This document shows positions 1-61,904 of a stretch of DNA of 61,904 bases, piece after piece. Numbering within the stretch: position 1 is the first letter of the stretch; the number at the start of each line of letters is the position of its first letter. The translations under genes and the position numbers were made by a program. The notes under the pieces are model-generated. The model worked only from the letters and a program-made list of their open reading frames with translations. It did not search any database and had not been told where the DNA came from. Origin of the DNA: Candidatus Latescibacterota bacterium. Lineage in GTDB: Bacteria > JAAXHH01. The stretch lies in NCBI GenBank assembly GCA_022823465.1, contig JAJEHX010000039.1, positions 1 to 61,904 on the forward strand, given 5' to 3'.

Positions 1-1
1 T

Positions 2-526
2 CCGGGACACGACTGGGCCGATCTGTGCCTCGGAAGCCCCGACGGCCACGACGGCGCGGCGCACCGGCAGGTCACGACGGGACAGCGCCAGTGGTTCGCC
101 ACGTCCTACGGCGACCCGGAAACCCGGGGCGGCGGTTCCAACATAGCCCAGTGGACGCCGGATGGGAGACAGGTGACATATACCCGCGCGAAGCCCGGTT
201 CCCGGACGGCCTGGCCATACCAGGCGCAACGGCCGGACACCGACCACTTCAACCGGGACTACTACCCCGAGGACGCCCGCGGCGGCACCGCCATCTGCCT
301 GCTCGATCCCTTCACGGGCGAGGAATCGGAGTTCATCCCGTTTGAAGAGGGCGTCTGGAACTTCCGGTCGGCCTGGTCTCCCGACGGCACCCTGTTCGCC
401 TACTGCCGCGCAGAGGTGGGATCACCGAGCGGCATCTGGCTGGTCGATGCCGACGGAAGCAACGCTCGCATGCTGACGGACGGGTACGGACACCAGGGCG
501 CGGATCACCCGGTGTGGGTGGGGTGA
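2..526 (+). CDS. TolB-like beta-propeller protein, C-terminal part (5' end outside window)
   Basis: Open from the first bases of the window with no start codon, so this is the C-terminal ~174 residues of a larger protein. It contains PD40/WD40-like propeller repeats: one around WTPDGRQVTYTRAKPG, a second around WSPDGTLFAYCRA, then a strand reading GIWLVDADGSNARMLTDG. The W-SPDG-x-FAY signature is that of TolB/DPP-type periplasmic propellers. The end reads HPVWVG followed by TGA. Family membership is fairly clear; the specific role (TolB-like, oligogalacturonide-lyase-like or peptidase propeller) cannot be decided from this fragment. Confidence 0.7.
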   Translation, partial: PGHDWADLCLGSPDGHDGAAHRQVTTGQRQWFATSYGDPETRGGGSNIAQWTPDGRQVTYTRAKPGSRTAWPYQAQRPDTDHFNRDYYPEDARGGTAICLLDPFTGEESEFIPFEEGVWNFRSAWSPDGTLFAYCRAEVGSPSGIWLVDADGSNARMLTDGYGHQGADHPVWVG

Positions 527-588
527 CGAGGAAATCGTCCCGGTTTTGTCAGCGGGTAATGGCACCGTCATGCCAGTTTCGCGCCCTG

Positions 589-616
589 TTGTCAAGGAAC
601 TACTCAGGATTATTAT
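589..616 (+). promoter_or_regulatory. Putative sigma70-type promoter for the Cache lipoprotein gene
   Basis: TTGTCA at 589-594, a 16-nt spacer, then TATTAT at 611-616. Transcription would start near 623, leaving a ~30-nt leader that contains the GGGAGGA ribosome-binding site of the gene at 653. Confidence 0.5.
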
Positions 617-652
617 CGTGAAATCCGGGCAGCAGTGCTGGGAGGAAAACGC

Positions 653-1693
653 ATGAAAGAACGCAAGCGGGTTGATCTGCGCTACTTCGCCTGTATGATG
701 GCGTTGTCGGTCACGCTCACTGTTTCGGGATGTACAGAGCCCAGCCGAAGGACGACGGCCGGCGAAGTGGTGGACGCGGAAACCCTGAAAGCCTTTGTGG
801 AAGGGGCAAAAGAGTACCTTGAAGGACTTACGACGCTCAAGCAGACCTCGAAAGTTCGTGAAGTCTTCACGTCGGAGGGGGAGTGGAAATCCGGGTCCTT
901 ATTCCTGTCGATACTGCTCGATAACGGCACCTTCCTTCTACATGGAGGCGATCAAAGGATAGAGAACCAGTACTTGATCGACATCGAAGACGACAGGGGA
1001 AAGAAAATCATCCGTGAAATCCTTGCCGCGGCAGAACGGGAAGGAGACTTTGTCGAATACTATTGGGACGATCCTTCTGTAGATGGCGACGAAGGGCCCA
1101 GGTTGGCCTACGCAGTCGGATACGTTTCCGGCTTGTCCGGCAATATGCTCACCCTGGTTGGCGGCTACCACCAGGACCTTTCCGATGTGATCAGCGCTCA
1201 CCCGGAATCGGAACGTCCCGAAGTAACCGCCGGCGAGGTGAAGGACCGTGAAACCCTGCATGACTTCGTAAAGGCGGCGTCCAGAATCTACCGTCAGGCG
1301 ATAATGAGTGACGACGAAACAGAAATAACACACGTTGAGAACGCATTCAGGACGGAAGGTGGATTCTGGAAGTCAGGACCCGTTTACGTTTTCGTGGTAA
1401 CCAGCGACGGGATTGTCCATCTGGACGGAGCGGAACCCGCCCGGGAAGGCAGCAACGTCAGCGATTTGATAGACGTGCATGGAGTCAATATACTTGAAGA
1501 ACTCGTGCGTGCCGCCAGTTCACACGGCGGCTATGCCGAACATTTCTGGGATGAACCCACGGTCGGGTCGGGAAATGGAGCGGGCGCTCACCAGACTACC
1601 TACGTTGAAGGGTTCAAACTGCCAAACCAGGATCTACTTTGGATCGTCGGCTCCGGTATCCACCTGCCGGGCGGCGACGTAGATCGTAATTAA
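653..1693 (+). CDS. Lipoprotein with two tandem single-Cache (sCache_2-like) domains
   Basis: 346 aa. The ATG at 653 is chosen over an upstream GTG at 635 because GGAGGA lies at 641-646, just before it. The N-terminus is a lipoprotein signal ending in the lipobox LTVSGC. Two homologous units follow (about residues 35-175 and 185-340). Each opens with a TAGEV-x-D-x-ETL helix, then a strand pair with LFLSILLDNGTFLLHG or VYVFVVTSDGIVHLDG, a D-G-x-x-I-x-E-x-x-x-A helix, an EYYWDDP or EHFWDEP motif, and a final GG/GSG-x-H strand. This pattern matches sCache_2 sensor domains normally fused to chemoreceptors or kinases. No membrane-spanning output domain is present, so it probably works as a periplasmic ligand-binding lipoprotein. 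The ligand is unknown. Confidence 0.65.
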   Translation: MKERKRVDLRYFACMMALSVTLTVSGCTEPSRRTTAGEVVDAETLKAFVEGAKEYLEGLTTLKQTSKVREVFTSEGEWKSGSLFLSILLDNGTFLLHGGDQRIENQYLIDIEDDRGKKIIREILAAAEREGDFVEYYWDDPSVDGDEGPRLAYAVGYVSGLSGNMLTLVGGYHQDLSDVISAHPESERPEVTAGEVKDRETLHDFVKAASRIYRQAIMSDDETEITHVENAFRTEGGFWKSGPVYVFVVTSDGIVHLDGAEPAREGSNVSDLIDVHGVNILEELVRAASSHGGYAEHFWDEPTVGSGNGAGAHQTTYVEGFKLPNQDLLWIVGSGIHLPGGDVDRN

Positions 1694-1796
1694 ACTCTGT
1701 CGATGCTAGAATGGGATCTCCAAATACGAACCGCCCCGAAGTCCGTTTTCCTCGATATCCGGGTCCGTCACACTTCCTTCCGTATTGCGCGGAACC

Positions 1797-2720
1797 TCAC
1801 ACGTACGTCAGCCAGCCACGCGGATCCTCGGCCTCACCGGTGGTGATCGCGAAGAACCGGTCCTGGATCTCCTTCGTGACCGGACCGCGGGATCCATTAC
1901 CTACCGAGATGCGGTCGATGGACCGGACCGGCGTCACTTCCACAGCGCTGCCCACGAAGAACACTTCGTCGGCGATGTAGAGCATCTCGCGGGGAATGTC
2001 CTGCTCGACGACCTCGAACCCGGCGTCCTGGGCGAGCGTCATGACCGAGTTGCGCGTGATGCCGCCCAGGACCGAGGCCGCCAGGCTGTTCGTGATGACG
2101 CGGCCTTCTTTCACGACGAAGATGTTCTCGCCGCTTCCTTCGCTGATCAGGCCATCGGTATTGAGGGCGATACCCTCGCTGTACCCGTTCTCGATGGCTT
2201 CCATGCGGATCAACTGGGAATTCAGGTAGTTCCCGCCGGCCTTCGACAGGGTGGGGTGGGTATTCGGCGCGGGCCGGGTCCAGGAGGAAATGCACACGTC
2301 CACGCCGTTTTCCATTACGTCGTCGCCGAGGTAGGCGCCCCAGTTCCAGGCGCCGATGGCGACCTCCACGGGACAGCCGGATGGTTCGACGCTCAGCAGG
2401 CCGTAACCGCGGTAGACCACGGGGCGGACGTAGCAGGCGGAAAGGTTGTTCGAACGGATGGTCTCGAGGATGGCCTCGTTGATTTGTTCCGTGGTGTAGG
2501 GTATCTCCACCCGGTAGATCTTGCAGGAATCGAAGAGCCTGTCCGTGTGTTCCCGGAGCCGGAATAACGCGGGACCCTGATTCGTTTCGTAACAGCGCAT
2601 GCCTTCGAAGAAGCTCGAACCGTAATGCACCACGTGGGACAATACGTGGATCTTCGCGTCACGCCAGGGTACCAGTTTCCCATTGAACCAGATGTATTCG
2701 GCCTCAGGCAGGGTGGCCAT
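1797..2720 (-). CDS. ilvE: Branched-chain amino acid aminotransferase
   Basis: 307 aa, normal for class IV aminotransferases. It transfers the amino group from glutamate to the 2-oxo acids of Val, Ile and Leu, using PLP. Evidence: N-terminal [19 protein letters not shown], the [12 protein letters not shown] segment, [11 protein letters not shown] carrying the PLP lysine, [10 protein letters not shown] and GGITRNSV phosphate-binding motifs. An upstream in-frame ATG at 2870 would add 50 unrelated residues and run into ribD. The ATG at 2720 follows AAAGGAGA at good spacing and a clear promoter. It is transcribed divergently from ribD and stands alone. Confidence 0.93.
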
Positions 2721-2766
2721 GCCCGGTCTCCTTTCTGCGGTTTCGGTACGCGTCACAATCTGGCGC

Positions 2767-2795
2767 AAACTAGGGGGCGAACCCCCTGTTGTCAA
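2767..2795 (-). promoter_or_regulatory. Promoter of ilvE
   Basis: On the minus strand TTGACA (2795-2790), a 17-nt spacer, then TAGTTT (2772-2767). The spacer holds an inverted repeat AGGGGG-CGAA-CCCCCT (2772-2787), which could be an operator or just GC-rich spacer. The -35 box lies 12 bp from the divergent ribD -35 box. Confidence 0.6.
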
Positions 2796-2807
2796 GGGCA
2801 AAAGGGC

Positions 2808-2837
2808 TTGACACCCTCTTCGCGAATCCCCTAGCTT
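2808..2837 (+). promoter_or_regulatory. Promoter of ribD, implying a leaderless transcript
   Basis: TTGACA at 2808-2813, an 18-nt spacer, then TAGCTT at 2832-2837. Only five bases separate the -10 box from the ribD ATG at 2843, so transcription would begin at or within a base or two of the start codon. No Shine-Dalgarno is visible and no FMN riboswitch is present in the 122-nt gap. Confidence 0.5.
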
Positions 2838-2842
2838 ACGCC

Positions 2843-3943
2843 ATGACGAAATCGGAAAATGACGCGGCATTCATGCGCCAGGCGCTGGACCTGGCGGCGC
2901 GGGGATCAGGCCGTACCAGTCCCAACCCCATGGTGGGTTCCGTGGTCGTCCGCGACGGCGTTGTCGTGGGCCGGGGTTACTACCGTGAATACGGCGGACG
3001 GCATGCCGAGCCGCAGGCGCTCGAGGAGGCCGGCGACCGCGCGCGCGGGGCCGAGCTGTACGTCACCCTGGAGCCCTGCTGCCACCAGGGCAGCACGCCG
3101 CCGTGCACGGACGCAATCATCGCATCGGACGTCGCGCAGGTTCACGTCGCCATGACCGATCCGGACCGCCGCGTTTCCGGCAAAGGGATCGAGCGGCTGC
3201 GGACGGAGGGCATAGAGGTGGAGACGGGCCTCCTTGAAGCGGAAGCCCGGGAGTTGAACACGGCCTATGTCCACCACCGGACAACAGGCCTGCCCTTCGT
3301 GCTGCTCAAGCTGGCCCAGACGCTGGACGGCCGCATCGCCACGCGGAATGGCCATTCGCAGTGGATCACCGGGGAGACCGCGCGGGAACGGGTACACCTT
3401 CTGCGCAGCCGGGCGGACGCCGTGCTCGTGGGCATCGACACCGTGCTGGCGGACGACCCGCGGCTGACGGTACGTCACGTTGAAGGCCGGCAGCCCCGGC
3501 GCATCGTACTAGACAGCCGGGCCCGGACTCCGCTGGACGCGCGGATATTGAACGGCGAAGCGCCGGCGACCATATGCGTTACGGACGCCGCGCCGGCAGA
3601 CCGGGTCGACGGACTGAAACAGGCGGGCGCCGAGGTGCTCGTCCTGGAAGGCGGAGGTGAAGGTGGAGCCGTCCCAGTGGGGCCACTGAAGTCCGCCCTC
3701 GGCAGCGCCGGGATCGTGACCCTCATGGTAGAAGGCGGAAGCCGCGTGGCCGCTTCCTTCCTGCGGGAAAGCGCCGTCGACCGGATCGCCTGTTTCGTCG
3801 CGCCGCGTATCCTTGGCACGGGGATCCCATCTATCACCGGCCTGGAACTGGATGACCTTTCGCGGACCATAGACCTGCGGGATACGCGGGTGGAGCGACT
3901 GGGCGACGACTTTCTCATCACGGGAACGCCCGGGTACACCTGA
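2843..3943 (+). CDS. ribD: Bifunctional diaminohydroxyphosphoribosylaminopyrimidine deaminase / 5-amino-6-(5-phosphoribosylamino)uracil reductase
   Basis: 366 aa; second and third steps of riboflavin synthesis from GTP. The N-terminal deaminase half (about 1-145) has the zinc motif HAEPQAL followed by [19 protein letters not shown], the usual cytidine-deaminase-like H-A-E and PC-x-C ligands. The C-terminal reductase half (about 150-360) has [40 protein letters not shown] and [13 protein letters not shown], the NADPH-binding signatures. An in-frame upstream start at 2789 exists, but the ATG at 2843 matches the family N-terminus and the promoter position. First gene of the rib cluster. Confidence 0.95.
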
Positions 3944-3970
3944 AGAGATCACGGGCATGCTATCCGGCGC

Positions 3971-4056
3971 GGCGCAGGATACGTGGCGCAAGATACGTGG
4001 CGCAAGATACGCGGTGCAGGATACACAACAAAGCAGGATACACGGAGTCAGGATAC
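3971..4056 (+). repeat. 14-bp tandem repeat array in the ribE leader
   Basis: Successive units built on GGCGCAAGATACGT start at 3971, 3985, 3999 and 4013. Two looser copies follow, keeping CAGGATACA, up to the ribE ATG at 4057. The array occupies most of the ribD-ribE gap, and the last copy supplies the sequence around the ribosome-binding site (GGAG at 4044). Confidence 0.85.
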
Positions 4057-4716
4057 ATGTTCACTGGTATCGTTGAAACCACGGGTACGGTACAGGCACT
4101 TGATGGCGACCGGGGCGGCCTGAAGGTGACCGTCGAGGCGCCGTCCATGGCGGCGGAATTCGAGCAGGGCGCCAGCGTCGCGGTGAACGGGGTCTGCCTG
4201 ACCGTTGTGGATCACGGCGACCAGGCGTTTTCCGTGGAAATCGTACCCGAGACGGTCTCCCGGACGAACTTCGGGAATCTACAGGTCGGGCACCGGGTCA
4301 ACCTGGAGCGGCCGCTTCGCCTGTCGGACCGGATTGACGGTCATCTGGTGCAGGGGCACGTGGACGGCGTGGGAAGGATCGCGGCGTTGGAGGAACGGGG
4401 CAACAGCCTGTTTTACGAAGTGGAGATTCCGGACGATCTGACCCCCTTTGTAATCGAGAAAGGGTCCATCGCACTGGATGGAATTAGCTTGACAATCGCC
4501 GGTCTGGCGGGTAATTTGGCAGCCGTATCGATCATACCTCATACCGCATCTGTTACGACCTTCGGGAGCAGGCAGATCGGTGACGAGGTAAACATAGAAG
4601 TGGACATGATCGGCCGGTACGTCGCGTCCCTTATGCATTCCGGCCGGAACGCCGATCCCGGCGAGCAACCGGGGTCATCATCCATCACCGAAGCCTGGTT
4701 GAAAGATACGATGTAG
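4057..4716 (+). CDS. ribE: Riboflavin synthase alpha chain
   Basis: 219 aa. It dismutates two molecules of 6,7-dimethyl-8-ribityllumazine to riboflavin. The protein begins MFTGIVETTGTV, the classic N-terminus, and has two lumazine-binding repeats: SVAVNGVCLTVV/ETVSRTNFG in the first and GSIALDGISLTIAG/HTASVTTFG in the second. The hallmark HLVQGHVDGVG lies between them. An upstream in-frame start at 3997 falls inside the tandem repeat and is rejected. The last ~20 residues (after MHSGRNADP) are a nonconserved tail. Second gene of the rib cluster. Confidence 0.95.
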   Translation: MFTGIVETTGTVQALDGDRGGLKVTVEAPSMAAEFEQGASVAVNGVCLTVVDHGDQAFSVEIVPETVSRTNFGNLQVGHRVNLERPLRLSDRIDGHLVQGHVDGVGRIAALEERGNSLFYEVEIPDDLTPFVIEKGSIALDGISLTIAGLAGNLAAVSIIPHTASVTTFGSRQIGDEVNIEVDMIGRYVASLMHSGRNADPGEQPGSSSITEAWLKDTM

Positions 4717-4794
4717 CACAGGCGATACCCGGCGACGGTTCGAGCACAGACCGGGACGCGTCGTGTCCGGGTGACCGAAAAACGGTTGAGCCGC

Positions 4795-6045
4795 ATGTCG
4801 TCCCCCTTTAGTACCATCCCTGAAGCCATCGAAGAAATCAGGGCCGGGCGCATACTGATAGTCATCGACGACGAAGACCGCGAAAACGAAGGCGATTTCA
4901 TTATGGCCGCCGAAAGAACGACACCGGCGGCCATTAACTTCATGGCCCGGTACGGCCGGGGACTGATCTGTCTTCCGACCACCCGCGAGCGCCTGGAAGA
5001 ACTCAAGGTGCCCGCCATGGTCGGCGAGGAGGTCAACACGGCGTTGCTGGGCACCCGCTTCACCGTTTCGGTCGACGCCGTCAACGGCACCACCTCGGGC
5101 ATATCGGCGGCTGACCGCGCCGAGACGGTTCAGGTGTTCGTCCGGCCGGAAAGCAGGCCCGATGACCTGGCGCGGCCGGGTCATATCTTTCCCCTGCAGG
5201 CCTTCGACGGCGGGGTATTGCGCCGGGCCGGACACACCGAGGCCACCGTCGACCTGATGCGGCTCGCCCAACTCTATCCGGCCGGCGTGCTCTGCGAGGT
5301 CATGGACGATGACGGGTCTATGGCCCGTCTTCCCCGGCTGGTCGAGATCGCCAATGATCATGACCTGAAGATCATCACCATAAAGGACCTGATCGAATAC
5401 CGCAGGCGCAGCGAGAAGCTGGTAAAGCACCTGGTCACGACGACCATTCCCAGCAGGTACGGGGAATTCGAGTCGCGCCTGTACGAAGACGAGCTGACCG
5501 GCGACCACCATATCGCCCTGGTCAAGGGCAACGTGGACGGCGAGCGGAACGTGCTCGTCCGCGTGCACTCCCAGTGTCTCACGGGAGACGTGTTCGGTTC
5601 CATGCGGTGCGATTGCGGCGACCAGCTGCAGCAGGCGCTGAAGCGCATTTCCGCAGAGGGACGCGGCGTGTTGCTGTACATGCGCCAGGAAGGACGTGGC
5701 GTCGGACTGGCGAACAAGCTCAGGGCCTACGCCCTCCAGGACCAGGGCCATGATACGGTGGAAGCGAACCAGGCGCTGGGCCTGCCCGTGGACGCGCGCG
5801 ACTACGGGATCGGCTCCCAGATCCTGGCGGACCTGGGCCTGACCACGATACGGATCATGACGAACAACCCGTCCAAGCGGATCGGGATCGAGGGATACGG
5901 CCTCGAAGTGACGGAACGCGTCCCGCTGCAGACGTCTCCGAACCGGTACAACGTGGGTTATCTCAAGACGAAGCGCGGCAAGCTCGGCCACCTGCTGGAC
6001 CTCGACGAGCCGGCGGACGATGTCGGGTTCGACAGCCTCCTGTGA
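4795..6045 (+). CDS. ribBA: 3,4-dihydroxy-2-butanone 4-phosphate synthase / GTP cyclohydrolase II fusion
   Basis: About 416 aa, supplying both precursors of the lumazine ring. The RibB half (about 1-205) has IDDEDRENEGDFI, the metal-binding acidic loop, and HTEATVDLMRLA. The RibA half (about 210-400) has VRVHSQCLTGDVFGS followed by MRCDCGDQL, the three zinc cysteines, plus YMRQEGRGVGLANKL and the YGIGSQIL segment. Two starts are possible, GTG at 4771 and ATG at 4795; the latter gives the usual N-terminus, but neither has a strong ribosome-binding site. Third gene of the rib cluster. Confidence 0.95.
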   Translation: MSSPFSTIPEAIEEIRAGRILIVIDDEDRENEGDFIMAAERTTPAAINFMARYGRGLICLPTTRERLEELKVPAMVGEEVNTALLGTRFTVSVDAVNGTTSGISAADRAETVQVFVRPESRPDDLARPGHIFPLQAFDGGVLRRAGHTEATVDLMRLAQLYPAGVLCEVMDDDGSMARLPRLVEIANDHDLKIITIKDLIEYRRRSEKLVKHLVTTTIPSRYGEFESRLYEDELTGDHHIALVKGNVDGERNVLVRVHSQCLTGDVFGSMRCDCGDQLQQALKRISAEGRGVLLYMRQEGRGVGLANKLRAYALQDQGHDTVEANQALGLPVDARDYGIGSQILADLGLTTIRIMTNNPSKRIGIEGYGLEVTERVPLQTSPNRYNVGYLKTKRGKLGHLLDLDEPADDVGFDSLL

Positions 6046-6052
6046 TTGCGGT

Positions 6053-6128
6053 GATCCGGCCTCGAAGCGTCCGGGCTTCCAGGCCGCCGAGAATCTGCAA
6101 TCGAGCGATCCGGCCCCAAAGCGTCCGG
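6053..6128 (+). repeat. 22-bp direct repeat pair upstream of ribH
   Basis: Two 22-bp copies at 6053-6074 and 6107-6128 agree at 20 positions and share the core AAGCGTCCGG. They fill most of the ribBA-ribH gap. Confidence 0.75.
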
Positions 6129-6166
6129 ACCGGTGCACAAGATAGTGACCGTCTAGGAGCGGGAAC

Positions 6167-6682
6167 GTGACGAGAACCATTGAGGGCAACCTGGATAACG
6201 GGGGAGGAGACCGGTACGGTATCGTGGCCAGCCGATTCAACGGCTTCATTACGGACTCCCTGCTCAAAGGCGCGCTGGACGGGCTCCTTCACCATGGCGT
6301 GGATGAAGACCGTATCGACGTGGTCTGGGTACCCGGCGCCTTCGAGATCCCGCTGGCAGCCCGGAAGATGGCGGCAAGCGAAAGCTACGAAGCCGTGATT
6401 TGTCTGGGATGCGTAATCCGCGGCGAGACGTCCCATTTCGACTACGTGGCCGGGGAAGCGGCGAAGGGCATTGCCGAAGCCGCCAGAGACACCGGGGTGC
6501 CGGTGATCTTCGGCGTGCTGACCACGGAAAACCTCGAACAGGCAGCCGAACGCGCGGGTCCGATGGAGGACAACCGGGGTCGGGAAGCCGCCCTGGCCGC
6601 GCTGAGAATGGCGGACTTGATGCGCAGGTTGAGCGGACCGGGTGGGCAGGACGGTCCAGGCGGGCCGAGGGATCCGGCGTGA
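6167..6682 (+). CDS. ribH: 6,7-dimethyl-8-ribityllumazine synthase
   Basis: 171 aa. It condenses the RibB and RibD products to the lumazine precursor and usually assembles as a 60-mer or pentamer. Evidence: [13 protein letters not shown] at the N-terminus, [34 protein letters not shown] with the catalytic histidine, and [23 protein letters not shown] start with AGGAG at about 6155. The C-terminal ~20 residues are glycine/proline-rich and nonconserved. The stop codon overlaps the nusB GTG start. Confidence 0.95.
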
Positions 6683-7110
6683 ATGCCCGTGCGACCGAAC
6701 GGCGCCTGGGCCGTGAGCTGGCCCTGCAGTCGCTTTATCTCGCCGAACAGACCGGGGACGATCCCGGCAAGGCCCTTCCCAGGCTGCCTGGCTGGTCTCT
6801 GGCGTCGCTGAATACCCGGCGCTTCGCCGAGACGCTGATCGATCGGCTCCGGCAGCACGACGAGACCGTGAACCGGCACATCACCGCGGTGGTGCGGCAC
6901 TGGGACCGGGAACGCGTGGCGCGTATCGACGATTGCATCCTCCGGCTGGGCGCTTGCGAACTGATCGCCTTTCTCGATATTCCGACGGCGGTGTCCATCA
7001 ACGAAGCGATCGAACTGGCCAAGAAGTACAGCACGGAACAGTCCGGGGGGTTTGTCAATGGCGTCCTGGACGCCGTGGCCGCGAGACACCTCACGACCGA
7101 ACAGACCTGA
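6679..7110 (+). CDS. nusB: Transcription antitermination factor NusB
   Basis: 143 aa. It binds boxA RNA with NusE/S10 in rRNA antitermination. Evidence: [19 protein letters not shown] at the N-terminus, [37 protein letters not shown] and [11 protein letters not shown], the standard NusB C-terminal block. The GTG at 6679 overlaps the ribH TGA (GTGA), implying translational coupling, with GAGGGA upstream. The ribH-nusB neighbourhood is common in bacteria. Confidence 0.93.
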
Positions 7111-7157
7111 TCCTGCCTGCCGGCATACCAGCGCATACACAGGAATGAAACCGAATT

Positions 7158-7895
7158 GTGCGATACGGCATGCTGTCCGACATACATGGAAACCTGGAAG
7201 CGCTGGATGCCGTGCTCGAGGCGCTGGCGGATGAGCCCATAGACCGGTACCTGTGTCTGGGCGACATTGTCGGGTACGGCGCCAGTCCCAACGCGTGCCT
7301 CGACCGGGTGACCGGGCTGACGACGGACGTGATCGCCGGCAATCACGACCATGCCGCGATCGGGAAACTGGATATCGCCACGTTCAACCAGTTCGCGGCG
7401 GACGCGGCGCTCTGGACGCGGCGGCAGCTTACGCCCGAGGGCCGACGGTACCTGGCGGAACTGCCCTACACCCGGCAGATAGACGACCTCTACGCCGTCC
7501 ACGCGAGTCCAGCCAAACCGGAGGACTGGACCTACCTGACTTCGCCTTGGCTGGCGGACGAAGCATTCGATGCGATGCCCGGCGATATTGCGCTTTGCGT
7601 ATTGGGTCATACGCACACGCCGGGGATATTCGAAATTCGGACCGCGCAGGACCGAAGCAGACAGATCCCGGCGGCGACGCTCGGGCTGGAATCGGAATGT
7701 AGATACATCGTGAACGTCGGCAGTGTCGGCCAGCCGCGGGACGGAGATCCCAGGGCGGCTTACTGCGTGTACGACACCGGGGAGAGGCGGATCGAAATAA
7801 AGCGGGTTTCCTACGACGTGGAGACCGCGCAACGCAAGATCCGCGCCGCCGGTCTGCCGGACATGCTCGCCGAGCGCCTCGCTCACGGCAGATGA
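7158..7895 (+). CDS. Calcineurin-like metallophosphoesterase (YfcE/MJ0936-like)
   Basis: 245 aa, GTG start. Metallophosphoesterase motifs are complete: SDIHGNLEAL (D-x-H), LGDIVGYGASPN (GD-x-x-x-YG), VIAGNHDHA (GNHD), VHASP and VLGHTHTPG (GH-x-H). The NVGSVGQPRDGDPRAAYCVYD block is typical of the YfcE/MJ0936 group. It is probably a cytosolic dinuclear-metal phosphodiesterase or phosphatase; the substrate cannot be told from sequence. It follows nusB by 47 bp and may be the last gene of the rib operon. Confidence 0.85.
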   Translation: MRYGMLSDIHGNLEALDAVLEALADEPIDRYLCLGDIVGYGASPNACLDRVTGLTTDVIAGNHDHAAIGKLDIATFNQFAADAALWTRRQLTPEGRRYLAELPYTRQIDDLYAVHASPAKPEDWTYLTSPWLADEAFDAMPGDIALCVLGHTHTPGIFEIRTAQDRSRQIPAATLGLESECRYIVNVGSVGQPRDGDPRAAYCVYDTGERRIEIKRVSYDVETAQRKIRAAGLPDMLAERLAHGR

Positions 7896-7966
7896 ACCCC
7901 GGCTGCTTCGTCTGACGACAGCGCATCATCCCGATGGACGGGGACGTAGAGAGGAAGATCAGAAAC

Positions 7967-10675
7967 ATGCCCGTATTTCGTATCGTGCTCTTGATCGGCA
8001 TGGCGGCCGCGTTCCTTACCTCGCTTGCCGTGTATACCAAGACCATAGCGCCCACCGTGCCCTTCTGGGACGGGGGCGAGTTCATTGCGGCTTCCTACAT
8101 CCTGGGCATACCGCATCCGCCCGGCTCTCCCCTCTACATCCTGATCGGCCGGCTTTTCTCTATACTGCCCGACCTGGGGATGGGTATCGCCTGGCTGGTG
8201 AATTTCTCTTCCTGCCTGTTCAGCGCCTTGACCGTGGCGGCTGTCTACCTGGTCATCGTGAAAGCCGTTACGCTCAACCGGGACCGTGGCGGACTGACCG
8301 GATACGAGAGCGTGATCGTCTGTTGCAGCGCACTGACCGGCGCGCTCCTGCTCGCGTTTTCCGACACGTTCTGGTTCAACGCCGTCGAAGCCGAGGTCTA
8401 CGCGCTTTCCATGTTGATCATGATGGTGTGCACCTGGCTGACGCTGCACTGGATCGAAAACCACGAGCAGAGCGGCAGCGAGCGATATCTCTTCCTGGTC
8501 GGCTACCTGGCCTTTCTCGGCATCGCCGTGCACATGTTCACCATGCTGATTCTGCCCGCCGCGTTTCTATGCGTCGTCTGTACGGACCGGGTCATCCGGT
8601 CGAACGGGAAGCTGATTCTGCTCTGCGCGGTTATGGGCCTCATCCTGTTCAGTGTCGTAGCCTCCATCGACGTGTTCTTCCTCGCGGTTCCCCTCGCCAT
8701 CGCCGGACTGGTCCTTTCCCGGGGACGCCTGCCCTGGGGCTTCCCGGCGCTGGCCTTCATCCTTTCCCTCGCCGTGATGTTTTTCGGCCTGGATGGCGTC
8801 GGGTCGTATAACGGACTCCCGCTGCTCGTGATCGGCGGATTCGAGGCCACGACAGGCACGGTGATGTTCAGCCTGGCGCTGGTGAGCCTGGCCCTCGCCC
8901 TGGTCTCCGCGACGGCCGATGACCCGGGAAGGTACAAGTGGCCCTTCTGGCTCATCGTGCTCTGTCTCGCCGTGCTGGGATACTCCGTGAACTTCTACGT
9001 GCCGATCCGGGCGGCTCAGCAGCCGGCAATCAACGAGAATGACCCGTCGAACTGGGCAAATTTCGAGGGATTCCTGGAACGAAAGCAATACGGCCAGGAA
9101 AGCATGCTCGAATCGATGTTCAATCGCAAGGGCAGCTGGTCGTCCCAGTTCGGCAACGGCGAAAACATGGGATTCTGGCGATTCTTTTCCCGCCAGTTCA
9201 GCGACCCCGGCTTTCCCTACTGGCTCTTCCCCGTCCTGCTGGTCGCCCTGGGCATCATCGCCCAGGCGGAGCGTGACCGCCGGAGCATCCTGTTCCTGGG
9301 CGGGATGCTGCTCACCTGCAGTATCGGCCTCATTCTGTACATGAACTTTTCAGACGGCAGCCGGGGCATACAGCGCGAGGTGCGCATCCGGGACTATTTC
9401 TATACGCCTGCCTTCGTCTATGCCTCTGTACTGATGGGCATAGGCGTCCGGTCGATGATGGCACAGATCGGGACGTGGCTGAGCCGGCTTCGGCTGCCCG
9501 TGGAGCAGGGAACGGCCGGTATCGCCGTGCTGGCGATCGCCCTTCCTCTCGTCCCCTTCACCTATCACTACGAATCCCACTCGCGGGAGGGCGACTACAT
9601 CCCCTACGACTACGCGTACAACATGCTGCAGTCCTGTGACGAAAACGGGCTCATCTTCACCAACGGAGACAACGATACCTTTACGCTCTGGTTCCTGCAG
9701 GAAGTGGAAGGCATACGCAAGGACGTGCGGGTGATCAATCTCAGCCTGCTCAACACGAACTGGTACATCAAGCAGTTGAAAAACCAGGAACCCAGGGTGC
9801 CGATCGCGCTGGGCGACGAGACGATTGACGCGTTGACCGTCCAGGGCTGGGACGACAGGGAGGTAGAGATCGCCGGGATGACGTGGACCGTACCCAGGGC
9901 CGGTACGCTGGGAGAGGACATCGGATATCTCAGGGTCCAGGATCTGATGGTTCTGCACATCCTGGAGCAGAACAACTGGGAAAAACCCGTCTTCTTCGCC
10001 GTTACCGTCCCGACGGATAACGACGTGGGCCTCGACGAACACATGCAGCTGGAAGGCATGGTGTGGCGGATCGTGCCGAACCCCAACCCCGAACTGATGG
10101 ATCTCGACAGGACCTGGCACAACCTGTGGAATGTATACCAGTACCGCGGCATCGCGGACCCTGAGGTATACAAGGACGAGCAGGTCCGGACGCTCCTGCG
10201 GAATTACACCGTGTCCTTCCATCAACTGGCGCTCAACCGCTGGAAAAGGGGCGAAATCGATCAGGCCATTGAAGCCGTCGAGAAATACCTGGAGTACAAT
10301 ATCACCAACGGCATCCTCGAACGGCTGATGCTCATCCAGTTCCACGCCGACAAGGGCGCGTTTGAGGATGTCGAGCCCTATGCCTTCGAGCTGGCCGGTG
10401 AATACAAGACCTTCGACGGGTATACGGCCCTGGCCCAGGCCATGCGGAAGCAGGGACGGCTCGAGGAGGCCATAGCCCTGCTTGAACGAGGTGTGGCGGC
10501 GTTTCCCGAGTATGCCGCGGGGTACGACCAACTGGTAAACCTGTACTACCAGCAGGACGATACGGACCGCATGCTGGAAGCCCTCGAAAGGTGGCAACGG
10601 ATCGCGCCGGAAGATTCAGTCGTACAGGCCAGGATCGAGGAACTCGAGGAGGCCGGCGAGGCGAGCGGTCCCTAA
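7967..10675 (+). CDS. DUF2723 multi-pass membrane protein with C-terminal TPR region (TMEM260/GT117-like)
   Basis: 902 aa. The ATG at 7967 is preferred over 7934 because GAGGAAG at 7951-7957 lies nine bases upstream. The N-terminal ~540 residues carry many membrane helices and the DUF2723 signature PFWDGGEFIAASYILGI then PHPPGSPLYILIGRLFS, with the conserved acidic pair after the first helix. A lumenal/periplasmic domain follows (FTNGDNDTFTLWFLQEVEGI), then a soluble C-terminus with TPR-like helices (about 750-890). The family includes the eukaryotic O-mannosyltransferase TMEM260, so a polyprenyl-sugar-dependent glycosyltransferase is likely. The three glycosyltransferase genes downstream support this. 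Confidence 0.8.
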   Translation: MPVFRIVLLIGMAAAFLTSLAVYTKTIAPTVPFWDGGEFIAASYILGIPHPPGSPLYILIGRLFSILPDLGMGIAWLVNFSSCLFSALTVAAVYLVIVKAVTLNRDRGGLTGYESVIVCCSALTGALLLAFSDTFWFNAVEAEVYALSMLIMMVCTWLTLHWIENHEQSGSERYLFLVGYLAFLGIAVHMFTMLILPAAFLCVVCTDRVIRSNGKLILLCAVMGLILFSVVASIDVFFLAVPLAIAGLVLSRGRLPWGFPALAFILSLAVMFFGLDGVGSYNGLPLLVIGGFEATTGTVMFSLALVSLALALVSATADDPGRYKWPFWLIVLCLAVLGYSVNFYVPIRAAQQPAINENDPSNWANFEGFLERKQYGQESMLESMFNRKGSWSSQFGNGENMGFWRFFSRQFSDPGFPYWLFPVLLVALGIIAQAERDRRSILFLGGMLLTCSIGLILYMNFSDGSRGIQREVRIRDYFYTPAFVYASVLMGIGVRSMMAQIGTWLSRLRLPVEQGTAGIAVLAIALPLVPFTYHYESHSREGDYIPYDYAYNMLQSCDENGLIFTNGDNDTFTLWFLQEVEGIRKDVRVINLSLLNTNWYIKQLKNQEPRVPIALGDETIDALTVQGWDDREVEIAGMTWTVPRAGTLGEDIGYLRVQDLMVLHILEQNNWEKPVFFAVTVPTDNDVGLDEHMQLEGMVWRIVPNPNPELMDLDRTWHNLWNVYQYRGIADPEVYKDEQVRTLLRNYTVSFHQLALNRWKRGEIDQAIEAVEKYLEYNITNGILERLMLIQFHADKGAFEDVEPYAFELAGEYKTFDGYTALAQAMRKQGRLEEAIALLERGVAAFPEYAAGYDQLVNLYYQQDDTDRMLEALERWQRIAPEDSVVQARIEELEEAGEASGP

Positions 10676-10776
10676 CCGGGGCGGGTGGACCCTGGCCGGA
10701 CCAGGTCCTCATACGGGACCAACAAGGCTCCGCTGACTTCGCGGCCCCGCGGCGGGATTGTCGCCGGTTCACGCAA

Positions 10777-11904
10777 ATGCGCATTCTGATCATCAACTGG
10801 CGGGATATCCGCGACCCGGAAGCGGGCGGCGCCGAAGTCCACCTGCAGGAGACGTTCTCGCGGATCGTCGCATCGGGACACCAGGTCACCCTGCTTTGCA
10901 GCAGATACCCCGGCGCCAGCGAAAACGACTGCCTGGACGGGATCGAAATCATACGGTTCGGCGGGAAGTGGACGTTCAACCTGGCCGTTCCCTGGTTTTA
11001 TCGTCGGCACCTCGCGCACCGTTCGTTCGACGTAGTCATCGAAGACATCAACAAGATCCCGTTTCTGCTGCCCTGGTTCGTGAAAGACATTCCGGTGATG
11101 GTCCTGCTGCACCACCTCTTCGGCACGACCTTCTATCGGCAGATCAACCCGTTGCCGGCTACGTACCTGTACCTGATGGAACGGTTGATCCCCTGGGTTT
11201 ACCGGCGCTGTCCTTTCGAAGTCGTATCGGCGAGTTGTCGCGACGAACTCGTCGGCATGGGGGTTCCGGCGGGCAGGATCAGCGTCGTGCACAACGGGCT
11301 CGACGCCGCGATCATCGACGCTCCGGCGACGCCGGAGGGCAAGGAAGCCGGACTGATCGTATATCTGGGCCGTCTGAAGAAGTACAAGAACGTGGACCAC
11401 CTGATCCAGGCCATGGCGATCGTTCGCGACGAGGTGCCCGGCGCCCGCCTGGTGGTCGCCGGGACGGGGGACAGGCGGCCCGCGCTGGAAGCGCTGACCC
11501 GGGCCCTGGACCTGGAAGAGGCGGTCGAATTCGCCGGATACGTATCGGAACCGGAGAAGATCAGTCTGCTGACGCGGGCTGAGGTAGCGGCAAATCCGTC
11601 CAGCAAGGAAGGATGGGGGATTTCCGTGATAGAGGCCAATGCGCGCGGTACGCCGGTGGTCGCTACCCGCGTGGCCGGACTTCGTGACGCCGTGGTCGAC
11701 GGGGAGACCGGCCTGTTGACGCCCCTGGGGGATCGAAAGGCGATGGCGCGCGCGTTGATCGGTCTGTTGCGGGAACCGGAAGAGCGGGAGCGGCTCGCCC
11801 GGAACGCGCGGGAAAGAAGCAGGCGTTACACGTGGGATGACACGGCCCGGCAGACGATCCGGGTCATCCGGCATGCCATGGGGGAAAGCGCAGATGCCCG
11901 GTGA
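10777..11904 (+). CDS. Glycosyltransferase family 4 (GT-B)
   Basis: 375 aa beginning MRILIINWRDIRDPEAGGAE, the typical nucleotide-sugar GT4 N-terminus with the GGAE loop. The C-terminal Rossmann half has VYLGRLKKYKNVDHLIQA, LVVAGTGDRRPAL and the E-x7-E element within SSKEGWGISVIEANARGTPV. A longer reading frame to 10591 overlaps DUF2723 and is rejected. The 3' end overlaps the next gene by 11 bp. Probable cytosolic transfer of a hexose to a lipid-linked acceptor; donor and acceptor unknown. Confidence 0.88.
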   Translation: MRILIINWRDIRDPEAGGAEVHLQETFSRIVASGHQVTLLCSRYPGASENDCLDGIEIIRFGGKWTFNLAVPWFYRRHLAHRSFDVVIEDINKIPFLLPWFVKDIPVMVLLHHLFGTTFYRQINPLPATYLYLMERLIPWVYRRCPFEVVSASCRDELVGMGVPAGRISVVHNGLDAAIIDAPATPEGKEAGLIVYLGRLKKYKNVDHLIQAMAIVRDEVPGARLVVAGTGDRRPALEALTRALDLEEAVEFAGYVSEPEKISLLTRAEVAANPSSKEGWGISVIEANARGTPVVATRVAGLRDAVVDGETGLLTPLGDRKAMARALIGLLREPEERERLARNARERSRRYTWDDTARQTIRVIRHAMGESADAR

Positions 11905-12853
11905 CCATCCGGAGAAGCGGGAGGACAGGGTGGACGTTTCCATCGTAGTCCCGCTGCTAAACGAAGCGGAAAGCCTTCCGGAACTGCACCGCCGGATCGC
12001 GGACGCACTTGCAGCGGCCGGCGTGTCATTCGAAGTGATCTTCGTAGATGACGGCAGCCGGGACGGGTCCTTCGAGACCATACGACGGCTCAGGGAAAAC
12101 GACGGCCGGATCAGGGCTGTCCGGTTCCGACGCAACTACGGGAAGTCCGCGGCGCTGGCCGTCGGTTTCGAGGCGAGCCGCGGCGACGTCGTCGTGACCA
12201 TGGACGGGGACCTGCAGGATGATCCGGCCGAGGTGCCCCGCATGGTCGAACTGCTCGGGCAGGGTTATGACCTCGTATCGGGGTGGAAGAAAGACCGGAA
12301 GGATGCCCTTTCGAAACGGCTTCCTTCGAAGCTCTTCAACCTGGTCACGGGCGTCGTCTGCGGCCTGCGGCTGCACGATTTCAACTGCGGGTTGAAAGCC
12401 TACCGCCGGGACGTCGTGGAGAATATCCCCGTCTATGGAGAGCTCCACCGTTACCTGCCGGTGCTGGCGCACTGGGCTGGTTTCCGCGTCACGGAAACGG
12501 CGGTGCTGCACCATCCAAGAAAGCATGGCAGCAGCAAGTTCGGCGTGGGCCGGTTCACCCACGGCCTCTTCGACTTGCTGACCGTGTATTTCGTATCGAA
12601 TTACACCCGGCGCCCGCTCCATCTGTTCGGCTCCTTCGGCCTGTTGTCTTTCGTCACGGGACTGGGCATCGCGCTCTATCTGACCTGGCTCTGGCTGAGC
12701 GGCGTCGGTATCGGGACCCGTCCCCTGTTGCAGTTCTCCGTACTCCTCATGGTCCTCGGCATCCAGCTGGTCTCCATGGGCCTGATCGCGGAAATGATTG
12801 CCCACCAGGCCCGGCGCACGGAAGATTACGCCGTCCAGGAACGGTTGGGATGA
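11894..12853 (+). CDS. Glycosyltransferase family 2, polyprenyl-phosphate sugar synthase-like (DPM1/GtrB type)
   Basis: 319 aa. The GT-A domain has VSIVVPLLNEAESLPELH, VIFVDDGSRDGSFE, RRNYGKSAALAVGFEASRGD, TMDGDLQDDP (D-x-D) and DFNCGLKAYRRDV. Two C-terminal hydrophobic hairpins (about 225-305) anchor it. This is the layout of undecaprenyl/dolichyl-phosphate mannose or glucose synthases, which would supply the lipid-linked sugar a DUF2723 enzyme needs. The start overlaps the upstream GT4 gene; the stop is four bases before the next ATG. Confidence 0.88.
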   Translation: MPGDHPEKREDRVDVSIVVPLLNEAESLPELHRRIADALAAAGVSFEVIFVDDGSRDGSFETIRRLRENDGRIRAVRFRRNYGKSAALAVGFEASRGDVVVTMDGDLQDDPAEVPRMVELLGQGYDLVSGWKKDRKDALSKRLPSKLFNLVTGVVCGLRLHDFNCGLKAYRRDVVENIPVYGELHRYLPVLAHWAGFRVTETAVLHHPRKHGSSKFGVGRFTHGLFDLLTVYFVSNYTRRPLHLFGSFGLLSFVTGLGIALYLTWLWLSGVGIGTRPLLQFSVLLMVLGIQLVSMGLIAEMIAHQARRTEDYAVQERLG

Positions 12854-12857
12854 TGCC

Positions 12858-14090
12858 ATGGCACGCCCCCGACGCGGCCGTATCTGTTTCTTCGGCACTT
12901 ACGAGCGCGACTACCTGCGTAACATCACGCTTATAGAAGGCCTGAGAAGTTCGGGCTGGCGGGTGCAGGAGTGTCACGTTCCCCTCTGGGAGAAGGAACG
13001 CGACAAGACCGGCGCGTACCTGGGACCATGGTCGCTGGTGTTACGCGCCGTAGAACTGAAGCTGGCTTACCTTCGGCTTCTGTTGAAGTACGTTTTCACG
13101 GCAGGAAGCTACGATATCATGGTGGTCGGGTACATCGGCCATCTCGATATGCCGCTGGCCTGGCTGCTTACCAGGCTGCCGCGACGGCCCCTCGTTTTCA
13201 GCCCCCTGATTTCCCTGTACGATACCCTGGTCGACGACCGCCGGTCCTTCGCGGACGGCACGCTTATGAGCCGGCTGCTGCGCCGGCTGGACCGCTGGAC
13301 CTGCGCGAGGGCGGATCTTGTGCTCCTGGACACGGACGCACACATCGGCTACTTCGTGGATACCTTCAACCTGCCTCGCCGCCGTTTCGCACGCGTATTC
13401 GTGGGGGCGCCGGAATCAGACGCCATGCCGGAGCCGCGTGCCATGCCGGGACGGGACGCCGTACCGGAGCCGGAACCGGCGGAGGTTCCGAACGAACGGA
13501 ACGCTTTCGAACCTGGCGGGGAAGTGCCGTTCCAGGTCGTTTTCATCGGCAAGTTCACGCCGCTGCATGGACTGCCGTATATGATGGAAGCGGCGCGGCG
13601 GCTCCGGGACGAACCGGATATCGTCTTTCATTTCATCGGGTCGGGACAGTTGAGCGTCGAAATGCGCGAGACCGCGCGAAGACTGGAGCTGGACAACGTA
13701 CGCTTCACCGATTGGATTCCCTACGAATCGATCCCGCGGTACCTGCAGGGAGCCGGTGTGTGTCTTGGGATTTTCGGTACGACGGGAAAAGCGGCCCGTG
13801 TGATTCCGGGGAAGGTTTTCATCGCGCTTTCCATGGGCAAGGGGGTTGTCACGGCGGATACCCCGGCCGTCCGGGAGCTGTTGACCGACGATGAAAGCGC
13901 GTTGCTATGCGAACGGGGAGACCCTGAATCGCTCGCCGGCGCCATTCGCCGGCTGTACGAAGACCGCGAACTGCTAGGCAAGATCGCCGAAGGAGGGCGC
14001 CGCGTCTTCCGCGACCGCGCTTCTGTGGAGCAGGTCGGCCGGTCCGCGACGGCCGTGCTGGAACGGCTTGCGCAAGGCGATCCCGGTTAA
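12858..14090 (+). CDS. Glycosyltransferase family 4 with low-complexity interdomain linker
   Basis: 410 aa. The N-terminal half starts RGRICFFGTYERDYLRNI; the C-terminal half has VVFIGKFTPLHGLPYMMEAA, FIGSGQLSVEM, the CLGIFGTTGKAARVIPGKVF segment and a GDPESLAGAIRRLYED block, consistent with GT-B family 4. Between the halves (about residues 190-222) lies a proline/glutamate/alanine-rich stretch with repeated MPEP/VPEP units, encoded by short tandem duplications around 13421-13475; it looks like a flexible linker grown by slippage. Last gene of the glycosyltransferase operon. Confidence 0.82.
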   Translation: MARPRRGRICFFGTYERDYLRNITLIEGLRSSGWRVQECHVPLWEKERDKTGAYLGPWSLVLRAVELKLAYLRLLLKYVFTAGSYDIMVVGYIGHLDMPLAWLLTRLPRRPLVFSPLISLYDTLVDDRRSFADGTLMSRLLRRLDRWTCARADLVLLDTDAHIGYFVDTFNLPRRRFARVFVGAPESDAMPEPRAMPGRDAVPEPEPAEVPNERNAFEPGGEVPFQVVFIGKFTPLHGLPYMMEAARRLRDEPDIVFHFIGSGQLSVEMRETARRLELDNVRFTDWIPYESIPRYLQGAGVCLGIFGTTGKAARVIPGKVFIALSMGKGVVTADTPAVRELLTDDESALLCERGDPESLAGAIRRLYEDRELLGKIAEGGRRVFRDRASVEQVGRSATAVLERLAQGDPG

Positions 14091-14105
14091 GACGGGCCCT
14101 GAAAC

Positions 14106-14223
14106 GACAGCTTGATCGACGCCTTATTTGACGATGTACAAGTAATTGAATACAAACAAATTAACCACCAATATCCAAGATCCGCCGGGTTAAACTGACA
14201 ACTTGCCTGACGCTTTATTTGAC
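14106..14223. repeat. Imperfect 27-bp direct repeats between convergent genes
   Basis: Copies at 14106-14132 and 14197-14223 share GACAnCTTG at one end and TTATTTGAC at the other (22 of 27 positions). The 159-bp gap lies between the convergent glycosyltransferase and rimI genes, is AT-richer than its surroundings, and shows no clear hairpin terminator. Confidence 0.6.
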
Positions 14224-14249
14224 CGGCCAATCCTCTTCGCATTGCGCGC

Positions 14250-14702
14250 TCACAGCGTCTTCAGCATGACCACGGCGTCCTCCGCGGGGTTCGCGTAGTA
14301 CGCCTTTCGAATGGCAACCGGGTGGTATCCCAGCCGGCTGTACATCGAGCGGGCCGCCTGATTCGACTCGCGCACTTCCAGGCTGGAGGACGCGCACCCT
14401 CTCCGAACAGCCTCTTCAAGCAGCCAGGTCATCATCCCGTTCCCGATGCCTTTTCGCTGATGGCCGGGGGATACGGCGATGTTGGCGATGTGCAGCTGGT
14501 CGGCAACGACCCACCCTACCACGTAGCCGGCGACAGACTCCCCCACCAGGGCAACGATGGCGACGGAAACCCCCGATATCATTTCGTTCGAAAAAGTGGT
14601 TTCGGACCAGGGCGCCGGATAGGAGGCCCGTTCTATTTCCAGGACCTGCGGGATGTGTCCGCGGTCCATATACCGTATGACGAAGGGATTCGTCTCGGCC
14701 AT
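14250..14702 (-). CDS. rimI: Ribosomal-protein-alanine N-acetyltransferase RimI-like (GNAT)
   Basis: 150 aa. GNAT fold: YMDRGHIPQVLEIERASYP at the N-terminus, IANIAVSPGHQRKGIGNGMM carrying the acetyl-CoA Q/R-x-x-G-x-G/A loop, and SLEVRESNQAARSMYSRLGY, the RimI-type C-terminal signature. It sits four bases after tsaB; tsaB-rimI is a widely conserved pair. It acetylates the N-terminus of ribosomal protein S18 in the family prototype; other N-terminal targets are possible. Confidence 0.9.
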   Translation of the reverse strand: MAETNPFVIRYMDRGHIPQVLEIERASYPAPWSETTFSNEMISGVSVAIVALVGESVAGYVVGWVVADQLHIANIAVSPGHQRKGIGNGMMTWLLEEAVRRGCASSSLEVRESNQAARSMYSRLGYHPVAIRKAYYANPAEDAVVMLKTL

Positions 14703-14705
14703 GGG

Positions 14706-15458
14706 TCAGTCTGCCGGCGAGTCGGACCGGCCAGGCGGTTCGGGGGAGGAACTGTCCGACGCGTTGCGTTCCATCCGGGAGGGCGGTTGCCTGGCGAAGT
14801 CCGTTTTCCTGAGATACAGGGGCTTGAGCTCGTTCAGGTCGTCCTGCGCACCCTGCTTAAGGCGGTCCAGACCAAGAAACGCGGTCGACGAGGCCATCAG
14901 CCGTCCCGTGCCCGGAGGCGCGAAGCGGGCCCGTTCACCGAGCGAGGAGACGATGCGCGCACGGTACGCGTCGACGCCGCCTCCGGCGAGCAACACCGTA
15001 TCCTCGACGGTTTCGAGCACGTCTTCGAGCAGGCCTACCCTGTATTCGGTCATGCGCTTCGGCCACCCGTCCCCCGTATCGTACCGGGCTTCGTAGACCT
15101 GGCCTCTGCGGGCGTCCGTCAATACATGGACGGGGTACCGGCAGCAGGGCGCCTGGCAGGCGACGGCATCGAGCGTGGGTACGGCGGCGACGGGGCGTTT
15201 CGTCACGTAGGCCAGGCCCTTGACCAGGCTCAGTCCCACGCGGAGACCGGTATAGGACCCCGGTCCGATCGAGATCGCGAATCCATCCACATCCGTCCAC
15301 CGCAGGTCCAGGTCGCTCATGGTACGTTCCAGGATACCCGGCAGTTGTTCGGCGTACACCGCGCCTGCCTCGAGTGTCGCGTCGGCCATTACTTCGTGAT
15401 TCCGGATCACGGCGATCCCGGCGGAGGCGGAAGACGTCTCGAGTCCCACGACGATCAT
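14706..15458 (-). CDS. tsaB: tRNA t6A37 threonylcarbamoyladenosine biosynthesis protein TsaB
   Basis: 250 aa. ASKHA-type protein: MIVVGLETSSASAGIAV at the N-terminus, AEQLPGILERTM, GFAISIGPGSYTGLRVGLS and VLTDARRGQVYEARYD, all hallmarks of TsaB (YeaZ), the scaffold that binds TsaD. The C-terminal ~30 residues are serine/proline-rich and nonconserved. It is flanked by yggT upstream and rimI downstream on the same strand. The partner tsaD is not in the window. Confidence 0.92.
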   Translation of the reverse strand: MIVVGLETSSASAGIAVIRNHEVMADATLEAGAVYAEQLPGILERTMSDLDLRWTDVDGFAISIGPGSYTGLRVGLSLVKGLAYVTKRPVAAVPTLDAVACQAPCCRYPVHVLTDARRGQVYEARYDTGDGWPKRMTEYRVGLLEDVLETVEDTVLLAGGGVDAYRARIVSSLGERARFAPPGTGRLMASSTAFLGLDRLKQGAQDDLNELKPLYLRKTDFARQPPSRMERNASDSSSPEPPGRSDSPAD

Positions 15459-15494
15459 GAACAGATTCCCTCTACCGTTTCCGGCCAGACACGT

Positions 15495-15743
15495 TCAGAA
15501 ACGCAGCTTGGTCAACAGCCAACCGCCGATCAGCAGCACGAAGACCGGGGCCAGGTCGATGCGCACATTGGTCTTCGGCACGGCGATGGGCGGTATGATC
15601 CGCCTGAAGGGTAACAGGACCGGCTCCGTGAGCCACGTCAGTATACGCACGAGCGGCGCCGAGGGATCCGGGTTGAACCAGGACATCACGGCACGAATGA
15701 TGATCAAGACCAGGTATATACGAAGTATCTGAAGCAGGATCAT
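15495..15743 (-). CDS. YggT family membrane protein
   Basis: 82 aa, with two hydrophobic helices around a conserved centre: IIIRAVMSWFNPDPSAPL then LTEPVLLPFRRIIPP, the YggT signature. Family members are small inner-membrane proteins linked to cell division or osmotic stress without an assigned biochemical role. Begins the yggT-tsaB-rimI run. Confidence 0.85.
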   Translation of the reverse strand: MILLQILRIYLVLIIIRAVMSWFNPDPSAPLVRILTWLTEPVLLPFRRIIPPIAVPKTNVRIDLAPVFVLLIGGWLLTKLRF

Positions 15744-16068
15744 GGCGATGGCGTATCCGGCGAAGGCTGCGGCGCTCCCAATGCAAGGGGAACTTTACCG
15801 TCCGGGGTGTGCTTTGTCAATGATGAAGATCGTCCGCGGAGCGCCCTGATCACCCGCGCCGGGTTCGACGCGGTACCGGCTACCATCCGGCAGGATACCC
15901 GGCCGGTAAGTAACCTCTGGCGTGGCGTGACCGCACCCTCTATCTTACGGCATTCTCATGCCATCTTACGGCGTGCTCATGACGCTTTCATGTTCGTTGC
16001 GCTGTCGATCGGCGGCATGAATCCGGGATTCGGAACAGTAATCGGGCATTGATCGGAAAGGAAGGCCT
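15744..16068 (+). other. 325-bp intergenic region with a 21-bp tandem duplication
   Basis: Between the divergent yggT and Ldh_2 genes. No convincing gene is present. Two adjacent 21-bp units (15942-15962 and 15963-15983) agree at 18 positions and share ATCTTACGGC. The Ldh_2 ribosome-binding site AAAGGAAGG lies at the right edge. No clear promoter could be read. Confidence 0.6.
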
Positions 16069-17130
16069 ATGGCGGACATCCGGGTGGATTGGAAGAGACT
16101 GCAATCCTTCACGGCGTCGGTCTTCGAGCGGGCCGGATTGCCGGCCGAAGACGCGGCCATCGAAGCCGAGGTGTTGGTTTGGGCCAACCTGCGAGGGGTG
16201 GACTCCCACGGCGTACAGCGCGTCGCAGGGTACGTCCATTCCGTGGAAGCCGGTCACTACAATCCCCGGCCGGACATCCGGATCGAACGGGAGACGCCCG
16301 CCACGTTGCTCATCGAGGCCGACCGCGCATTCGGACCGGTCGTGACGACCTATGCCATGAAACAGGCAATAGAAAAGGCACGGGGCGCCGGGATCGGATG
16401 GGTGCTGATCCGCAACACGACCCACCAGGGCGCCATGGCCTACTACGCGCAAATGGCCGCGCGGGAGAATATGGCCGGTATCGCCTCCGTCTGCAATCCT
16501 CCGAACATGGCCCCGCCCGGTGCGCGGGCGCCGGGGGTGCATAACAGTCCCATCGCCATCGCCGTACCTGGAAACGATGGACGCTTCATCTCCCTGGACA
16601 TGGCCACGAGCGTGGCCGCCTTCGGCAAGCTGGACGTGGCCGTGGACCGGGGCGAATCCATACCTGACACGTGGGCGCTGGACGCGGACGGCCATCCGAC
16701 GACGGACCCCCGACAGGCACGGCTCCTTCAGCCGGCCGGCGGCTACAAGGGCTACGGCCTGGCCCTGATTTTCGAATGCCTTTCGAGTCTGATGGTTGGG
16801 AATCCCCTGTTGACGGCCGCCATCGCGGGACCGGGCGCGGCACCCGGCGTGCAGAACAGCTTCATCGGCGCCATCGATATCGCCGCCTTCACCGATCCTG
16901 CAGCGTACCGCACGCAGATAGATGAACTTACTTTGGCCATGAAGGGCCTGCCGCGCGTCGAAGGGGTCGACGAACTCTTCGTGCCCGGCGAACCGGAGGA
17001 ACGCGTGCGCCGGGAACGCATCGAAAGCGGCATTCCGCTACCGCCCGGCACGCGGGACAAACTGAGCGAAGTCGCGGGGAAGCTCGGGCTGGAAGTGCCC
17101 TGGAATGGAGATCTGATGCATGACCAGTAA
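16069..17130 (+). CDS. Ldh_2 family NAD(P)-dependent malate/L-lactate/ureidoglycolate-type dehydrogenase
   Basis: 353 aa. The family signature is complete: VWANLRGVDSHGVQR near residue 40-55, a RAFGPVVTTYAMKQA helix, ATSVAAFGK and LLQPAGGYKGYGLAL. These enzymes reduce 2-oxo acids with NAD(P)H using a catalytic histidine in the DSHG motif. The substrate is undetermined; family members act on malate, sulfolactate, ureidoglycolate and 2,3-diketogulonate. AAAGGAAGG precedes the ATG. It overlaps the next gene by 11 bp. Confidence 0.85.
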   Translation: MADIRVDWKRLQSFTASVFERAGLPAEDAAIEAEVLVWANLRGVDSHGVQRVAGYVHSVEAGHYNPRPDIRIERETPATLLIEADRAFGPVVTTYAMKQAIEKARGAGIGWVLIRNTTHQGAMAYYAQMAARENMAGIASVCNPPNMAPPGARAPGVHNSPIAIAVPGNDGRFISLDMATSVAAFGKLDVAVDRGESIPDTWALDADGHPTTDPRQARLLQPAGGYKGYGLALIFECLSSLMVGNPLLTAAIAGPGAAPGVQNSFIGAIDIAAFTDPAAYRTQIDELTLAMKGLPRVEGVDELFVPGEPEERVRRERIESGIPLPPGTRDKLSEVAGKLGLEVPWNGDLMHDQ

Positions 17131-18037
17131 ATACGGCTATTCGGAAGAAGGGTTGAAGCACTACACCGCCTGCCGTGCCAATGGTCCCATCGTGGTGGAT
17201 GGCCGCCTCGACGAGGCGGCCTGGCGGCTGGCAGACAGGTCGCCGCGCTTCGAGGACCTGGAGGAGCCCGGCCGGCCGGCGCTGTTCGACACGCGGGCCG
17301 CGGTGCTCTGGGACGACGACTACATGTACGTGGGTTTCTGGGTGGAGGATCCCGACGTGCGGGCGACGTACACGGAGCGCGATTCCATGATCTGCGAGGA
17401 GAACGACGTGGAGGTCTTCATCGCCGGAGAAGATACCTACTACGAATTCGAACTGAATGCCCTGGGCACCATCATGGAGCGGTTCTACGTGTGGCAGGAC
17501 GCCTACGTGGAAGCCGGCTACAGCGCGATTCCCGAATTCGACCTGCAGGGCACCAGGCTGGTAGATACCCTGGGCGGAACCAAGACAGGCCATGCCCACC
17601 CACGGGGGCGACGCTGGGCGTTCCGCGAATGGGACATGCCCGGTATGAAGTGGGCGGTGCACGTGGACGGCACCATCAACGACCCGACCGACAGGGACCG
17701 CGGGTGGACGGCCGAGATCGCCTTCCCCTGGCAGGGCTTGAAGCACCTGGCGGACGGCCGGTCGCTGCCGGCCCGGGAAGGGGACACCTGGCGCATGGAT
17801 TTCTCGCGATTCCAGTGGATCGACGAAGGAGGCTTCAGGACGTGCCCGGGATGGGCGTGGAACAGCCACGGGATCTATGATTCACACATCCCCGATCGTT
17901 TCAGCGTGATCCATTTCACGGAGCGAGTGGTGGGCGGGGAAGCGCGGGGAGCCACGGGATCGCGCGAGGAAGTCGCGAGTGACGAAGGAGCGAATGGCGA
18001 CGGATCGCGTGAAGAAGGAGGGCGCAATGGGCAGTGA
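17120..18037 (+). CDS. CBM9-like carbohydrate-binding domain protein
   Basis: 305 aa, no signal peptide. The single domain follows the CBM9-like pattern: IVVDGRLDEAAWRLADRSP, then ALFDTRAAVLWDDDYMYVGF, DVEVFIAGEDTYYEFELNAL, RGWTAEIAFPWQGLKHLA and WRMDFSRFQW. This is the stand-alone family found beside sugar-catabolic genes, likely a carbohydrate-binding or esterase-accessory protein; no catalytic role can be assigned. The last ~35 residues are a Gly/Glu/Arg-rich nonconserved tail that reads into the next gene. Translationally coupled to the dehydrogenase. Confidence 0.75.
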   Translation: MTSKYGYSEEGLKHYTACRANGPIVVDGRLDEAAWRLADRSPRFEDLEEPGRPALFDTRAAVLWDDDYMYVGFWVEDPDVRATYTERDSMICEENDVEVFIAGEDTYYEFELNALGTIMERFYVWQDAYVEAGYSAIPEFDLQGTRLVDTLGGTKTGHAHPRGRRWAFREWDMPGMKWAVHVDGTINDPTDRDRGWTAEIAFPWQGLKHLADGRSLPAREGDTWRMDFSRFQWIDEGGFRTCPGWAWNSHGIYDSHIPDRFSVIHFTERVVGGEARGATGSREEVASDEGANGDGSREEGGRNGQ

Positions 18038-18820
18038 GCATCGCTCGACCGCGACAGAGACAGTGCGCTATACCTGCCGGAGATCGCGGGAAGACCTTGT
18101 CGTGGACGGCCACCTGGACGAGGATGCATGGGCGCTGGCGGAGCGTTCTCCACTGTTCAGCGACCACACGGGCGCCCGGGCCCCTGTTCGATACGCGGGC
18201 GGCCCTGGCCTGGGACGACCGCGGCCTCTTTGTCGGTTTCTGGATGGAAGATCGCGATATACAGGCTACCTGTGAGGAAGATTCGCACGAGGTCCGGCAG
18301 GACAGCTACGTAGGCGTCATTATCACCGGCCCGGGCGCGTACTACGACCTGGTAGTGAATCCGCTGGGCGCCACCTCGGAGATGTGCTACATCTGGAAGG
18401 AAGCCTACCGGGACGACGTTCGATTCCACGTCCCGGAATTCGACCTGGCGGTCCACCGGCCCGAAGTGTTGGGAGGCCATACGAGGACCGATATCCGCGC
18501 CATGCGCTGGGCCTTCTCGGACTGGCGTCTACCGGGGTTGCAAGCCAGCGTGAAAGTGGACGGTGATCCGGGCAGGAGAGATAGGGTCGACCGGGGATGG
18601 AACGTGGAACTGGCCTTGCCGTGGGAAGGCTTCAGATGGCTGGCCGACGGGCGGGCCGTGCCACCCGCTCCAGGGGATGTATGGCGTTATCGGTCTGCTT
18701 CGGCGGCAGGTGATCGACCAGCGCGGCCATCGCTGGCAGGCCACGTGGACCTGGAAGCCCCTGGTCCTGGTGGATGGCCGGTTGCCCGAAACCTACCTGG
18801 AACTGGAACTTGCCGAATAG
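18027..18820 (+). pseudogene. Paralogous CBM9-like gene with two frameshifts
   Basis: Starts at the ATG 18027 after GAAGGAGGG and runs in three frames. Frame 1 gives LVVDGHLDEDAWALAERSP; a +1 shift near 18175-18185 (a run of G and C) leads to GPLFDTRAALAWDDRGLFVGF and on to WNVELALPWEGFRWLADGRA; a second +1 shift near 18690 leads to the C-terminus QATWTWKPLVLVDGRLPETY and the stop at 18820. The assembled product aligns well with the preceding gene, so it is a tandem paralog. Each break is one extra base; either a decaying gene or assembly/sequencing error. Confidence 0.75.
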
Positions 18821-18864
18821 CTGCCGCAAGGTATTGACCGGGTGCCCGCCGCGCCTGTCCGAAC

Positions 18865-20487
18865 TCAGTTCCTGCTCATGAAACCCGAGAAGAAGTCGTT
18901 GCCCTTGTCGTCCACCACGATGAAGGCGGGGAAGTCCTCCACCTGGATGCGCCAGACCGCTTCCATGCCCAGCTCCTCGAATTCCACCAGCGACACCTCG
19001 CGGATGGAATCCTTCGCCAGTCTCGCGGCGGGTCCGCCGATGGAACCGAGATAGAAGCCACCGTGCTTCTTGCAGGCGTTGGTGACCTGGGCGGAGCGGT
19101 TGCCCTTGGCCAGCATGACCATGCTGCCGCCGGCCGCCTGGAACTGGTCCACGTAGGTATCCATGCGGCCCGCCGTGGTCGGACCGAAGGAACCGGAGGC
19201 ATAGCCCTCGGGAGTCTTTGCCGGTCCCGCGTAGTAGACGCACAGGTCCTTGATGTACTGCGGCAGGCCCTCGCCGCTGTCCAGCCGCTCCTTGAGCCGG
19301 GCGTGGGCGATGTCCCGCGCGACGATCATGGGACCGGTCAGGGAGAGCCGCGTGGCGACCGGGTAGCCGCTGAGCGTGGCGCGGATCTCGGACATGGGCC
19401 GGCTGAGGTCGATCTTGACTACTTCGCCGCCCAGGGCTTCGTCCGCGATATCCGGCAGGTACTTCGACGGTTCGGTCTCCAATTCTTCCAGGAAGATGCC
19501 GTCCCGCGTGATTTTGGACAGGATCTGGCGGTCCGCGGCGCAGGAAACGGCGATGGCCACGGGACACGAAGCGCCGTGGCGCGGCATGCGGACTACCCGC
19601 ACGTCGTGGCAGAAGTACTTCCCGCCGAACTGGGCGCCGATGCCGATTTCCTGGCTCATCTTGAGCACCTTTTCTTCCATCTCCAGGTCGCGGAAGGCCT
19701 GGCCGAATTCGTTTCCCGCGGTGGGCAGGTTGTCCAGGAACCTTGCGCTGGCCAGCTTGGCGATCTTGAGCGAGTACTCCGCGGAGGTGCCGCCCACCAC
19801 GATGGCCAGGTGGTAGGGCGGGCAGGCCGCCGTGCCGAGGATGCGCAGTTTCTCGTCGACGAATTCGAGGAACCGTCCCGGGTTCAGCAGCGCCCGCGTC
19901 TCCTGGAAGAGCAGGCTCTTGTTCGCCGATCCGCCGCCCTTGGTCATGAACATGAGCTTGTACTCGTCGCCCCGGTCCGCGTAGATCTCGAGCTGCGCCG
20001 GCAGATTGTTCCGCGTGTTGGATTCCGTGAACATGTCCAGCGGCGCGAGCTGGCTGTAGCGCAGGTTGGATTTCAGGAAGGCGTTCATGGCGCCTTCCGA
20101 GAGCGCGGCCTCGTCGTCCCCCTCGGTCCAGACGCGGTTTCCCTTCTTTCCCGTGATGATGATCGTCCCCGTGTCCTGGCACATGGGCAGGATGCCGCCC
20201 GCCGCGATGTTGGCGTTCTTCAGCATCTCCATGGCGACGAACCGGTCGTTGTCGGACGCTTCCGGGTCGTCGAGGATCTTGCGGAGCTGGGCCAGGTGGC
20301 CGGGCCGGAGTTGATGGGCGCTGTCCCGGATGGCCTGGTCCGCGAGCAGGGTCAATCCGGCCGCATCGACCTTGAGGATGTCACGGCCCTCGAACGTACC
20401 CGTGGAAACGAAGTCCGCGGTCAGGTGACGGTACGGCGTATCGTCCTTTCCCACGGGCAGGAGCTCGTGGTAGACAAAATCACTCAA
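18865..20487 (-). CDS. fumA: Fumarate hydratase class I (4Fe-4S)
   Basis: 540 aa, matching the single-chain FumA/FumB type. It hydrates fumarate to malate in the TCA cycle. The three cluster cysteines appear in [31 protein letters not shown] and [10 protein letters not shown]. Other motifs: [25 protein letters not shown] and [20 protein letters not shown]. The reading frame begins with TTG at 20487 after GGGAG, giving the expected N-terminus. It is the last gene of a minus-strand run that starts with the molybdenum hydroxylase subunits. Confidence 0.93.
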
Positions 20488-20508
20488 TCGTAAAGATCTC
20501 CCACTAAG

Positions 20509-20718
20509 TTACACAAAGCTTACGTCTACGGTTTCGAAACAGGCGCGTTGCGCGTCGCACTCCGCGGGTCCGACGATCTTGTCATCGGGACCGATGCCCG
20601 ACACGGAACGGACGCACCAGAACGAGCGGCCGGGTTTCTCTTCGGTAAGGGTCGTGTCGTTCTTCTCCGCCGTGTAGAACGATTTCGTTCTCAGGTACCG
20701 GCAAACGGGTTGTGCCAT
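20509..20718 (-). CDS. Small four-cysteine protein of unknown function
   Basis: 69 aa. AAGGAG lies seven bases before the ATG at 20718; a longer frame to 20925 is antisense extension into the FAD-subunit gene and is rejected. Cysteines at 6, 35, 54 and 60 (PVCRYLRTKSF, RSFWCVRS, AECDAQRAC) could bind a metal or cluster. It lies 32 bp after the FAD-subunit gene and 21 bp before fumarase, in the same operon. No family recognised; a role in cluster handling for the neighbouring iron-sulfur enzymes is only a guess. Confidence 0.7.
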   Translation of the reverse strand: MAQPVCRYLRTKSFYTAEKNDTTLTEEKPGRSFWCVRSVSGIGPDDKIVGPAECDAQRACFETVDVSFV

Positions 20719-20750
20719 GATAAACTCCTTGCTTGCGCCGCCTGGACTGC

Positions 20751-21728
20751 CTACGACGCCAGGGCCCGAACGGCCTGTTTCACGAGGTTCTTCGCGATCT
20801 CCACCTTGTAACCGTTGTGCGGCATGGGCGCGGCGTCCTCCACTGCCGCTTCGGCGGCGCTTTCCGCACGGGCTTCCGTGATCCTGCGCCCCCTGAGGTA
20901 GTCTTCCGCCTCGACGGCGCGCCACGGGATGGGCGCCACGCCGCCCAACACGAGGCTGGCCCGCTCGCAGGTCCCGTTCACCACGGTCATCTGCGCGGCC
21001 AGGCTTACGAGGGCGAAGTCGATGGATTCCCGCTCGCGCACCTTGAGGTACATTCCCTTGCTGTTCGCCTCCGGTTTCGGAATCGAGATTTCCGTCACGA
21101 TCTCGTTGGGCCGAAGGATGTTCTCCCGCCGGATGTTCATTTCGGGCATGGTGAAGAAATCGTCCATGAGGACTTCATCACCGCCACGGGGGCCATGGAC
21201 GTGCACCGTGGCGCCCAGGGCCATGAGCGCCGGGGCCGCGTCCGACGGATGGACGATGTAGCTCGGTCCGGATCCGAAGATCGCGTGGTAGGTATTGACT
21301 CCGCCCACCGCGTAGCACCGCGCCCCGCCCTTCTTGAGACAGGGGAAATCCTCGCTGCGGTAATACCAGCAACGCGGACGCTGCAGGATGTTCCCTGCGA
21401 GCGTGGCCATGTTGCGGATCTGCGGCGAGGCGATGACGGATACCGCCTGGTGCAGCACCGGCAATTCCTGCGACACGGCGCTGTTTTCCAACACGTCCGT
21501 CAGCGTGGTCAGGGCGCCGATACGCAACCCGGCGTCATCCTGCCGGATGTAGTCCAGCCCCTCGATGGACTTGAGGTTGACCACGCGCTTCGGAACGGCG
21601 GCGTAGTCCTTCATCTCGCCGACCAGGTCCGTGCCGCCTGCCATGACCACCGCGTCGTCCCAGCTACGGCCGAGAAGGGAAGGCACCTGCTCTATCGACG
21701 TCGCATTGACGTAGGAAAAGTTCCGCAT
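20751..21728 (-). CDS. Molybdenum hydroxylase FAD-binding subunit, PaoB-like
   Basis: 325 aa. It carries electrons between the iron-sulfur subunit and FAD. FAD loop VVMAGGTDLVGEMKD, then IGALTTLTDVLENSAV, QIRNMATLAGNILQRPRC and SPSDAAPAL-like block (VHPSDAAPALMALGA). The insertion RCWYYRSEDFPCLKKGGARC carries cysteines placed as in the extra 4Fe-4S cluster of PaoB and 4-hydroxybenzoyl-CoA reductase beta subunits. This supports a PaoABC-like aldehyde oxidoreductase over a plain xanthine dehydrogenase. It starts three bases after the Mo-subunit stop. Confidence 0.85.
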   Translation of the reverse strand: MRNFSYVNATSIEQVPSLLGRSWDDAVVMAGGTDLVGEMKDYAAVPKRVVNLKSIEGLDYIRQDDAGLRIGALTTLTDVLENSAVSQELPVLHQAVSVIASPQIRNMATLAGNILQRPRCWYYRSEDFPCLKKGGARCYAVGGVNTYHAIFGSGPSYIVHPSDAAPALMALGATVHVHGPRGGDEVLMDDFFTMPEMNIRRENILRPNEIVTEISIPKPEANSKGMYLKVRERESIDFALVSLAAQMTVVNGTCERASLVLGGVAPIPWRAVEAEDYLRGRRITEARAESAAEAAVEDAAPMPHNGYKVEIAKNLVKQAVRALAS

Positions 21729-21731
21729 GGG

Positions 21732-23951
21732 TCAGCCCTCCTTCACTGCGGCCAGCGCGCTGAGCACTTTGTCGGGAGTGAACGGCATCTCCCGTATCCG
21801 GGCGCCGCAGGCGTTGTAGATGGCATTCGCGATGGAGGCGGGGGTCGGGATCGTCGCGGGTTCGCCGATGCCGATGACGCCTCGTTCCGGTTCGTCGTAC
21901 CTGAGTATTTCGATTTCGGGGATGTCCGTGGAGCCCATGACCTTGTAGTCTTCCAGGTTCGCGTTGACCATGTAGCCCGTCGCGGGATCCATGATGCGGT
22001 TCTCGTACATGCCGTAACCGATCCCCATCAGGACGCCGCCGTTAACCTGGCTCGCCCAGGTGAGCGGGTTCAGGATCATGCCGCTGTTGTGGACGGCCAC
22101 GACCCGGTCGACCTTCACCAGGCCGGTCTCGGTATCGACGCTGACCTCGACGAAGTGCACACCGGGCACGCCGCTGTCCGAGTAGCCGGGCAGCCACTGG
22201 CCGTGGAAGAAGATGGGCTCGTCCCCGAGCTGGGCCGTCGCCTGCTGCCAGGTCATGCTCTTGGAAGGATCGCTCCCAACGAACACATTCCCGTCCGAGG
22301 CCACCAGTTCCCCGGGTTCCACGCCGAACCTGGGCGCGATTTTCTTGAACAGCTCGAGTTTCGCCAGCATCGTCGTACCCTTGATGGCGGGCGATACCGA
22401 CGCGGCCGTGGTGCTGCCGCCGCTTCCGCCCGAGTAGGGGTAGTTCGTGTCGCCGATACGGACGTCGATATCCTCTATCTTCAACCCGAACTCTTCCGCC
22501 GCGACCATGTGCACCAGGGTGAGCGTCCCGGTACCGATGTCCTGCGTGCCGCACTTCACCTGCACGCTCCCATCGGGATTGATGGTACACTCGGCCTGCG
22601 TCCTTCCGCCGCCGCCGCCCCACCGGCACGATCCCACGCCCATGCCGGTCTTGATCCGGCCCGTCCCTGCATTGGGCATGGCGCTCCGGCGCGTCTTCCA
22701 TCCGATGTGCTCCGCCCCCATGGCCACCATGTTGCGCCGCGCTTCGTTCGGGTCGTTCATCTGGCGGATGTCGATGGGGTCCATGCCCAGCGCCTCGGCC
22801 ATCTCGTCCATCATGGATTCCATGGCGAAGGCCGCCTGGGGGTGTCCCGGCGCGCGCTGGGCGGCCATCGGCCCGGCGTTGGTGAACACGCTCGTCTGTT
22901 CGATGCGGTAGTTGGGGACCTCGTACAGGTACGGCGCACCGGGAATGTTGGCGCTTCCGGCGACGCCCGGCGTACCGTAGTTGGACCGTTCGTAGGCGAC
23001 CAGCTTGCCGTCGCTCGTCGCGCCGAGCTTCACGTGCTGCACGGCGGAGGGACGGTTTCCGGTGGCCAGGTGCTCTTCCTTGCGTGTCAGCATCAGCTTC
23101 ACGGGCGCTCCGGCCTTCCGGGCGAGCAGTGCGCAGATCACGCCTTCCTTGCGGGCGCCGAACTTGGCGCCGAACCCGCCGCCCATGAATTCCGTGATCA
23201 CGCGGACGTTCGTTTCGGGGATCCCGAAATGCCCGGCCAGTTCGCCGCGCACGCTGAATACGCCCTGCGTGGAGGCCCAGACCGTCAGCTTGTCGCCTTC
23301 CCATTGACACACGTTGCCGTGGGTTTCCAGCGCAATGTGGGACTGCACCTGGCACCGGTAGGAGGCTTCGAGCGTCACGTCGGCCGCGGCGAAACCCGCG
23401 GCGATGTCGCCCTGTTCACCGACCCGGGGCTCGCCCACGTTTCCGCGGTCGCCGTGCACCTGGGCAGCGGCCGGGTCACGCGCCGCGTCTTCGTCCACGA
23501 CAAAGGGCAGCACCTCGTAATCCACGTCGATGGCGTGGAGCGCGTCTTCCGCGACCTCCGGCGTCGTCGCCGCCACGGCCGCGATTTCCTGTCCGGCGAA
23601 CCGGCACTCCCGGGAGAATACGGCGGGATCGTCGCCGGGCAGCACCACCGCCTTCACGCCGGGCAGCGCCATCGCGGCGGTCGCGTCAATGCGGTTGATT
23701 CGCGCGCGGGGATGGGCCGAACGGAGGATGCGTCCGTAGAGCAGGCCGGGCAACTTGATGTCGGCGGTGTACTTGGCGCGTCCGGTGACCTTGTCGACCG
23801 CATCCACGCGGACGTGAGGCCTGTTGATATAGGTGTTCTTCGAAAGATCGCCCCAGCCGCCTTCGCCGGTATCGGGCACTTCGATTTCAATTTCTTTGGG
23901 TTCACCGTCTTCCTGGATGGTGATCTTGACCTTCTTCATTTTCTGCTGCAT
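21732..23951 (-). CDS. Molybdenum hydroxylase large subunit (xanthine dehydrogenase/aldehyde oxidase family)
   Basis: 739 aa. It holds the molybdopterin cofactor and the hydroxylation site. Motifs in order: NRPHVRVDAVDKVTGRAKYT, GRILRSAHPRARI, ITEFMGGGFGAKFGARKEG, AQRAPGHPQAAFAMESMMDE, GGSGGSTTAASVSPA and GIGEPATIPTPASIANAI with the catalytic glutamate in GIGEP. It lacks its own signal peptide and would be carried across the membrane with the Tat-tagged small subunit. It lies between the 2Fe-2S and FAD subunit genes. Substrate unknown; aromatic aldehydes are plausible by analogy with PaoABC. Confidence 0.88.
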   Translation of the reverse strand: MQQKMKKVKITIQEDGEPKEIEIEVPDTGEGGWGDLSKNTYINRPHVRVDAVDKVTGRAKYTADIKLPGLLYGRILRSAHPRARINRIDATAAMALPGVKAVVLPGDDPAVFSRECRFAGQEIAAVAATTPEVAEDALHAIDVDYEVLPFVVDEDAARDPAAAQVHGDRGNVGEPRVGEQGDIAAGFAAADVTLEASYRCQVQSHIALETHGNVCQWEGDKLTVWASTQGVFSVRGELAGHFGIPETNVRVITEFMGGGFGAKFGARKEGVICALLARKAGAPVKLMLTRKEEHLATGNRPSAVQHVKLGATSDGKLVAYERSNYGTPGVAGSANIPGAPYLYEVPNYRIEQTSVFTNAGPMAAQRAPGHPQAAFAMESMMDEMAEALGMDPIDIRQMNDPNEARRNMVAMGAEHIGWKTRRSAMPNAGTGRIKTGMGVGSCRWGGGGGRTQAECTINPDGSVQVKCGTQDIGTGTLTLVHMVAAEEFGLKIEDIDVRIGDTNYPYSGGSGGSTTAASVSPAIKGTTMLAKLELFKKIAPRFGVEPGELVASDGNVFVGSDPSKSMTWQQATAQLGDEPIFFHGQWLPGYSDSGVPGVHFVEVSVDTETGLVKVDRVVAVHNSGMILNPLTWASQVNGGVLMGIGYGMYENRIMDPATGYMVNANLEDYKVMGSTDIPEIEILRYDEPERGVIGIGEPATIPTPASIANAIYNACGARIREMPFTPDKVLSALAAVKEG

Positions 23952-23955
23952 CGGC

Positions 23956-24618
23956 TCACCCTCCCTTCCGCATCTTTTCGGCGGCGCTCATCACGGCTTC
24001 GAACACGTGGGGATAGGTGCCGCAGCGACAGATGTTCCCGGAAAGGCCTTCCCGGACCTCTTCCGGCGTCGGGTTGTTGTTGGCGTCAAGCAACTCCTTG
24101 GAGGACATGAGGAAACCCGGCGTGCAGAATCCGCACATCAGGGCGTCCTTCTCGATAAACGCTTCCTGGAGGGGATGCAGATTGTCGCCGTCGGCCAGCC
24201 CTTCGACCGTTTCGATCTTCCGTCCCTGGGCGTCCATGGCCAGCGTCATGCAGCTGAAGACGAGCTTGCCGTCCATCACCACCGTGCAGGCCCCGCATTC
24301 TCCCCGGTCGCAGACCACCTTGGGTCCGGTGATCTCCAGCCGGTCCCGCAGCGCGTCCGCCAGGGTCGTGCGCGCCTCCACTTCGACGTTGTGCGTCTGT
24401 CCGTTCACGTCGAGCGTAACGGTCCCCGCCATGACGCCCTCGGCTTCCTGGGCGGATGCTGTCCTGGCTCCCGAGACCAGCATGGCCGGCGCCACGGCCG
24501 CCGTGACCGCGCCGGCGCCGGCGCCCTTGAGAAATCCGCGCCGGGTGAACCGGGTACCGCCATTTCCCTGCGCGGCCTTTGGTTCTTCAGGCGCGGCTTT
24601 TTGTTTTCGGTCAGCCAT
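23956..24618 (-). CDS. Tat-exported 2Fe-2S subunit of the molybdenum hydroxylase (PaoA-like)
   Basis: 220 aa. The ATG at 24618 follows AAAGGAGG; the frame's upstream start is rejected. The N-terminus carries a Tat signal (TRFTRRGFLKGAG followed by an alanine-rich helix, cleavage near ASAQEAE). The plant-type 2Fe-2S domain has CDRGECGACTVVMDG and SCMTLA; the second helical cluster domain has CGFCTPGFLMS and NICRCGTYPHV. It passes electrons from the molybdenum site, and its signal exports the whole complex to the periplasm. First gene of a five-gene minus-strand operon. Confidence 0.9.
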   Translation of the reverse strand: MADRKQKAAPEEPKAAQGNGGTRFTRRGFLKGAGAGAVTAAVAPAMLVSGARTASAQEAEGVMAGTVTLDVNGQTHNVEVEARTTLADALRDRLEITGPKVVCDRGECGACTVVMDGKLVFSCMTLAMDAQGRKIETVEGLADGDNLHPLQEAFIEKDALMCGFCTPGFLMSSKELLDANNNPTPEEVREGLSGNICRCGTYPHVFEAVMSAAEKMRKGG

Positions 24619-25037
24619 AGAGCCTCCTTTATGCATACTGAAATCACGCTAACTGACGAATGCTGTCCGACAGATTCTGGCTGGCAAGTTATCGCGAATT
24701 AGAAATCGTAGCGTACGGTTTACTGTGGCAAGATCGGGATGGGAAACCACCTATTAAATATGGAAGCGGCTCCGTTCGCCGTCAAGCCCTTTCATAATGA
24801 TTATACAAGGAAGACAGGTGATGTCGTCAAAGGAATCCGGGCACGCGTTTTCCCTTGCAAGAATCGCTCGTATTCCTTTAGATTCAAGGGTGAAACGATG
24901 GCGATGGGATTCCAGGCGGAGCAGCAACGGCGGACGTTCGAATTAACGGGACAATGACTGCAGGCAACCCGGGACAATGACTGCAGGCAACCCGCCCGGA
25001 ATGCTCAGACTCGGTCGAATACAGTTGGAGAACGGGA
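24619..25037 (+). other. 419-bp divergent intergenic region; possible promoter and a perfect 23-bp tandem duplication
   Basis: Lies between the molybdenum hydroxylase operon and the SGNH gene. It is AT-richer than flanking genes. A weak plus-strand promoter can be read: TTGCAA (24855-24860), 18-nt spacer, TAGATT (24879-24884). Two identical, adjacent 23-bp units occupy 24948-24970 and 24971-24993. A 72-codon frame at 24739 has no ribosome-binding site or recognisable content and is not called. Confidence 0.6.
24948..24993 (+). repeat. Perfect 23-bp tandem duplication
   Basis: Two abutting identical copies (24948-24970, 24971-24993) containing GACAATGACTGCAGG. The second ends 44 bp before the SGNH ATG. 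Confidence 0.9.
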
Positions 25038-26087
25038 ATGAAGCGTTACGCATTTCTTGCCATGGCCGGCGCCGCGATGGGCGCCCTCGCGGGTGCGGAG
25101 TTCTACCTCCGCCGCCAGGACCACGCCTACAACAGGGACCGCTGGTTCCACGAGGAATACGATGGAGCCCATCCCTACATCGTGTTTCACAACCGGAGCG
25201 GCTGGGAACTGATGCCGGGATACAGCGTGGCCGGCATCCAGATCAACGACTATGGGTTCAGGGGGAGGGATTTTCCACGGCGAAAGGAGGCCGACGTCGT
25301 CCGCATCATGTGTCTGGGCGACTCCTGCACCTTCGGCGCGCCGGGGGACGATTCGCCCTATCCCTATCAGCTCGAACGGCAACTGGCGGGCATGGACCTG
25401 GCGCAGGAGCACCAGGTGATCAACGCGGGCGTCGACGACCACGCCTCCATCAACGCCCAGTTGCGCCTGCCACGGCTGCTCGCCTTCGAACCCGACATCC
25501 TGATCGTCTATATCGGCTGGAACGACATGTGGCTGGGGAACCCGAAGCATTATCCGGACATGCGCAGGAAGACCCAGTCCTACTGGCATTACGGCAACGG
25601 CGGCGATACGGGGCTGAGGCTGCTGGACGAGGCCAAGGAGATTCTGGATCTGAATACCCCGCCACCCATCGGCTCTTTCGATCTCGAGGACTTTCTGCCC
25701 GAGAACTTCGAATACAATATGCGCCGGCTCATCCGGACGGCGAAGAACGACCGGGTCCGCGTCGTTCTGACGACCCTGCCGACGCTCATCTCCCGCAATG
25801 GCGCCGAGATGTCCCTGCAAAGCCTGGACAAGCTGCGCTACCCGTCCTTCCTGGCCCGGGGAGACGTCGACCGGCTTACGCAACTCTACGATATCTACGA
25901 TGCCTCGATACGCCGGCTGGCCATGGAAGAGGATACGGATCTCATCGACCTCAACGCCGCTTTCGCCGGGATGGACGGTGAGCGCGAACGGTCATTCTCC
26001 GATACCTGGCATCCCACCATCGAAGGCAGCGAGATCATCGCGCGGGCACTTGCGCAGGGTCTGAGAGACCGCGACATCGTAGGATAG
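25038..26087 (+). CDS. Membrane-anchored SGNH/GDSL-family hydrolase
   Basis: 349 aa. GGAGAACGGGA precedes the ATG. A short N-terminal hydrophobic segment (residues 4-20) probably anchors or exports it. The SGNH blocks are visible: CLGDSCTFG with the nucleophilic serine (about 96), YIGWNDMW as the G-x-N-D block, and SDTWHPTIEG as the D-x-x-H block. These enzymes are esterases or acetylhydrolases, often acting on glycans or lipids. The substrate is not predictable. The next gene starts 11 bp downstream. Confidence 0.8.
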   Translation: MKRYAFLAMAGAAMGALAGAEFYLRRQDHAYNRDRWFHEEYDGAHPYIVFHNRSGWELMPGYSVAGIQINDYGFRGRDFPRRKEADVVRIMCLGDSCTFGAPGDDSPYPYQLERQLAGMDLAQEHQVINAGVDDHASINAQLRLPRLLAFEPDILIVYIGWNDMWLGNPKHYPDMRRKTQSYWHYGNGGDTGLRLLDEAKEILDLNTPPPIGSFDLEDFLPENFEYNMRRLIRTAKNDRVRVVLTTLPTLISRNGAEMSLQSLDKLRYPSFLARGDVDRLTQLYDIYDASIRRLAMEEDTDLIDLNAAFAGMDGERERSFSDTWHPTIEGSEIIARALAQGLRDRDIVG

Positions 26088-26097
26088 TCCTGATCCG

Positions 26098-26616
26098 TTG
26101 AGACACGTACTGAAATACACGGTGTTTCCCACGCCGCTCGGTCCCATGTACGCGGCGGCCAGCGAAGCGGGCGTTTGCCGAATCACCTACGACGTCACGG
26201 CGGAGGCCTTCGAGATCGACATGCTGAACCGTTTCGAAGCGGACGTTGCCTTCGTCCCGGATGACCAACTGCTCGGTTCGGTCGAAGATCAGGTCACGCG
26301 CTACTTCGCCGGCGAACTGAAGGTCTTCGACTTGCCGCTGGATTTCCTGCGGGGCACCCCCTTTTACCAACAGGTCTGGCGTGCGCAGCAGGCCATTCCA
26401 TACGGAGAATGCCGTTCCTACAAATGGGTGGCCGAGCGTTCGCACAGGCCCAGGGCCGCCCGGGCTGTGGGCCAGGCCAACCGCAACAACGACATCAGCC
26501 TCCTGGTCCCGTGCCACCGCGTGATTGCCAGCGGCGGCCGTCTTGGCGGCTACGGCGGCCAGCCCGACATCAAGGCGTTTCTGCTCGATCTCGAAGGCGC
26601 GGACTACATCCGCTGA
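26098..26616 (+). CDS. ogt: Methylated-DNA--protein-cysteine methyltransferase (Ogt/MGMT)
   Basis: 172 aa, TTG start (a GTG at 26107 is an alternative). It repairs O6-alkylguanine by irreversible transfer to its own cysteine. The active site LLVPCHRVIASGG places the acceptor cysteine near residue 139; GTPFYQQVWRAQQAIPYGE is the DNA-binding helix region, with the arginine finger expected in ARAVGQANRNN. Length fits the single-polypeptide bacterial enzymes. Follows the SGNH gene closely; no functional link is evident. Confidence 0.92.
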   Translation: MRHVLKYTVFPTPLGPMYAAASEAGVCRITYDVTAEAFEIDMLNRFEADVAFVPDDQLLGSVEDQVTRYFAGELKVFDLPLDFLRGTPFYQQVWRAQQAIPYGECRSYKWVAERSHRPRAARAVGQANRNNDISLLVPCHRVIASGGRLGGYGGQPDIKAFLLDLEGADYIR

Positions 26617-26630
26617 TCGCCGTCCGCCCG

Positions 26631-26700
26631 GTTGCCGTCCACAGGATTACAGTCCCAATGATTGCCGTCCGCTGGAATACAGTCCGAATGATTGCCGTCC
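26631..26700 (+). repeat. 30-bp tandem repeat, 2.3 copies, ending at a start codon
   Basis: Units at 26631-26660 and 26661-26690 agree at 25 of 30 positions; a third partial copy ATTGCCGTCC fills 26691-26700 and abuts the ATG at 26701. The repeat contains a stretch reading TACAGTCC. Confidence 0.85.
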
Positions 26701-27351
26701 ATGCCGCTTGATATTCCCAACAGAGTCTATTTCGCTTACGCCTTCCAGTGCCACTACCGCGGACAGGCGCCCCGGATCAACGGCGTACTGGACGACTGGG
26801 GCCCTGAATACCTGGTACCCGACCTGGGATTCCTGGAGAACCGGCCGAAGGCCGCGGACGTCTACATGGCCTGGAACGAAGAGGGTCTGTACTTCGCGGT
26901 GGACGTGCGCAAGCGAAAGCCGGTCCATTCCCACTACGGCCGGCACTGGACCGGGGACAGTTTCCAGATCTGGCTGGACACGCGGGACGTGAAGACCGCG
27001 CGGCGGGCCGGGCGGTACTGCCACCAGTTCAACTGCCTGCCCACCGGCGGCGGCGACGGAGACCGGGCCGTGGTCAAACCCACGCAGGTCGACCGCGCCC
27101 GTGAGAAGTGGAACATGCCGGAGCCGGAAGCCCTCCCCATCGCTTCCCTGATATCGGACCGCGGTTATACCCTGGAGGTATGCCTCCCCACTGAAGCGCT
27201 CAGCGGGTACGATCCGGAAGAGTTCCCCCGCCTGGGTTTCACCTACTTCCTCAACAATTCGGAATACCCTGCCCAGTGGTGGAGCGCCGGGCGCGACCTG
27301 CGCGTCCACGTCGATCCCAGCACCTGGGGCACGGCGGTGCTAAAGAGGTAG
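26701..27351 (+). CDS. CBM9-like domain protein
   Basis: 216 aa from the ATG at 26701 (an in-frame TTG at 26692 lies inside the repeat). CBM9-like pattern: APRINGVLDDWGPEYLVPD, ADVYMAWNEEGLYFAVDVR, WTGDSFQIWLDTRDVKTARR, YTLEVCLPTEALSGYDPEE and LGFTYFLNNSEY. No signal peptide and no catalytic motif. It is a divergent relative of the two CBM9-like genes at 17120-18820. Convergent with metH, ten bases apart. Confidence 0.7.
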   Translation: MPLDIPNRVYFAYAFQCHYRGQAPRINGVLDDWGPEYLVPDLGFLENRPKAADVYMAWNEEGLYFAVDVRKRKPVHSHYGRHWTGDSFQIWLDTRDVKTARRAGRYCHQFNCLPTGGGDGDRAVVKPTQVDRAREKWNMPEPEALPIASLISDRGYTLEVCLPTEALSGYDPEEFPRLGFTYFLNNSEYPAQWWSAGRDLRVHVDPSTWGTAVLKR

Positions 27352-27360
27352 TCGGGCGGT

Positions 27361-30300
27361 CTAGCCCCGGGGCTCATAGTCCAGGTTGGGCGCCAGCCAT
27401 CGTTCGACGGATTCGACGGTCATCCGCTTGCGCCGGGCGTAGTCCTCCACCTGGTCCCTGCCGATTTTACCCACGTTGAAATACCGCGCGTCGGGATGGC
27501 CGAAGTAGAGGCCGGCTACAGACGGCGGCGGGTCCATAGCGTAGCTTTCCGTCAGCGTGACTCCGATCTTTTTCTCGACCTGGAGCAGGTCGAAGAGCCG
27601 GCGCTTCTCCGTGTGATCGGGACAGGCGGGATAACCAGGCGCCGGCCGGATGCCCCGGTATTGCTCCCGGATCAGGTCTTCGCCGTCCAGATTTTCCTCC
27701 TGCCCATATCCCCAGACGCGCCGCGCCCGCTGGTGGGTGTGTTCGGCGAAGGCTTCAGCCAGTCGGTCGGCGAGCGCCTTGACCATGATGGCCCGGTAGT
27801 CGTCGTGGTCGGCCTCGTACCGCCTCACTAATTCGTCGAGACCGATGCCGGCGGTGACCGCGAAGGCGCCGATGTAGTCCGCCGTGCCTTCAGGACCCAC
27901 GAAATCGGAGAGGGCCAGGCAGGGTCCGTCCGTCGACCTCGGCCGTTGCTGGCGCAGCATGTGGAAAGTCGCGAGGGCTTCGGTGCGTGCGGCGTCGTTA
28001 AAAAGCACGACCTCGTTACCGTTGGAGTGCGCAGGAAAGAACCCCCATACCGCCCTGGCCCGAAGCAATCGGCCATCGATAATCTCCTCAAGCAGTTCCT
28101 GTGCGTCTTCGTAAAGCTTCCGCGCCTCACCGCCGACTTTTTCGTCCTCCAGGATGGCCGGGTACCGCCCACGCAACTCCCACGCGCTGAAGAAGGGCGT
28201 CCAGTCGATATAGGGAACGAGTTCGTCCAGGGGGAAGCCGTCGTCGACGCGGACCCCGGTGAATTCGGGTACCGCGATGGTATCTTCCGACCATTCGAGG
28301 GCGGGCCGGCGCTCGCACGCCTCGGCGAAAGGCACCAGAGGCATGCGCGGCGTACGGTTTTCGTAGGTGTCCCGGATCTGTTGATAGTCCTCCCGAACGC
28401 GCCGGGCGTAGTCCGGCCGCAGATCTTCGCTGATCAGGTTCCCCACCACTTCCACGGCTCTCGAAGCGTCCGTCACGTGCACTGTCGGCCCGTGATAGGC
28501 GGGTTCGATCTTGATCGCCGTGTGCCGCCGGCTCGTCGTGGCGCCGCCGATAAGCAGTGGCAGTTCGAAGCCGTTGCGCTCGATCTCGCGGGCGACGTGG
28601 ATCATCTCGTGGAGCGACGGGGTGATCAATCCGCTCAATCCGATGAGGTCGACGCCTTCATCCACGGCCGTACCGATGATTTTTTCAGCGGGTACCATGA
28701 CACCCAGATCTATGATGCGGTAGTTGTTGCAACCCAGGACCACGCCCACGATGTTCTTCCCAATGTCGTGCACGTCCCCCTTGACCGTGGCCAGGAGTAT
28801 GGTCCCCTGGTACTTTCTCTCTCCGCCGTTTCCGTGCTCGGATTCCATGTGCGGAACCAGGTGGGCCACCGCCTTTTTCATGACCCGCGCGCTCTTGACT
28901 ACCTGTGGCAGAAACATCTTCCCCTCGCCGAAGAGGTCTCCGACGATGGACATCCCGGCCATCAGGGGTCCCTCGATGATGTGGAGCGGCCGGTCGTAGC
29001 GTTGCAGGGCCTCGTCCATGTCATCTTCCACGTAGTCGGCTATGCCACTGACCAGGGCATGGGAGATGCGTTCTTCCAGGCTGTCTGTGCGCCAGTCTTC
29101 GTTCTTCTCTGCCCTTCCGGCTGAGGGACCTTTTCTCGATTCAGCGAACTCCAGCAACCGTTCGGTGGCGTCGGGCCGCCGGTTGAAGAGCACGTCTTCC
29201 ACCATGCGGAGCGCTTCCGGATCGATGTCCTGGTAGATCGCCAGTTGGCCCGCGTTGACGATCCCCATGTCCAGGCCGGCCTGGATGGCGTGGTAGAGGA
29301 AGGCCGCGTGCATCACTTCCCGGATATGGTCATTGCCGCGGAAGGAGAAGGAGATGTTGCTGACGCCCCCGCTGACTTTGGCCAGGGGATGCCGTTCTTT
29401 GAGCCGGCGGACCGCCTCGATGAAATTGACGGCATAGTCGTCGTGTTCCTCGATCCCGGTGGCCACGGTGAGGATGTTCGGGTCGAAGATTATATCCGTC
29501 GGGTCCATGCCGATCTCTTCGGTGAGGATCCGATAGGAACGGCTCAGGATCTCCACCTTGCGGTCGGTGTCCGTGGCCTGGCCCGTCTCGTCGAAGGCCA
29601 TCACCACCACGGCGGCGCCGTACCTCCTGGCCAATCGCGCCTGGTGCTTGAAAATCTCCTCGCCTTCCTTCAGGCTGATGGAATTGGCGATGCTCTTGCC
29701 CTGCGCGCATTTCAGTCCCGCTTCGATGACCGGCCAGCTCGAACTGTCGATCATTACGGGCGTGGCGGCGATATCGGGCTCGGACGCGATGAGATTCAGG
29801 AAGGTGGTCATGGCCTGTTCGCTGTCGAGCAAGCCCTCGTCCATGTTCACGTCGATGATGTTCGCCCCGCCCTCGATCTGCTGCCGGGCGACGCCCAGGG
29901 CTTCTTCATATTTCTCCTGCCGGACCAGCCGGGCGAATTTGCGCGATCCCGTTACGTTGGTCCGTTCGCCGATCATGGTGAAATTGCCGTCGGGCCGCAC
30001 GGTGAAGGTTTCGAGTCCGCTGTACCGGGACAGGGGCTCGCCGGGGTGGGGAACGCGCAGCTTCCCCCGCTGCTTCACGGCTTCAGAGATCGCGGCGATG
30101 TGCTCGGGCGTGGTACCGCAGCATCCGCCGACCATGTTGAGCCAGCCTTCTTCGGCGAAATCGCCCAGCACCCTGGCCATGTGGTCCGGTGTGTCGTCAT
30201 AGCCGCCCATTTCGTTCGGGAGACCCGCGTTCGGATAGCAGGTCACCGGGATATTCGCGATCTCTGACAGTTCTTCAATGTAGGGGCGTAGTTCCGTGGC

Positions 30301-31125
30301 GCCCAGGGCGCAGTTGATCCCCACGCTGTAGAGCTCGCCGTGGCGGATGGACGTCCAGCAGGCCTCCACGGTCTGGCCCGAGAGGGTGCGGCCGCTGGCG
30401 TCGACGATGCAGAACGAGGCCATGAGGGGTACGCGACGCATGCCTTGGTCGAAGAGGCTGTTGACGGCGAACAGCGCGGCTTTCAGGTTGAGCGTATCGA
30501 TCTGGGTCTCGACCAGGAGCAGGTCCGCGCCGCCGTCGAGGAGTCCGCGGGCCTGCTCGCCATAGGCGGCTGCGAGGTCGTCGAAGGTCACGGACCGGAA
30601 GGACGGATCGCTTACGTCGGAGGCGACGGATGCCGAGCGGGTCGTGGGACCCATAGCCCCCGCCACAAACCGGGGCCGCTCCGGATCGGCGGCCATAGCG
30701 GACGCGGCGGCGCGTTTCGCGATCTTCGCGGCGGCCACGTTGATGTCGTATACCCTGTCCTGCAGGCCGTAGTCGGCCTGGGAGATGGACGTGGCATTGA
30801 AGGTGTTGGTCTCGATGAGGTCGGCGCCCGCGTCAAGGTACTGCCGGTGGACCTGCTCGATCAGTTCGGGCCGCGTGATCGACAGCAGGTCGAGATCGCC
30901 TCGGAGCGGGACCGGGTGGCCTTTGAATGCTTCACCGCGGAAATCGGCCTCGTCGAGGGCGTGGCCCTGGAGCACAGAGCCCATGGCGCCGTCGATGATG
31001 AGGATGCGTTCGGACAGAAGCCGGTCAAGCAGGCGGTGGGTTTCAGTAGTAACGAGAGGGGACTTGCCGAAGATTAAGGGCTCCTTCACGAGGTTGGACT
31101 TCGCGGGTCTTCGCGCCACGGTCAT
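27361..31125 (-). CDS. metH: Cobalamin-dependent methionine synthase
   Basis: About 1254 aa, full-length modular MetH. Homocysteine domain (about 15-330): [24 protein letters not shown] and [13 protein letters not shown] with the zinc cysteines. Pterin domain (about 360-610): [16 protein letters not shown] and [12 protein letters not shown]. Cobalamin domain (about 650-880): [19 protein letters not shown] with the cobalt-ligating histidine. AdoMet reactivation domain (about 910-1250): the [19 protein letters not shown] block. The start is uncertain: ATG at 31125 or GTG at 31143. A promoter lies upstream, but no cobalamin or SAM riboswitch was recognised in the ~90-nt leader. Confidence 0.95.
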
Positions 31126-31232
31126 CCATGCGTGCCGGTCCACGGTCGCTCACGCCTGCCAGGGACCGCGTGCAGGATGCGGATGTCCCTGTGCCGCTTA
31201 GCCGTAAGGCCGTCACGCGCATTTCTGCTTTA

Positions 31233-31261
31233 AATCTACGGGAGGTCCGGGGGATCGTCAA
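31233..31261 (-). promoter_or_regulatory. Promoter of metH
   Basis: Minus strand: TTGACG (31261-31256), 17-nt spacer, TAGATT (31238-31233). Predicted start near 31226, giving a leader of about 85-100 nt. Confidence 0.55.
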
Positions 31262-31323
31262 GGCCAATGCAATTGATCTTCCCATCCGTGACACGACGGT
31301 ATATCATAAGATCAACCAGCATC

Positions 31324-31374
31324 TATCACGGATCGGTATGTATCACAGATCGGTATATACCACGGATCGGTATT
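31324..31374 (+). repeat. 17-bp tandem repeat, three copies
   Basis: Units 31324-31340, 31341-31357 and 31358-31374 share the core ATCGGTAT and differ at one to three positions. The last unit ends about six bases before the AGGAGC ribosome-binding site of the following aminotransferase. Confidence 0.85.
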
Positions 31375-31391
31375 CGACGAAGGAGCGCGAA

Positions 31392-32600
31392 ATGTCCGAA
31401 CTGAAAAACGACGAAAAATCGGGAAGGTCAGGGCTTTCTCGCCGGGGATTCCTCAAAGGGGCCCTGGCTGGCGCAGGTGCGTTATCGTTGGGCAGTTACG
31501 AGGCCGTGGCCCAGATGGTGGGGGGACCCTCCGTCCGGGGCTGGGGCGTACCCCCGGGACTGGTGCGCATCGACAGCAACGAAAACGCCCTCGGTCCGTC
31601 TCCCCGGGCGGTCGAGGCGGTGCTCTCCCTCGTCACCAGCATCAACCGTTACGGCCAGAACCCGGACTTGCTGGGCAAACTGGCCCGACGGCACGGCGTA
31701 CCCGTGGTGGAATGGACGGACAGCCCCTTCGCACCGGTACATGACGCGTGGACCGCCGTCGGCGCGGGCTCGTCGGACCTGCTCTTCGCAATCGGGCACG
31801 CTTACGTTCGCGAGGGGACGGAGATCGTGGAAAGCCTGCCCGGTTTCGGTTTCATTACCCGGTTCGCCGGCGTGGCAAACGCGGATCCGGTGCGGGTGCC
31901 GCTCCTGGCGGGCATGAAACCCGACCTCGATGGTCTCAGCAACGCCGTGACCGACCGTACCGCCGTGGTGGTCGTGACCAGTCCCGGCAACCCCACGGGC
32001 CAGCTGACCCCCCTGTCCCAGTTGAAGCCTTTCGTCGCCTCCATCCCCGAGCGGGTCCTGGTCCTCGTCGATGAGGCCTATATCGAATTCGCCGAAAACG
32101 AGGCTGACCGCGAAGGCGCGGCGGCGCTGATCGCGGATCACCCGAACGTGATCGTGACGCGTACGTTTTCCAAGGTCTTCGGCATGGCCGGCATGCGGGT
32201 GGGATACGCGGTCGCCCATCCCACGGTAATCTCGCGGATCAACAGCCACCGGGCCAACACGCTCACCCTGCTCTCCACCCACGCTGCGTCGGCCGCTCTG
32301 GACGACGAGACCCACTTGCGCCGTTCACGCAACCTGGTCATCGAGGGCAAACGCTACTTCTACGAGCAGCTGGACGCCATGGGTATCGAATACGCGCCGA
32401 GCGAGTCGAGTTTCGTGATGATGAACATGAAGACGGACGTGGACGAACTCGTCCGCCGCCTCAGAGAGGATCACAATGTCCTGGTGGGAAACGCGAAGGC
32501 ACGCTGGAATATCGAGGGCTGGATCCGCGTCACCGCCGGGCTTCCCGAGGAGAACGAGGCGTTCATCGCGGCGTTGAAGAAGGTGATGGTGAGCAGTTGA
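31392..32600 (+). CDS. Tat-exported HisC-like class I/II aminotransferase
   Basis: 402 aa. AGGAGC precedes the ATG at 31392; the frame continues upstream to 31128 but that part is noncoding. The N-terminus is a Tat signal: GLSRRGFLKGALAG plus a small hydrophobic helix ending near YEAVAQ. The rest is histidinol-phosphate-aminotransferase-like: RIDSNENALGPSP, VVVVTSPGNPTGQLTPL, VLVDEAYIEFA, RTFSKVFGMAGMRVGYA with the PLP lysine, and WIRVTAGLPEEN. Such exported homologues exist but the natural substrate is not histidinol phosphate with any certainty. Divergent from metH. Confidence 0.82.
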   Translation: MSELKNDEKSGRSGLSRRGFLKGALAGAGALSLGSYEAVAQMVGGPSVRGWGVPPGLVRIDSNENALGPSPRAVEAVLSLVTSINRYGQNPDLLGKLARRHGVPVVEWTDSPFAPVHDAWTAVGAGSSDLLFAIGHAYVREGTEIVESLPGFGFITRFAGVANADPVRVPLLAGMKPDLDGLSNAVTDRTAVVVVTSPGNPTGQLTPLSQLKPFVASIPERVLVLVDEAYIEFAENEADREGAAALIADHPNVIVTRTFSKVFGMAGMRVGYAVAHPTVISRINSHRANTLTLLSTHAASAALDDETHLRRSRNLVIEGKRYFYEQLDAMGIEYAPSESSFVMMNMKTDVDELVRRLREDHNVLVGNAKARWNIEGWIRVTAGLPEENEAFIAALKKVMVSS

Positions 32601-32647
32601 TCGGTGGGTGCCGATCACAAGGAACAGAGGGAAGAGGATCGGCAGTT

Positions 32648-33061
32648 CTAACGAACGGAGTCCCGTACGTAAAGGTGCCGGCCAATGGCGCCCATAGCCG
32701 CGTCCATCTGGTCCATACGGGAGTTATGCTGAACGTCCAGCACCCGGTCCACCTGTGGCAAATGCCAACCGAGACGCCGTGCCAGTTCCGCCTTGCCGAT
32801 TCCCTGCTCCCGCATCCCCCTGTATAACATCACCTTGACGGCTGTCAGCGTAGGTAACACGGCCGCGTCGCGTCCCTGAGACGGCAGGGGAACATCCCGT
32901 CCATCGTGAATGCGGCTGGCTAGTGCCTCTTCCAGCGCGTCGACCGCCCGGGCGATCGCTTCTTCCCTGTCCATACCGTACGTGGTAAGTTCCGGAAAGT
33001 CCGGAGACGTGACCATCACGGATTGATCGTCTTCTACCAATATCACCGGGTATTTGAGCAT
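32648..33061 (-). CDS. hicB: HicB-like antitoxin with C-terminal helix-turn-helix
   Basis: 137 aa. The N-terminal HicB fold reads YPVILVEDDQSVMVTSPDFP, then GMDREEAIARAVDALEEALA; the C-terminal ~60 residues form a helix-turn-helix (GIGKAELARRLGWHLPQVDR). HicB normally neutralises a HicA RNase and represses the operon. No full HicA gene is present. The ATG at 33061 shares its A with the stop codon of a 22-codon frame, which in turn overlaps the ABC permease stop. Confidence 0.82.
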   Translation of the reverse strand: MLKYPVILVEDDQSVMVTSPDFPELTTYGMDREEAIARAVDALEEALASRIHDGRDVPLPSQGRDAAVLPTLTAVKVMLYRGMREQGIGKAELARRLGWHLPQVDRVLDVQHNSRMDQMDAAMGAIGRHLYVRDSVR

Positions 33062-33129
33062 TAGTTCAGCCCCATATCTTTCTTGATCTTGGCGACCAGT
33101 TTTCGACCAGTTCCGCCTTGCCGCCGCAT
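33061..33129 (-). other. 22-codon micro-ORF between the permease and hicB; possible HicA remnant
   Basis: ATG at 33129 overlaps the permease TGA (TGATG) and its TAA overlaps the hicB ATG (TAATG). It encodes a basic peptide ending KLVAKIKKDMGLN, which loosely resembles the C-terminus of HicA proteins. It may be the surviving tail of hicA, or only a reinitiation relay that couples permease and hicB translation. Confidence 0.35.
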
Positions 33130-35540
33130 CACTCCGCATGCAATGCGTCCGCCGGGTTGGCTGTCGCGGCTTTGAAGGCCTGGTATCCCACCGTAAGCCA
33201 GGCGACCAACAGTGCGGCAAGACCTGAGAACGCGAATACGGCCAGGCTCAGTTCGACACGGTATGGGAAGTCCTCCAGCCACGTGTGCATGACGTAATAG
33301 GCGGCAGGCGCTCCGATCACGAAAGATACCATGATCAGCTTCGTAAAATCCCTGGACAACAGCAGTATCACGTTAGATACCGTGGCGCCGAGGACCTTGC
33401 GGACCCCGATTTCGCGGGTCCGCTGCTCGGCCATGAATGAAGAGAGGCCCAACAGCCCCAGGCAGGCGATAAGAATGGAAAGCGCCGCGCCGGCGATGAA
33501 GACGGAGCCCATACGCTGTTCCGCGATATAGAGCTGTTCCAGGTCCGCATCGAGAAACGAATAATCCATGGCGGGATGGCTGGGGTAGATCTTTCCCCAC
33601 TGCTCCTGCAGGATTTCAAGCCCCCGCGAAACGTTGTTCCCCTGAATCCTGATCTCCATAAACGAAGCGGCTTCCGATAGCAGAAGAATCATCAATGGTT
33701 CGATCGGCTGATGTAGCGACTTGTTGTGGAAATCCTCCATGACGCCGATGACCTCGACAGGCGGATCCGAATCCGGCGAGCCGGTCATTCTGATGGTTCT
33801 GCCGATCGGGTTTTCCCACCCCAGGGACCGTACAGTCGCCATGTTGATGAGACACGCGGTGGAGTCCGCGCCGAATTCCCGCGAAAATGTACGTCCCGCC
33901 GCCATCTTGACGCCCAGCGTCTCAATAAAGTCGTAGTCCGACCAGATTACCTGGTAGACCGGACTCTGGTCCTCCTGGACGCCTTCCGGCGTAACCAGGT
34001 TCAGGCTGGGTTGTCCGCCCGGCACACTGCTCGAAGTACTCACGTTCAGTATCTCCGGATACTGCAGGGCCGCGTTCTTGAAGGCTGGATACCCCTTGAT
34101 GGCTTCGGCGTCCGGCAGCCGGACGATTACCACGTTCTCCTTGTCGAAGCCCAGGTTCTTGGTCTGCATATACCGCAACTGGTCGAGCACCACGACCGTG
34201 CCGCTGATCATGATGATGGAGACGATAAACTGAAACGTGATCAGGATCTTTCTGAGAAAAGAATGGGACGCCCCCGCTTTCAACGCGCCGGTCAGCACGG
34301 CGACCGGCCTGAAGGACGACAGGATAAAGGCGGGATAGCCCCCGGCTACGATCCCCGTGAGCAGCGCGATGACCACAAGGGTCGGCGCCAGCCAGATCGA
34401 CTGGTAATCCATTTCCAGCGTCTTGCCCGATACCGCATTGAACTGGGGCAGCAGCAGGTGGACCAGTACCAGCGCTATGACCAGCGCGATAACGGAAAGG
34501 AAGATCGACTCACCCGTAAACTGCCTGATCAGTTGTTGCCGCTGGGCGCCAAGCACTTTCCGAATGCCCACCTCCTGTGCCCTGCGGGCCGAACGTGCCG
34601 TGGAAAGGTTCATGAAGTTCACGCAGGCGATCAGGAGAACGAACACGGCCAGGGAGGAGAAGATGTAGACGTACCGGATGTCGCTGTTGGGGCCTAATTC
34701 GGCTTCCATGTTGGAATGCAGGTGAATATCGGTAATTGGCTGGAGGAAAGGCCTGGCGACAATGCCCGTACCTTCGAGCATTTCGCTAAGGTGCCTGTCC
34801 AGAAATTCGGGGAATTTGCGTTCCAGGTCTTCGGGTTCCTGCCCTTCCCTCAGCAGCAGATAGGTAAACACGTCGTGACTGAACCCATGATTTTGCATTG
34901 TCGACGGTTCATTGTACAACTTGTTCGGTCCCAGGGAGGCATAGGAAGCCAGAAAATCGAAATGCAGGTGCGAGTTCTCCGGCATGTCCTCCATGATGCC
35001 GGTCACTGTGAACTTGTAGAGATCATCTCCCGTAATCACCTTGCCGATCGGGTTCTCGTCCCCGAAGTACTTGTCCACCATGGACTCCGACAGCACCACG
35101 GCGTGCGGCTCGGCCAGGGCCCTCTTCGCGTTCCCCTGGACGAGGGGGATGGTGAAAATGTCGAAGACCGACGAATCCGCGAACACGAAGAACCGCTCGT
35201 AGAATCGATTCTCCTTGTATCGAATGAGCCAGCGGGAGCCAGGTGGCTTTAGCCGGGTAATCTGTTCGATCTCGGGGTACTCTTCCGCCAGCACCGGGGC
35301 CCAGGGCGGAGGCGTGACCGCCGCTTCGATCGGTCTTCCCGCGATGGTGGCGGATTCCGCCAGGCGGTAGATGCGGTCCCGATGCTCATGGTACTGGTCA
35401 TAGCTGAGCTCGTCCTGCACGTACAGCAGGATGAGAATGCAGCATGCGATGCCGATGGCCAGTCCCAGGATGTTGATCGCCGAATAGCCCTTGTACCTGA
35501 ACAGGTTCCTGATGCCGACGGTCAGGTAGTTTTTGAACAT
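33129..35540 (-). CDS. FtsX-like ABC transporter permease (two MacB-PCD/FtsX units)
   Basis: 803 aa. N-terminal MFKNYLTVGIRNLFRYKGYS leads into a transmembrane helix (about 22-42), then a periplasmic MacB-like domain. Three helices follow (about 280-440), with the FtsX motif FMNLSTARSARRAQEVGIRKVLGA. A second periplasmic domain and a last FtsX unit carry FMAEQRTREIGVRKVLGATV. This long, fused type is common in Bacteroidota and relatives, encoding MacB-type mechanotransmission permeases, not substrate channels. No ATPase gene is adjacent. Preceded by a 44-aa membrane peptide gene on the same strand. Confidence 0.88.
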   Translation of the reverse strand: MFKNYLTVGIRNLFRYKGYSAINILGLAIGIACCILILLYVQDELSYDQYHEHRDRIYRLAESATIAGRPIEAAVTPPPWAPVLAEEYPEIEQITRLKPPGSRWLIRYKENRFYERFFVFADSSVFDIFTIPLVQGNAKRALAEPHAVVLSESMVDKYFGDENPIGKVITGDDLYKFTVTGIMEDMPENSHLHFDFLASYASLGPNKLYNEPSTMQNHGFSHDVFTYLLLREGQEPEDLERKFPEFLDRHLSEMLEGTGIVARPFLQPITDIHLHSNMEAELGPNSDIRYVYIFSSLAVFVLLIACVNFMNLSTARSARRAQEVGIRKVLGAQRQQLIRQFTGESIFLSVIALVIALVLVHLLLPQFNAVSGKTLEMDYQSIWLAPTLVVIALLTGIVAGGYPAFILSSFRPVAVLTGALKAGASHSFLRKILITFQFIVSIIMISGTVVVLDQLRYMQTKNLGFDKENVVIVRLPDAEAIKGYPAFKNAALQYPEILNVSTSSSVPGGQPSLNLVTPEGVQEDQSPVYQVIWSDYDFIETLGVKMAAGRTFSREFGADSTACLINMATVRSLGWENPIGRTIRMTGSPDSDPPVEVIGVMEDFHNKSLHQPIEPLMILLLSEAASFMEIRIQGNNVSRGLEILQEQWGKIYPSHPAMDYSFLDADLEQLYIAEQRMGSVFIAGAALSILIACLGLLGLSSFMAEQRTREIGVRKVLGATVSNVILLLSRDFTKLIMVSFVIGAPAAYYVMHTWLEDFPYRVELSLAVFAFSGLAALLVAWLTVGYQAFKAATANPADALHAE

Positions 35541-35607
35541 GAGGCGGGGCCGTTACGTGGTGGTTCTGTTATAGAAGCCGTTGTTAGTCCACTCCGGATC
35601 AACCCGG

Positions 35608-35742
35608 TTATGAGGATTCTTTAGGATTGCTTTTTCTTTTCCGAATTATACAGATGAAGAACACTATCGGCAGTGCTATGAATAACAATAGGAATAAGAC
35701 GATTGCCAATATGATTAACTCGGTCATTCCAAATGAACTCAT
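35608..35742 (-). CDS. 44-aa single-span membrane peptide
   Basis: Below the usual ORF size cutoff. ATG at 35742 with GGAG six bases upstream (two further in-frame ATGs at 35745 and 35754). The peptide has a short N-terminus SSFGMTELIIL, one long hydrophobic span (residues 9-33, rich in Ile, Leu and Phe) and a basic tail CIIRKRKSNPKESS, so the C-terminus should be cytoplasmic. Its codons are AT-rich. It ends 67 bp before the ABC permease start on the same strand and may be co-transcribed with it. The GMTELIIL opening recalls TatA-type proteins, but the TatA amphipathic helix is absent. Confidence 0.6.
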   Translation of the reverse strand: MSSFGMTELIILAIVLFLLLFIALPIVFFICIIRKRKSNPKESS

Positions 35743-35934
35743 CATGCACTCCATGAGTAAGAGATGGATTTATCCCCGTACGGAATACCCTTGTACGCTG
35801 ATATTAAGACCCGCCGGGGTTGTCGTTTGTTTCATGACCAGGGACGTTCTCTGGAAGTTTCCTGCGGGATAGCCGGGCGGGACAGCCGAAAAATCCGATG
35901 TCTGAAACCAGCCTCAGGGTTGTAACCGGACCCC

Positions 35935-37641
35935 TTACCACAGCACGCCGAACAACAACCCGGAAGCGATGGCCAGGTAGCCCAGGGCCAGTACGCCGGG
36001 ACGGCGGAACAGCGGCAAACCCCCGGGCGGCAGCTTGAAGGGATAGGCGCCGCGAATGGGCGACTCGGCCAGGGTCTTCTGCAACCAGGTCCCTTCAAGG
36101 GCCTTCAACCGGTGGGCCATGCGGTTGCGGACCGAGGCGATGTCGTTCTGCCGGGCGTAGACGAGGCCTTCCAGATCTTCATTGGGGACCCGGCCGCGCC
36201 GCAACGTGATCACCGCCGAAGCGGCCAGCATGCCGCCCGCCGGCAGCACGATGTTCCAGAGGTAGGTCCACCACGTGTTGGTATACCACACCGGCAACCC
36301 CCAGTCCAGGCTTTCGCCCAGGACCGCCGATACGCCGTAGGCAAGCCCGATGAGCAGGCCCACGATGCCGGTCTGCCGGTGCACGCGGGTGAAGACGCCC
36401 ATGAGGATGACCGTCATGAGCGGTACGGCGATGGCGCCGGCCAGCCGGAGATAGAAGGCCAGCATCCCCTCCTGAATGAAGGGCACGTAGGCGAATCCCA
36501 GGGCCATGATGAAGGGGGCCGTGATGCGGCCCACGCGGGTGTAGTGGGCGTCCGACGCGCGCTTCACGATGAACCGTGCGTAGATATCGCGGACGAAGAG
36601 GCTGGATATGCCGATGCCGATGGAGTCGAAGGTGGAGTACCCGCCGGCGATCAGTCCCGCCACCACGATTCCGATCAACCCGTGGGGCAGATAGGCCTGG
36701 ATCATGAGCGGATAGGCCTGGTCGATGGTTTCGAGTCCGGGAAAGTCCGCCCGGGCCATGGGGCCCATGGTGACGTTGAACCAGAGGCATATGGCCGTGG
36801 CGGTGCTGGCCACCACCGCGGCCATCTTGAAGTCCCATTCAGACCGCGCGCCCAGGAACCGGATGGCCTCGTACTGGTTGATGACCGCGTACATCGTCAG
36901 CACCACGATGAAGCTGAGGATGACCACCGCCGCAGGAACGCCCGGCGGCGCGTATCCGCCCACGTGGAGGAGCGTGTCCGGCAGCGCGGGGTCCACGGCG
37001 GCCAGGCGTTCATTCAGGCCCGACCATCCCCCGCCCCTGACCCAGACCACGATCCAGAGCACGAAGGAGCCGACGATCATGGCCACGCTCTGCACCGCGT
37101 CGGTGAACACCCCGGCCTGCAGGCCGCCGCGGACGACGTAGAGCGTCGCCGACGCGGCCACGGCCACCACGACGAACCAGCTGGCGGTAGCGGAGAACCC
37201 GGCGAGGACGCTCAGTACCAGGTACATGGAGAAGAAGATGTTGGCGAGGACGTTGGTGCGGGACTGGATGTTGATGAGGACCGCCATGATGCGGACGGAC
37301 GGCCCGAACCGGAATTCCAGCCACTCGGCGTTGGTGAAAACGCCCGACCGGTACATGGGCAGGATGACGAAGAAGGCGAGGACGAACCAGCCGATGGCGA
37401 TACCGAGCCACCACTGGGAAAGCTGGGACAGGCCGAACTGGTACGATCCTCCGGCGATGGCCACGTAGTCGCCACTGTCCACGGCCGTGCCGAAGGCGGA
37501 AAGCCCTATCGCCCACCACGGCATGGACTTGGCGGCCAGGTACCAGTCGAAGCTCTCGCCTTTCTCGCGGAACGCCAGCAGGCCGTATACGACGATGCCG
37601 CCGTTGACGAGAAAGACGATGGTCCAGTCTAGAAAGGACAT
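35935..37641 (-). CDS. Sodium:solute symporter family transporter
   Basis: 568 aa, 13-14 predicted membrane helices. SSS family pattern: ESFDWYLAAKSMPWWAIGLS (the F/Y-x-x-A-R/K-S-x loop), SGDYVAIAGGSYQFGLSQL, LYVVRGGLQAGVFTDAVQS and IVVAGLIAGGYSTFDSIGIG. The LFVRDIYARFI motif, seen across the SSS family, follows. It probably takes up a sugar, sugar acid or amino acid with sodium; substrate cannot be assigned. The neighbouring SMP-30 gene suggests carbohydrate uptake. It starts about 80 bp after the SMP-30 gene on the same strand. Confidence 0.88.
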   Translation of the reverse strand: MSFLDWTIVFLVNGGIVVYGLLAFREKGESFDWYLAAKSMPWWAIGLSAFGTAVDSGDYVAIAGGSYQFGLSQLSQWWLGIAIGWFVLAFFVILPMYRSGVFTNAEWLEFRFGPSVRIMAVLINIQSRTNVLANIFFSMYLVLSVLAGFSATASWFVVVAVAASATLYVVRGGLQAGVFTDAVQSVAMIVGSFVLWIVVWVRGGGWSGLNERLAAVDPALPDTLLHVGGYAPPGVPAAVVILSFIVVLTMYAVINQYEAIRFLGARSEWDFKMAAVVASTATAICLWFNVTMGPMARADFPGLETIDQAYPLMIQAYLPHGLIGIVVAGLIAGGYSTFDSIGIGISSLFVRDIYARFIVKRASDAHYTRVGRITAPFIMALGFAYVPFIQEGMLAFYLRLAGAIAVPLMTVILMGVFTRVHRQTGIVGLLIGLAYGVSAVLGESLDWGLPVWYTNTWWTYLWNIVLPAGGMLAASAVITLRRGRVPNEDLEGLVYARQNDIASVRNRMAHRLKALEGTWLQKTLAESPIRGAYPFKLPPGGLPLFRRPGVLALGYLAIASGLLFGVLW

Positions 37642-37720
37642 GGGCTAGGGGTGGGTGTGGAATGGTGCGATGCTTAAGGAAGCGTCACGAGACGCGCGGC
37701 CGCGTCTATTGCCGCGTCTG

Positions 37721-38770
37721 TTACCGCGGCAGATGGTACCCGGCCTTCATCACGGGGATCCGGTAGAGCCCCGTCCCCGCGGTGATGTACAGCATCTTTT
37801 CGTTTTCGTCCCGGCCGAATCCCACGTTGGTGGGCAGCACGCCGGTGGGGATGAATGCCCGTTCCGTACCGTCAGGCGCCCGGATGGCGATGCCCGGACG
37901 GGTCATGTCGCGCTCGGACACGTACAGGTTGCCTTCGACGTCCACGACCAGTCCGTCGGGGCCGTCTTCAGGCAGGTAATCCACCAGGACGCTCCGGAAC
38001 GTGGCGGTTCCGTCCTCGTGCAGGTCGTAGGCCAGCAGGGCCATGCGTCCCTTGCGCACCGGGATGTCCGGCGTGATCTTGCCGAGGTCGATGGAGCCGT
38101 TGTCGTTGCTGACTACGTAGAGGGTCTTCTGGTCGGGCGACACCACCACGCCGTTCGGCTTGCCCGCGTCGGTGATGATCCGATGGATCGAACCGTCCGT
38201 ATCAATGCGGTACACGGCCATCACGGGCTGTTCCACCGATTCGTTGCCGATGTACTTCGGATCGCTGAAGTAGACCCGGCCCTTTTCGTCGATGGCGATG
38301 TCGTTGGGGGCGTTGAACGGCCGGCCTGCGTACTCGTGGGCGATGATGTAGGCCTTGCCCGTCACCATGTCCGTCCGCGTCACCCGCCGGCCGCCTTCAT
38401 CGGCCCCTTCCGCGGCGATGAGCCGGTCCTGCGCATCGAACTTGAGGCCGTTGGACATCCCGCTTGGCGACCGGAAGATCGTGGTCTCGCCTGTCTTCGG
38501 GTCATAACGCCAGATGTGTCCGGCCTCGATGCCATCGGGACCCGCCGACGTGGTGAAGGTGATGTCGCTGAAGTAGATCATGCCGTCGGGGCCCTCGGCG
38601 GGACTTTCGGTCAGGGCGAGGCCCTCGTTGAACACCATTTCCAATTTTGCGTCAGGCGAAATGTACGCCGGATCTCCGAAGGGCGGGTCGGCTTCCTGGG
38701 CGTGGAGGGGTATCGCGAGAAACATGATGATCGATAGGCCGAACAGGGGGATTGTGTGGCGAAAGGACAT
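37721..38770 (-). CDS. Exported SMP-30/gluconolactonase-like propeller
   Basis: 349 aa with a Sec signal peptide cleaved near LHAQEADPP. Six-bladed SMP-30/Gluconolactonase/LRE-like propeller: GLALTESPAEGPDGMIYFSD, SGMSNGLKFDAQDRLIAAEG, RPFNAPNDIAIDEKGRVYFS (the N-D-x-x-x-D metal site), GKPNGVVVSPDQKTLYVV and GPDGLVVDVEGNLYVSERD. Family members are Ca- or Zn-dependent lactonases. Located in the periplasm, it may hydrolyse sugar lactones before import by the downstream symporter. Confidence 0.85.
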   Translation of the reverse strand: MSFRHTIPLFGLSIIMFLAIPLHAQEADPPFGDPAYISPDAKLEMVFNEGLALTESPAEGPDGMIYFSDITFTTSAGPDGIEAGHIWRYDPKTGETTIFRSPSGMSNGLKFDAQDRLIAAEGADEGGRRVTRTDMVTGKAYIIAHEYAGRPFNAPNDIAIDEKGRVYFSDPKYIGNESVEQPVMAVYRIDTDGSIHRIITDAGKPNGVVVSPDQKTLYVVSNDNGSIDLGKITPDIPVRKGRMALLAYDLHEDGTATFRSVLVDYLPEDGPDGLVVDVEGNLYVSERDMTRPGIAIRAPDGTERAFIPTGVLPTNVGFGRDENEKMLYITAGTGLYRIPVMKAGYHLPR

Positions 38771-38823
38771 GACTAAGGTCTCCTTAATCGATTTACGCTA
38801 ACAACCGCCATAAGTACGGCAAC

Positions 38824-38841
38824 AGCTATCGCGCGATAGCT
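38824..38841. promoter_or_regulatory. 18-bp perfect palindrome in the SMP-30 leader, operator candidate
   Basis: AGCTATCGCGCGATAGCT is fully self-complementary. It lies about 70 bp downstream of the predicted SMP-30 transcription start and 54 bp before its ATG, a position suitable for repressor roadblock. Confidence 0.5.
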
Positions 38842-38918
38842 ATCTGTGGTTGAAATGACCGGTTGGGCGGGAATGGATCAGTTTTTAGTGGATCTTCAGA
38901 GCGATCCGGCTATCTGCC

Positions 38919-38947
38919 ACAGTATTTCCGGCGGGTCGGACCGTCAA
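38919..38947 (-). promoter_or_regulatory. Promoter of the SMP-30/symporter operon
   Basis: Minus strand: TTGACG (38947-38942), 17-nt spacer, TACTGT (38924-38919). The leader to the ATG at 38770 is about 140 nt. Confidence 0.6.
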
Positions 38948-38978
38948 GTGTTTTGAGGCAGACTGTCCGGTTCTTTCC

Positions 38979-39007
38979 TTGACGCTCCCCCGCGGTTTCC
39001 ATACCGT
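38979..39007 (+). promoter_or_regulatory. Promoter of the class V aminotransferase gene
   Basis: TTGACG at 38979-38984, 17-nt spacer, TACCGT at 39002-39007; leader about 63 nt to the ATG at 39077. Confidence 0.5.
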
Positions 39008-39076
39008 GTTTGCACACCCTCTACAGACCATCCCCAATTGAGAATCAGTCTGGCTAAGATACACAAGGAGTGACTT

Positions 39077-40336
39077 ATGTCCGTTTCGAGACGGGAGTTC
39101 ATGGGCATTGCGTCCGCGGCAGCCCTCGCTGGCGTCGTGGGTAACGCATGTAGCGATGAAACAAGCCAATCCACGGCGGATGCCGCGGCTACGCCGACCG
39201 GCGACGATCCCCTTGGGGTGCGCGCGGATTTTCCGGTCGCCGGCGAATCCCTGTACCTGAATACCCCCTACATCGGCCCATCGCCGCAGCCTGCGGTGGA
39301 CAAGACCATAGAGTTCCTCGCGGCCAAGTCCCGGGATCCGATCTTGCTGAGGGAGATGCTCGACGAGGAGGAGGCCGTACGGGAAAAGTTCTCGCGCCTG
39401 ATCCGCGCCGGCATCGGCGAGATCGGCCTGGTGTCGTCCACGAGCGAAGGCGAGAACATCGTGGTCAATTCCCTGGACCTGAAGGCCGGGGACAACGTGG
39501 TGATCGACGATCTTCACTACATGACGTCGCTGGTAATGTACAGCCAACTGGCCGAAACCCTGGGCATAGAGACACGCATCGTCCGGAACGTGGACGGAGT
39601 GACTTCGCCTGAAGCCTTCGCCGAGTTGGTGGACGAAAACACGAAGCTGATCTCCGTGGCGTGGATATCCAACCGGAACGGCTATCGCCAGGATCTGAAG
39701 GCCCTGGCTGACCTGGCTCACGCCCACGGCGCGTATCTGTACGCCGACGCCGTGCAGGGGGTCGGTATGATCGATCTCGACATCGGACCGACCGGGGTCG
39801 ATTTCCTCACCACGGGTTCGTACAAGTGGCTCCTCGGCGGCTTCGGCGTGGCGCCGTTCTACGTTCGGGAATCGGTGATGGACGTGGTGAAGCCCGACCG
39901 CCTGGGATGGAGAATGGTGGATGAAAGACTCCCCGATTACCAGTACACGATTTACACCGACGCGAGGAAATTCGGTTATGCCACGCCCGCCTTCGCGGCA
40001 ATCTACCAGCTTTCAGGTTCTCTGGACTACCTGTTGAACGTGGGAACCGACCGGATTGAGCAGCATACGGTCACCCTGGCACATAGACTGCACAGCGGCC
40101 TGACCGAGCAGGGGTTCGAGGTCTTTACGCCGCCGAACAACCAGTCCGCCATCGTGTCCTTCAACCACGGTGCCGATCGCGCGGTGATCGAAAAACAGCT
40201 CGACGAAACAGGAGTCCGGCTGTCCTTCCGGGAAAACGACGCCCAGATCCGCGTCGGACCAGCCATGTTCAACAACGAGCAGGATATCGACGCTTTCCTG
40301 GACATCACGAAGGGGTGGAGGGAGACCGCGAGCTAG
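39077..40336 (+). CDS. Tat-exported, lipoprotein-like class V aminotransferase
   Basis: 419 aa. Begins MSVSRREFMGIASAAALAG, a Tat signal, followed by GVVGNAC, which could be a lipobox (Cys25). The mature part is a PLP class V fold: DLHYMTSLVMYSQLAE, WISNRNGYRQDLKALADLAH, YADAVQGVGMIDLDIG and FLTTGSYKWLLGGFGVAPFY with the PLP lysine in SYKW. It most resembles isopenicillin-N epimerase/cysteine desulfurase-like proteins. The substrate is unknown, and an extracytoplasmic location is unusual for this class. Confidence 0.82.
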   Translation: MSVSRREFMGIASAAALAGVVGNACSDETSQSTADAAATPTGDDPLGVRADFPVAGESLYLNTPYIGPSPQPAVDKTIEFLAAKSRDPILLREMLDEEEAVREKFSRLIRAGIGEIGLVSSTSEGENIVVNSLDLKAGDNVVIDDLHYMTSLVMYSQLAETLGIETRIVRNVDGVTSPEAFAELVDENTKLISVAWISNRNGYRQDLKALADLAHAHGAYLYADAVQGVGMIDLDIGPTGVDFLTTGSYKWLLGGFGVAPFYVRESVMDVVKPDRLGWRMVDERLPDYQYTIYTDARKFGYATPAFAAIYQLSGSLDYLLNVGTDRIEQHTVTLAHRLHSGLTEQGFEVFTPPNNQSAIVSFNHGADRAVIEKQLDETGVRLSFRENDAQIRVGPAMFNNEQDIDAFLDITKGWRETAS

Positions 40337-40421
40337 GCGCGCAAGAGCCGCGTCGACGCGTCGTACGCGCGCCGTCACGTGAAACCCTGTCATCTGTCCT
40401 TCGCGACGGCAATCGCCCGCG

Positions 40422-41801
40422 TCAGTCCGACCGGGCGGTTGCGACGCGGCGCCTGCCCATCCGCCATCGGACGACGATGGCTTCCACGACGAATCCGCTG
40501 TACAGGGCGGCCACGCCGCGGATCGCGCCGTGCAGGTCGAAGAGCGCGAGCACGTTCACGACGATGACAATGGCGCCGGCCCGGGCGGGTCCGCTGGGCG
40601 CAATGGCGCTCGTCCGGTGGTCCCGCAGCGCGATCCCGTGCAGGTAGGAACGGATGGTGACGGCGAGGGGAAAGAAGGAGAAGATGATCAGCGGGACCGT
40701 GCAGCGCACGGCAAAATCATGATCCACGCCGATCAGGGATTCCAGTAGAAAAAACCGCACCGGGGTCCAGAACATCAAGGCCATGGTTCCGAAGGAAATC
40801 AAACCACACACTGCGGTGAACCGGCGGATGATCCGCGCATTGGGGTCCTGACGCTGAAAGGCGGGCGGCAGGTTCTTGAGTTCGTTCAGCCATCCGTAGG
40901 GCAGGTGCGCCAGCGCGTAGACGATCGTAAGCACCGCCAGCGACTCCGTCCCATCGGACCCCCGGGCCACGAACAGGTTGATGATGGGACGGCTCAAGGC
41001 CTGTATGCCGATCGTAACAGCTAGGGGCCAGTAGAACCGCAGCACATAGCCCGCGGTCAGGCGGTTTGGTCTCCGGGAGACCGGCTCACCGCCCGTATTC
41101 TGTCCGATTGGCTCGCCGCCCGCGTTCTGTCCGACCGCTTGCTCCTCTTCGGTGCTCCCGGCCCTGTGCAGCGATCGCCGTGCGAATCGCCGGTAGCCGT
41201 AGATGATCACGGCCAGTTCCGTCAGGACGCCGAAGTAGGTCGCCATGACGGGCAGGAGAATGGGGTCGGCCTGGACGGTCGGCGTCGGCAGGAAAAGGAA
41301 CACGGACACCACGCTCATGCTGATGCCCGCCATCATGGCGTAGCTGACGACGTCGGTCCGCCGTACGCGCAGCAACAACCCCGAAAGAAACCGCGTGATC
41401 CCCACGATCAGCGGAATGGGCAGCAGGAATCCGAGCGCCTTTCGCACCGTGCCGCCCAGGACCGGGTCCACGGCGTGCAGTTCGTCGATCACCCATAGTC
41501 CCACCGGCGTAAAAGCCAGGCACGCCAGGACAAGAAAGTGTACGCCGCCGAACCCGGCGACGCATCGAAAAACCGTGTGGAAAGTCGCCCGGTCCCGGAC
41601 GAGGACCATGGACATCTGCCGGGTCTGGGAGACCGTGCCGGTCAGAAAAGATGTCAGTCCCCAGGCGATTCCGTACGCGGCAAGGGTTTCGGTGGGCCGT
41701 GGCACGCGGGCGATGCCACCGTTGATAACCTGGATGCCCAGTTCATAAATGAGTTCGGTTATGACGAGAGGAAGGAGGAACCAGAATAGGGACCGGTACA
41801 T
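40422..41801 (-). CDS. MATE/ANKH-like multi-pass transporter
   Basis: 459 aa, about 12 membrane helices in two halves. N-terminal half: LLPLVITELIYELGIQVING, ATETLAAYGIAWGLTSFLTG, SYAMMAGISMSVV; a charged loop with NAGGEP/NTGGEP repeats (about residues 215-245) divides the halves; C-terminal half: LAVTIGIQALSRPIINLFVA. The fold resembles the MATE/MOP superfamily and progressive-ankylosis (ANKH) proteins. Substrate unknown. A degenerate fragment of a second copy lies at about 48440-48610, beyond the defence-like island. Confidence 0.7.
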   Translation of the reverse strand: MYRSLFWFLLPLVITELIYELGIQVINGGIARVPRPTETLAAYGIAWGLTSFLTGTVSQTRQMSMVLVRDRATFHTVFRCVAGFGGVHFLVLACLAFTPVGLWVIDELHAVDPVLGGTVRKALGFLLPIPLIVGITRFLSGLLLRVRRTDVVSYAMMAGISMSVVSVFLFLPTPTVQADPILLPVMATYFGVLTELAVIIYGYRRFARRSLHRAGSTEEEQAVGQNAGGEPIGQNTGGEPVSRRPNRLTAGYVLRFYWPLAVTIGIQALSRPIINLFVARGSDGTESLAVLTIVYALAHLPYGWLNELKNLPPAFQRQDPNARIIRRFTAVCGLISFGTMALMFWTPVRFFLLESLIGVDHDFAVRCTVPLIIFSFFPLAVTIRSYLHGIALRDHRTSAIAPSGPARAGAIVIVVNVLALFDLHGAIRGVAALYSGFVVEAIVVRWRMGRRRVATARSD

Positions 41802-41809
41802 GGTAGGGA

Positions 41810-41838
41810 AGTATACCGGGGCACGTAATGCGGGTCAA
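41810..41838 (-). promoter_or_regulatory. Promoter of the MATE/ANKH-like gene, near-leaderless
   Basis: Minus strand: TTGACC (41838-41833), 17-nt spacer, TATACT (41815-41810). Eight bases separate the -10 box from the ATG at 41801, so the mRNA would begin at or next to the start codon. Confidence 0.6.
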
Positions 41839-41890
41839 GTGCGGGGGCTAGCAACAAAATCACTTCGGGTTTCTTTCTGCGCAAACTTTT

Positions 41891-41907
41891 CTGGTTAAAT
41901 TTCCATG
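41891..41907 (+). promoter_or_regulatory. Operator-like motif, copy 1 (upstream of the island's first gene)
   Basis: CTGGTTAAATTTCCATG shares CTGGTTAAATT with copy 2 (42976-42992) and most of copy 3 (43570-43586). It ends about 26 bp before the -10 box at 41934, so a bound protein could overlap RNA polymerase. Confidence 0.45.
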
Positions 41908-41933
41908 GGAGAGGTTACTTTAGATAACCGTTA

Positions 41934-41939
41934 TATAAT
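41934..41939 (+). promoter_or_regulatory. -10 element of the island promoter
   Basis: Perfect TATAAT in an AT-rich context; no good -35 box is seen at 16-18 bp, which would fit an activated promoter. It lies 108 bp before the first gene of the island. Confidence 0.4.
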
Positions 41940-42047
41940 GAGTAAAATGATATTGATAAGTAGGATCTATAAACGGAGTAATTTCAGTGGATCATTCCGA
42001 AGGCGGAGGGCTGGTGTGTAGATGTCTGCCGAACACGAGGAAAACCC

Positions 42048-42983
42048 GTGCATTGTATAGTAGATTTCGCTGCTGATTGGGTTAATGGGAACCGATTTGA
42101 AGCATCGTTACTGGAATCCCGCGGTCCATTTTCCGATGGAATTTACGAAGTTTCCTTCAGATTCCCGACAGGTTGTAAGATTATGGTAGACAGTGCGATC
42201 CGCATACTCTCTCTCGCGAATCAATTGGTCAGTTCTACACGACGCGTCCGAATGTACTTCGAGGAAGGTGAAGCTGGTACGATGGGTTATCTCAATCGAA
42301 TTGGGTTTTTTGACCAATTGCATCCTGAGGTAATGATCTCCCCAGAACGTCCGGCTTACTCAGGCGCACGATTGCATCAAGGACAAAACAAAAAACTGGT
42401 AGAGATCGCTCGCATCAACAAGGATGATCGCGACATTGGACTCCCAAGCAGGCTAGTCAAGGTGATTTCTCGTGTCTGCCAAAATAGGGCTGACGTTGAG
42501 GAACTTTGCCATTCCATATGGACCATATTCTGCGAACTCATAGACAATATATTCGAGCACAGTGCCACTAAGCTAGATGGATATGCGGCATTGCAGACAT
42601 ATATAGAAGGTAACAGGTTATTTGTGGCTGTATCAGACAGCGGCCTCGGTATAATGGAAACGCTACGTCCGACGTTAAAAACACAGTTTCCACAATTAGA
42701 AAAAAAAACTGACACAGAACTCCTCGTGATGATTTTTCGTCAGGGGCTTTCACGTCATGGCGAAGATCGAGGCTGTGGATTGAAGGGCTGTGCAGCGAAA
42801 GCTATCAAATACAACGCGACACTTGATGTCCGACTGCCCAATCAAAGATTGGTCCTTATACCTGCACGAGGTGCTTACGAACCCAATCGGGCCTACTGTA
42901 GTGAGCAACTGCCTTTGGTTTGGGGTACACATATAGGCATCACCTTCAATTTAGGGGTTGACAGGAACGAGGGTTCTGGTTAA
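42048..42983 (+). CDS. GHKL-type ATPase, anti-sigma/histidine-kinase-like, island gene 1
   Basis: 311 aa, GTG start with GAGG seven bases upstream. The N-terminal ~100 residues contain a STAS-like strand-helix unit (RVRMYFEEGEAGTMGYLNRI). The C-terminal GHKL ATPase has the N-box CELIDNIFEHS (E163, N167), G1 VSDSGLGI (D197) and G2 RHGEDRGCGLKGCAAKA. No His-phosphotransfer helix or membrane segment is present, so it is not a classical sensor kinase. It ends with a glycine (NEGSG). With the next gene it resembles ATPase/STAS partner-switching pairs. A sensing or switching role is inferred. Confidence 0.75.
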   Translation: MHCIVDFAADWVNGNRFEASLLESRGPFSDGIYEVSFRFPTGCKIMVDSAIRILSLANQLVSSTRRVRMYFEEGEAGTMGYLNRIGFFDQLHPEVMISPERPAYSGARLHQGQNKKLVEIARINKDDRDIGLPSRLVKVISRVCQNRADVEELCHSIWTIFCELIDNIFEHSATKLDGYAALQTYIEGNRLFVAVSDSGLGIMETLRPTLKTQFPQLEKKTDTELLVMIFRQGLSRHGEDRGCGLKGCAAKAIKYNATLDVRLPNQRLVLIPARGAYEPNRAYCSEQLPLVWGTHIGITFNLGVDRNEGSG

Positions 42984-42992
42984 ATTAATCGG
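42976..42992 (+). promoter_or_regulatory. Operator-like motif, copy 2 (between island genes 1 and 2)
   Basis: CTGGTTAAATTAATCGG, an imperfect inverted repeat spanning the stop codon of gene 1 and ending at the ATG of gene 2 (42993). Gene 2 has no evident Shine-Dalgarno. Confidence 0.5.
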
Positions 42993-43547
42993 ATGAAGCA
43001 GCTAGAGGGTCAGTTTCTACCTCTTGGTAAATTCATGGATCGACCCGAAGGTTGGGGTCGACAACAAGGTCGGACTGTGTACCAGCGACTGTTGCAGTTT
43101 GTGGAAGAAAACCCTGGTTCGGTGATCTTTCTGATCTCGTTGACGGGTGTGCAGCGCATGGACATTTCGTTTGCTTCAGAGGCCATTGTCGAGTTGGTAC
43201 TTCGATTTCGCCGAAGCAAAGGATTCAGTATCATCGATCCTGTGAATGCGGATCTCACCGAAAATATCGATGCGGCATGCTTGAAAAAAAACCAACCAAT
43301 AACAGTTCTGGAAAACCAACAAATCAAAATGATTGGCCCGAAACCTAGTGAGGGTACGCGTGAGGCACTTGAATTTGTGATGGACCGTCCTTATGCACGT
43401 GCCAGCGATCTAGCAACAGAAGGGGGGGTTTCGCTGAATAATGCCAGTATGAAACTTAAAAAACTCTGGGATCAAGGCTTTCTACTCAGGCAGGAGAAGG
43501 CCTCAGATTCTGGTGGAGTTGAGTTTATTTACTATCGGATCAGTTAG
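42993..43547 (+). CDS. STAS-like (DUF4325-type) and winged-helix protein, island gene 2
   Basis: 184 aa. Residues about 27-105 look like the STAS-like domain DUF4325: VIFLISLTGVQRMDISFASE, then a helix IVELVLRFRRSKGFSIID. Residues about 120-184 look like a winged helix: EALEFVMDRPYARASDLATE, then VSLNNASMKLKKLWDQGF and a basic wing. DUF4325 proteins are commonly encoded next to GHKL ATPases. A DNA-binding regulator controlled by the ATPase is the simplest reading, and the nearby inverted repeats are its candidate sites. Followed by a T9 tract (43548-43556). Confidence 0.7.
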   Translation: MKQLEGQFLPLGKFMDRPEGWGRQQGRTVYQRLLQFVEENPGSVIFLISLTGVQRMDISFASEAIVELVLRFRRSKGFSIIDPVNADLTENIDAACLKKNQPITVLENQQIKMIGPKPSEGTREALEFVMDRPYARASDLATEGGVSLNNASMKLKKLWDQGFLLRQEKASDSGGVEFIYYRIS

Positions 43548-43569
43548 TTTTTTTTTACTCCTGGTTAAA

Positions 43570-43586
43570 CTGATTAAATTAATCAG
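43570..43586 (+). promoter_or_regulatory. Operator-like motif, copy 3: perfect inverted repeat before island gene 3
   Basis: CTGATTAAATTAATCAG has 8-bp perfectly complementary arms around one base. An additional half site CTGGTTAAAC abuts it at 43561-43570. The site lies 96 bp before the chosen start of gene 3. Confidence 0.6.
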
Positions 43587-43681
43587 GATCGGCTAATTAG
43601 GCGTGTTGTATGACGTCGTTTACAACACTCACATGGATGATATTCAAGATCCCACAGGGACATAAACACAGAGAGGTTGAG

Positions 43682-44827
43682 ATGACTGCGAAGATTACTT
43701 TCCACCCACTGGGCAATGCGGATTGTACGCGGCTTGATCTTAGTGACGGACAAAAACTACTTATTGATTTTGCAGATGTTCGAAATCCTAATGATCCGTC
43801 GGATTTGCGCGTTGATCTTGCCAAAGAGTTAACAGACGATCTACGCGCTTCTAAGCGAGACCACTATGATGTAGTGCTTTTTACTCATTTGGACGACGAC
43901 CACTGCCATAGTGCATGTGATTTCTTCTGGCTTGATCATGCGATCAAATATCAAGGTGCAGGACGAGTGAAGATCCGAGAGTTGTGGGTACCAGCTGCAG
44001 CGATTCTGGAGGAGGGATCCAAAGACAGTGCCAGAGTAATCCGACAGGAAGCACGTTACCGATTAAAGAAAGGGAATGGCATCCGAGTATTTTCACGGCC
44101 CGAAAAACTGAAGGACTGGCTGGCGGAAAACGGTCTATCGCTCGAATCGCGTAAGCATCTAATTACTGATGCTGGTCAGTTCGTTCCCGGTTACTCAACG
44201 GATCGTCCGGAAAAAGTAAAATTCTTCATACACAGCCCATTCGGTTGGCGCCAAGACGAAGAAGCAATAATCGACCGAAATCAGGATAGCGTGGTTTTTC
44301 AAGCAACTTTCATGGAAGGACATCGGGAAACACATGCGATGTTTATGTCGGATATTGACTATGAATCGATCGATCAGATTGTCGAGACTACAAAGCGGCA
44401 TAGAAACACGGAGCGGTTGCTTTGGGATGTCTTTAAAATACCACATCACTGCTCCTACTTGTCCATCGGACCGGAAAAAGGAGATGAGGAAACCAAGCCT
44501 TCAGCAGGAATGAAATGGCTTTGTGAGACTCAGGCGCGAGTACGCGGTGTTATGATGTCTACAAGCGATTCGATTCCTGTTAAAGGGAGCGATGAAGATA
44601 ACAATCCACAACCTCCTCATCGGCAGGCAGCAGCCTACTACAAGCGTGTGGTCAAGATGATTGACGGGACTTTCAAGGTTACGATGGATTTGCCTTCCCC
44701 GAGAAAGCCGAAACCCTCAACAATCGAAATCACTTCCCGAGGTGCAACTCCCCTTGGTGGTTCAGTAATTGTAGGTGCTTCTAACGTTACAACTTCCACA
44801 ACTAGAGCCGGATCGGCCGCGAAATGA
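43682..44827 (+). CDS. ComEC-like metallo-beta-lactamase-fold hydrolase, island gene 3
   Basis: 381 aa from ATG 43682 (GAGAGG five bases upstream); a longer frame to 43610 is possible. It starts with the fold's first strands, ITFHPLGNADCTRLDL, and has the metal motif LFTHLDDDHCHS (H69, D71, D73, H74), a later MFMSDIDYE aspartate and FKIPHHCSYLS. The H-x-D-x-D-H form and the K-x-P-HH-x-S block are typical of ComEC/Rec2-type hydrolases, here without membrane domains. The last ~40 residues are a Ser/Thr/Gly-rich flexible tail ending AGSAAK. Possible nuclease or phosphodiesterase. Its stop overlaps the next ATG (ATGA). Confidence 0.8.
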   Translation: MTAKITFHPLGNADCTRLDLSDGQKLLIDFADVRNPNDPSDLRVDLAKELTDDLRASKRDHYDVVLFTHLDDDHCHSACDFFWLDHAIKYQGAGRVKIRELWVPAAAILEEGSKDSARVIRQEARYRLKKGNGIRVFSRPEKLKDWLAENGLSLESRKHLITDAGQFVPGYSTDRPEKVKFFIHSPFGWRQDEEAIIDRNQDSVVFQATFMEGHRETHAMFMSDIDYESIDQIVETTKRHRNTERLLWDVFKIPHHCSYLSIGPEKGDEETKPSAGMKWLCETQARVRGVMMSTSDSIPVKGSDEDNNPQPPHRQAAAYYKRVVKMIDGTFKVTMDLPSPRKPKPSTIEITSRGATPLGGSVIVGASNVTTSTTRAGSAAK

Positions 44828-47082
44828 AACTACATAATTGGTGGAATGATTTTGGAAAGGAACTCAGTGATCCTGATAAACTGAGTTCCGACTTGGCGAA
44901 AGAACTGGTATCCCAAGTGACTAACTACGTAGTTCCTGGAGTTAATATCGTTTCACTGCGACAGTCTGCAGCGATGGGCTGTTCGGGTGTGTTCATAAAC
45001 ATTGAAGTGGAGCGCCCACAGGATCTAGCCTATCCTATACAAGCAGTCGAACCCATCGCTGTTATTTTACCGTTCGATAAGAGGCAACCGAGCGTTCTGA
45101 GTTTGCGTGAAGATTTTCCAGATACACCCCATCAAAATTGGGTTCCATCGGGTAAACCACGAGCGCTGTGTATTGATGATCGTCCTTGGGAGGAGGCTCG
45201 TCTGACTGCTACTGGATTCGACATTGTACGAAGGATTCAGGTTTGGCTTTCTAATGCATCACGGGGAGAACTCCACGATACGGCTCAACCTCCCGAACCA
45301 TTGTTTTTTTTCTCAGCCCGCACAATCGTCCTTCCCTCTTCAGCCATGATGGAAAACCCAGAACCTGTTGAACTGGTTGGGATTATTCACGAAGACAACC
45401 CCAATTTCGTCTTTACCATAGAGGCAAGTTATGTTGGGGTACCACCCAACATAACTGTTGTCGCAATAAAAGCGCGTCCGCAGGATCAAGAGCGTATACG
45501 TCATATACCGAACTCACTTTCCTCACTCGCATCGGAACTCGAAAATTGTGGAATTGACCTTTACGACAAACTCAAGACCGTATTAAGGAACTGGGCTGGT
45601 ATTGAGGATTCCGAGATTCAGAGGTTATCGACCCGACTGGCTATCGTCGTGACTTTTCCGTTAGCCACGGAACAGCAAGGTCCGGTAAACGATGTTCGTG
45701 CGTTTATTACTGATCAAAGTGCAGGTGAAATTGGTGTAGCATTGGGTGTATTACATACAAATAACAGTAATGTTGGAGACTGTCGTGCGTATATAGCGGC
45801 GATTCCCGTTAGGGAACCGATAAATCAGGAATTACGAGTCGAGTCGGCACAGGTGCATTACCGGGTAAGTCGTGAAATAGCGGCGATGTTGTCGGGGCGC
45901 AAAAAACCAGACAATCGCAGAGCGGTGCTAGTAGGCGCGGGGTCGCTAGGATCACAGCTTTCTTTGAATCTTGCTCGCGAGGGTGCTTTAGCGTGGACAG
46001 TTATAGATTGCGATATACTACTTCCACATAATACTGTACGGCATGCACTTCATTTCGATGACATAGGAACTCAGAAAGCCAATGCACTTGCCAACAAAAT
46101 TAGCGGCGTATTGGACGAAAGAGTAGAACCAATTTGTTGCAACCTGTTTCACCCGGACAGTGGATCGCACGATCGGTTGGAAAAAGCGTTTAAAGATGCT
46201 GAGATCATTATTGACACCTCCGCGTCAGTAGCAATGTCCCGCCACCTGTGTGATCTACACAACGTGCACGCACGGCGTATCTGTGCTTTTTTTAATCCCG
46301 CAGGTACGTCGGCCGTACTAATGGTAGAAAACACTAGCCGCAGTATTACATTAAGGGATCTAGAAGCTCAGTATTATCGAAACTTGATTTGCGACCGACG
46401 TCTAATCCATCATCTGGAGACTGAATATCCTGGAGTACGATACAGCGGCTCGTGTCGATCACTAACAAATCAAATACCTGCAAGTAATGCAGCATTACTT
46501 AGCGCTCTCATTTCGCAGGGAGTAAAACGTGTCTTGGAAACTGAAGACGCATCAATTTCGATTTGGACCTTGAAGGATAATGGTGAAATTGAGTTGGTGA
46601 ATTTCGACGGTACACCGGTAACAATAAAAAGCACCGATGAATGGAAGATCGTATATGATGACGAACTTGTCTCTAATATCATGGCTGTCCGCAGCGAAAA
46701 ACTTCCCAACGAGACCGGCGGAGCACTCCTTGGGATAACGGATATGAATGCCAAGTTTATTCACTTGGTCCATGCTCTATCACAGCCGGAAGATAGTTCG
46801 GGAACTCGGTCGGGTTTCGAACGTGGGGTGTTCGATTTGCGAAATCAGGTTACAAAAGCCATGACCATGACGATGGATCAGGTCAGATATGTGGGTGAAT
46901 GGCATTCCCATCCAGAGGAAGCCTTGGCGACGCCGAGTCCTACCGATCTTGAGCAATTGAATTGGCTGAGAGAGGAAATGGAATTTGAGGGGTTGAACGG
47001 CCTGGTAGCAATCGCTGCTGCAGACGGCTCCTTCTCTTTGGTACTCAGCAGCGATGTACTTGCCGAGGTTAGTCAGAATTGA
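44824..47082 (+). CDS. E2-E1-JAB triple-domain ubiquitin-like conjugation protein, island gene 4
   Basis: 752 aa. Residues about 1-160 match prokaryotic E2 domains: LREDFPDTPHQNWVPSG, KPRALCIDDRPWEEARLT with the candidate catalytic Cys116, then WLSNASRGELHDTAQPPEPL. A linker domain spans about 160-360. The ThiF/E1 domain (about 363-575) has AVLVGAGSLGSQLSLNLA and VIDCDILLPHNTVRHAL, with Cys544 in YSGSCRSLTNQIPAS as the likely E1 cysteine. The C-terminal JAB/MPN peptidase (about 612-750) has NETGGALLG (E630) and GEWHSHPEEALATPSPTDLE (H694, H696, D708), a complete JAMM zinc site. It combines Cap2- and Cap3-like activities in one chain. Confidence 0.88.
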   Translation: MKLHNWWNDFGKELSDPDKLSSDLAKELVSQVTNYVVPGVNIVSLRQSAAMGCSGVFINIEVERPQDLAYPIQAVEPIAVILPFDKRQPSVLSLREDFPDTPHQNWVPSGKPRALCIDDRPWEEARLTATGFDIVRRIQVWLSNASRGELHDTAQPPEPLFFFSARTIVLPSSAMMENPEPVELVGIIHEDNPNFVFTIEASYVGVPPNITVVAIKARPQDQERIRHIPNSLSSLASELENCGIDLYDKLKTVLRNWAGIEDSEIQRLSTRLAIVVTFPLATEQQGPVNDVRAFITDQSAGEIGVALGVLHTNNSNVGDCRAYIAAIPVREPINQELRVESAQVHYRVSREIAAMLSGRKKPDNRRAVLVGAGSLGSQLSLNLAREGALAWTVIDCDILLPHNTVRHALHFDDIGTQKANALANKISGVLDERVEPICCNLFHPDSGSHDRLEKAFKDAEIIIDTSASVAMSRHLCDLHNVHARRICAFFNPAGTSAVLMVENTSRSITLRDLEAQYYRNLICDRRLIHHLETEYPGVRYSGSCRSLTNQIPASNAALLSALISQGVKRVLETEDASISIWTLKDNGEIELVNFDGTPVTIKSTDEWKIVYDDELVSNIMAVRSEKLPNETGGALLGITDMNAKFIHLVHALSQPEDSSGTRSGFERGVFDLRNQVTKAMTMTMDQVRYVGEWHSHPEEALATPSPTDLEQLNWLREEMEFEGLNGLVAIAAADGSFSLVLSSDVLAEVSQN

Positions 47083-48314
47083 CGACATCAAGATTGAACC
47101 TAACTTTACTCAAAAGCCGGAAGTTGGGTTGTGATCTGCAATCCCAGTTTGAAGCACGGGCCGACCGAGATGACTTTCTGACTGCTGGGAAGGTAGAGGA
47201 CATTGTCGGACTGAGCCTATCGGGTGGGGGGTATCGTGCGATGGTCTATCACACGGGTGTACTCGTCCGGCTCAACGAACTTGGAATACTGCCTCACATC
47301 CAAGAGATTGGCAGTGTTTCAGGAGGTTCGATTGTGGCTGCAGCACTGGGGCTTGCATGGCGTGACTTACGTTTTAATTCCAATGGATATGCTGCGAATT
47401 TTGTGGAGACATTCGTAAATCCGGTCATACAGCTTGCCGGAATAGGCATCGATACGAGGGCTCTTTTACTAGGCCTTTTGCCAGGGTTGACCGCAGCAGA
47501 AAATGTATCGAATTCATATGATCGATATCTGTTACATGGATCGGATTTACAAGATTTACCGGATAAACCACGATTTACATTTATGACCACAAATCTGCAG
47601 ACAGGAAGTGCATGGCGTTTTGCGAAAGACTACGCAGCTGATCATCGTGTCGGAAAGATCGATAAGCCGGAATTTCGCTTATCGAAAGTAGTCGCGGCTT
47701 CAGCGGCCTTTCCGCCTCTTCTTTCACCGCTTAAATTCTACTTTGAGCCAGGTGTCGTTCATCCCATGGAAGGTACTGACCTGCATCGCTCACCGTTTAC
47801 CGATAGGGCAATCTTAACTGACGGTGGTGTATATGACAATTTAGGGTTAGAGAGGATATGGCGACGTTGTCGTACGGTATTGGTAAGTAACGCAGGGCGC
47901 TTAACTCCTGAAATTGGTGCACCTACCGGGCGTTGGTTAGGCCAGCTATTCCGTACGTTTCATCTTGTTCATCGGCAAGCCGAGGACTTACGTAAACGTA
48001 TTCTTTTCGGCATGCATAATCTCACACAACGTCATGTAGCATTTTGGAGTATCGATACGCCACCTGGGGCATATGGCATATCTGATGCGGTTCCTCTACC
48101 AATGAAGGTTACAGCGGAGGTAGCGAAAATGCGCACGCGCCTAAACCGATTTAAGCCTACGGAGATTCTTTTTTTGTTACAATCTGGTTATGCGGGTGCA
48201 GATGCTTCCCTTCGCTCTCGAAATATGGCTATAAATGAGCCAGCCGCCGACATCGGTAGTCTTACGAAAATATGCAAGGACGTCTTCGGTCATCGCAGTC
48301 TTCAGTGCCCCTAG
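47079..48314 (+). CDS. Patatin-like phospholipase, island gene 5 (probable effector)
   Basis: 411 aa, TTG start overlapping the previous stop (TTGA). Patatin signatures: oxyanion loop GLSLSGGGYRAMVYHTGVL, nucleophile elbow EIGSVSGGSIVAA (Ser81) and the catalytic Asp in ILTDGGVYDNLG (Asp248). No signal peptide or transmembrane helix is evident. In CBASS, patatin effectors (CapV) degrade the inner membrane when activated by a cyclic nucleotide. Here no cyclase is encoded alongside, so the activating event is unknown. Translational overlap with gene 4 argues for one functional unit. Confidence 0.85.
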   Translation: MTTSRLNLTLLKSRKLGCDLQSQFEARADRDDFLTAGKVEDIVGLSLSGGGYRAMVYHTGVLVRLNELGILPHIQEIGSVSGGSIVAAALGLAWRDLRFNSNGYAANFVETFVNPVIQLAGIGIDTRALLLGLLPGLTAAENVSNSYDRYLLHGSDLQDLPDKPRFTFMTTNLQTGSAWRFAKDYAADHRVGKIDKPEFRLSKVVAASAAFPPLLSPLKFYFEPGVVHPMEGTDLHRSPFTDRAILTDGGVYDNLGLERIWRRCRTVLVSNAGRLTPEIGAPTGRWLGQLFRTFHLVHRQAEDLRKRILFGMHNLTQRHVAFWSIDTPPGAYGISDAVPLPMKVTAEVAKMRTRLNRFKPTEILFLLQSGYAGADASLRSRNMAINEPAADIGSLTKICKDVFGHRSLQCP

Positions 48315-48656
48315 GATTGTGTTTCTTGTACTTTTAGAACAAAGAAACACACCATCTCACCATCGTGTTTTGCTCGGAATCGCATATATACACAGCAAAC
48401 CTACCGTTTTATTGGATAGGCCTTCCAGTCCGTCGACTTCGTACCTGATTTCGCTCCCGCTGCTACGTCCGATCGCCTCAGGGCACTCCTCGCAATCGGT
48501 CTGCAAAGTAGGGTCGGCAGGACCACGGCCACCACGCTCATGCTGATCCCGAACATCATGGCATAGCTGAAATGGCCGTCTTCCTAACGCACAAGATACT
48601 TCGTGTGCTACCTTATTAGGGACCACCTCAGGTACAGAACTCCGTATCGCATGAGT
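48315..48656. other. 342-bp right flank of the island
   Basis: Contains no intact gene. The part near 48440-48610 carries a transporter remnant (listed separately). No tRNA, integrase or clear att repeat was found. Confidence 0.6.
48440..48610 (-). pseudogene. Degenerate fragment of a second MATE/ANKH-like transporter gene
   Basis: Minus-strand translation around 48520-48600 gives SYAMMFGISMSVVAVVLPT, aligning with SYAMMAGISMSVVSVFLFLPT of the intact transporter (40422-41801). An in-frame stop lies just N-terminal of it, and the frame later reads RPIARSALRRSD, comparable with RRFARRSLHRAG of the intact gene after an apparent internal deletion. DNA similarity is obvious by eye around CCACGCTCATGCTGAT. 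Confidence 0.65.
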
Positions 48657-49718
48657 TCAGATGTTTAACCGTATCAGCTCGACGGGCGGGAACTGGCTGG
48701 CATAGGCATGGACCGCCGGGGCGCCACCCAGGTGCATAAGCAATACGCGGCTCTCCGGCTCGAACCGTCCCTTGTCTGTAAGGTCGAGCAGGCCGCGGAC
48801 TGCCTTTCCTTCGTAGACCGGATCTGCCATTAACCCTTCGGTGCGCGCCAGGAGGTGGATTCCTTCATAAACGTCTTGAGACGCGACACCGTATGGGTCG
48901 GACGTGGCCGCGGTAATCTCCACGTCGCCGGGGGTGACACGGACCGGCTGTCCAAGCGTCTCCAGCGTCTCGTTCGCCAGGCGCAGCACACGCTCTTTCT
49001 TGATCTCGACCTCGTCATCGTCCGATATGCCGATCACCCGGGTGTCGGATCCCAGCGCGGCGAAACCGGCCACCAGGCCCGACTGAGTGCTACCACTTCC
49101 GGTGCAATGCACCACGTAGTCGAAATGGATGCCCAGGTCCCGAGCCTGCTGCGTGATCTCCGCGGCGCAGGCGACATACCCCATGCTCCCCAACGGATGC
49201 TCCGACGCTCCGCCCGGAATCAGGTACGGCCTGCGTCCCTGCCGGCGCAGGCGTTCGACCAGACCCTCAAGCGGGCTCTGATCCTCTATAGGGCGTTCGC
49301 GTTCGTCGAGGTAAAGTTCAGCGCCCAGAATGCTGCTGAACAGGATATTGCCCACGTGCCGATATCCGGGCCCGGCGTCCCGGGTCCAGCCACAGTGCAG
49401 CAAGGCGCATCGCAGTCCGCATCTAGCCGCTGCCGCCGCCGTCTGCCGGGTGTGATTCGACTGGATTGCGCCCACCGTAACCAGCGTGTCCGCACCGGAT
49501 CGCAAGGCGTCTTCCACCAAGAACTCCAGCTTGCGGGACTTGTTGCCGCCGCCCGCCAGTCCGGTCAGGTCATCGCGCTTGATCCAGAGTTCCGGTCCTC
49601 CCAGGTGTTTGCCGAATCTGACGAGCTTGTGGATCGGCGTGGGCAGCTGAACCAATGGCGCGCGGGGCAGGTCCGGTAACCGGAACAGCCAGTCGGTGAG
49701 ACCGTCTATTTTCGTCAT
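48657..49718 (-). CDS. PLP-dependent ACC deaminase / D-cysteine desulfhydrase family enzyme
   Basis: 353 aa. Fold type II PLP enzyme: ELWIKRDDLTGLAGGGNKSR contains the PLP lysine (NKSRKLE); VGAIQSNHTRQTAAAAA, PYLIPGGASEHPLGSMGYV and HCTGSGSTQSGLVAG are family motifs. Members are D-cysteine desulfhydrases, ACC deaminases or L-cysteate lyases; sequence alone does not separate them here. The upstream ribosome-binding site is AAAGGGAAAG. Just outside the right flank of the island. Confidence 0.85.
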   Translation of the reverse strand: MTKIDGLTDWLFRLPDLPRAPLVQLPTPIHKLVRFGKHLGGPELWIKRDDLTGLAGGGNKSRKLEFLVEDALRSGADTLVTVGAIQSNHTRQTAAAAARCGLRCALLHCGWTRDAGPGYRHVGNILFSSILGAELYLDERERPIEDQSPLEGLVERLRRQGRRPYLIPGGASEHPLGSMGYVACAAEITQQARDLGIHFDYVVHCTGSGSTQSGLVAGFAALGSDTRVIGISDDDEVEIKKERVLRLANETLETLGQPVRVTPGDVEITAATSDPYGVASQDVYEGIHLLARTEGLMADPVYEGKAVRGLLDLTDKGRFEPESRVLLMHLGGAPAVHAYASQFPPVELIRLNI

Positions 49719-49826
49719 ATCTGACTTTCCCTTTGTTTTGTAAAAGCAGTCCTCCGGGTTATCCCAGGCTCTTTGCTGATGTTCACATCTTTCCCTACAT
49801 GCCGCTTTTGGAGATCGGGAAGATGC

Positions 49827-49855
49827 TTGTTAATACCGGAAACTTTGTTTATTTT
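49827..49855 (+). promoter_or_regulatory. Possible promoter of the BNR propeller gene
   Basis: TTGTTA at 49827-49832, 17-nt spacer, TATTTT at 49850-49855. The leader would be ~130 nt and includes a GTTACGTAAC palindrome at 49922-49931. The remainder of the 274-bp gap is AT-rich without a recognisable gene. Confidence 0.4.
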
Positions 49856-49992
49856 GGGCGGTGTTTACGCAATGAAAGGTAAGAAATTGTCCTGTGCATT
49901 ACAGGATAGTGCTACCTGAAAGTTACGTAACGGAATATACCGCTTTAAGCCTGTAAGAACAATCGGTTGAGCAAGTTACATCTGGAATTGCA

Positions 49993-50952
49993 ATGGGAAT
50001 GATCCCCCGCAACCACTGGCTCATCGGCTCCAAAGGCGTTTACCACGGTACTATCGGTGGATCCTGGACGCGCATCGGCGCACAGGAGTACGGCATTTCT
50101 AGCCTGATCCGGGAACCGAACCGCCTGGTGGCGGGCGCGAGTTGGGGAAGCGGACTCTGGGAGTGGTCGAACGGGGCGGATCAAGCCGCGCAGACCATCT
50201 CGCCCGACCATATCACCCAGTCTTCCCAGGCAGACCAAACGGACCAGGCCGGCCAGGCTGACCAACCCGACCGCTGGAAGCAACTCCACGACGAAACGCT
50301 CACCGAGATCATGGCCATTGCGTCGATCGAGGGATCTCCGGGCGTCGTGGCCGGATCCCCTTACGGGATCGCCACGGGTCGCTATGACGATGCCGACGCG
50401 GTCCGCTGGACGCACCACTCAGACGCCCTCCGCGTCAATGAACGGTTCACCAACACCATCCTGGTCCATCCCGATGAGCCCACGGCCTGGTTGATCGGCA
50501 CCGAAGGCGGCGTCCTGGTCGCGGAGGACTCGGGCGCGTCCTGGAGACGGACCACTCTCTCGGGCACGGCCGTACGCGCGCTGGCATACATTCACGGACA
50601 ATTCTGGGCGGGCACGGACGACCGTGGGATCTGGCAGAGCGAGGACGGAGCCCGCTGGGATTCAGCGGGCCATACGCCGGACGGAGGCGCGATTTTCGAA
50701 TTGTCGCTGGCCGGCGACGATATCCTTGCCGCCACGGAGCACGGCGTGGCCATCGGAGATGGGTCGGGCCACTGGGTGCGCACCGGCCCCCGGCACCTGT
50801 GCGCGGCCGTGGCCTGTCATCCCGCATCGACGTCGACCTGGCTCACCGGCGCTACGCCGGGCGGGCTGTGGTACACAGAAGACGGCGGCCGCACCTGGCA
50901 GCAGATCCCGGGATTCGTAAACGTACGCGCGATCATCGCACCGGAAGTATAG
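49993..50952 (+). CDS. BNR/sialidase-like beta-propeller protein
   Basis: 319 aa, no signal peptide. Asp-box-like repeats: VAEDSGASWRRTTLSG, IWQSEDGARWDSAG and WYTEDGGRTWQQIPG, each followed by a strand, suggest a 6-7-bladed propeller of the exo-sialidase/photosystem-II-stability type. Residues about 60-95 are a Gln/Asp/Ala-rich insertion with repeated QADQ and DQAGQ units. No catalytic residues identified. It stands 103 bp upstream of the next gene on the same strand. Confidence 0.7.
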   Translation: MGMIPRNHWLIGSKGVYHGTIGGSWTRIGAQEYGISSLIREPNRLVAGASWGSGLWEWSNGADQAAQTISPDHITQSSQADQTDQAGQADQPDRWKQLHDETLTEIMAIASIEGSPGVVAGSPYGIATGRYDDADAVRWTHHSDALRVNERFTNTILVHPDEPTAWLIGTEGGVLVAEDSGASWRRTTLSGTAVRALAYIHGQFWAGTDDRGIWQSEDGARWDSAGHTPDGGAIFELSLAGDDILAATEHGVAIGDGSGHWVRTGPRHLCAAVACHPASTSTWLTGATPGGLWYTEDGGRTWQQIPGFVNVRAIIAPEV

Positions 50953-51055
50953 TCGCACCGAAGCACTGGAAGCTTGGTCAAACCACGCACAGGAAGCGCC
51001 GATTGCTAAGAAAGGTTGAAGCACCGATAACTCAGTCAGGCCGGAAACTAAAACC

Positions 51056-52855
51056 ATGAACCAGGAAACCTACAACCAGCAGGTAAGCGCACGGGCAAAC
51101 CAGGTAGTCCAGACCTGGTCGAAGCGGGACGGCGGCGGCCTCTGGGACCTGAACGCCTTCCTGGCAACCGGCATGGAAGACGCGAAGGTTGTCGACATCG
51201 TCCGGCGATCACTCTCGGATCAGACCGACGGATGGGGCGGCCGTCCGGCAGGCGGACCGTTCCACGTGTATCCCTGCGGCGCGCTCATCGCCCGGTGGCC
51301 CGATCGGCTGCCTGAAGAAGCATTGGAAATCATCCGGGACTTCATGATGGACGGCGTCCTGGAGCGCGGCAATACGGAGAACCACTGGCTCATGTTCTAC
51401 GTGGGCAACCTGCTGGCGGCGGAACGGTGGCCCGACGCGAAACGCATGTGGAACGGTCTGTCCGCGGAAGCCAACCGGGCCGAGGCAACGCGCTGGATCC
51501 TAGGGATGATCGAACGCACGGCCGTCAACGGCCACCACGAATACGATTCCCCCCAGTACCACGTGGAGCACATGGTGCCCATGATCACGCTCGCCGATCA
51601 CGCGGCCGACCCCCACCTGCGCCACCAGGTCGAGCAGGTACTTTCCCTGTACGTGGCGGACATGGCCCTGGAGTACTTCTACGGGGCCTGGGCGGGCGGA
51701 CACAGCCGCGAAGGATACCGGGAAAATACCTGGAGAAAATCGGGAGCGATCTCCGCACTGCAGTATCTCTACTTCGGCGACGAAGAATTCGATCCGAAGC
51801 ACCACGTCCATGGCTTCTGCATCCCGCCGGCCACGGCCGCCTATCGCCCACCGGCACTCTTCGCGGAGATGGCCGTGGACCGGTCCACGCCCCACGTCGT
51901 TAAAAAGACCAAGGCGCCCAGGACGATTTACCGCCGCGTGGAACACGAGGCCCGGCCCGTACGGAAGTACACGTACATGAGCCCCTCCTTCGCCCTGGGA
52001 TCGTCGCAGCTGGGCCTCCCTGGGGCGGGTGCCGGCCCCATCGACCTGATTTCGTGGGACCTGACGTGGCGGGGAGAAAACCAGCAGGCCAAGATCTGCT
52101 GCAACCATCCCTACAGGAGTCCGGAACGATTCAGCGCCTTCCTCGTGGGCTACCCGCAGCAGATCAGGCGGCAAATCGGGTCCGACAAGCCCTACCTGCA
52201 GTGGCCCGACCGGCTCTTCGGCGCATCGCCCTATGAACGGATGATGCAGCACGAGGGCACCGTCATCGTCCTGTACAAGATCCCGCCGGACGACGAGGCG
52301 CCCTTCATCAACATGTTCCTGCCCCGCACGATCGCCTGGGTGGAGCGGGACGGCTGGATCATGGGAGACACGGGTGCCGACGCGTATGTCGCCGCCTATC
52401 CCATCGGTCCCTACGAGTGGACGGAGATCCGGGAGGAAGGGTCCATGCGCCACCTGGCGGCGAATCCCGATCAGATCGACGGCTGGCTCCTGAGGATTCC
52501 GGATATCCACGGCGGGTTGATCATCGAGGCAAGGGAGGCCGGCAACGAGGAGTCCTTCGAGTCCTTCTGCTCCCGCCGCGCCGCCTCACAGCCGGACCTG
52601 TCCGGATGGCCGGGGAGCGACCGCGTCGCTGTCGAAACGCTGGACGGCAACCGGTTGGAGATGTACTTTAATGGTGTACACAGCGTGGACGATGCGGCCA
52701 TCGACTACGACGCCTATCCCCTTTACGAAGCCCCGGGTGTGGATGCGCCCGGGGGCACGGGAAAGATGGTTTTCAGGAGAGGGGACCAGGAGGTCCTTCT
52801 CGATTTCGGTGTCGACGCGGACAGCCCGCTCATGCCCATCCGGGTCATCGGATGA
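51056..52855 (+). CDS. Conserved protein, probable alpha/alpha-toroid plus beta-sheet domain
   Basis: 599 aa, no signal peptide. The N-terminal ~330 residues are helical with features of toroid-type enzymes: DFMMDGVLERGNTENHWLMF, EYDSPQYHVEHMVPMITLAD, YFYGAWAGGHSREGYRENTW. The C-terminal ~260 residues are strand-rich (WVERDGWIMGDTGADAYVAA, GWLLRIPDIHGGLIIEAREA). This two-part build recalls polysaccharide lyases of the heparinase/alginate-lyase type, and the NTENHW and EYDSPQYH motifs resemble active-site positions in that class. I did not recognise a specific family. A glycan-degrading role is inference. Confidence 0.55.
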   Translation: MNQETYNQQVSARANQVVQTWSKRDGGGLWDLNAFLATGMEDAKVVDIVRRSLSDQTDGWGGRPAGGPFHVYPCGALIARWPDRLPEEALEIIRDFMMDGVLERGNTENHWLMFYVGNLLAAERWPDAKRMWNGLSAEANRAEATRWILGMIERTAVNGHHEYDSPQYHVEHMVPMITLADHAADPHLRHQVEQVLSLYVADMALEYFYGAWAGGHSREGYRENTWRKSGAISALQYLYFGDEEFDPKHHVHGFCIPPATAAYRPPALFAEMAVDRSTPHVVKKTKAPRTIYRRVEHEARPVRKYTYMSPSFALGSSQLGLPGAGAGPIDLISWDLTWRGENQQAKICCNHPYRSPERFSAFLVGYPQQIRRQIGSDKPYLQWPDRLFGASPYERMMQHEGTVIVLYKIPPDDEAPFINMFLPRTIAWVERDGWIMGDTGADAYVAAYPIGPYEWTEIREEGSMRHLAANPDQIDGWLLRIPDIHGGLIIEAREAGNEESFESFCSRRAASQPDLSGWPGSDRVAVETLDGNRLEMYFNGVHSVDDAAIDYDAYPLYEAPGVDAPGGTGKMVFRRGDQEVLLDFGVDADSPLMPIRVIG

Positions 52856-52926
52856 GATTCGGGATCATATCCGCCTCCGCCCCGGCTTCCTCGGTTCACC
52901 CTGGCGACCGGTTATGAGGAGGACGT

Positions 52927-53055
52927 ATGTACGGCCTGATCATCAGGATTCTCCTGCTCTCCATGGGCGTCATTCTATTCGTTCTGGCCGAGTGGCGCAT
53001 GTGGGATTACGTAGACCGGTTGATTGATTCGGTCAAAGACAAAAAAGAGGACTGA
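52927..53055 (+). CDS. 42-aa single-span membrane peptide
   Basis: Below the usual ORF size cutoff. A strong GAGGAG lies just before the ATG at 52927. The peptide is one hydrophobic helix, LIIRILLLSMGVILFVLAEW, followed by an amphipathic/charged tail RMWDYVDRLIDSVKDKKED. Tail-anchor-like topology, with the charged end probably cytoplasmic. It lies 71 bp after the toroid-like gene on the same strand and is convergent with murA. No family recognised. Confidence 0.6.
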   Translation: MYGLIIRILLLSMGVILFVLAEWRMWDYVDRLIDSVKDKKED

Positions 53056-53064
53056 GAGACCGGG

Positions 53065-54366
53065 TCACTCCTCCTCCAACCCATCCCAGGCAACCTCCGC
53101 GCCCAGGGCGCGCAGATTCTCCACGAAATTCGGATGGGCCCTTCGGATGGAATCGGCGCCCTTGATGACGCTGGTGCCCGGTATGCTTGCGGCGGTCATA
53201 TACAGGGCCACGGCCGCGCGGATGATGTACGGCGCTTCCACCGTGGCCGGCTGAAGGGGACGGTCCCCGAAGACGATGATGCGGTGGGGGTCGTTGATGA
53301 CCACGTGGGCGCCGAACTTGACCAGCTCCGATATCCAGAAGAATGCGCCTTCGTATACCTTGTTCCAGAACATGATGGATCCCTCGGCCCGGATGGCCAG
53401 GGGGATCATCAGGGGCACAAGGTCGGCCGGCAGGTAGGGCCAGGGCGCGGCCTCGATCTTGGCCAGGATATTGGAGGTAAAGGGGTTCTCGATCCGGTGG
53501 GACTGGTTCCCGCGCACCAGCGCGGTATCTCCTTCGTATTCCACGTTTACGCCCAGTTTCCTGAAGCAGCGGTTGATCAGGTCGAAATGATGGGGGATCG
53601 CCCTCTCGACCCGCACTTCGCCGCCCGTCATGGCGCCCACGGCCAGAAACGTCGTGATCTCGTGGTGATCGGGCGTGATGTCCACGGTGCCGCCGCCGAG
53701 CCGGTCCACGCCCTGGATATGCAGTACGTTCGCCCCGACGCCTTCGATCCGGGCCCCGAGGGCGTTGAGGAAATGGCACAGGTCCTGCACGTGCGGTTCG
53801 CACGCGGCATTGACCAGTGTCGACTTGCCCTCGCCCAGGACCGCGGCCATGATGAAATTCTCGGTCCCGGTCACTGAAACATAGTCCTGCCAGATCCGGT
53901 CGCCCCTGAAACGGCCGTTCAATTCGAATTCTATCGGATCCTCGGAGACGAGACGCACGCCCAGCGAACGCAGCACGTCCACGTGCGGATCGATTTCCCG
54001 TACGCCCAGGGCGCATCCCTTTGCATTCGAGAAGCGGATGGACCGGGTGCGGTGCAGCAGGCCGGGCAGGAGCAGCAGAGTCGAACGCATGCCTTCCGGC
54101 AGGGCCACCTCGCCGGAGTCCTCGTGAAAGCCGGCGTTGTTGATCTGAAGTATACCGGCTTTCCTGTCCCAGTCGATACGGGATCCCAGGGCCTCGAGGA
54201 ATCCCGCGATCTTGCTCACGTCGGTGGTGTCCGGCACGTTCCGAATCGTCACTGTCTCATCGGTCAACAGGGTAGCGCAGAGGATGGGCAGAACCGCGTT
54301 CTTGTTGCCGGACGGGACGACCGTACCGGAAAGCGGCTTGCCTCCTTCAACGATCAGACTGGCCAT
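53065..54366 (-). CDS. murA: UDP-N-acetylglucosamine 1-carboxyvinyltransferase
   Basis: 433 aa. First committed step of peptidoglycan synthesis: transfers enolpyruvate from PEP to UDP-GlcNAc. Evidence: GTVVPSGNKNAVLPILCATL at the N-terminus with Lys22; NAKGCALGVREIDPHVD with the active-site Cys118, so fosfomycin sensitivity would be expected; ENFIMAAVLGEGKSTLVNAA; and the RAEGSIMFWNKVYEG block. Full length. A perfect 23-bp tandem duplication lies just upstream of its start. Confidence 0.95.
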   Translation of the reverse strand: MASLIVEGGKPLSGTVVPSGNKNAVLPILCATLLTDETVTIRNVPDTTDVSKIAGFLEALGSRIDWDRKAGILQINNAGFHEDSGEVALPEGMRSTLLLLPGLLHRTRSIRFSNAKGCALGVREIDPHVDVLRSLGVRLVSEDPIEFELNGRFRGDRIWQDYVSVTGTENFIMAAVLGEGKSTLVNAACEPHVQDLCHFLNALGARIEGVGANVLHIQGVDRLGGGTVDITPDHHEITTFLAVGAMTGGEVRVERAIPHHFDLINRCFRKLGVNVEYEGDTALVRGNQSHRIENPFTSNILAKIEAAPWPYLPADLVPLMIPLAIRAEGSIMFWNKVYEGAFFWISELVKFGAHVVINDPHRIIVFGDRPLQPATVEAPYIIRAAVALYMTAASIPGTSVIKGADSIRRAHPNFVENLRALGAEVAWDGLEEE

Positions 54367-54391
54367 GGGATTCCTTGCGAAAGTGCTAAAG

Positions 54392-54437
54392 GGCGAATGT
54401 CAGTCGGTCTGATAGGCGAATGTCAGTCGGTCTGATA
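54392..54437 (-). repeat. Perfect 23-bp tandem duplication upstream of murA
   Basis: Two identical abutting copies, 54392-54414 and 54415-54437, containing GAATGTCAGTCGGTCTGAT. The nearest copy ends 26 bp from the murA ATG (54366). Confidence 0.9.
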
Positions 54438-54440
54438 TAG

Positions 54441-54977
54441 CTAACCGAGTTTATACGTGCCAAGTTCCTTCACGGGACGGAATTCGACCAGCCCGATCTC
54501 TTGAAACCTTCCCGTAATCGGCTGGAAAGCCTCGCGACAGTATCCGACGGCTTCCCTCACTTCTGCAGCGGCAAGGTCGATGGCCACCGTGCAGTGCGGC
54601 ACCCAGTTGCCGGGCAGGTAGTAGGCCATACCTGATTCGTCGTTCTGTGAAAAAACCTCGTGAAACCGCGCGTGAACGGCCAGCAGTTGCCTGGTTGCCA
54701 CGGGCGCCAGAAACACCACGCCTTCACTGCCCGGGAAGGTGCCGACGCTGCTCAACTTGAATTCGAATGACGCCACCGATTGCGCGAATTCGAGCAATTG
54801 CTCCCGGAAACCGGACGTGTCGACGCCGTCGCTGTAGACCGCCAGCGAAACATGGGGACGGGCACCGAGTTCCGAAAGGGAAGGTTGCCCCAGGGCCGCT
54901 CCCAGACCGTCCCAGATTTCGCGAACGGCTTTTTCGCTATCGTGATCGTAGAACAGTTCAATCGCGTAGCCCATCAA
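54441..54977 (-). CDS. 2'-5' RNA ligase (LigT)-like 2H phosphoesterase
   Basis: 178 aa. Two H-x-S/T motifs of the 2H superfamily: ARPHVSLAVYSD (H42, S44) and NWVPHCTVAID (H128, T130). The separation and overall length fit the 2'-5' RNA ligase/cyclic phosphodiesterase group. Two adjacent ATG codons (54977, 54974) compete for the start; the promoter fits a leaderless mRNA at 54974. It lies upstream of murA on the same strand. Natural RNA substrate unknown. Confidence 0.82.
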   Translation of the reverse strand: MMGYAIELFYDHDSEKAVREIWDGLGAALGQPSLSELGARPHVSLAVYSDGVDTSGFREQLLEFAQSVASFEFKLSSVGTFPGSEGVVFLAPVATRQLLAVHARFHEVFSQNDESGMAYYLPGNWVPHCTVAIDLAAAEVREAVGYCREAFQPITGRFQEIGLVEFRPVKELGTYKLG

Positions 54978-54980
54978 ATC

Positions 54981-55008
54981 AAAATATGTATTGGAATGTG
55001 CAAGTCAA
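54981..55008 (-). promoter_or_regulatory. Promoter of the 2H phosphoesterase gene, implying a leaderless transcript
   Basis: Minus strand: TTGACT (55008-55003), 16-nt spacer, TATTTT (54986-54981). The second ATG (54974) starts six bases after the -10 box. Confidence 0.5.
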
Positions 55009-55080
55009 CCACGGCAGAGGGCCTAGGATTTTGTTTAGGAAACGGGATCTGTCAGGTGCGAATGGTTGTGTTTCCGCTCC

Positions 55081-55109
55081 TTGACACACCGAAATCACCC
55101 GTCTATTTT
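55081..55109 (+). promoter_or_regulatory. Promoter of the enolase-superfamily dehydratase gene
   Basis: TTGACA at 55081-55086, 17-nt spacer, TATTTT at 55104-55109; leader about 130 nt. No structure or small gene was recognised in that leader. Confidence 0.5.
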
Positions 55110-55246
55110 GCAATAATTCATTCCTTCCTTATTCAAAGGCAAACCCACATTCTGATCGTCTCGGCTACCAACCGTTGTCGGGACGCCAGACTCACGTCTA
55201 CTCAACGAGACCGCGTATCATGTAGAAATACGCTGGAGCCTCCCCC

Positions 55247-56386
55247 ATGAAAATAACCGCCATCAAAACATATGCCGGTACCTTCGGAAACCGCTCCCGG
55301 GGCCTGATCAAGGTGGAAACGGACGAGGGGCTGTACGGCTGGGGAGAGGCCTATTCGATCGGGCCGGACAAGTCCGTGGAACCGATCGCCGACTACATCT
55401 TCGAGATGATCAAGGGAGAAGACCCGCGCCGCATCGAATACATCATGCTGAAACTGTTCCAGCAGTTCCGTTTTCCGCCTGGCGGGACGGGCCTGGCGGT
55501 CATGTCGGCCGTGGACCACGCCCTGTGGGATATCAGCGGCAAGGCCGCGGGGCTGCCGGTGTACATGCTCCTGGGCGGCACCGTCAGGGATCGCGTGCGG
55601 GTGTATCACAGCGTCGGAGGCAACGCCGCGGACACGTCGGAACGGGCCCATGCGCTGCACGAAGCGTGGGGATTCACGGCATTCAAGACGAGCCCGTACC
55701 AGTTGAATATCGAGACCGAGCGATGGGGCCGGGTCTGTAGCGCAGCAGCGGAGTTTTTTGAGGATGTTCGAGACACCACGCCCGATAACTGGGAGTTCGC
55801 CTTCGATCCCCATGCCCGGATTTTTGAGCCGATACGGGCGCTGCAGCTCGCTAACGCCCTGGCCCCCTGCGATCCCTATTTCTACGAAGAGCCGCTACGT
55901 CCCGAGCACCTGCCCGCCTGGTCCCGGCTGAGGTCGCAGATGCAGGTCCCGCTTGCCACGGGCGAGTCCCTTTACACCCGCTTCGAGTTCCTCGAGCTCA
56001 TGGCCGCCCAGGGCGCCGACATCATCCAGCCTGACATCTGTGTGTGCGGCGGCCTGCTGGAGATGCGCAAGATAGCGGCGATCGCGGAGGCGCACTACGT
56101 CACCATCGCGCCGCACAATCCCATGGGGCCCGTGGCCACGGCCGTCAACGTGCACTTCGCGGCGGCCACCCCAAATTTCAAGATCCTCGAATACGGCCTG
56201 CCCGTGGGCACCGAATGGGAGCGGTGCATCATAGACCCCTACCTGCCCGAAGACGGGTACCTGCAGTTGCGCGACACGCCGGGACTCGGTATCGATGTAG
56301 ATGAAGAAGTGGTAAAGGATAACGAAGTAGTGCACTGGCAGCGCACGTGTTACGTAAGGCCGGATGGTTCTACAGGGTATATTTGA
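55247..56386 (+). CDS. Mandelate racemase/muconate lactonizing enzyme family protein, galactonate-dehydratase-like
   Basis: 379 aa. Enolase superfamily: N-terminal capping domain starting MKITAIKTYAGTFGNRSRG; the barrel carries metal ligands in FAFDPHARIF (Asp), FYEEPLRPEHLP (Glu) and PLATGESLYTRFEF (Glu), and the general-base histidine in TIAPHNPMGPVATA. A lysine in ATAFKTSPYQL replaces the K-x-K of racemases, so an acid-sugar dehydratase is more likely. Probably dehydrates a sugar acid such as galactonate to the 2-keto-3-deoxy acid. The PQQ dehydrogenase gene downstream could make such an acid. Confidence 0.82.
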   Translation: MKITAIKTYAGTFGNRSRGLIKVETDEGLYGWGEAYSIGPDKSVEPIADYIFEMIKGEDPRRIEYIMLKLFQQFRFPPGGTGLAVMSAVDHALWDISGKAAGLPVYMLLGGTVRDRVRVYHSVGGNAADTSERAHALHEAWGFTAFKTSPYQLNIETERWGRVCSAAAEFFEDVRDTTPDNWEFAFDPHARIFEPIRALQLANALAPCDPYFYEEPLRPEHLPAWSRLRSQMQVPLATGESLYTRFEFLELMAAQGADIIQPDICVCGGLLEMRKIAAIAEAHYVTIAPHNPMGPVATAVNVHFAAATPNFKILEYGLPVGTEWERCIIDPYLPEDGYLQLRDTPGLGIDVDEEVVKDNEVVHWQRTCYVRPDGSTGYI

Positions 56387-56461
56387 TCACGGGGTGTACC
56401 GGCGGCATGACGACAGCGCGCACAAGAAGCGCATACCACGCACATGAGAAGCACGAGGTAT

Positions 56462-56477
56462 TTGTACAATTGTACAA
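56462..56477. promoter_or_regulatory. 16-bp perfect palindrome upstream of the PQQ dehydrogenase gene, operator candidate
   Basis: TTGTACAATTGTACAA, also two tandem TTGTACAA units. The TTGT-n-ACAA shape is familiar from GntR/FadR-type operators. It lies 73 bp before the ATG at 56550. Confidence 0.5.
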
Positions 56478-56549
56478 TATCAATTCGATCCAGCTCCCGC
56501 GCGTCAACGGTCGCTAATCATTCACACCTGATTTTCAGGAGATGAACGC

Positions 56550-58574
56550 ATGAAAAAGACACGTCCCTCTTCCGCGTTAACCGGGCTTGGGGGGTTTATG
56601 ATCCCGATCCTCTGCCTTGGCATGATGGTATCCTGCGCCGGTGACGCCACGCAGACCGGCGACGCCACCCAGGAAGACGCCTCCGAGGTGGCATGGCGCG
56701 CGTACGCCGGCGACCACGCGAGCACCAAGTATTCGCCGCTGGACGAGATCGATAAGCAGAACGTGGGCGACCTGGAAGTCGCGTGGCGCTGGGACTCCAT
56801 CGACAATGCCGCCCTGGAGGCCGATTCCAGTCTGCGCGTATTCGTCAACGAAGCGACGCCGCTCATGGTCGGCGGCGTGCTGTATACGAGCACGGCCCTC
56901 AGCCAGGTCGCGGCCATAGACGCGGCCACGGGCGAGACGATCTGGTCGTACGATCCGAAGACCTGGGAAGACGGGACACCCGCCAACGTGGGCTTCGTAC
57001 ATCGCGGCGTGGCCTACTGGGAGGAAGGAGATGAGCGGCGGATACTCTATGCCACGGGCGACGCATATCTCATCGCACTGGACGCCGGTACGGGCGAACC
57101 GGTTCCGGGCTTCGGCGAAAACGGCCGGGTGGACCTTACGAAGGGCCTGCGACGTCCCATCGACCGCAGCCTGTATGCGGTTTCCAGTCCACCGGTGATC
57201 GTCCGCGGGGTGGTCGTGGTAGGCGCGACGGTGCTGGACTCCTTCGCCGTGTTCCGGATGCCGGACGCGGCCATGCCGCCGGGCGACGTCCGCGGGTTCG
57301 ACGTGCGCACGGGGGAACAGAAATGGGTGTTCCAGACCATTCCCCAGGAGGGCGAATTCGGCAACGAGACCTGGCTGGAGGAGTCCTGGAAGACCACGGG
57401 CAGCACGAACGTATGGACGTGGATGAGCGCGGACGAGGAACTGGGGTATGTTTACCTGCCGGTCAGCACGCCCACCAACGATTTCTACGGTGGCCACCGG
57501 CTCGGCGACAATCTCTTCGCCGAAAGCCTGGTCTGCCTGAACGCCGAAACCGGCGAGCGGGTCTGGCACTTCCAGATGGTGCATCACGGCATCTGGGACT
57601 ACGACCTGCCCGCCGCGCCGAACCTGGTGGACCTCACGATAGACGGCCGCGAGATCCGGGCGCTTGCCCAGGTCACGAAGCAGGGTTTCACCTATGTCTT
57701 CGACCGGGTCACGGGCGATCCGGTCTGGCCGATCGAAGAGCGGGAGACGCCGCCTTCCACGGTGCCCGGCGAATCCGCCGCGCCCACGCAGCCTTTCCCC
57801 TCTAAGCCGGCGGCCTTCGAGCGCCAGGGCCTGACGGAAGACGACCTCATCGACTTCACGCCCGAACTGCGCCAGGCGGCCATGGACGCGATCGGCCAGT
57901 ACGATTACGGTCCGCTTTTCACACCACCGACGCAGAAAGGCATGATCGCGGTGCCCGGACTGGTGGGCGGCGCAAGCTGGTCGGGCGCGGCCGTGCATCC
58001 GGAAACGGGCATGCTGTACGTGCCTTCCTACAGCCTGCCGACCATCATGACGGTGAATCAGTCGGAGGAGGAAGACGCGCCCTACGCGTACACCGGCCGG
58101 TTCGCCTACGGACCCAACATCATGGACGGGCTTCCAGTGATCAAGCCGCCCTACGGCCGGATCACCGCCATCGACCTGAATACCGGAGAGCACGCGTGGA
58201 TGAGCCCTGTGGGCAACGGGCCTCGTAACCACCCCGCCCTCGAAGAACTGGACCTGCCCTCTCTGGGATGGGACCGCCGGACGTTTCCGCTGCTGACGGA
58301 GACGTTGCTGTTCGCCGCCCAGATGGGGATCGTAGCGGACCGGAAGGTTTCGGACCGCGGCAACGCCATGACCTATGATTCGGAGAGCAACGAGGCGTTC
58401 CTGAGGGCCTTCGATCCGGATACCGGCGAACTGCTCGCGGAGGTCGCCCTGCCGGGTAACGCCACGGGCAATCCCATGACCTACATGACCGGTGGAAAGC
58501 AGTATATCGCGGTGCCGATCGGAGGAGCGTCGGAGCGAGCGGAACTGGTGGTGTTGAGCCTGCCGGGAATGTAA
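56550..58574 (+). CDS. PQQ-dependent dehydrogenase, lipoprotein (quinoprotein glucose/alcohol dehydrogenase type)
   Basis: 674 aa. GGAGATG-type ribosome-binding site upstream. Signal with lipobox MMVSC (Cys29). The eight-bladed quinoprotein propeller is evident: EVAWRAYAGDHASTKYSPLD at the start, AAIDAATGETIWSYDP, ALDAGTGEPVPGFGENG, GFDVRTGEQKWVFQTIP, WHFQMVHHGIWDYDLPAAPN and AIDLNTGEHAWMSPVGN. The layout resembles soluble-domain glucose dehydrogenase (Gcd) without the N-terminal membrane helices. It would oxidise a sugar or alcohol in the periplasm and feed electrons to quinone or cytochrome. No PQQ synthesis genes are in the window. Confidence 0.88.
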   Translation: MKKTRPSSALTGLGGFMIPILCLGMMVSCAGDATQTGDATQEDASEVAWRAYAGDHASTKYSPLDEIDKQNVGDLEVAWRWDSIDNAALEADSSLRVFVNEATPLMVGGVLYTSTALSQVAAIDAATGETIWSYDPKTWEDGTPANVGFVHRGVAYWEEGDERRILYATGDAYLIALDAGTGEPVPGFGENGRVDLTKGLRRPIDRSLYAVSSPPVIVRGVVVVGATVLDSFAVFRMPDAAMPPGDVRGFDVRTGEQKWVFQTIPQEGEFGNETWLEESWKTTGSTNVWTWMSADEELGYVYLPVSTPTNDFYGGHRLGDNLFAESLVCLNAETGERVWHFQMVHHGIWDYDLPAAPNLVDLTIDGREIRALAQVTKQGFTYVFDRVTGDPVWPIEERETPPSTVPGESAAPTQPFPSKPAAFERQGLTEDDLIDFTPELRQAAMDAIGQYDYGPLFTPPTQKGMIAVPGLVGGASWSGAAVHPETGMLYVPSYSLPTIMTVNQSEEEDAPYAYTGRFAYGPNIMDGLPVIKPPYGRITAIDLNTGEHAWMSPVGNGPRNHPALEELDLPSLGWDRRTFPLLTETLLFAAQMGIVADRKVSDRGNAMTYDSESNEAFLRAFDPDTGELLAEVALPGNATGNPMTYMTGGKQYIAVPIGGASERAELVVLSLPGM

Positions 58575-58785
58575 AAGCCGACGTGTCGAAGTCACTGCGA
58601 GTGGTTGGTATCCGGAATCTGGCAACAACGGCGACTAGTGCGTTGTGTGAGAAACTAAGTGACACATCGGATCGGACAGAACAGGTTTATACGCAATTTC
58701 GATATTGCACGGGGGAGCTTTATTTCTACTTGATGTATAGGGTAGTTACAGATCTTCGAACACACGTGAGTCTACCTTCTACCTT

Positions 58786-59610
58786 CTACCAGTAACGACT
58801 TTTTGGAGTTCCAATTTCCTCCCAATATGGCTTCAAGTTGATATCAAGGATAGATTCATAGTCAAATTCGGAATCTTCAAGCGCATTACATAATCCTCTG
58901 TATTTCCTACGGTAGAACTCCCACGTAGTGATGTATTTCGTTCTGACTGACGGTGACAAATTCTGGTCATGTCCGTGTTCGTAGAGTTTCTTGATATAAA
59001 ATAAGTCGTAAGCAAGATAACGTTCAGTCCCCATAGCTTCGATGTTGGATTCTGCAAAAGAGAAGTCGGTACCATCAAAAAACTGATCTTTCAACATTTT
59101 GGATGTATCTACAAACCAGATACTACTCTTACTGTCATATAGATGTGGTTCAAAAAGATCAGTAAATAAGAACGGTTTGATGATTTCATCAACAAACAGA
59201 CCTACTGCTTTGATAGTCTTCTCGGTCCGATATGCAGAAACCAATGATTCGCCCCAAAAGGCCCTGATATGTTTGAAATTGGTGTTGGGGTAAGATCCGG
59301 TATCTTCAAAGGGACCATAGGTAATAAACGCTCGTATGAATGAGTCATGTCCAAGAAGTCTGAGTTGGATTTCTTGTGCAAACTCGCACAGGAACATCAC
59401 ACACATTTGTTTTTCGTAGTCTGTAACGACATCGTATTCGTTGTAAACAATAAGCGTATCGGAAAACTGGATAACCCCAAATGAACCTTTATGTGTATGT
59501 ATGTTGGAGTTATCCAGCGTTTTGAAGAGATCTAGTAGGGTACAGTTTCTGGATTGTACAAGATCAGAGAATCCTAACAGGTCAACATATAGCAGGAATC
59601 TATTTTCCAT
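58786..59610 (-). CDS. Class III nucleotidyl cyclase-like protein, orphan, AT-rich
   Basis: 274 aa from ATG 59610 (a TTG at 59640 is possible). Cyclase-homology-like order: MENRFLLYVDLLGFSDLV (Asp10, first metal position), VIQFSDTLIVY (Asp51, second metal position), FIRAFITYGPF, then FWGESLVSAYRTEKTIKAVG, which corresponds to the later helix of class III cyclases. The remaining ~110 residues are unassigned. Base composition is clearly AT-rich against its neighbours, suggesting recent transfer. Both metal aspartates appear present, but nucleotide specificity residues cannot be judged. The 211-bp 3' flank holds a CTACCTT triplicate near 58770 and no gene. Confidence 0.6.
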   Translation of the reverse strand: MENRFLLYVDLLGFSDLVQSRNCTLLDLFKTLDNSNIHTHKGSFGVIQFSDTLIVYNEYDVVTDYEKQMCVMFLCEFAQEIQLRLLGHDSFIRAFITYGPFEDTGSYPNTNFKHIRAFWGESLVSAYRTEKTIKAVGLFVDEIIKPFLFTDLFEPHLYDSKSSIWFVDTSKMLKDQFFDGTDFSFAESNIEAMGTERYLAYDLFYIKKLYEHGHDQNLSPSVRTKYITTWEFYRRKYRGLCNALEDSEFDYESILDINLKPYWEEIGTPKSRYW

Positions 59611-59662
59611 GGTATGTTCGGATAGTGAAACAGATCTCAATCAGTGATTCAGCCGTAATCGG

Positions 59663-60595
59663 CTACAACCGGTTCAGCAGCCGCAGCATGATGGCCTTCT
59701 GGGCGTCCAGCCGGTTCTCCGCCTGGTCGTAGATGATCGACTGCTCGTGTTCGATCATGTCCTCGGCGATCTCGTAGCCCGGATGGATGGGCATGTCGTG
59801 CATAATCTTCGCGCGGCTGCCGGCGAGCAGGGCGCGGTCGATCTGATAGGGCATCATGATCCCGCTCCGCTTTTCCTTCTCGGCCGCGTAGGCGGGATCG
59901 TTGAACAGTTCCATGTCGAGCCAGGTATCCGTATAGACGTAGTCGGCCTCCCCGACTGCCGCCCCGGCGTCCAGCGTCTCCGTGAGCAGACCGCGCTCCA
60001 GCAGTTTCCGACGGCTTTCCTCGTCCACACTGGCCGCCTCCCGGATGGGACAGACCAGGGTCAGATGAACCCCCAGCGGCGCGGCGATGGAAACCAGCGA
60101 GTTCACCACGTTGTTGTACACGCCGATGTAGGTCAGCCGCGCGCCCGCTACGCCCTCCGGGCGGTCTTCCGCGATGGTCAGCATGTCCGCCAGCGCCTGG
60201 CAGGGGTGGTACAGGTTGCAGCACCCGTTGATGACCGGCACCGTGGAGGCCTTCTCCATCTCCATCAGGTCCCGGTTGTCCTTCAGCCGGGCCATGATGA
60301 TCGCCGCGTTGCGGCCCAGGTACCGGGTCTCGAAACGGACCTTGCTCAGGGTGAAGTTGGTCGCCATCCAGTCCAGGTTGATGGCGTGCCCGCCCATTTC
60401 GGTCATGCCCGCCTCGAAGGACACCCGGGTACGCGTGGAAGTCTTCTGGAAGATCATGACCAGCGTATTGCCCTGCATGCGGCCCTGGTACTCCCAGCGG
60501 TAGTGCTTGACGCGCCGCGCCAGATCGAGGATCTCCACGATCTCGCCGTCGTCCCAGTACTTCCAGTCGATCAGGTGCTTGATGTCAGACGCCAT
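59663..60595 (-). CDS. argF: Ornithine carbamoyltransferase family enzyme with altered substrate-site motifs
   Basis: 310 aa. Carbamoyl-phosphate side is canonical: FQKTSTRTRVSFEAG (STRT 53-56) and NLYHPCQALADML (130-133). The amino-acid side deviates: GVYNNVVNSL retains the asparagines, but the usual D-x-W-x-SMG loop reads DTWLDMELF (223-231) and the usual HCLP reads MHDMPIHPG (266-269), replacing the conserved cysteine with aspartate. Ends YDQAENRLDAQKAI as in OTCs. It may be a genuine arginine-pathway enzyme of a divergent group or use a different amine. AAAGGAC precedes the ATG. Confidence 0.8.
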   Translation of the reverse strand: MASDIKHLIDWKYWDDGEIVEILDLARRVKHYRWEYQGRMQGNTLVMIFQKTSTRTRVSFEAGMTEMGGHAINLDWMATNFTLSKVRFETRYLGRNAAIIMARLKDNRDLMEMEKASTVPVINGCCNLYHPCQALADMLTIAEDRPEGVAGARLTYIGVYNNVVNSLVSIAAPLGVHLTLVCPIREAASVDEESRRKLLERGLLTETLDAGAAVGEADYVYTDTWLDMELFNDPAYAAEKEKRSGIMMPYQIDRALLAGSRAKIMHDMPIHPGYEIAEDMIEHEQSIIYDQAENRLDAQKAIMLRLLNRL

Positions 60596-60683
60596 CCCGT
60601 AGTCCTTTCAAAAGCGTCTCGTCCTTTACAGTACGTCGGCCACCCGACAGTTCTACCGCTCGCCGCTGCCAGTCGCCAGCCTG

Positions 60684-61904
60684 TTATTCCGGCGCCGCAA
60701 AAGCGTCCGCCGGTATCTCCGGGTTGATTTCGATGGCCTGGGTCACGGACTCGCCGGCGGGCTGCCCGTTCTGTACGATCGTCTGCTTGAAGGGCAGCTT
60801 GACACCGCCCACGTCGCGGTAATCGCTCAGCGTTGTCTCGATCTCCGTCGGACCCTGCTGGGTCACCGTCTGTCCGGCCTTCTTGACCGGAAACAAGGTC
60901 TCCCCGTCCAGATAGAACCTGAATGGGGTGATTCCGGGCGGCGTGATGAGCAGCGCTTCCACGGCCTTGCCGTCGATTTCTTCCTGTCCCAGATGCTGAA
61001 TCGCCAACCCTGCCTTGTCTACCTGGCTGTACAGGAAGACCAGGTTCCCCCACATTTCTTCGATCATCGCATCGCGCATTTGCGGCGGCGCGGGCTGAGC
61101 GGCGCCCATGGGGTTGATCATCCAGACCTGGTCACCGTTCAGCAACTGCGTGATTTCCCCCATCGGGGTCCCCATGGTCGACTTCGCCTTGTCCGGGAAG
61201 GCGACCAGCGTTTCCACGTCGATGGACATCTCGCCCATGGGCCGGATGAGGGTGAGTGTTCCTGTCTGCTTGATGGACTGAACCGACGCGAAGGCCTCGC
61301 TGCCCCCGAGCGCCTCAACAGAGCGTTCGAGCAGCGCCCTGCCCCTTGCCATGTCGTCCTCGGTGGCTTCCGGCGCTTCCACGGCAGGGACCGCGATGGT
61401 CACGTCGATCTCGTTCACCTCGCCAAACACGGACAGCGGCTCGTCGAAGTCCTCGCCGTTTCCGACCACGATGAGACGCACCTTGTCCGGCTGCAGGTAC
61501 TTGCGGGCGACGCGCTGGACGTCCTCGACCGTAACCTTCTCCACCTCGGTTTTGGTCTTCTCGAGGAAGTCCTGCGGGTAACCATAGTACTCGTAGGTCA
61601 TCTGCCGGTTGATGATCTCCCGCCGGGTATCGAAATTGAAGACAAAGGAATTAAGGAAGCTGTCCTTGGCCAGGTTCAGTTCCTCCTCCGTGATCTCATC
61701 CGTCTTCATCCGTTCCACTTCGTGCAGCAGGGATCGGGCCGCCTGTACCGTGGTTTCCGATTTGGTCATGCAGGCCACGTAGAAAATGCCGGGATACGTG
61801 TAGTTGGCGCTGTAGATGCCGAAGACCGCGTAGGCCAGGCCCTGCTCCGACCGCACGTTGCGGAAGAGGCGTCCGGAGAACCCGCCGCTGAGGATATCGT
61901 TCAT
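60684..61904 (-). CDS. M16 family metallopeptidase, C-terminal part, fused to a LolA/LppX-like domain (5' end outside window)
   Basis: The reading frame runs off the right edge; about 406 C-terminal residues are visible. Residues about 1-170 (of the visible part) are the second M16 domain: GFSGRLFRNVRSEQGLAYAV is the R-x-x-x-G-L-x-Y-x-V signature of processing-peptidase-like C-domains, and KTDEITEEELNLAKDSFLN follows. Residues about 185-406 form a separate strand-rich domain (LLERSVEALGGSEAFASVQS, GQEEIDGKAVEALLITPPG, DYRDVGGVKLPFKQTIVQNG) like LolA/LppX-type outer-membrane lipoprotein carriers. Likely periplasmic. Confidence 0.82.
   Translation of the reverse strand: MNDILSGGFSGRLFRNVRSEQGLAYAVFGIYSANYTYPGIFYVACMTKSETTVQAARSLLHEVERMKTDEITEEELNLAKDSFLNSFVFNFDTRREIINRQMTYEYYGYPQDFLEKTKTEVEKVTVEDVQRVARKYLQPDKVRLIVVGNGEDFDEPLSVFGEVNEIDVTIAVPAVEAPEATEDDMARGRALLERSVEALGGSEAFASVQSIKQTGTLTLIRPMGEMSIDVETLVAFPDKAKSTMGTPMGEITQLLNGDQVWMINPMGAAQPAPPQMRDAMIEEMWGNLVFLYSQVDKAGLAIQHLGQEEIDGKAVEALLITPPGITPFRFYLDGETLFPVKKAGQTVTQQGPTEIETTLSDYRDVGGVKLPFKQTIVQNGQPAGESVTQAIEINPEIPADAFAAPE

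Follow-up and report, generated by a model that had tools for sequence, protein, structure and literature searches.

Two inverted repeats in an island of a Candidatus Latescibacterota genome are, judged by their recurrence in related loci, real and conserved elements, and very probably they are the operators through which a CapS repressor would hold down its own gene and a 6A-MBL operon until the kinase CapK acts. They lie on the plus strand at positions 42976–43001 (O2; CTGGTTAAATTAATCGGATGAAGCAG) and 43561–43586 (O3; CTGGTTAAACTGATTAAATTAATCAG) of the 61,904-nucleotide stretch analyzed here (the window). A motif noticed in raw sequence would thereby find its place in a circuit whose description is only months old, and the known range of that circuit would grow by one host and by a 6A-MBL operon. 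Moreover, the arrangement of O2 suggests a revised location of CapS binding at its own promoter.

The CapK/CapS circuit was described by Chambers et al. (EMBO J 2026, out June 2026; PMC13373217). CapS occupies its own promoter and a downstream promoter and keeps the anti-phage operon and capS off until CapK senses DNA damage; in the presence of ssDNA, CapK phosphorylates a conserved serine of CapS, whereupon the CapS dimer dissociates and is released. Binding, phosphorylation and de-repression were all demonstrated experimentally in a relative of the window system (PMC13373217). Autoregulation by a STAS-wHTH protein that is itself controlled by a GHKL ATPase, as proposed in the first-pass annotation, is supported, as it coincides with this published circuit, to which the window proteins are linked by conserved residues and a structural match.

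By sequence, the first two genes of the island are a CapK kinase/CapS repressor pair located ahead of an immune operon, in the same order as in the published system: capK (42048–42983, plus strand) is followed by capS (42993–43547, plus strand), whose ATG lies within O2. The predicted CapS matches the solved CapS structure over residues 20–180 (PDB 9z71; E=5.9e-27), which bears out the winged helix noted earlier at the end of this STAS-wHTH protein. The alignment places its phospho-acceptor S59 and its DNA-contact residues N150, K156, G174 and G175 at the published S54, N145, K151, G169 and G170. Likewise, the HATPase_c-containing CapK retains N167 and W11, the counterparts of the GHKL kinase asparagine N218 and the ssDNA-stacking tryptophan W68; K237 of the published protein is replaced by I186 and K239 is without counterpart, both positions being variable throughout the family. 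Candidate CapS sites are found, at the level of sequence, at both the capS promoter (O2) and the downstream promoter (O3). The window system departs from the published one in having a single compound operator between capS and the operon instead of two, in the wide rather than narrow geometry conserved at the capS promoter, and in its CapK, which comprises 311 amino acids, begins just ahead of the STAS-like part and lacks the N-terminal HTH. Since the HTH is dispensable in a reporter assay and missing from an entire CapK clade (PMC13373217), its absence was not taken to exclude membership.

Other regulatory systems have features in common with the pair. CapW/BrxR and CapH/CapP are also repressors beside immune operons that are relieved by a DNA-damage signal, but they belong to other protein families and involve no kinase-phosphoserine step. 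The SpoIIAB/SpoIIAA and RsbW partner switches share a GHKL kinase and a STAS substrate with a conserved serine; unlike these substrates, the window STAS protein has a DNA-binding domain and would act directly on DNA and not via a σ factor. VapKSC, in which a CapS-like protein binds the adjacent VapC toxin, was considered and rejected: gene 2 of the window carries a wHTH domain, and the next genes encode MBL-fold, E2-E1-JAB and patatin proteins.

The island itself spans approximately 6.8 kb (about 41847–48666) and is absent from six congeneric loci; in five of them the gene at 40422–41801 runs on to that at 48657–49718 without it, and in L118 the empty-site sequence resumes beyond the latter gene. 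Among 16 genomes examined from the host phylum, capS is present in that of the window alone. The third and fourth island genes are, by curated NCBIfam cut-offs that both proteins far exceed, members of the 6A-MBL anti-phage system: an MBL-fold protein (43682–44827, plus strand; NF058524.1, 402 bits, cut-off 220), for which the start at 43682 is favored over 43610, and a cap2_3-type E2-E1(ThiF)-JAB fusion (44824–47082, plus strand; NF058523.1, 628 bits, cut-off 320) with Prok-E2_A, ThiF and Prok-JAB domains. Unlike in that system, they are followed in the window by a gene for a patatin-like phospholipase, a probable effector (47079–48314, plus strand; PF01734). Two further features of the island may be mentioned. 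At its right edge, 52 bp (48519–48570) repeat part of the neighboring gene (41296–41347) with 86.5% identity, possibly a relic of an older gene copy or of island insertion. The leader of the MBL gene contains an 8-bp stem (GTGTTGTA/TACAACAC; 43603–43628) with a 10-base loop, which has no counterpart in the ortholog L017.

The three motif strings of the first-pass annotation are present at 41891, 42976 and 43570. That at 43570–43586 (CTGATTAAATTAATCAG) is indeed an 8-1-8 palindrome without mismatch, and a further half-site (CTGGTTAA) adjoins it at 43561, but sites 2 (O2) and 3 (O3) are better described as a 26-bp dyad. The 8-1-8 palindrome was rejected as the basic unit: in the 89 leaders that separate capS from the gene after it, inverted repeats with a total length of 17 are enriched as well (44 leaders), yet the 26-bp dyad is stronger and is general. 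The motif is rare genome-wide. The 3.86-Mb genome contains three copies of its 11-base form, CTGRTTAAATT, all on the plus strand and all in the island; four of the 19 copies of the 9-mer CTGRTTAAA fall within the 1.7-kb motif stretch, as do two of the three places matching the wide dyad TGNTTNA-N10-TNAANCA.

Conservation of the dyad was assessed in relatives of capS gathered from plasmids and genome contigs (102 in genome contigs, 80 kept), in nearly all of which a capK gene lies directly upstream; the distant single-gene hits L012–L016, the fragment hits L099–L101 and also L011, a shorter copy of low identity, were omitted from the counts. A consensus-free search for 8-base inverted repeats found a total length of 26 in 56 of the 89 leaders compared with 12.9 expected from shuffles, and lengths of 25, 27 and 29 in 13 leaders. 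A palindromic matrix trained on the leaders of 88 relatives, with the window excluded, yielded CTGgTTAAAtnAATTnaTTTAAcCAG, a 26-bp palindrome of the form CTGRTTAA-N10-TTAAYCAG. When applied to the window, this held-out matrix ranked O3 first (32.2 bits) and O2 second (30.4 bits), far above the third place (5.1 bits), which argues that both places are operators of CapS. With a threshold of at least 15 bits, the matrix, which had not been trained on capK-capS junctions, detected the dyad in 82 of 87 of them but nowhere in the 84 regions ahead of capK or the 89 control stretches within capS. The relatives are not independent of each other; for the main claim, counts by cluster follow below.

The dyad appears to go together with the repressor. 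Both O2 and O3 are present in all four CapKS-headed MBL operons (window, L017, L034 and L039), scoring 25.5 and 19.7 bits, respectively, in the five-gene ortholog L017. No such operator was found in L132 and L133, where the 6A-MBL operon is headed by a WYL-domain protein and CapKS is missing. This regulator, located upstream of the MBL gene, is divergent and of the CapW kind. The swap of CapKS for WYL on the same operon amounts to a natural control and illustrates that regulators and immune operons behave as interchangeable modules. It is hardly conceivable that the repeats arose by chance in the A+T-rich DNA of the island or that an unrelated host factor binds them. By inspection, the A+T content of the island does exceed that of the flanking DNA, but the held-out prediction, the conservation in nearly all junctions, the rarity of the motif in the genome and the lack of a site where the same operon occurs without CapS all speak against it.

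Site 1 (41891–41898, plus strand), the remaining string, is a different matter. It consists of a lone half-site of 12.9 bits, again CTGGTTAA, upstream of capK, and its role is doubtful. A true operator at this place that also controls capK seems quite unlikely to us, even though 13 bases are common to site 1 and 42974–42986 at O2, the site lies within the island, some 45 bp in from the left border, and with only 15 other copies of CTGRTTAAA in 3.86 Mb a chance copy in 300 bp would be unexpected. Against such an operator stand the lack of a partner half-site at wide or narrow spacing, the absence of any dyad ahead of capK from the 84 loci and from L017, and a position upstream of the predicted promoter elements. 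Furthermore, the published ChIP, which took in 660 bp ahead of capK, showed just two peaks, both of them elsewhere (PMC13373217). Site 1 therefore probably does not belong to the conserved type of operator. Being solitary and without counterpart in relatives, it limits the proposal of a recurrent inverted repeat ahead of each of the first three island genes to two of them, those preceded by the 26-bp dyads of sites 2 and 3.

The geometry of the capS promoter element deserves closer consideration. The palindrome reported for the capS promoter is narrow, TTAA-N1-TTAA, and that for the downstream promoter is wide, with N10 (PMC13373217). In our comparison it is the wide palindrome that is conserved at the capS promoter, which is new and departs from the published description. 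To avoid a bias towards the wide form, partners were counted from nothing but the best forward half-site; 67 of 75 loci then had a reverse half-site at the wide spacing and 11 had one at the narrow spacing (mean over all offsets, 0.73). Grouping of CapS at 60% identity left the picture unchanged (29 versus 5 of 32 clusters). The alternative, in which two CapS dimers bind the published narrow palindrome cooperatively and the wide dyad is incidental, is in our opinion unlikely. It can draw on the published ChIP, fluorescence polarization and logo at the Enterobacter roggenkampii locus (PMC13373217), and the window holds a fair narrow partner (TTAATCGG); the partner counts, however, are against it. 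By its accession, the CapS protein used in that work comes from L009, where the two operator arms are only partly formed. The published probes, too, argue for the wide form: the 24-mer stops short of the wide arm, whereas the 36-mer includes it, and its behavior was that of a wide site (PMC13373217).

The wide second arm falls in codons 1–3 of capS, and the codon usage there also speaks against the narrow palindrome as the operative element. Glutamine at codon 3 is encoded by CAG in 51 of 51 loci, 24.1 being expected from the near-equal use of CAA and CAG elsewhere in the same genes; relatedness makes a formal p-value too small, but the direction of the bias is plain. At 16 junctions with the ATG elsewhere the arm is still there (5.5 to 12.9 bits), which argues against a purely protein-level cause. 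These observations suggest that one operator arm is written within the first codons of the repressor's own gene.

Both window operators contain three half-sites in a 9-bp register. In O2 they start at 42976 (forward), 42985 (reverse) and 42994 (reverse), and in O3 at 43561 (forward), 43570 (forward) and 43579 (reverse), so that the two arrangements are mirror images. The inner forward half-site is present in 38 of the 62 downstream O3B sites of relatives; the compound form is thus not peculiar to the window. Steps of 9 bp would be expected from the alternating interface-1 and interface-2 contacts of CapS in the published filament model (PMC13373217), and by this analogy we infer that the third half-site is occupied. 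Taken together, we regard it as fairly probable that CapKS loci have a wide capS operator with its second arm in codons 1–3, that the third half-site, well formed in both window operators, docks a second dimer via interface 2, and that the narrow mode is accessory. If so, a single CapS dimer would suffice to block both the promoter and the start codon.

The predicted capS promoter (TTGACA-17-TAAATT; 42958–42986, plus strand) has its −10 box within O2. In relatives, 64 of 86 loci have the −35 box at the same spacing to the operator, and 70 of 86 have an ATG at operator position 17; in five of these 70, that ATG is not in frame with the stop codon adopted for capS. A possible promoter of the 6A-MBL operon extends from 43551 to 43579 (plus strand). 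Based on the sequence, the leader logos and analogy with the published system (PMC13373217), its −10 box is probably the inner TTAAAT of O3 (43574–43579), at the center of the operator; a T-run may serve as a weak −35 box.

We propose that in the undamaged cell one CapS dimer would sit on each wide palindrome, whose half-sites are 18 bp apart from start to start. On O2 it would span the −10 box and start codon of capS and on O3 it would cover the leader of the 6A-MBL operon, both promoters thereby being kept low, and a second dimer could join at the third half-site through the other CapS interface. Dissociation of the dimer would then induce capS and the MBL, E2-E1-JAB and patatin genes. Homology makes it plausible that binding, phosphorylation and de-repression proceed in this organism as they do in the published one.

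Relatives display additional features in the leader between capS and the next gene. Two CapS operators, usually 72–77 bp apart, are present in 62 of 89 leaders (L006, L007, L009, L010, L040–L097); the upstream one is not mentioned in the text of PMC13373217. Loci with two operators have a CapK with HTH and those with one, like the window, mostly have a CapK without it (41/1 versus 1/15, 80% clusters). In L041, L060, L073, L087 and others a −35 box (CTTG) is located inside the upstream operator, with a −10 box 17 bp further on, and a terminator-like hairpin occurs just ahead of the second operator in 22 of 47 spacers compared with 5.9 in shuffles. The half-site of O3A and O3B often extends as CTGNTTAANCAG, itself a small palindrome, and a reverse half-site is found at offset 4 in 47 of 62 O3B and 32 of 62 O3A sites; O3 of the window has CTG where the sites of relatives continue in this way. 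On plasmid p1 of Vibrio gigantis (L010), CapK and CapS, with two operators, are encoded behind a restriction system and ahead of SAVED and nucleotidyltransferase genes in a CBASS-like arrangement.
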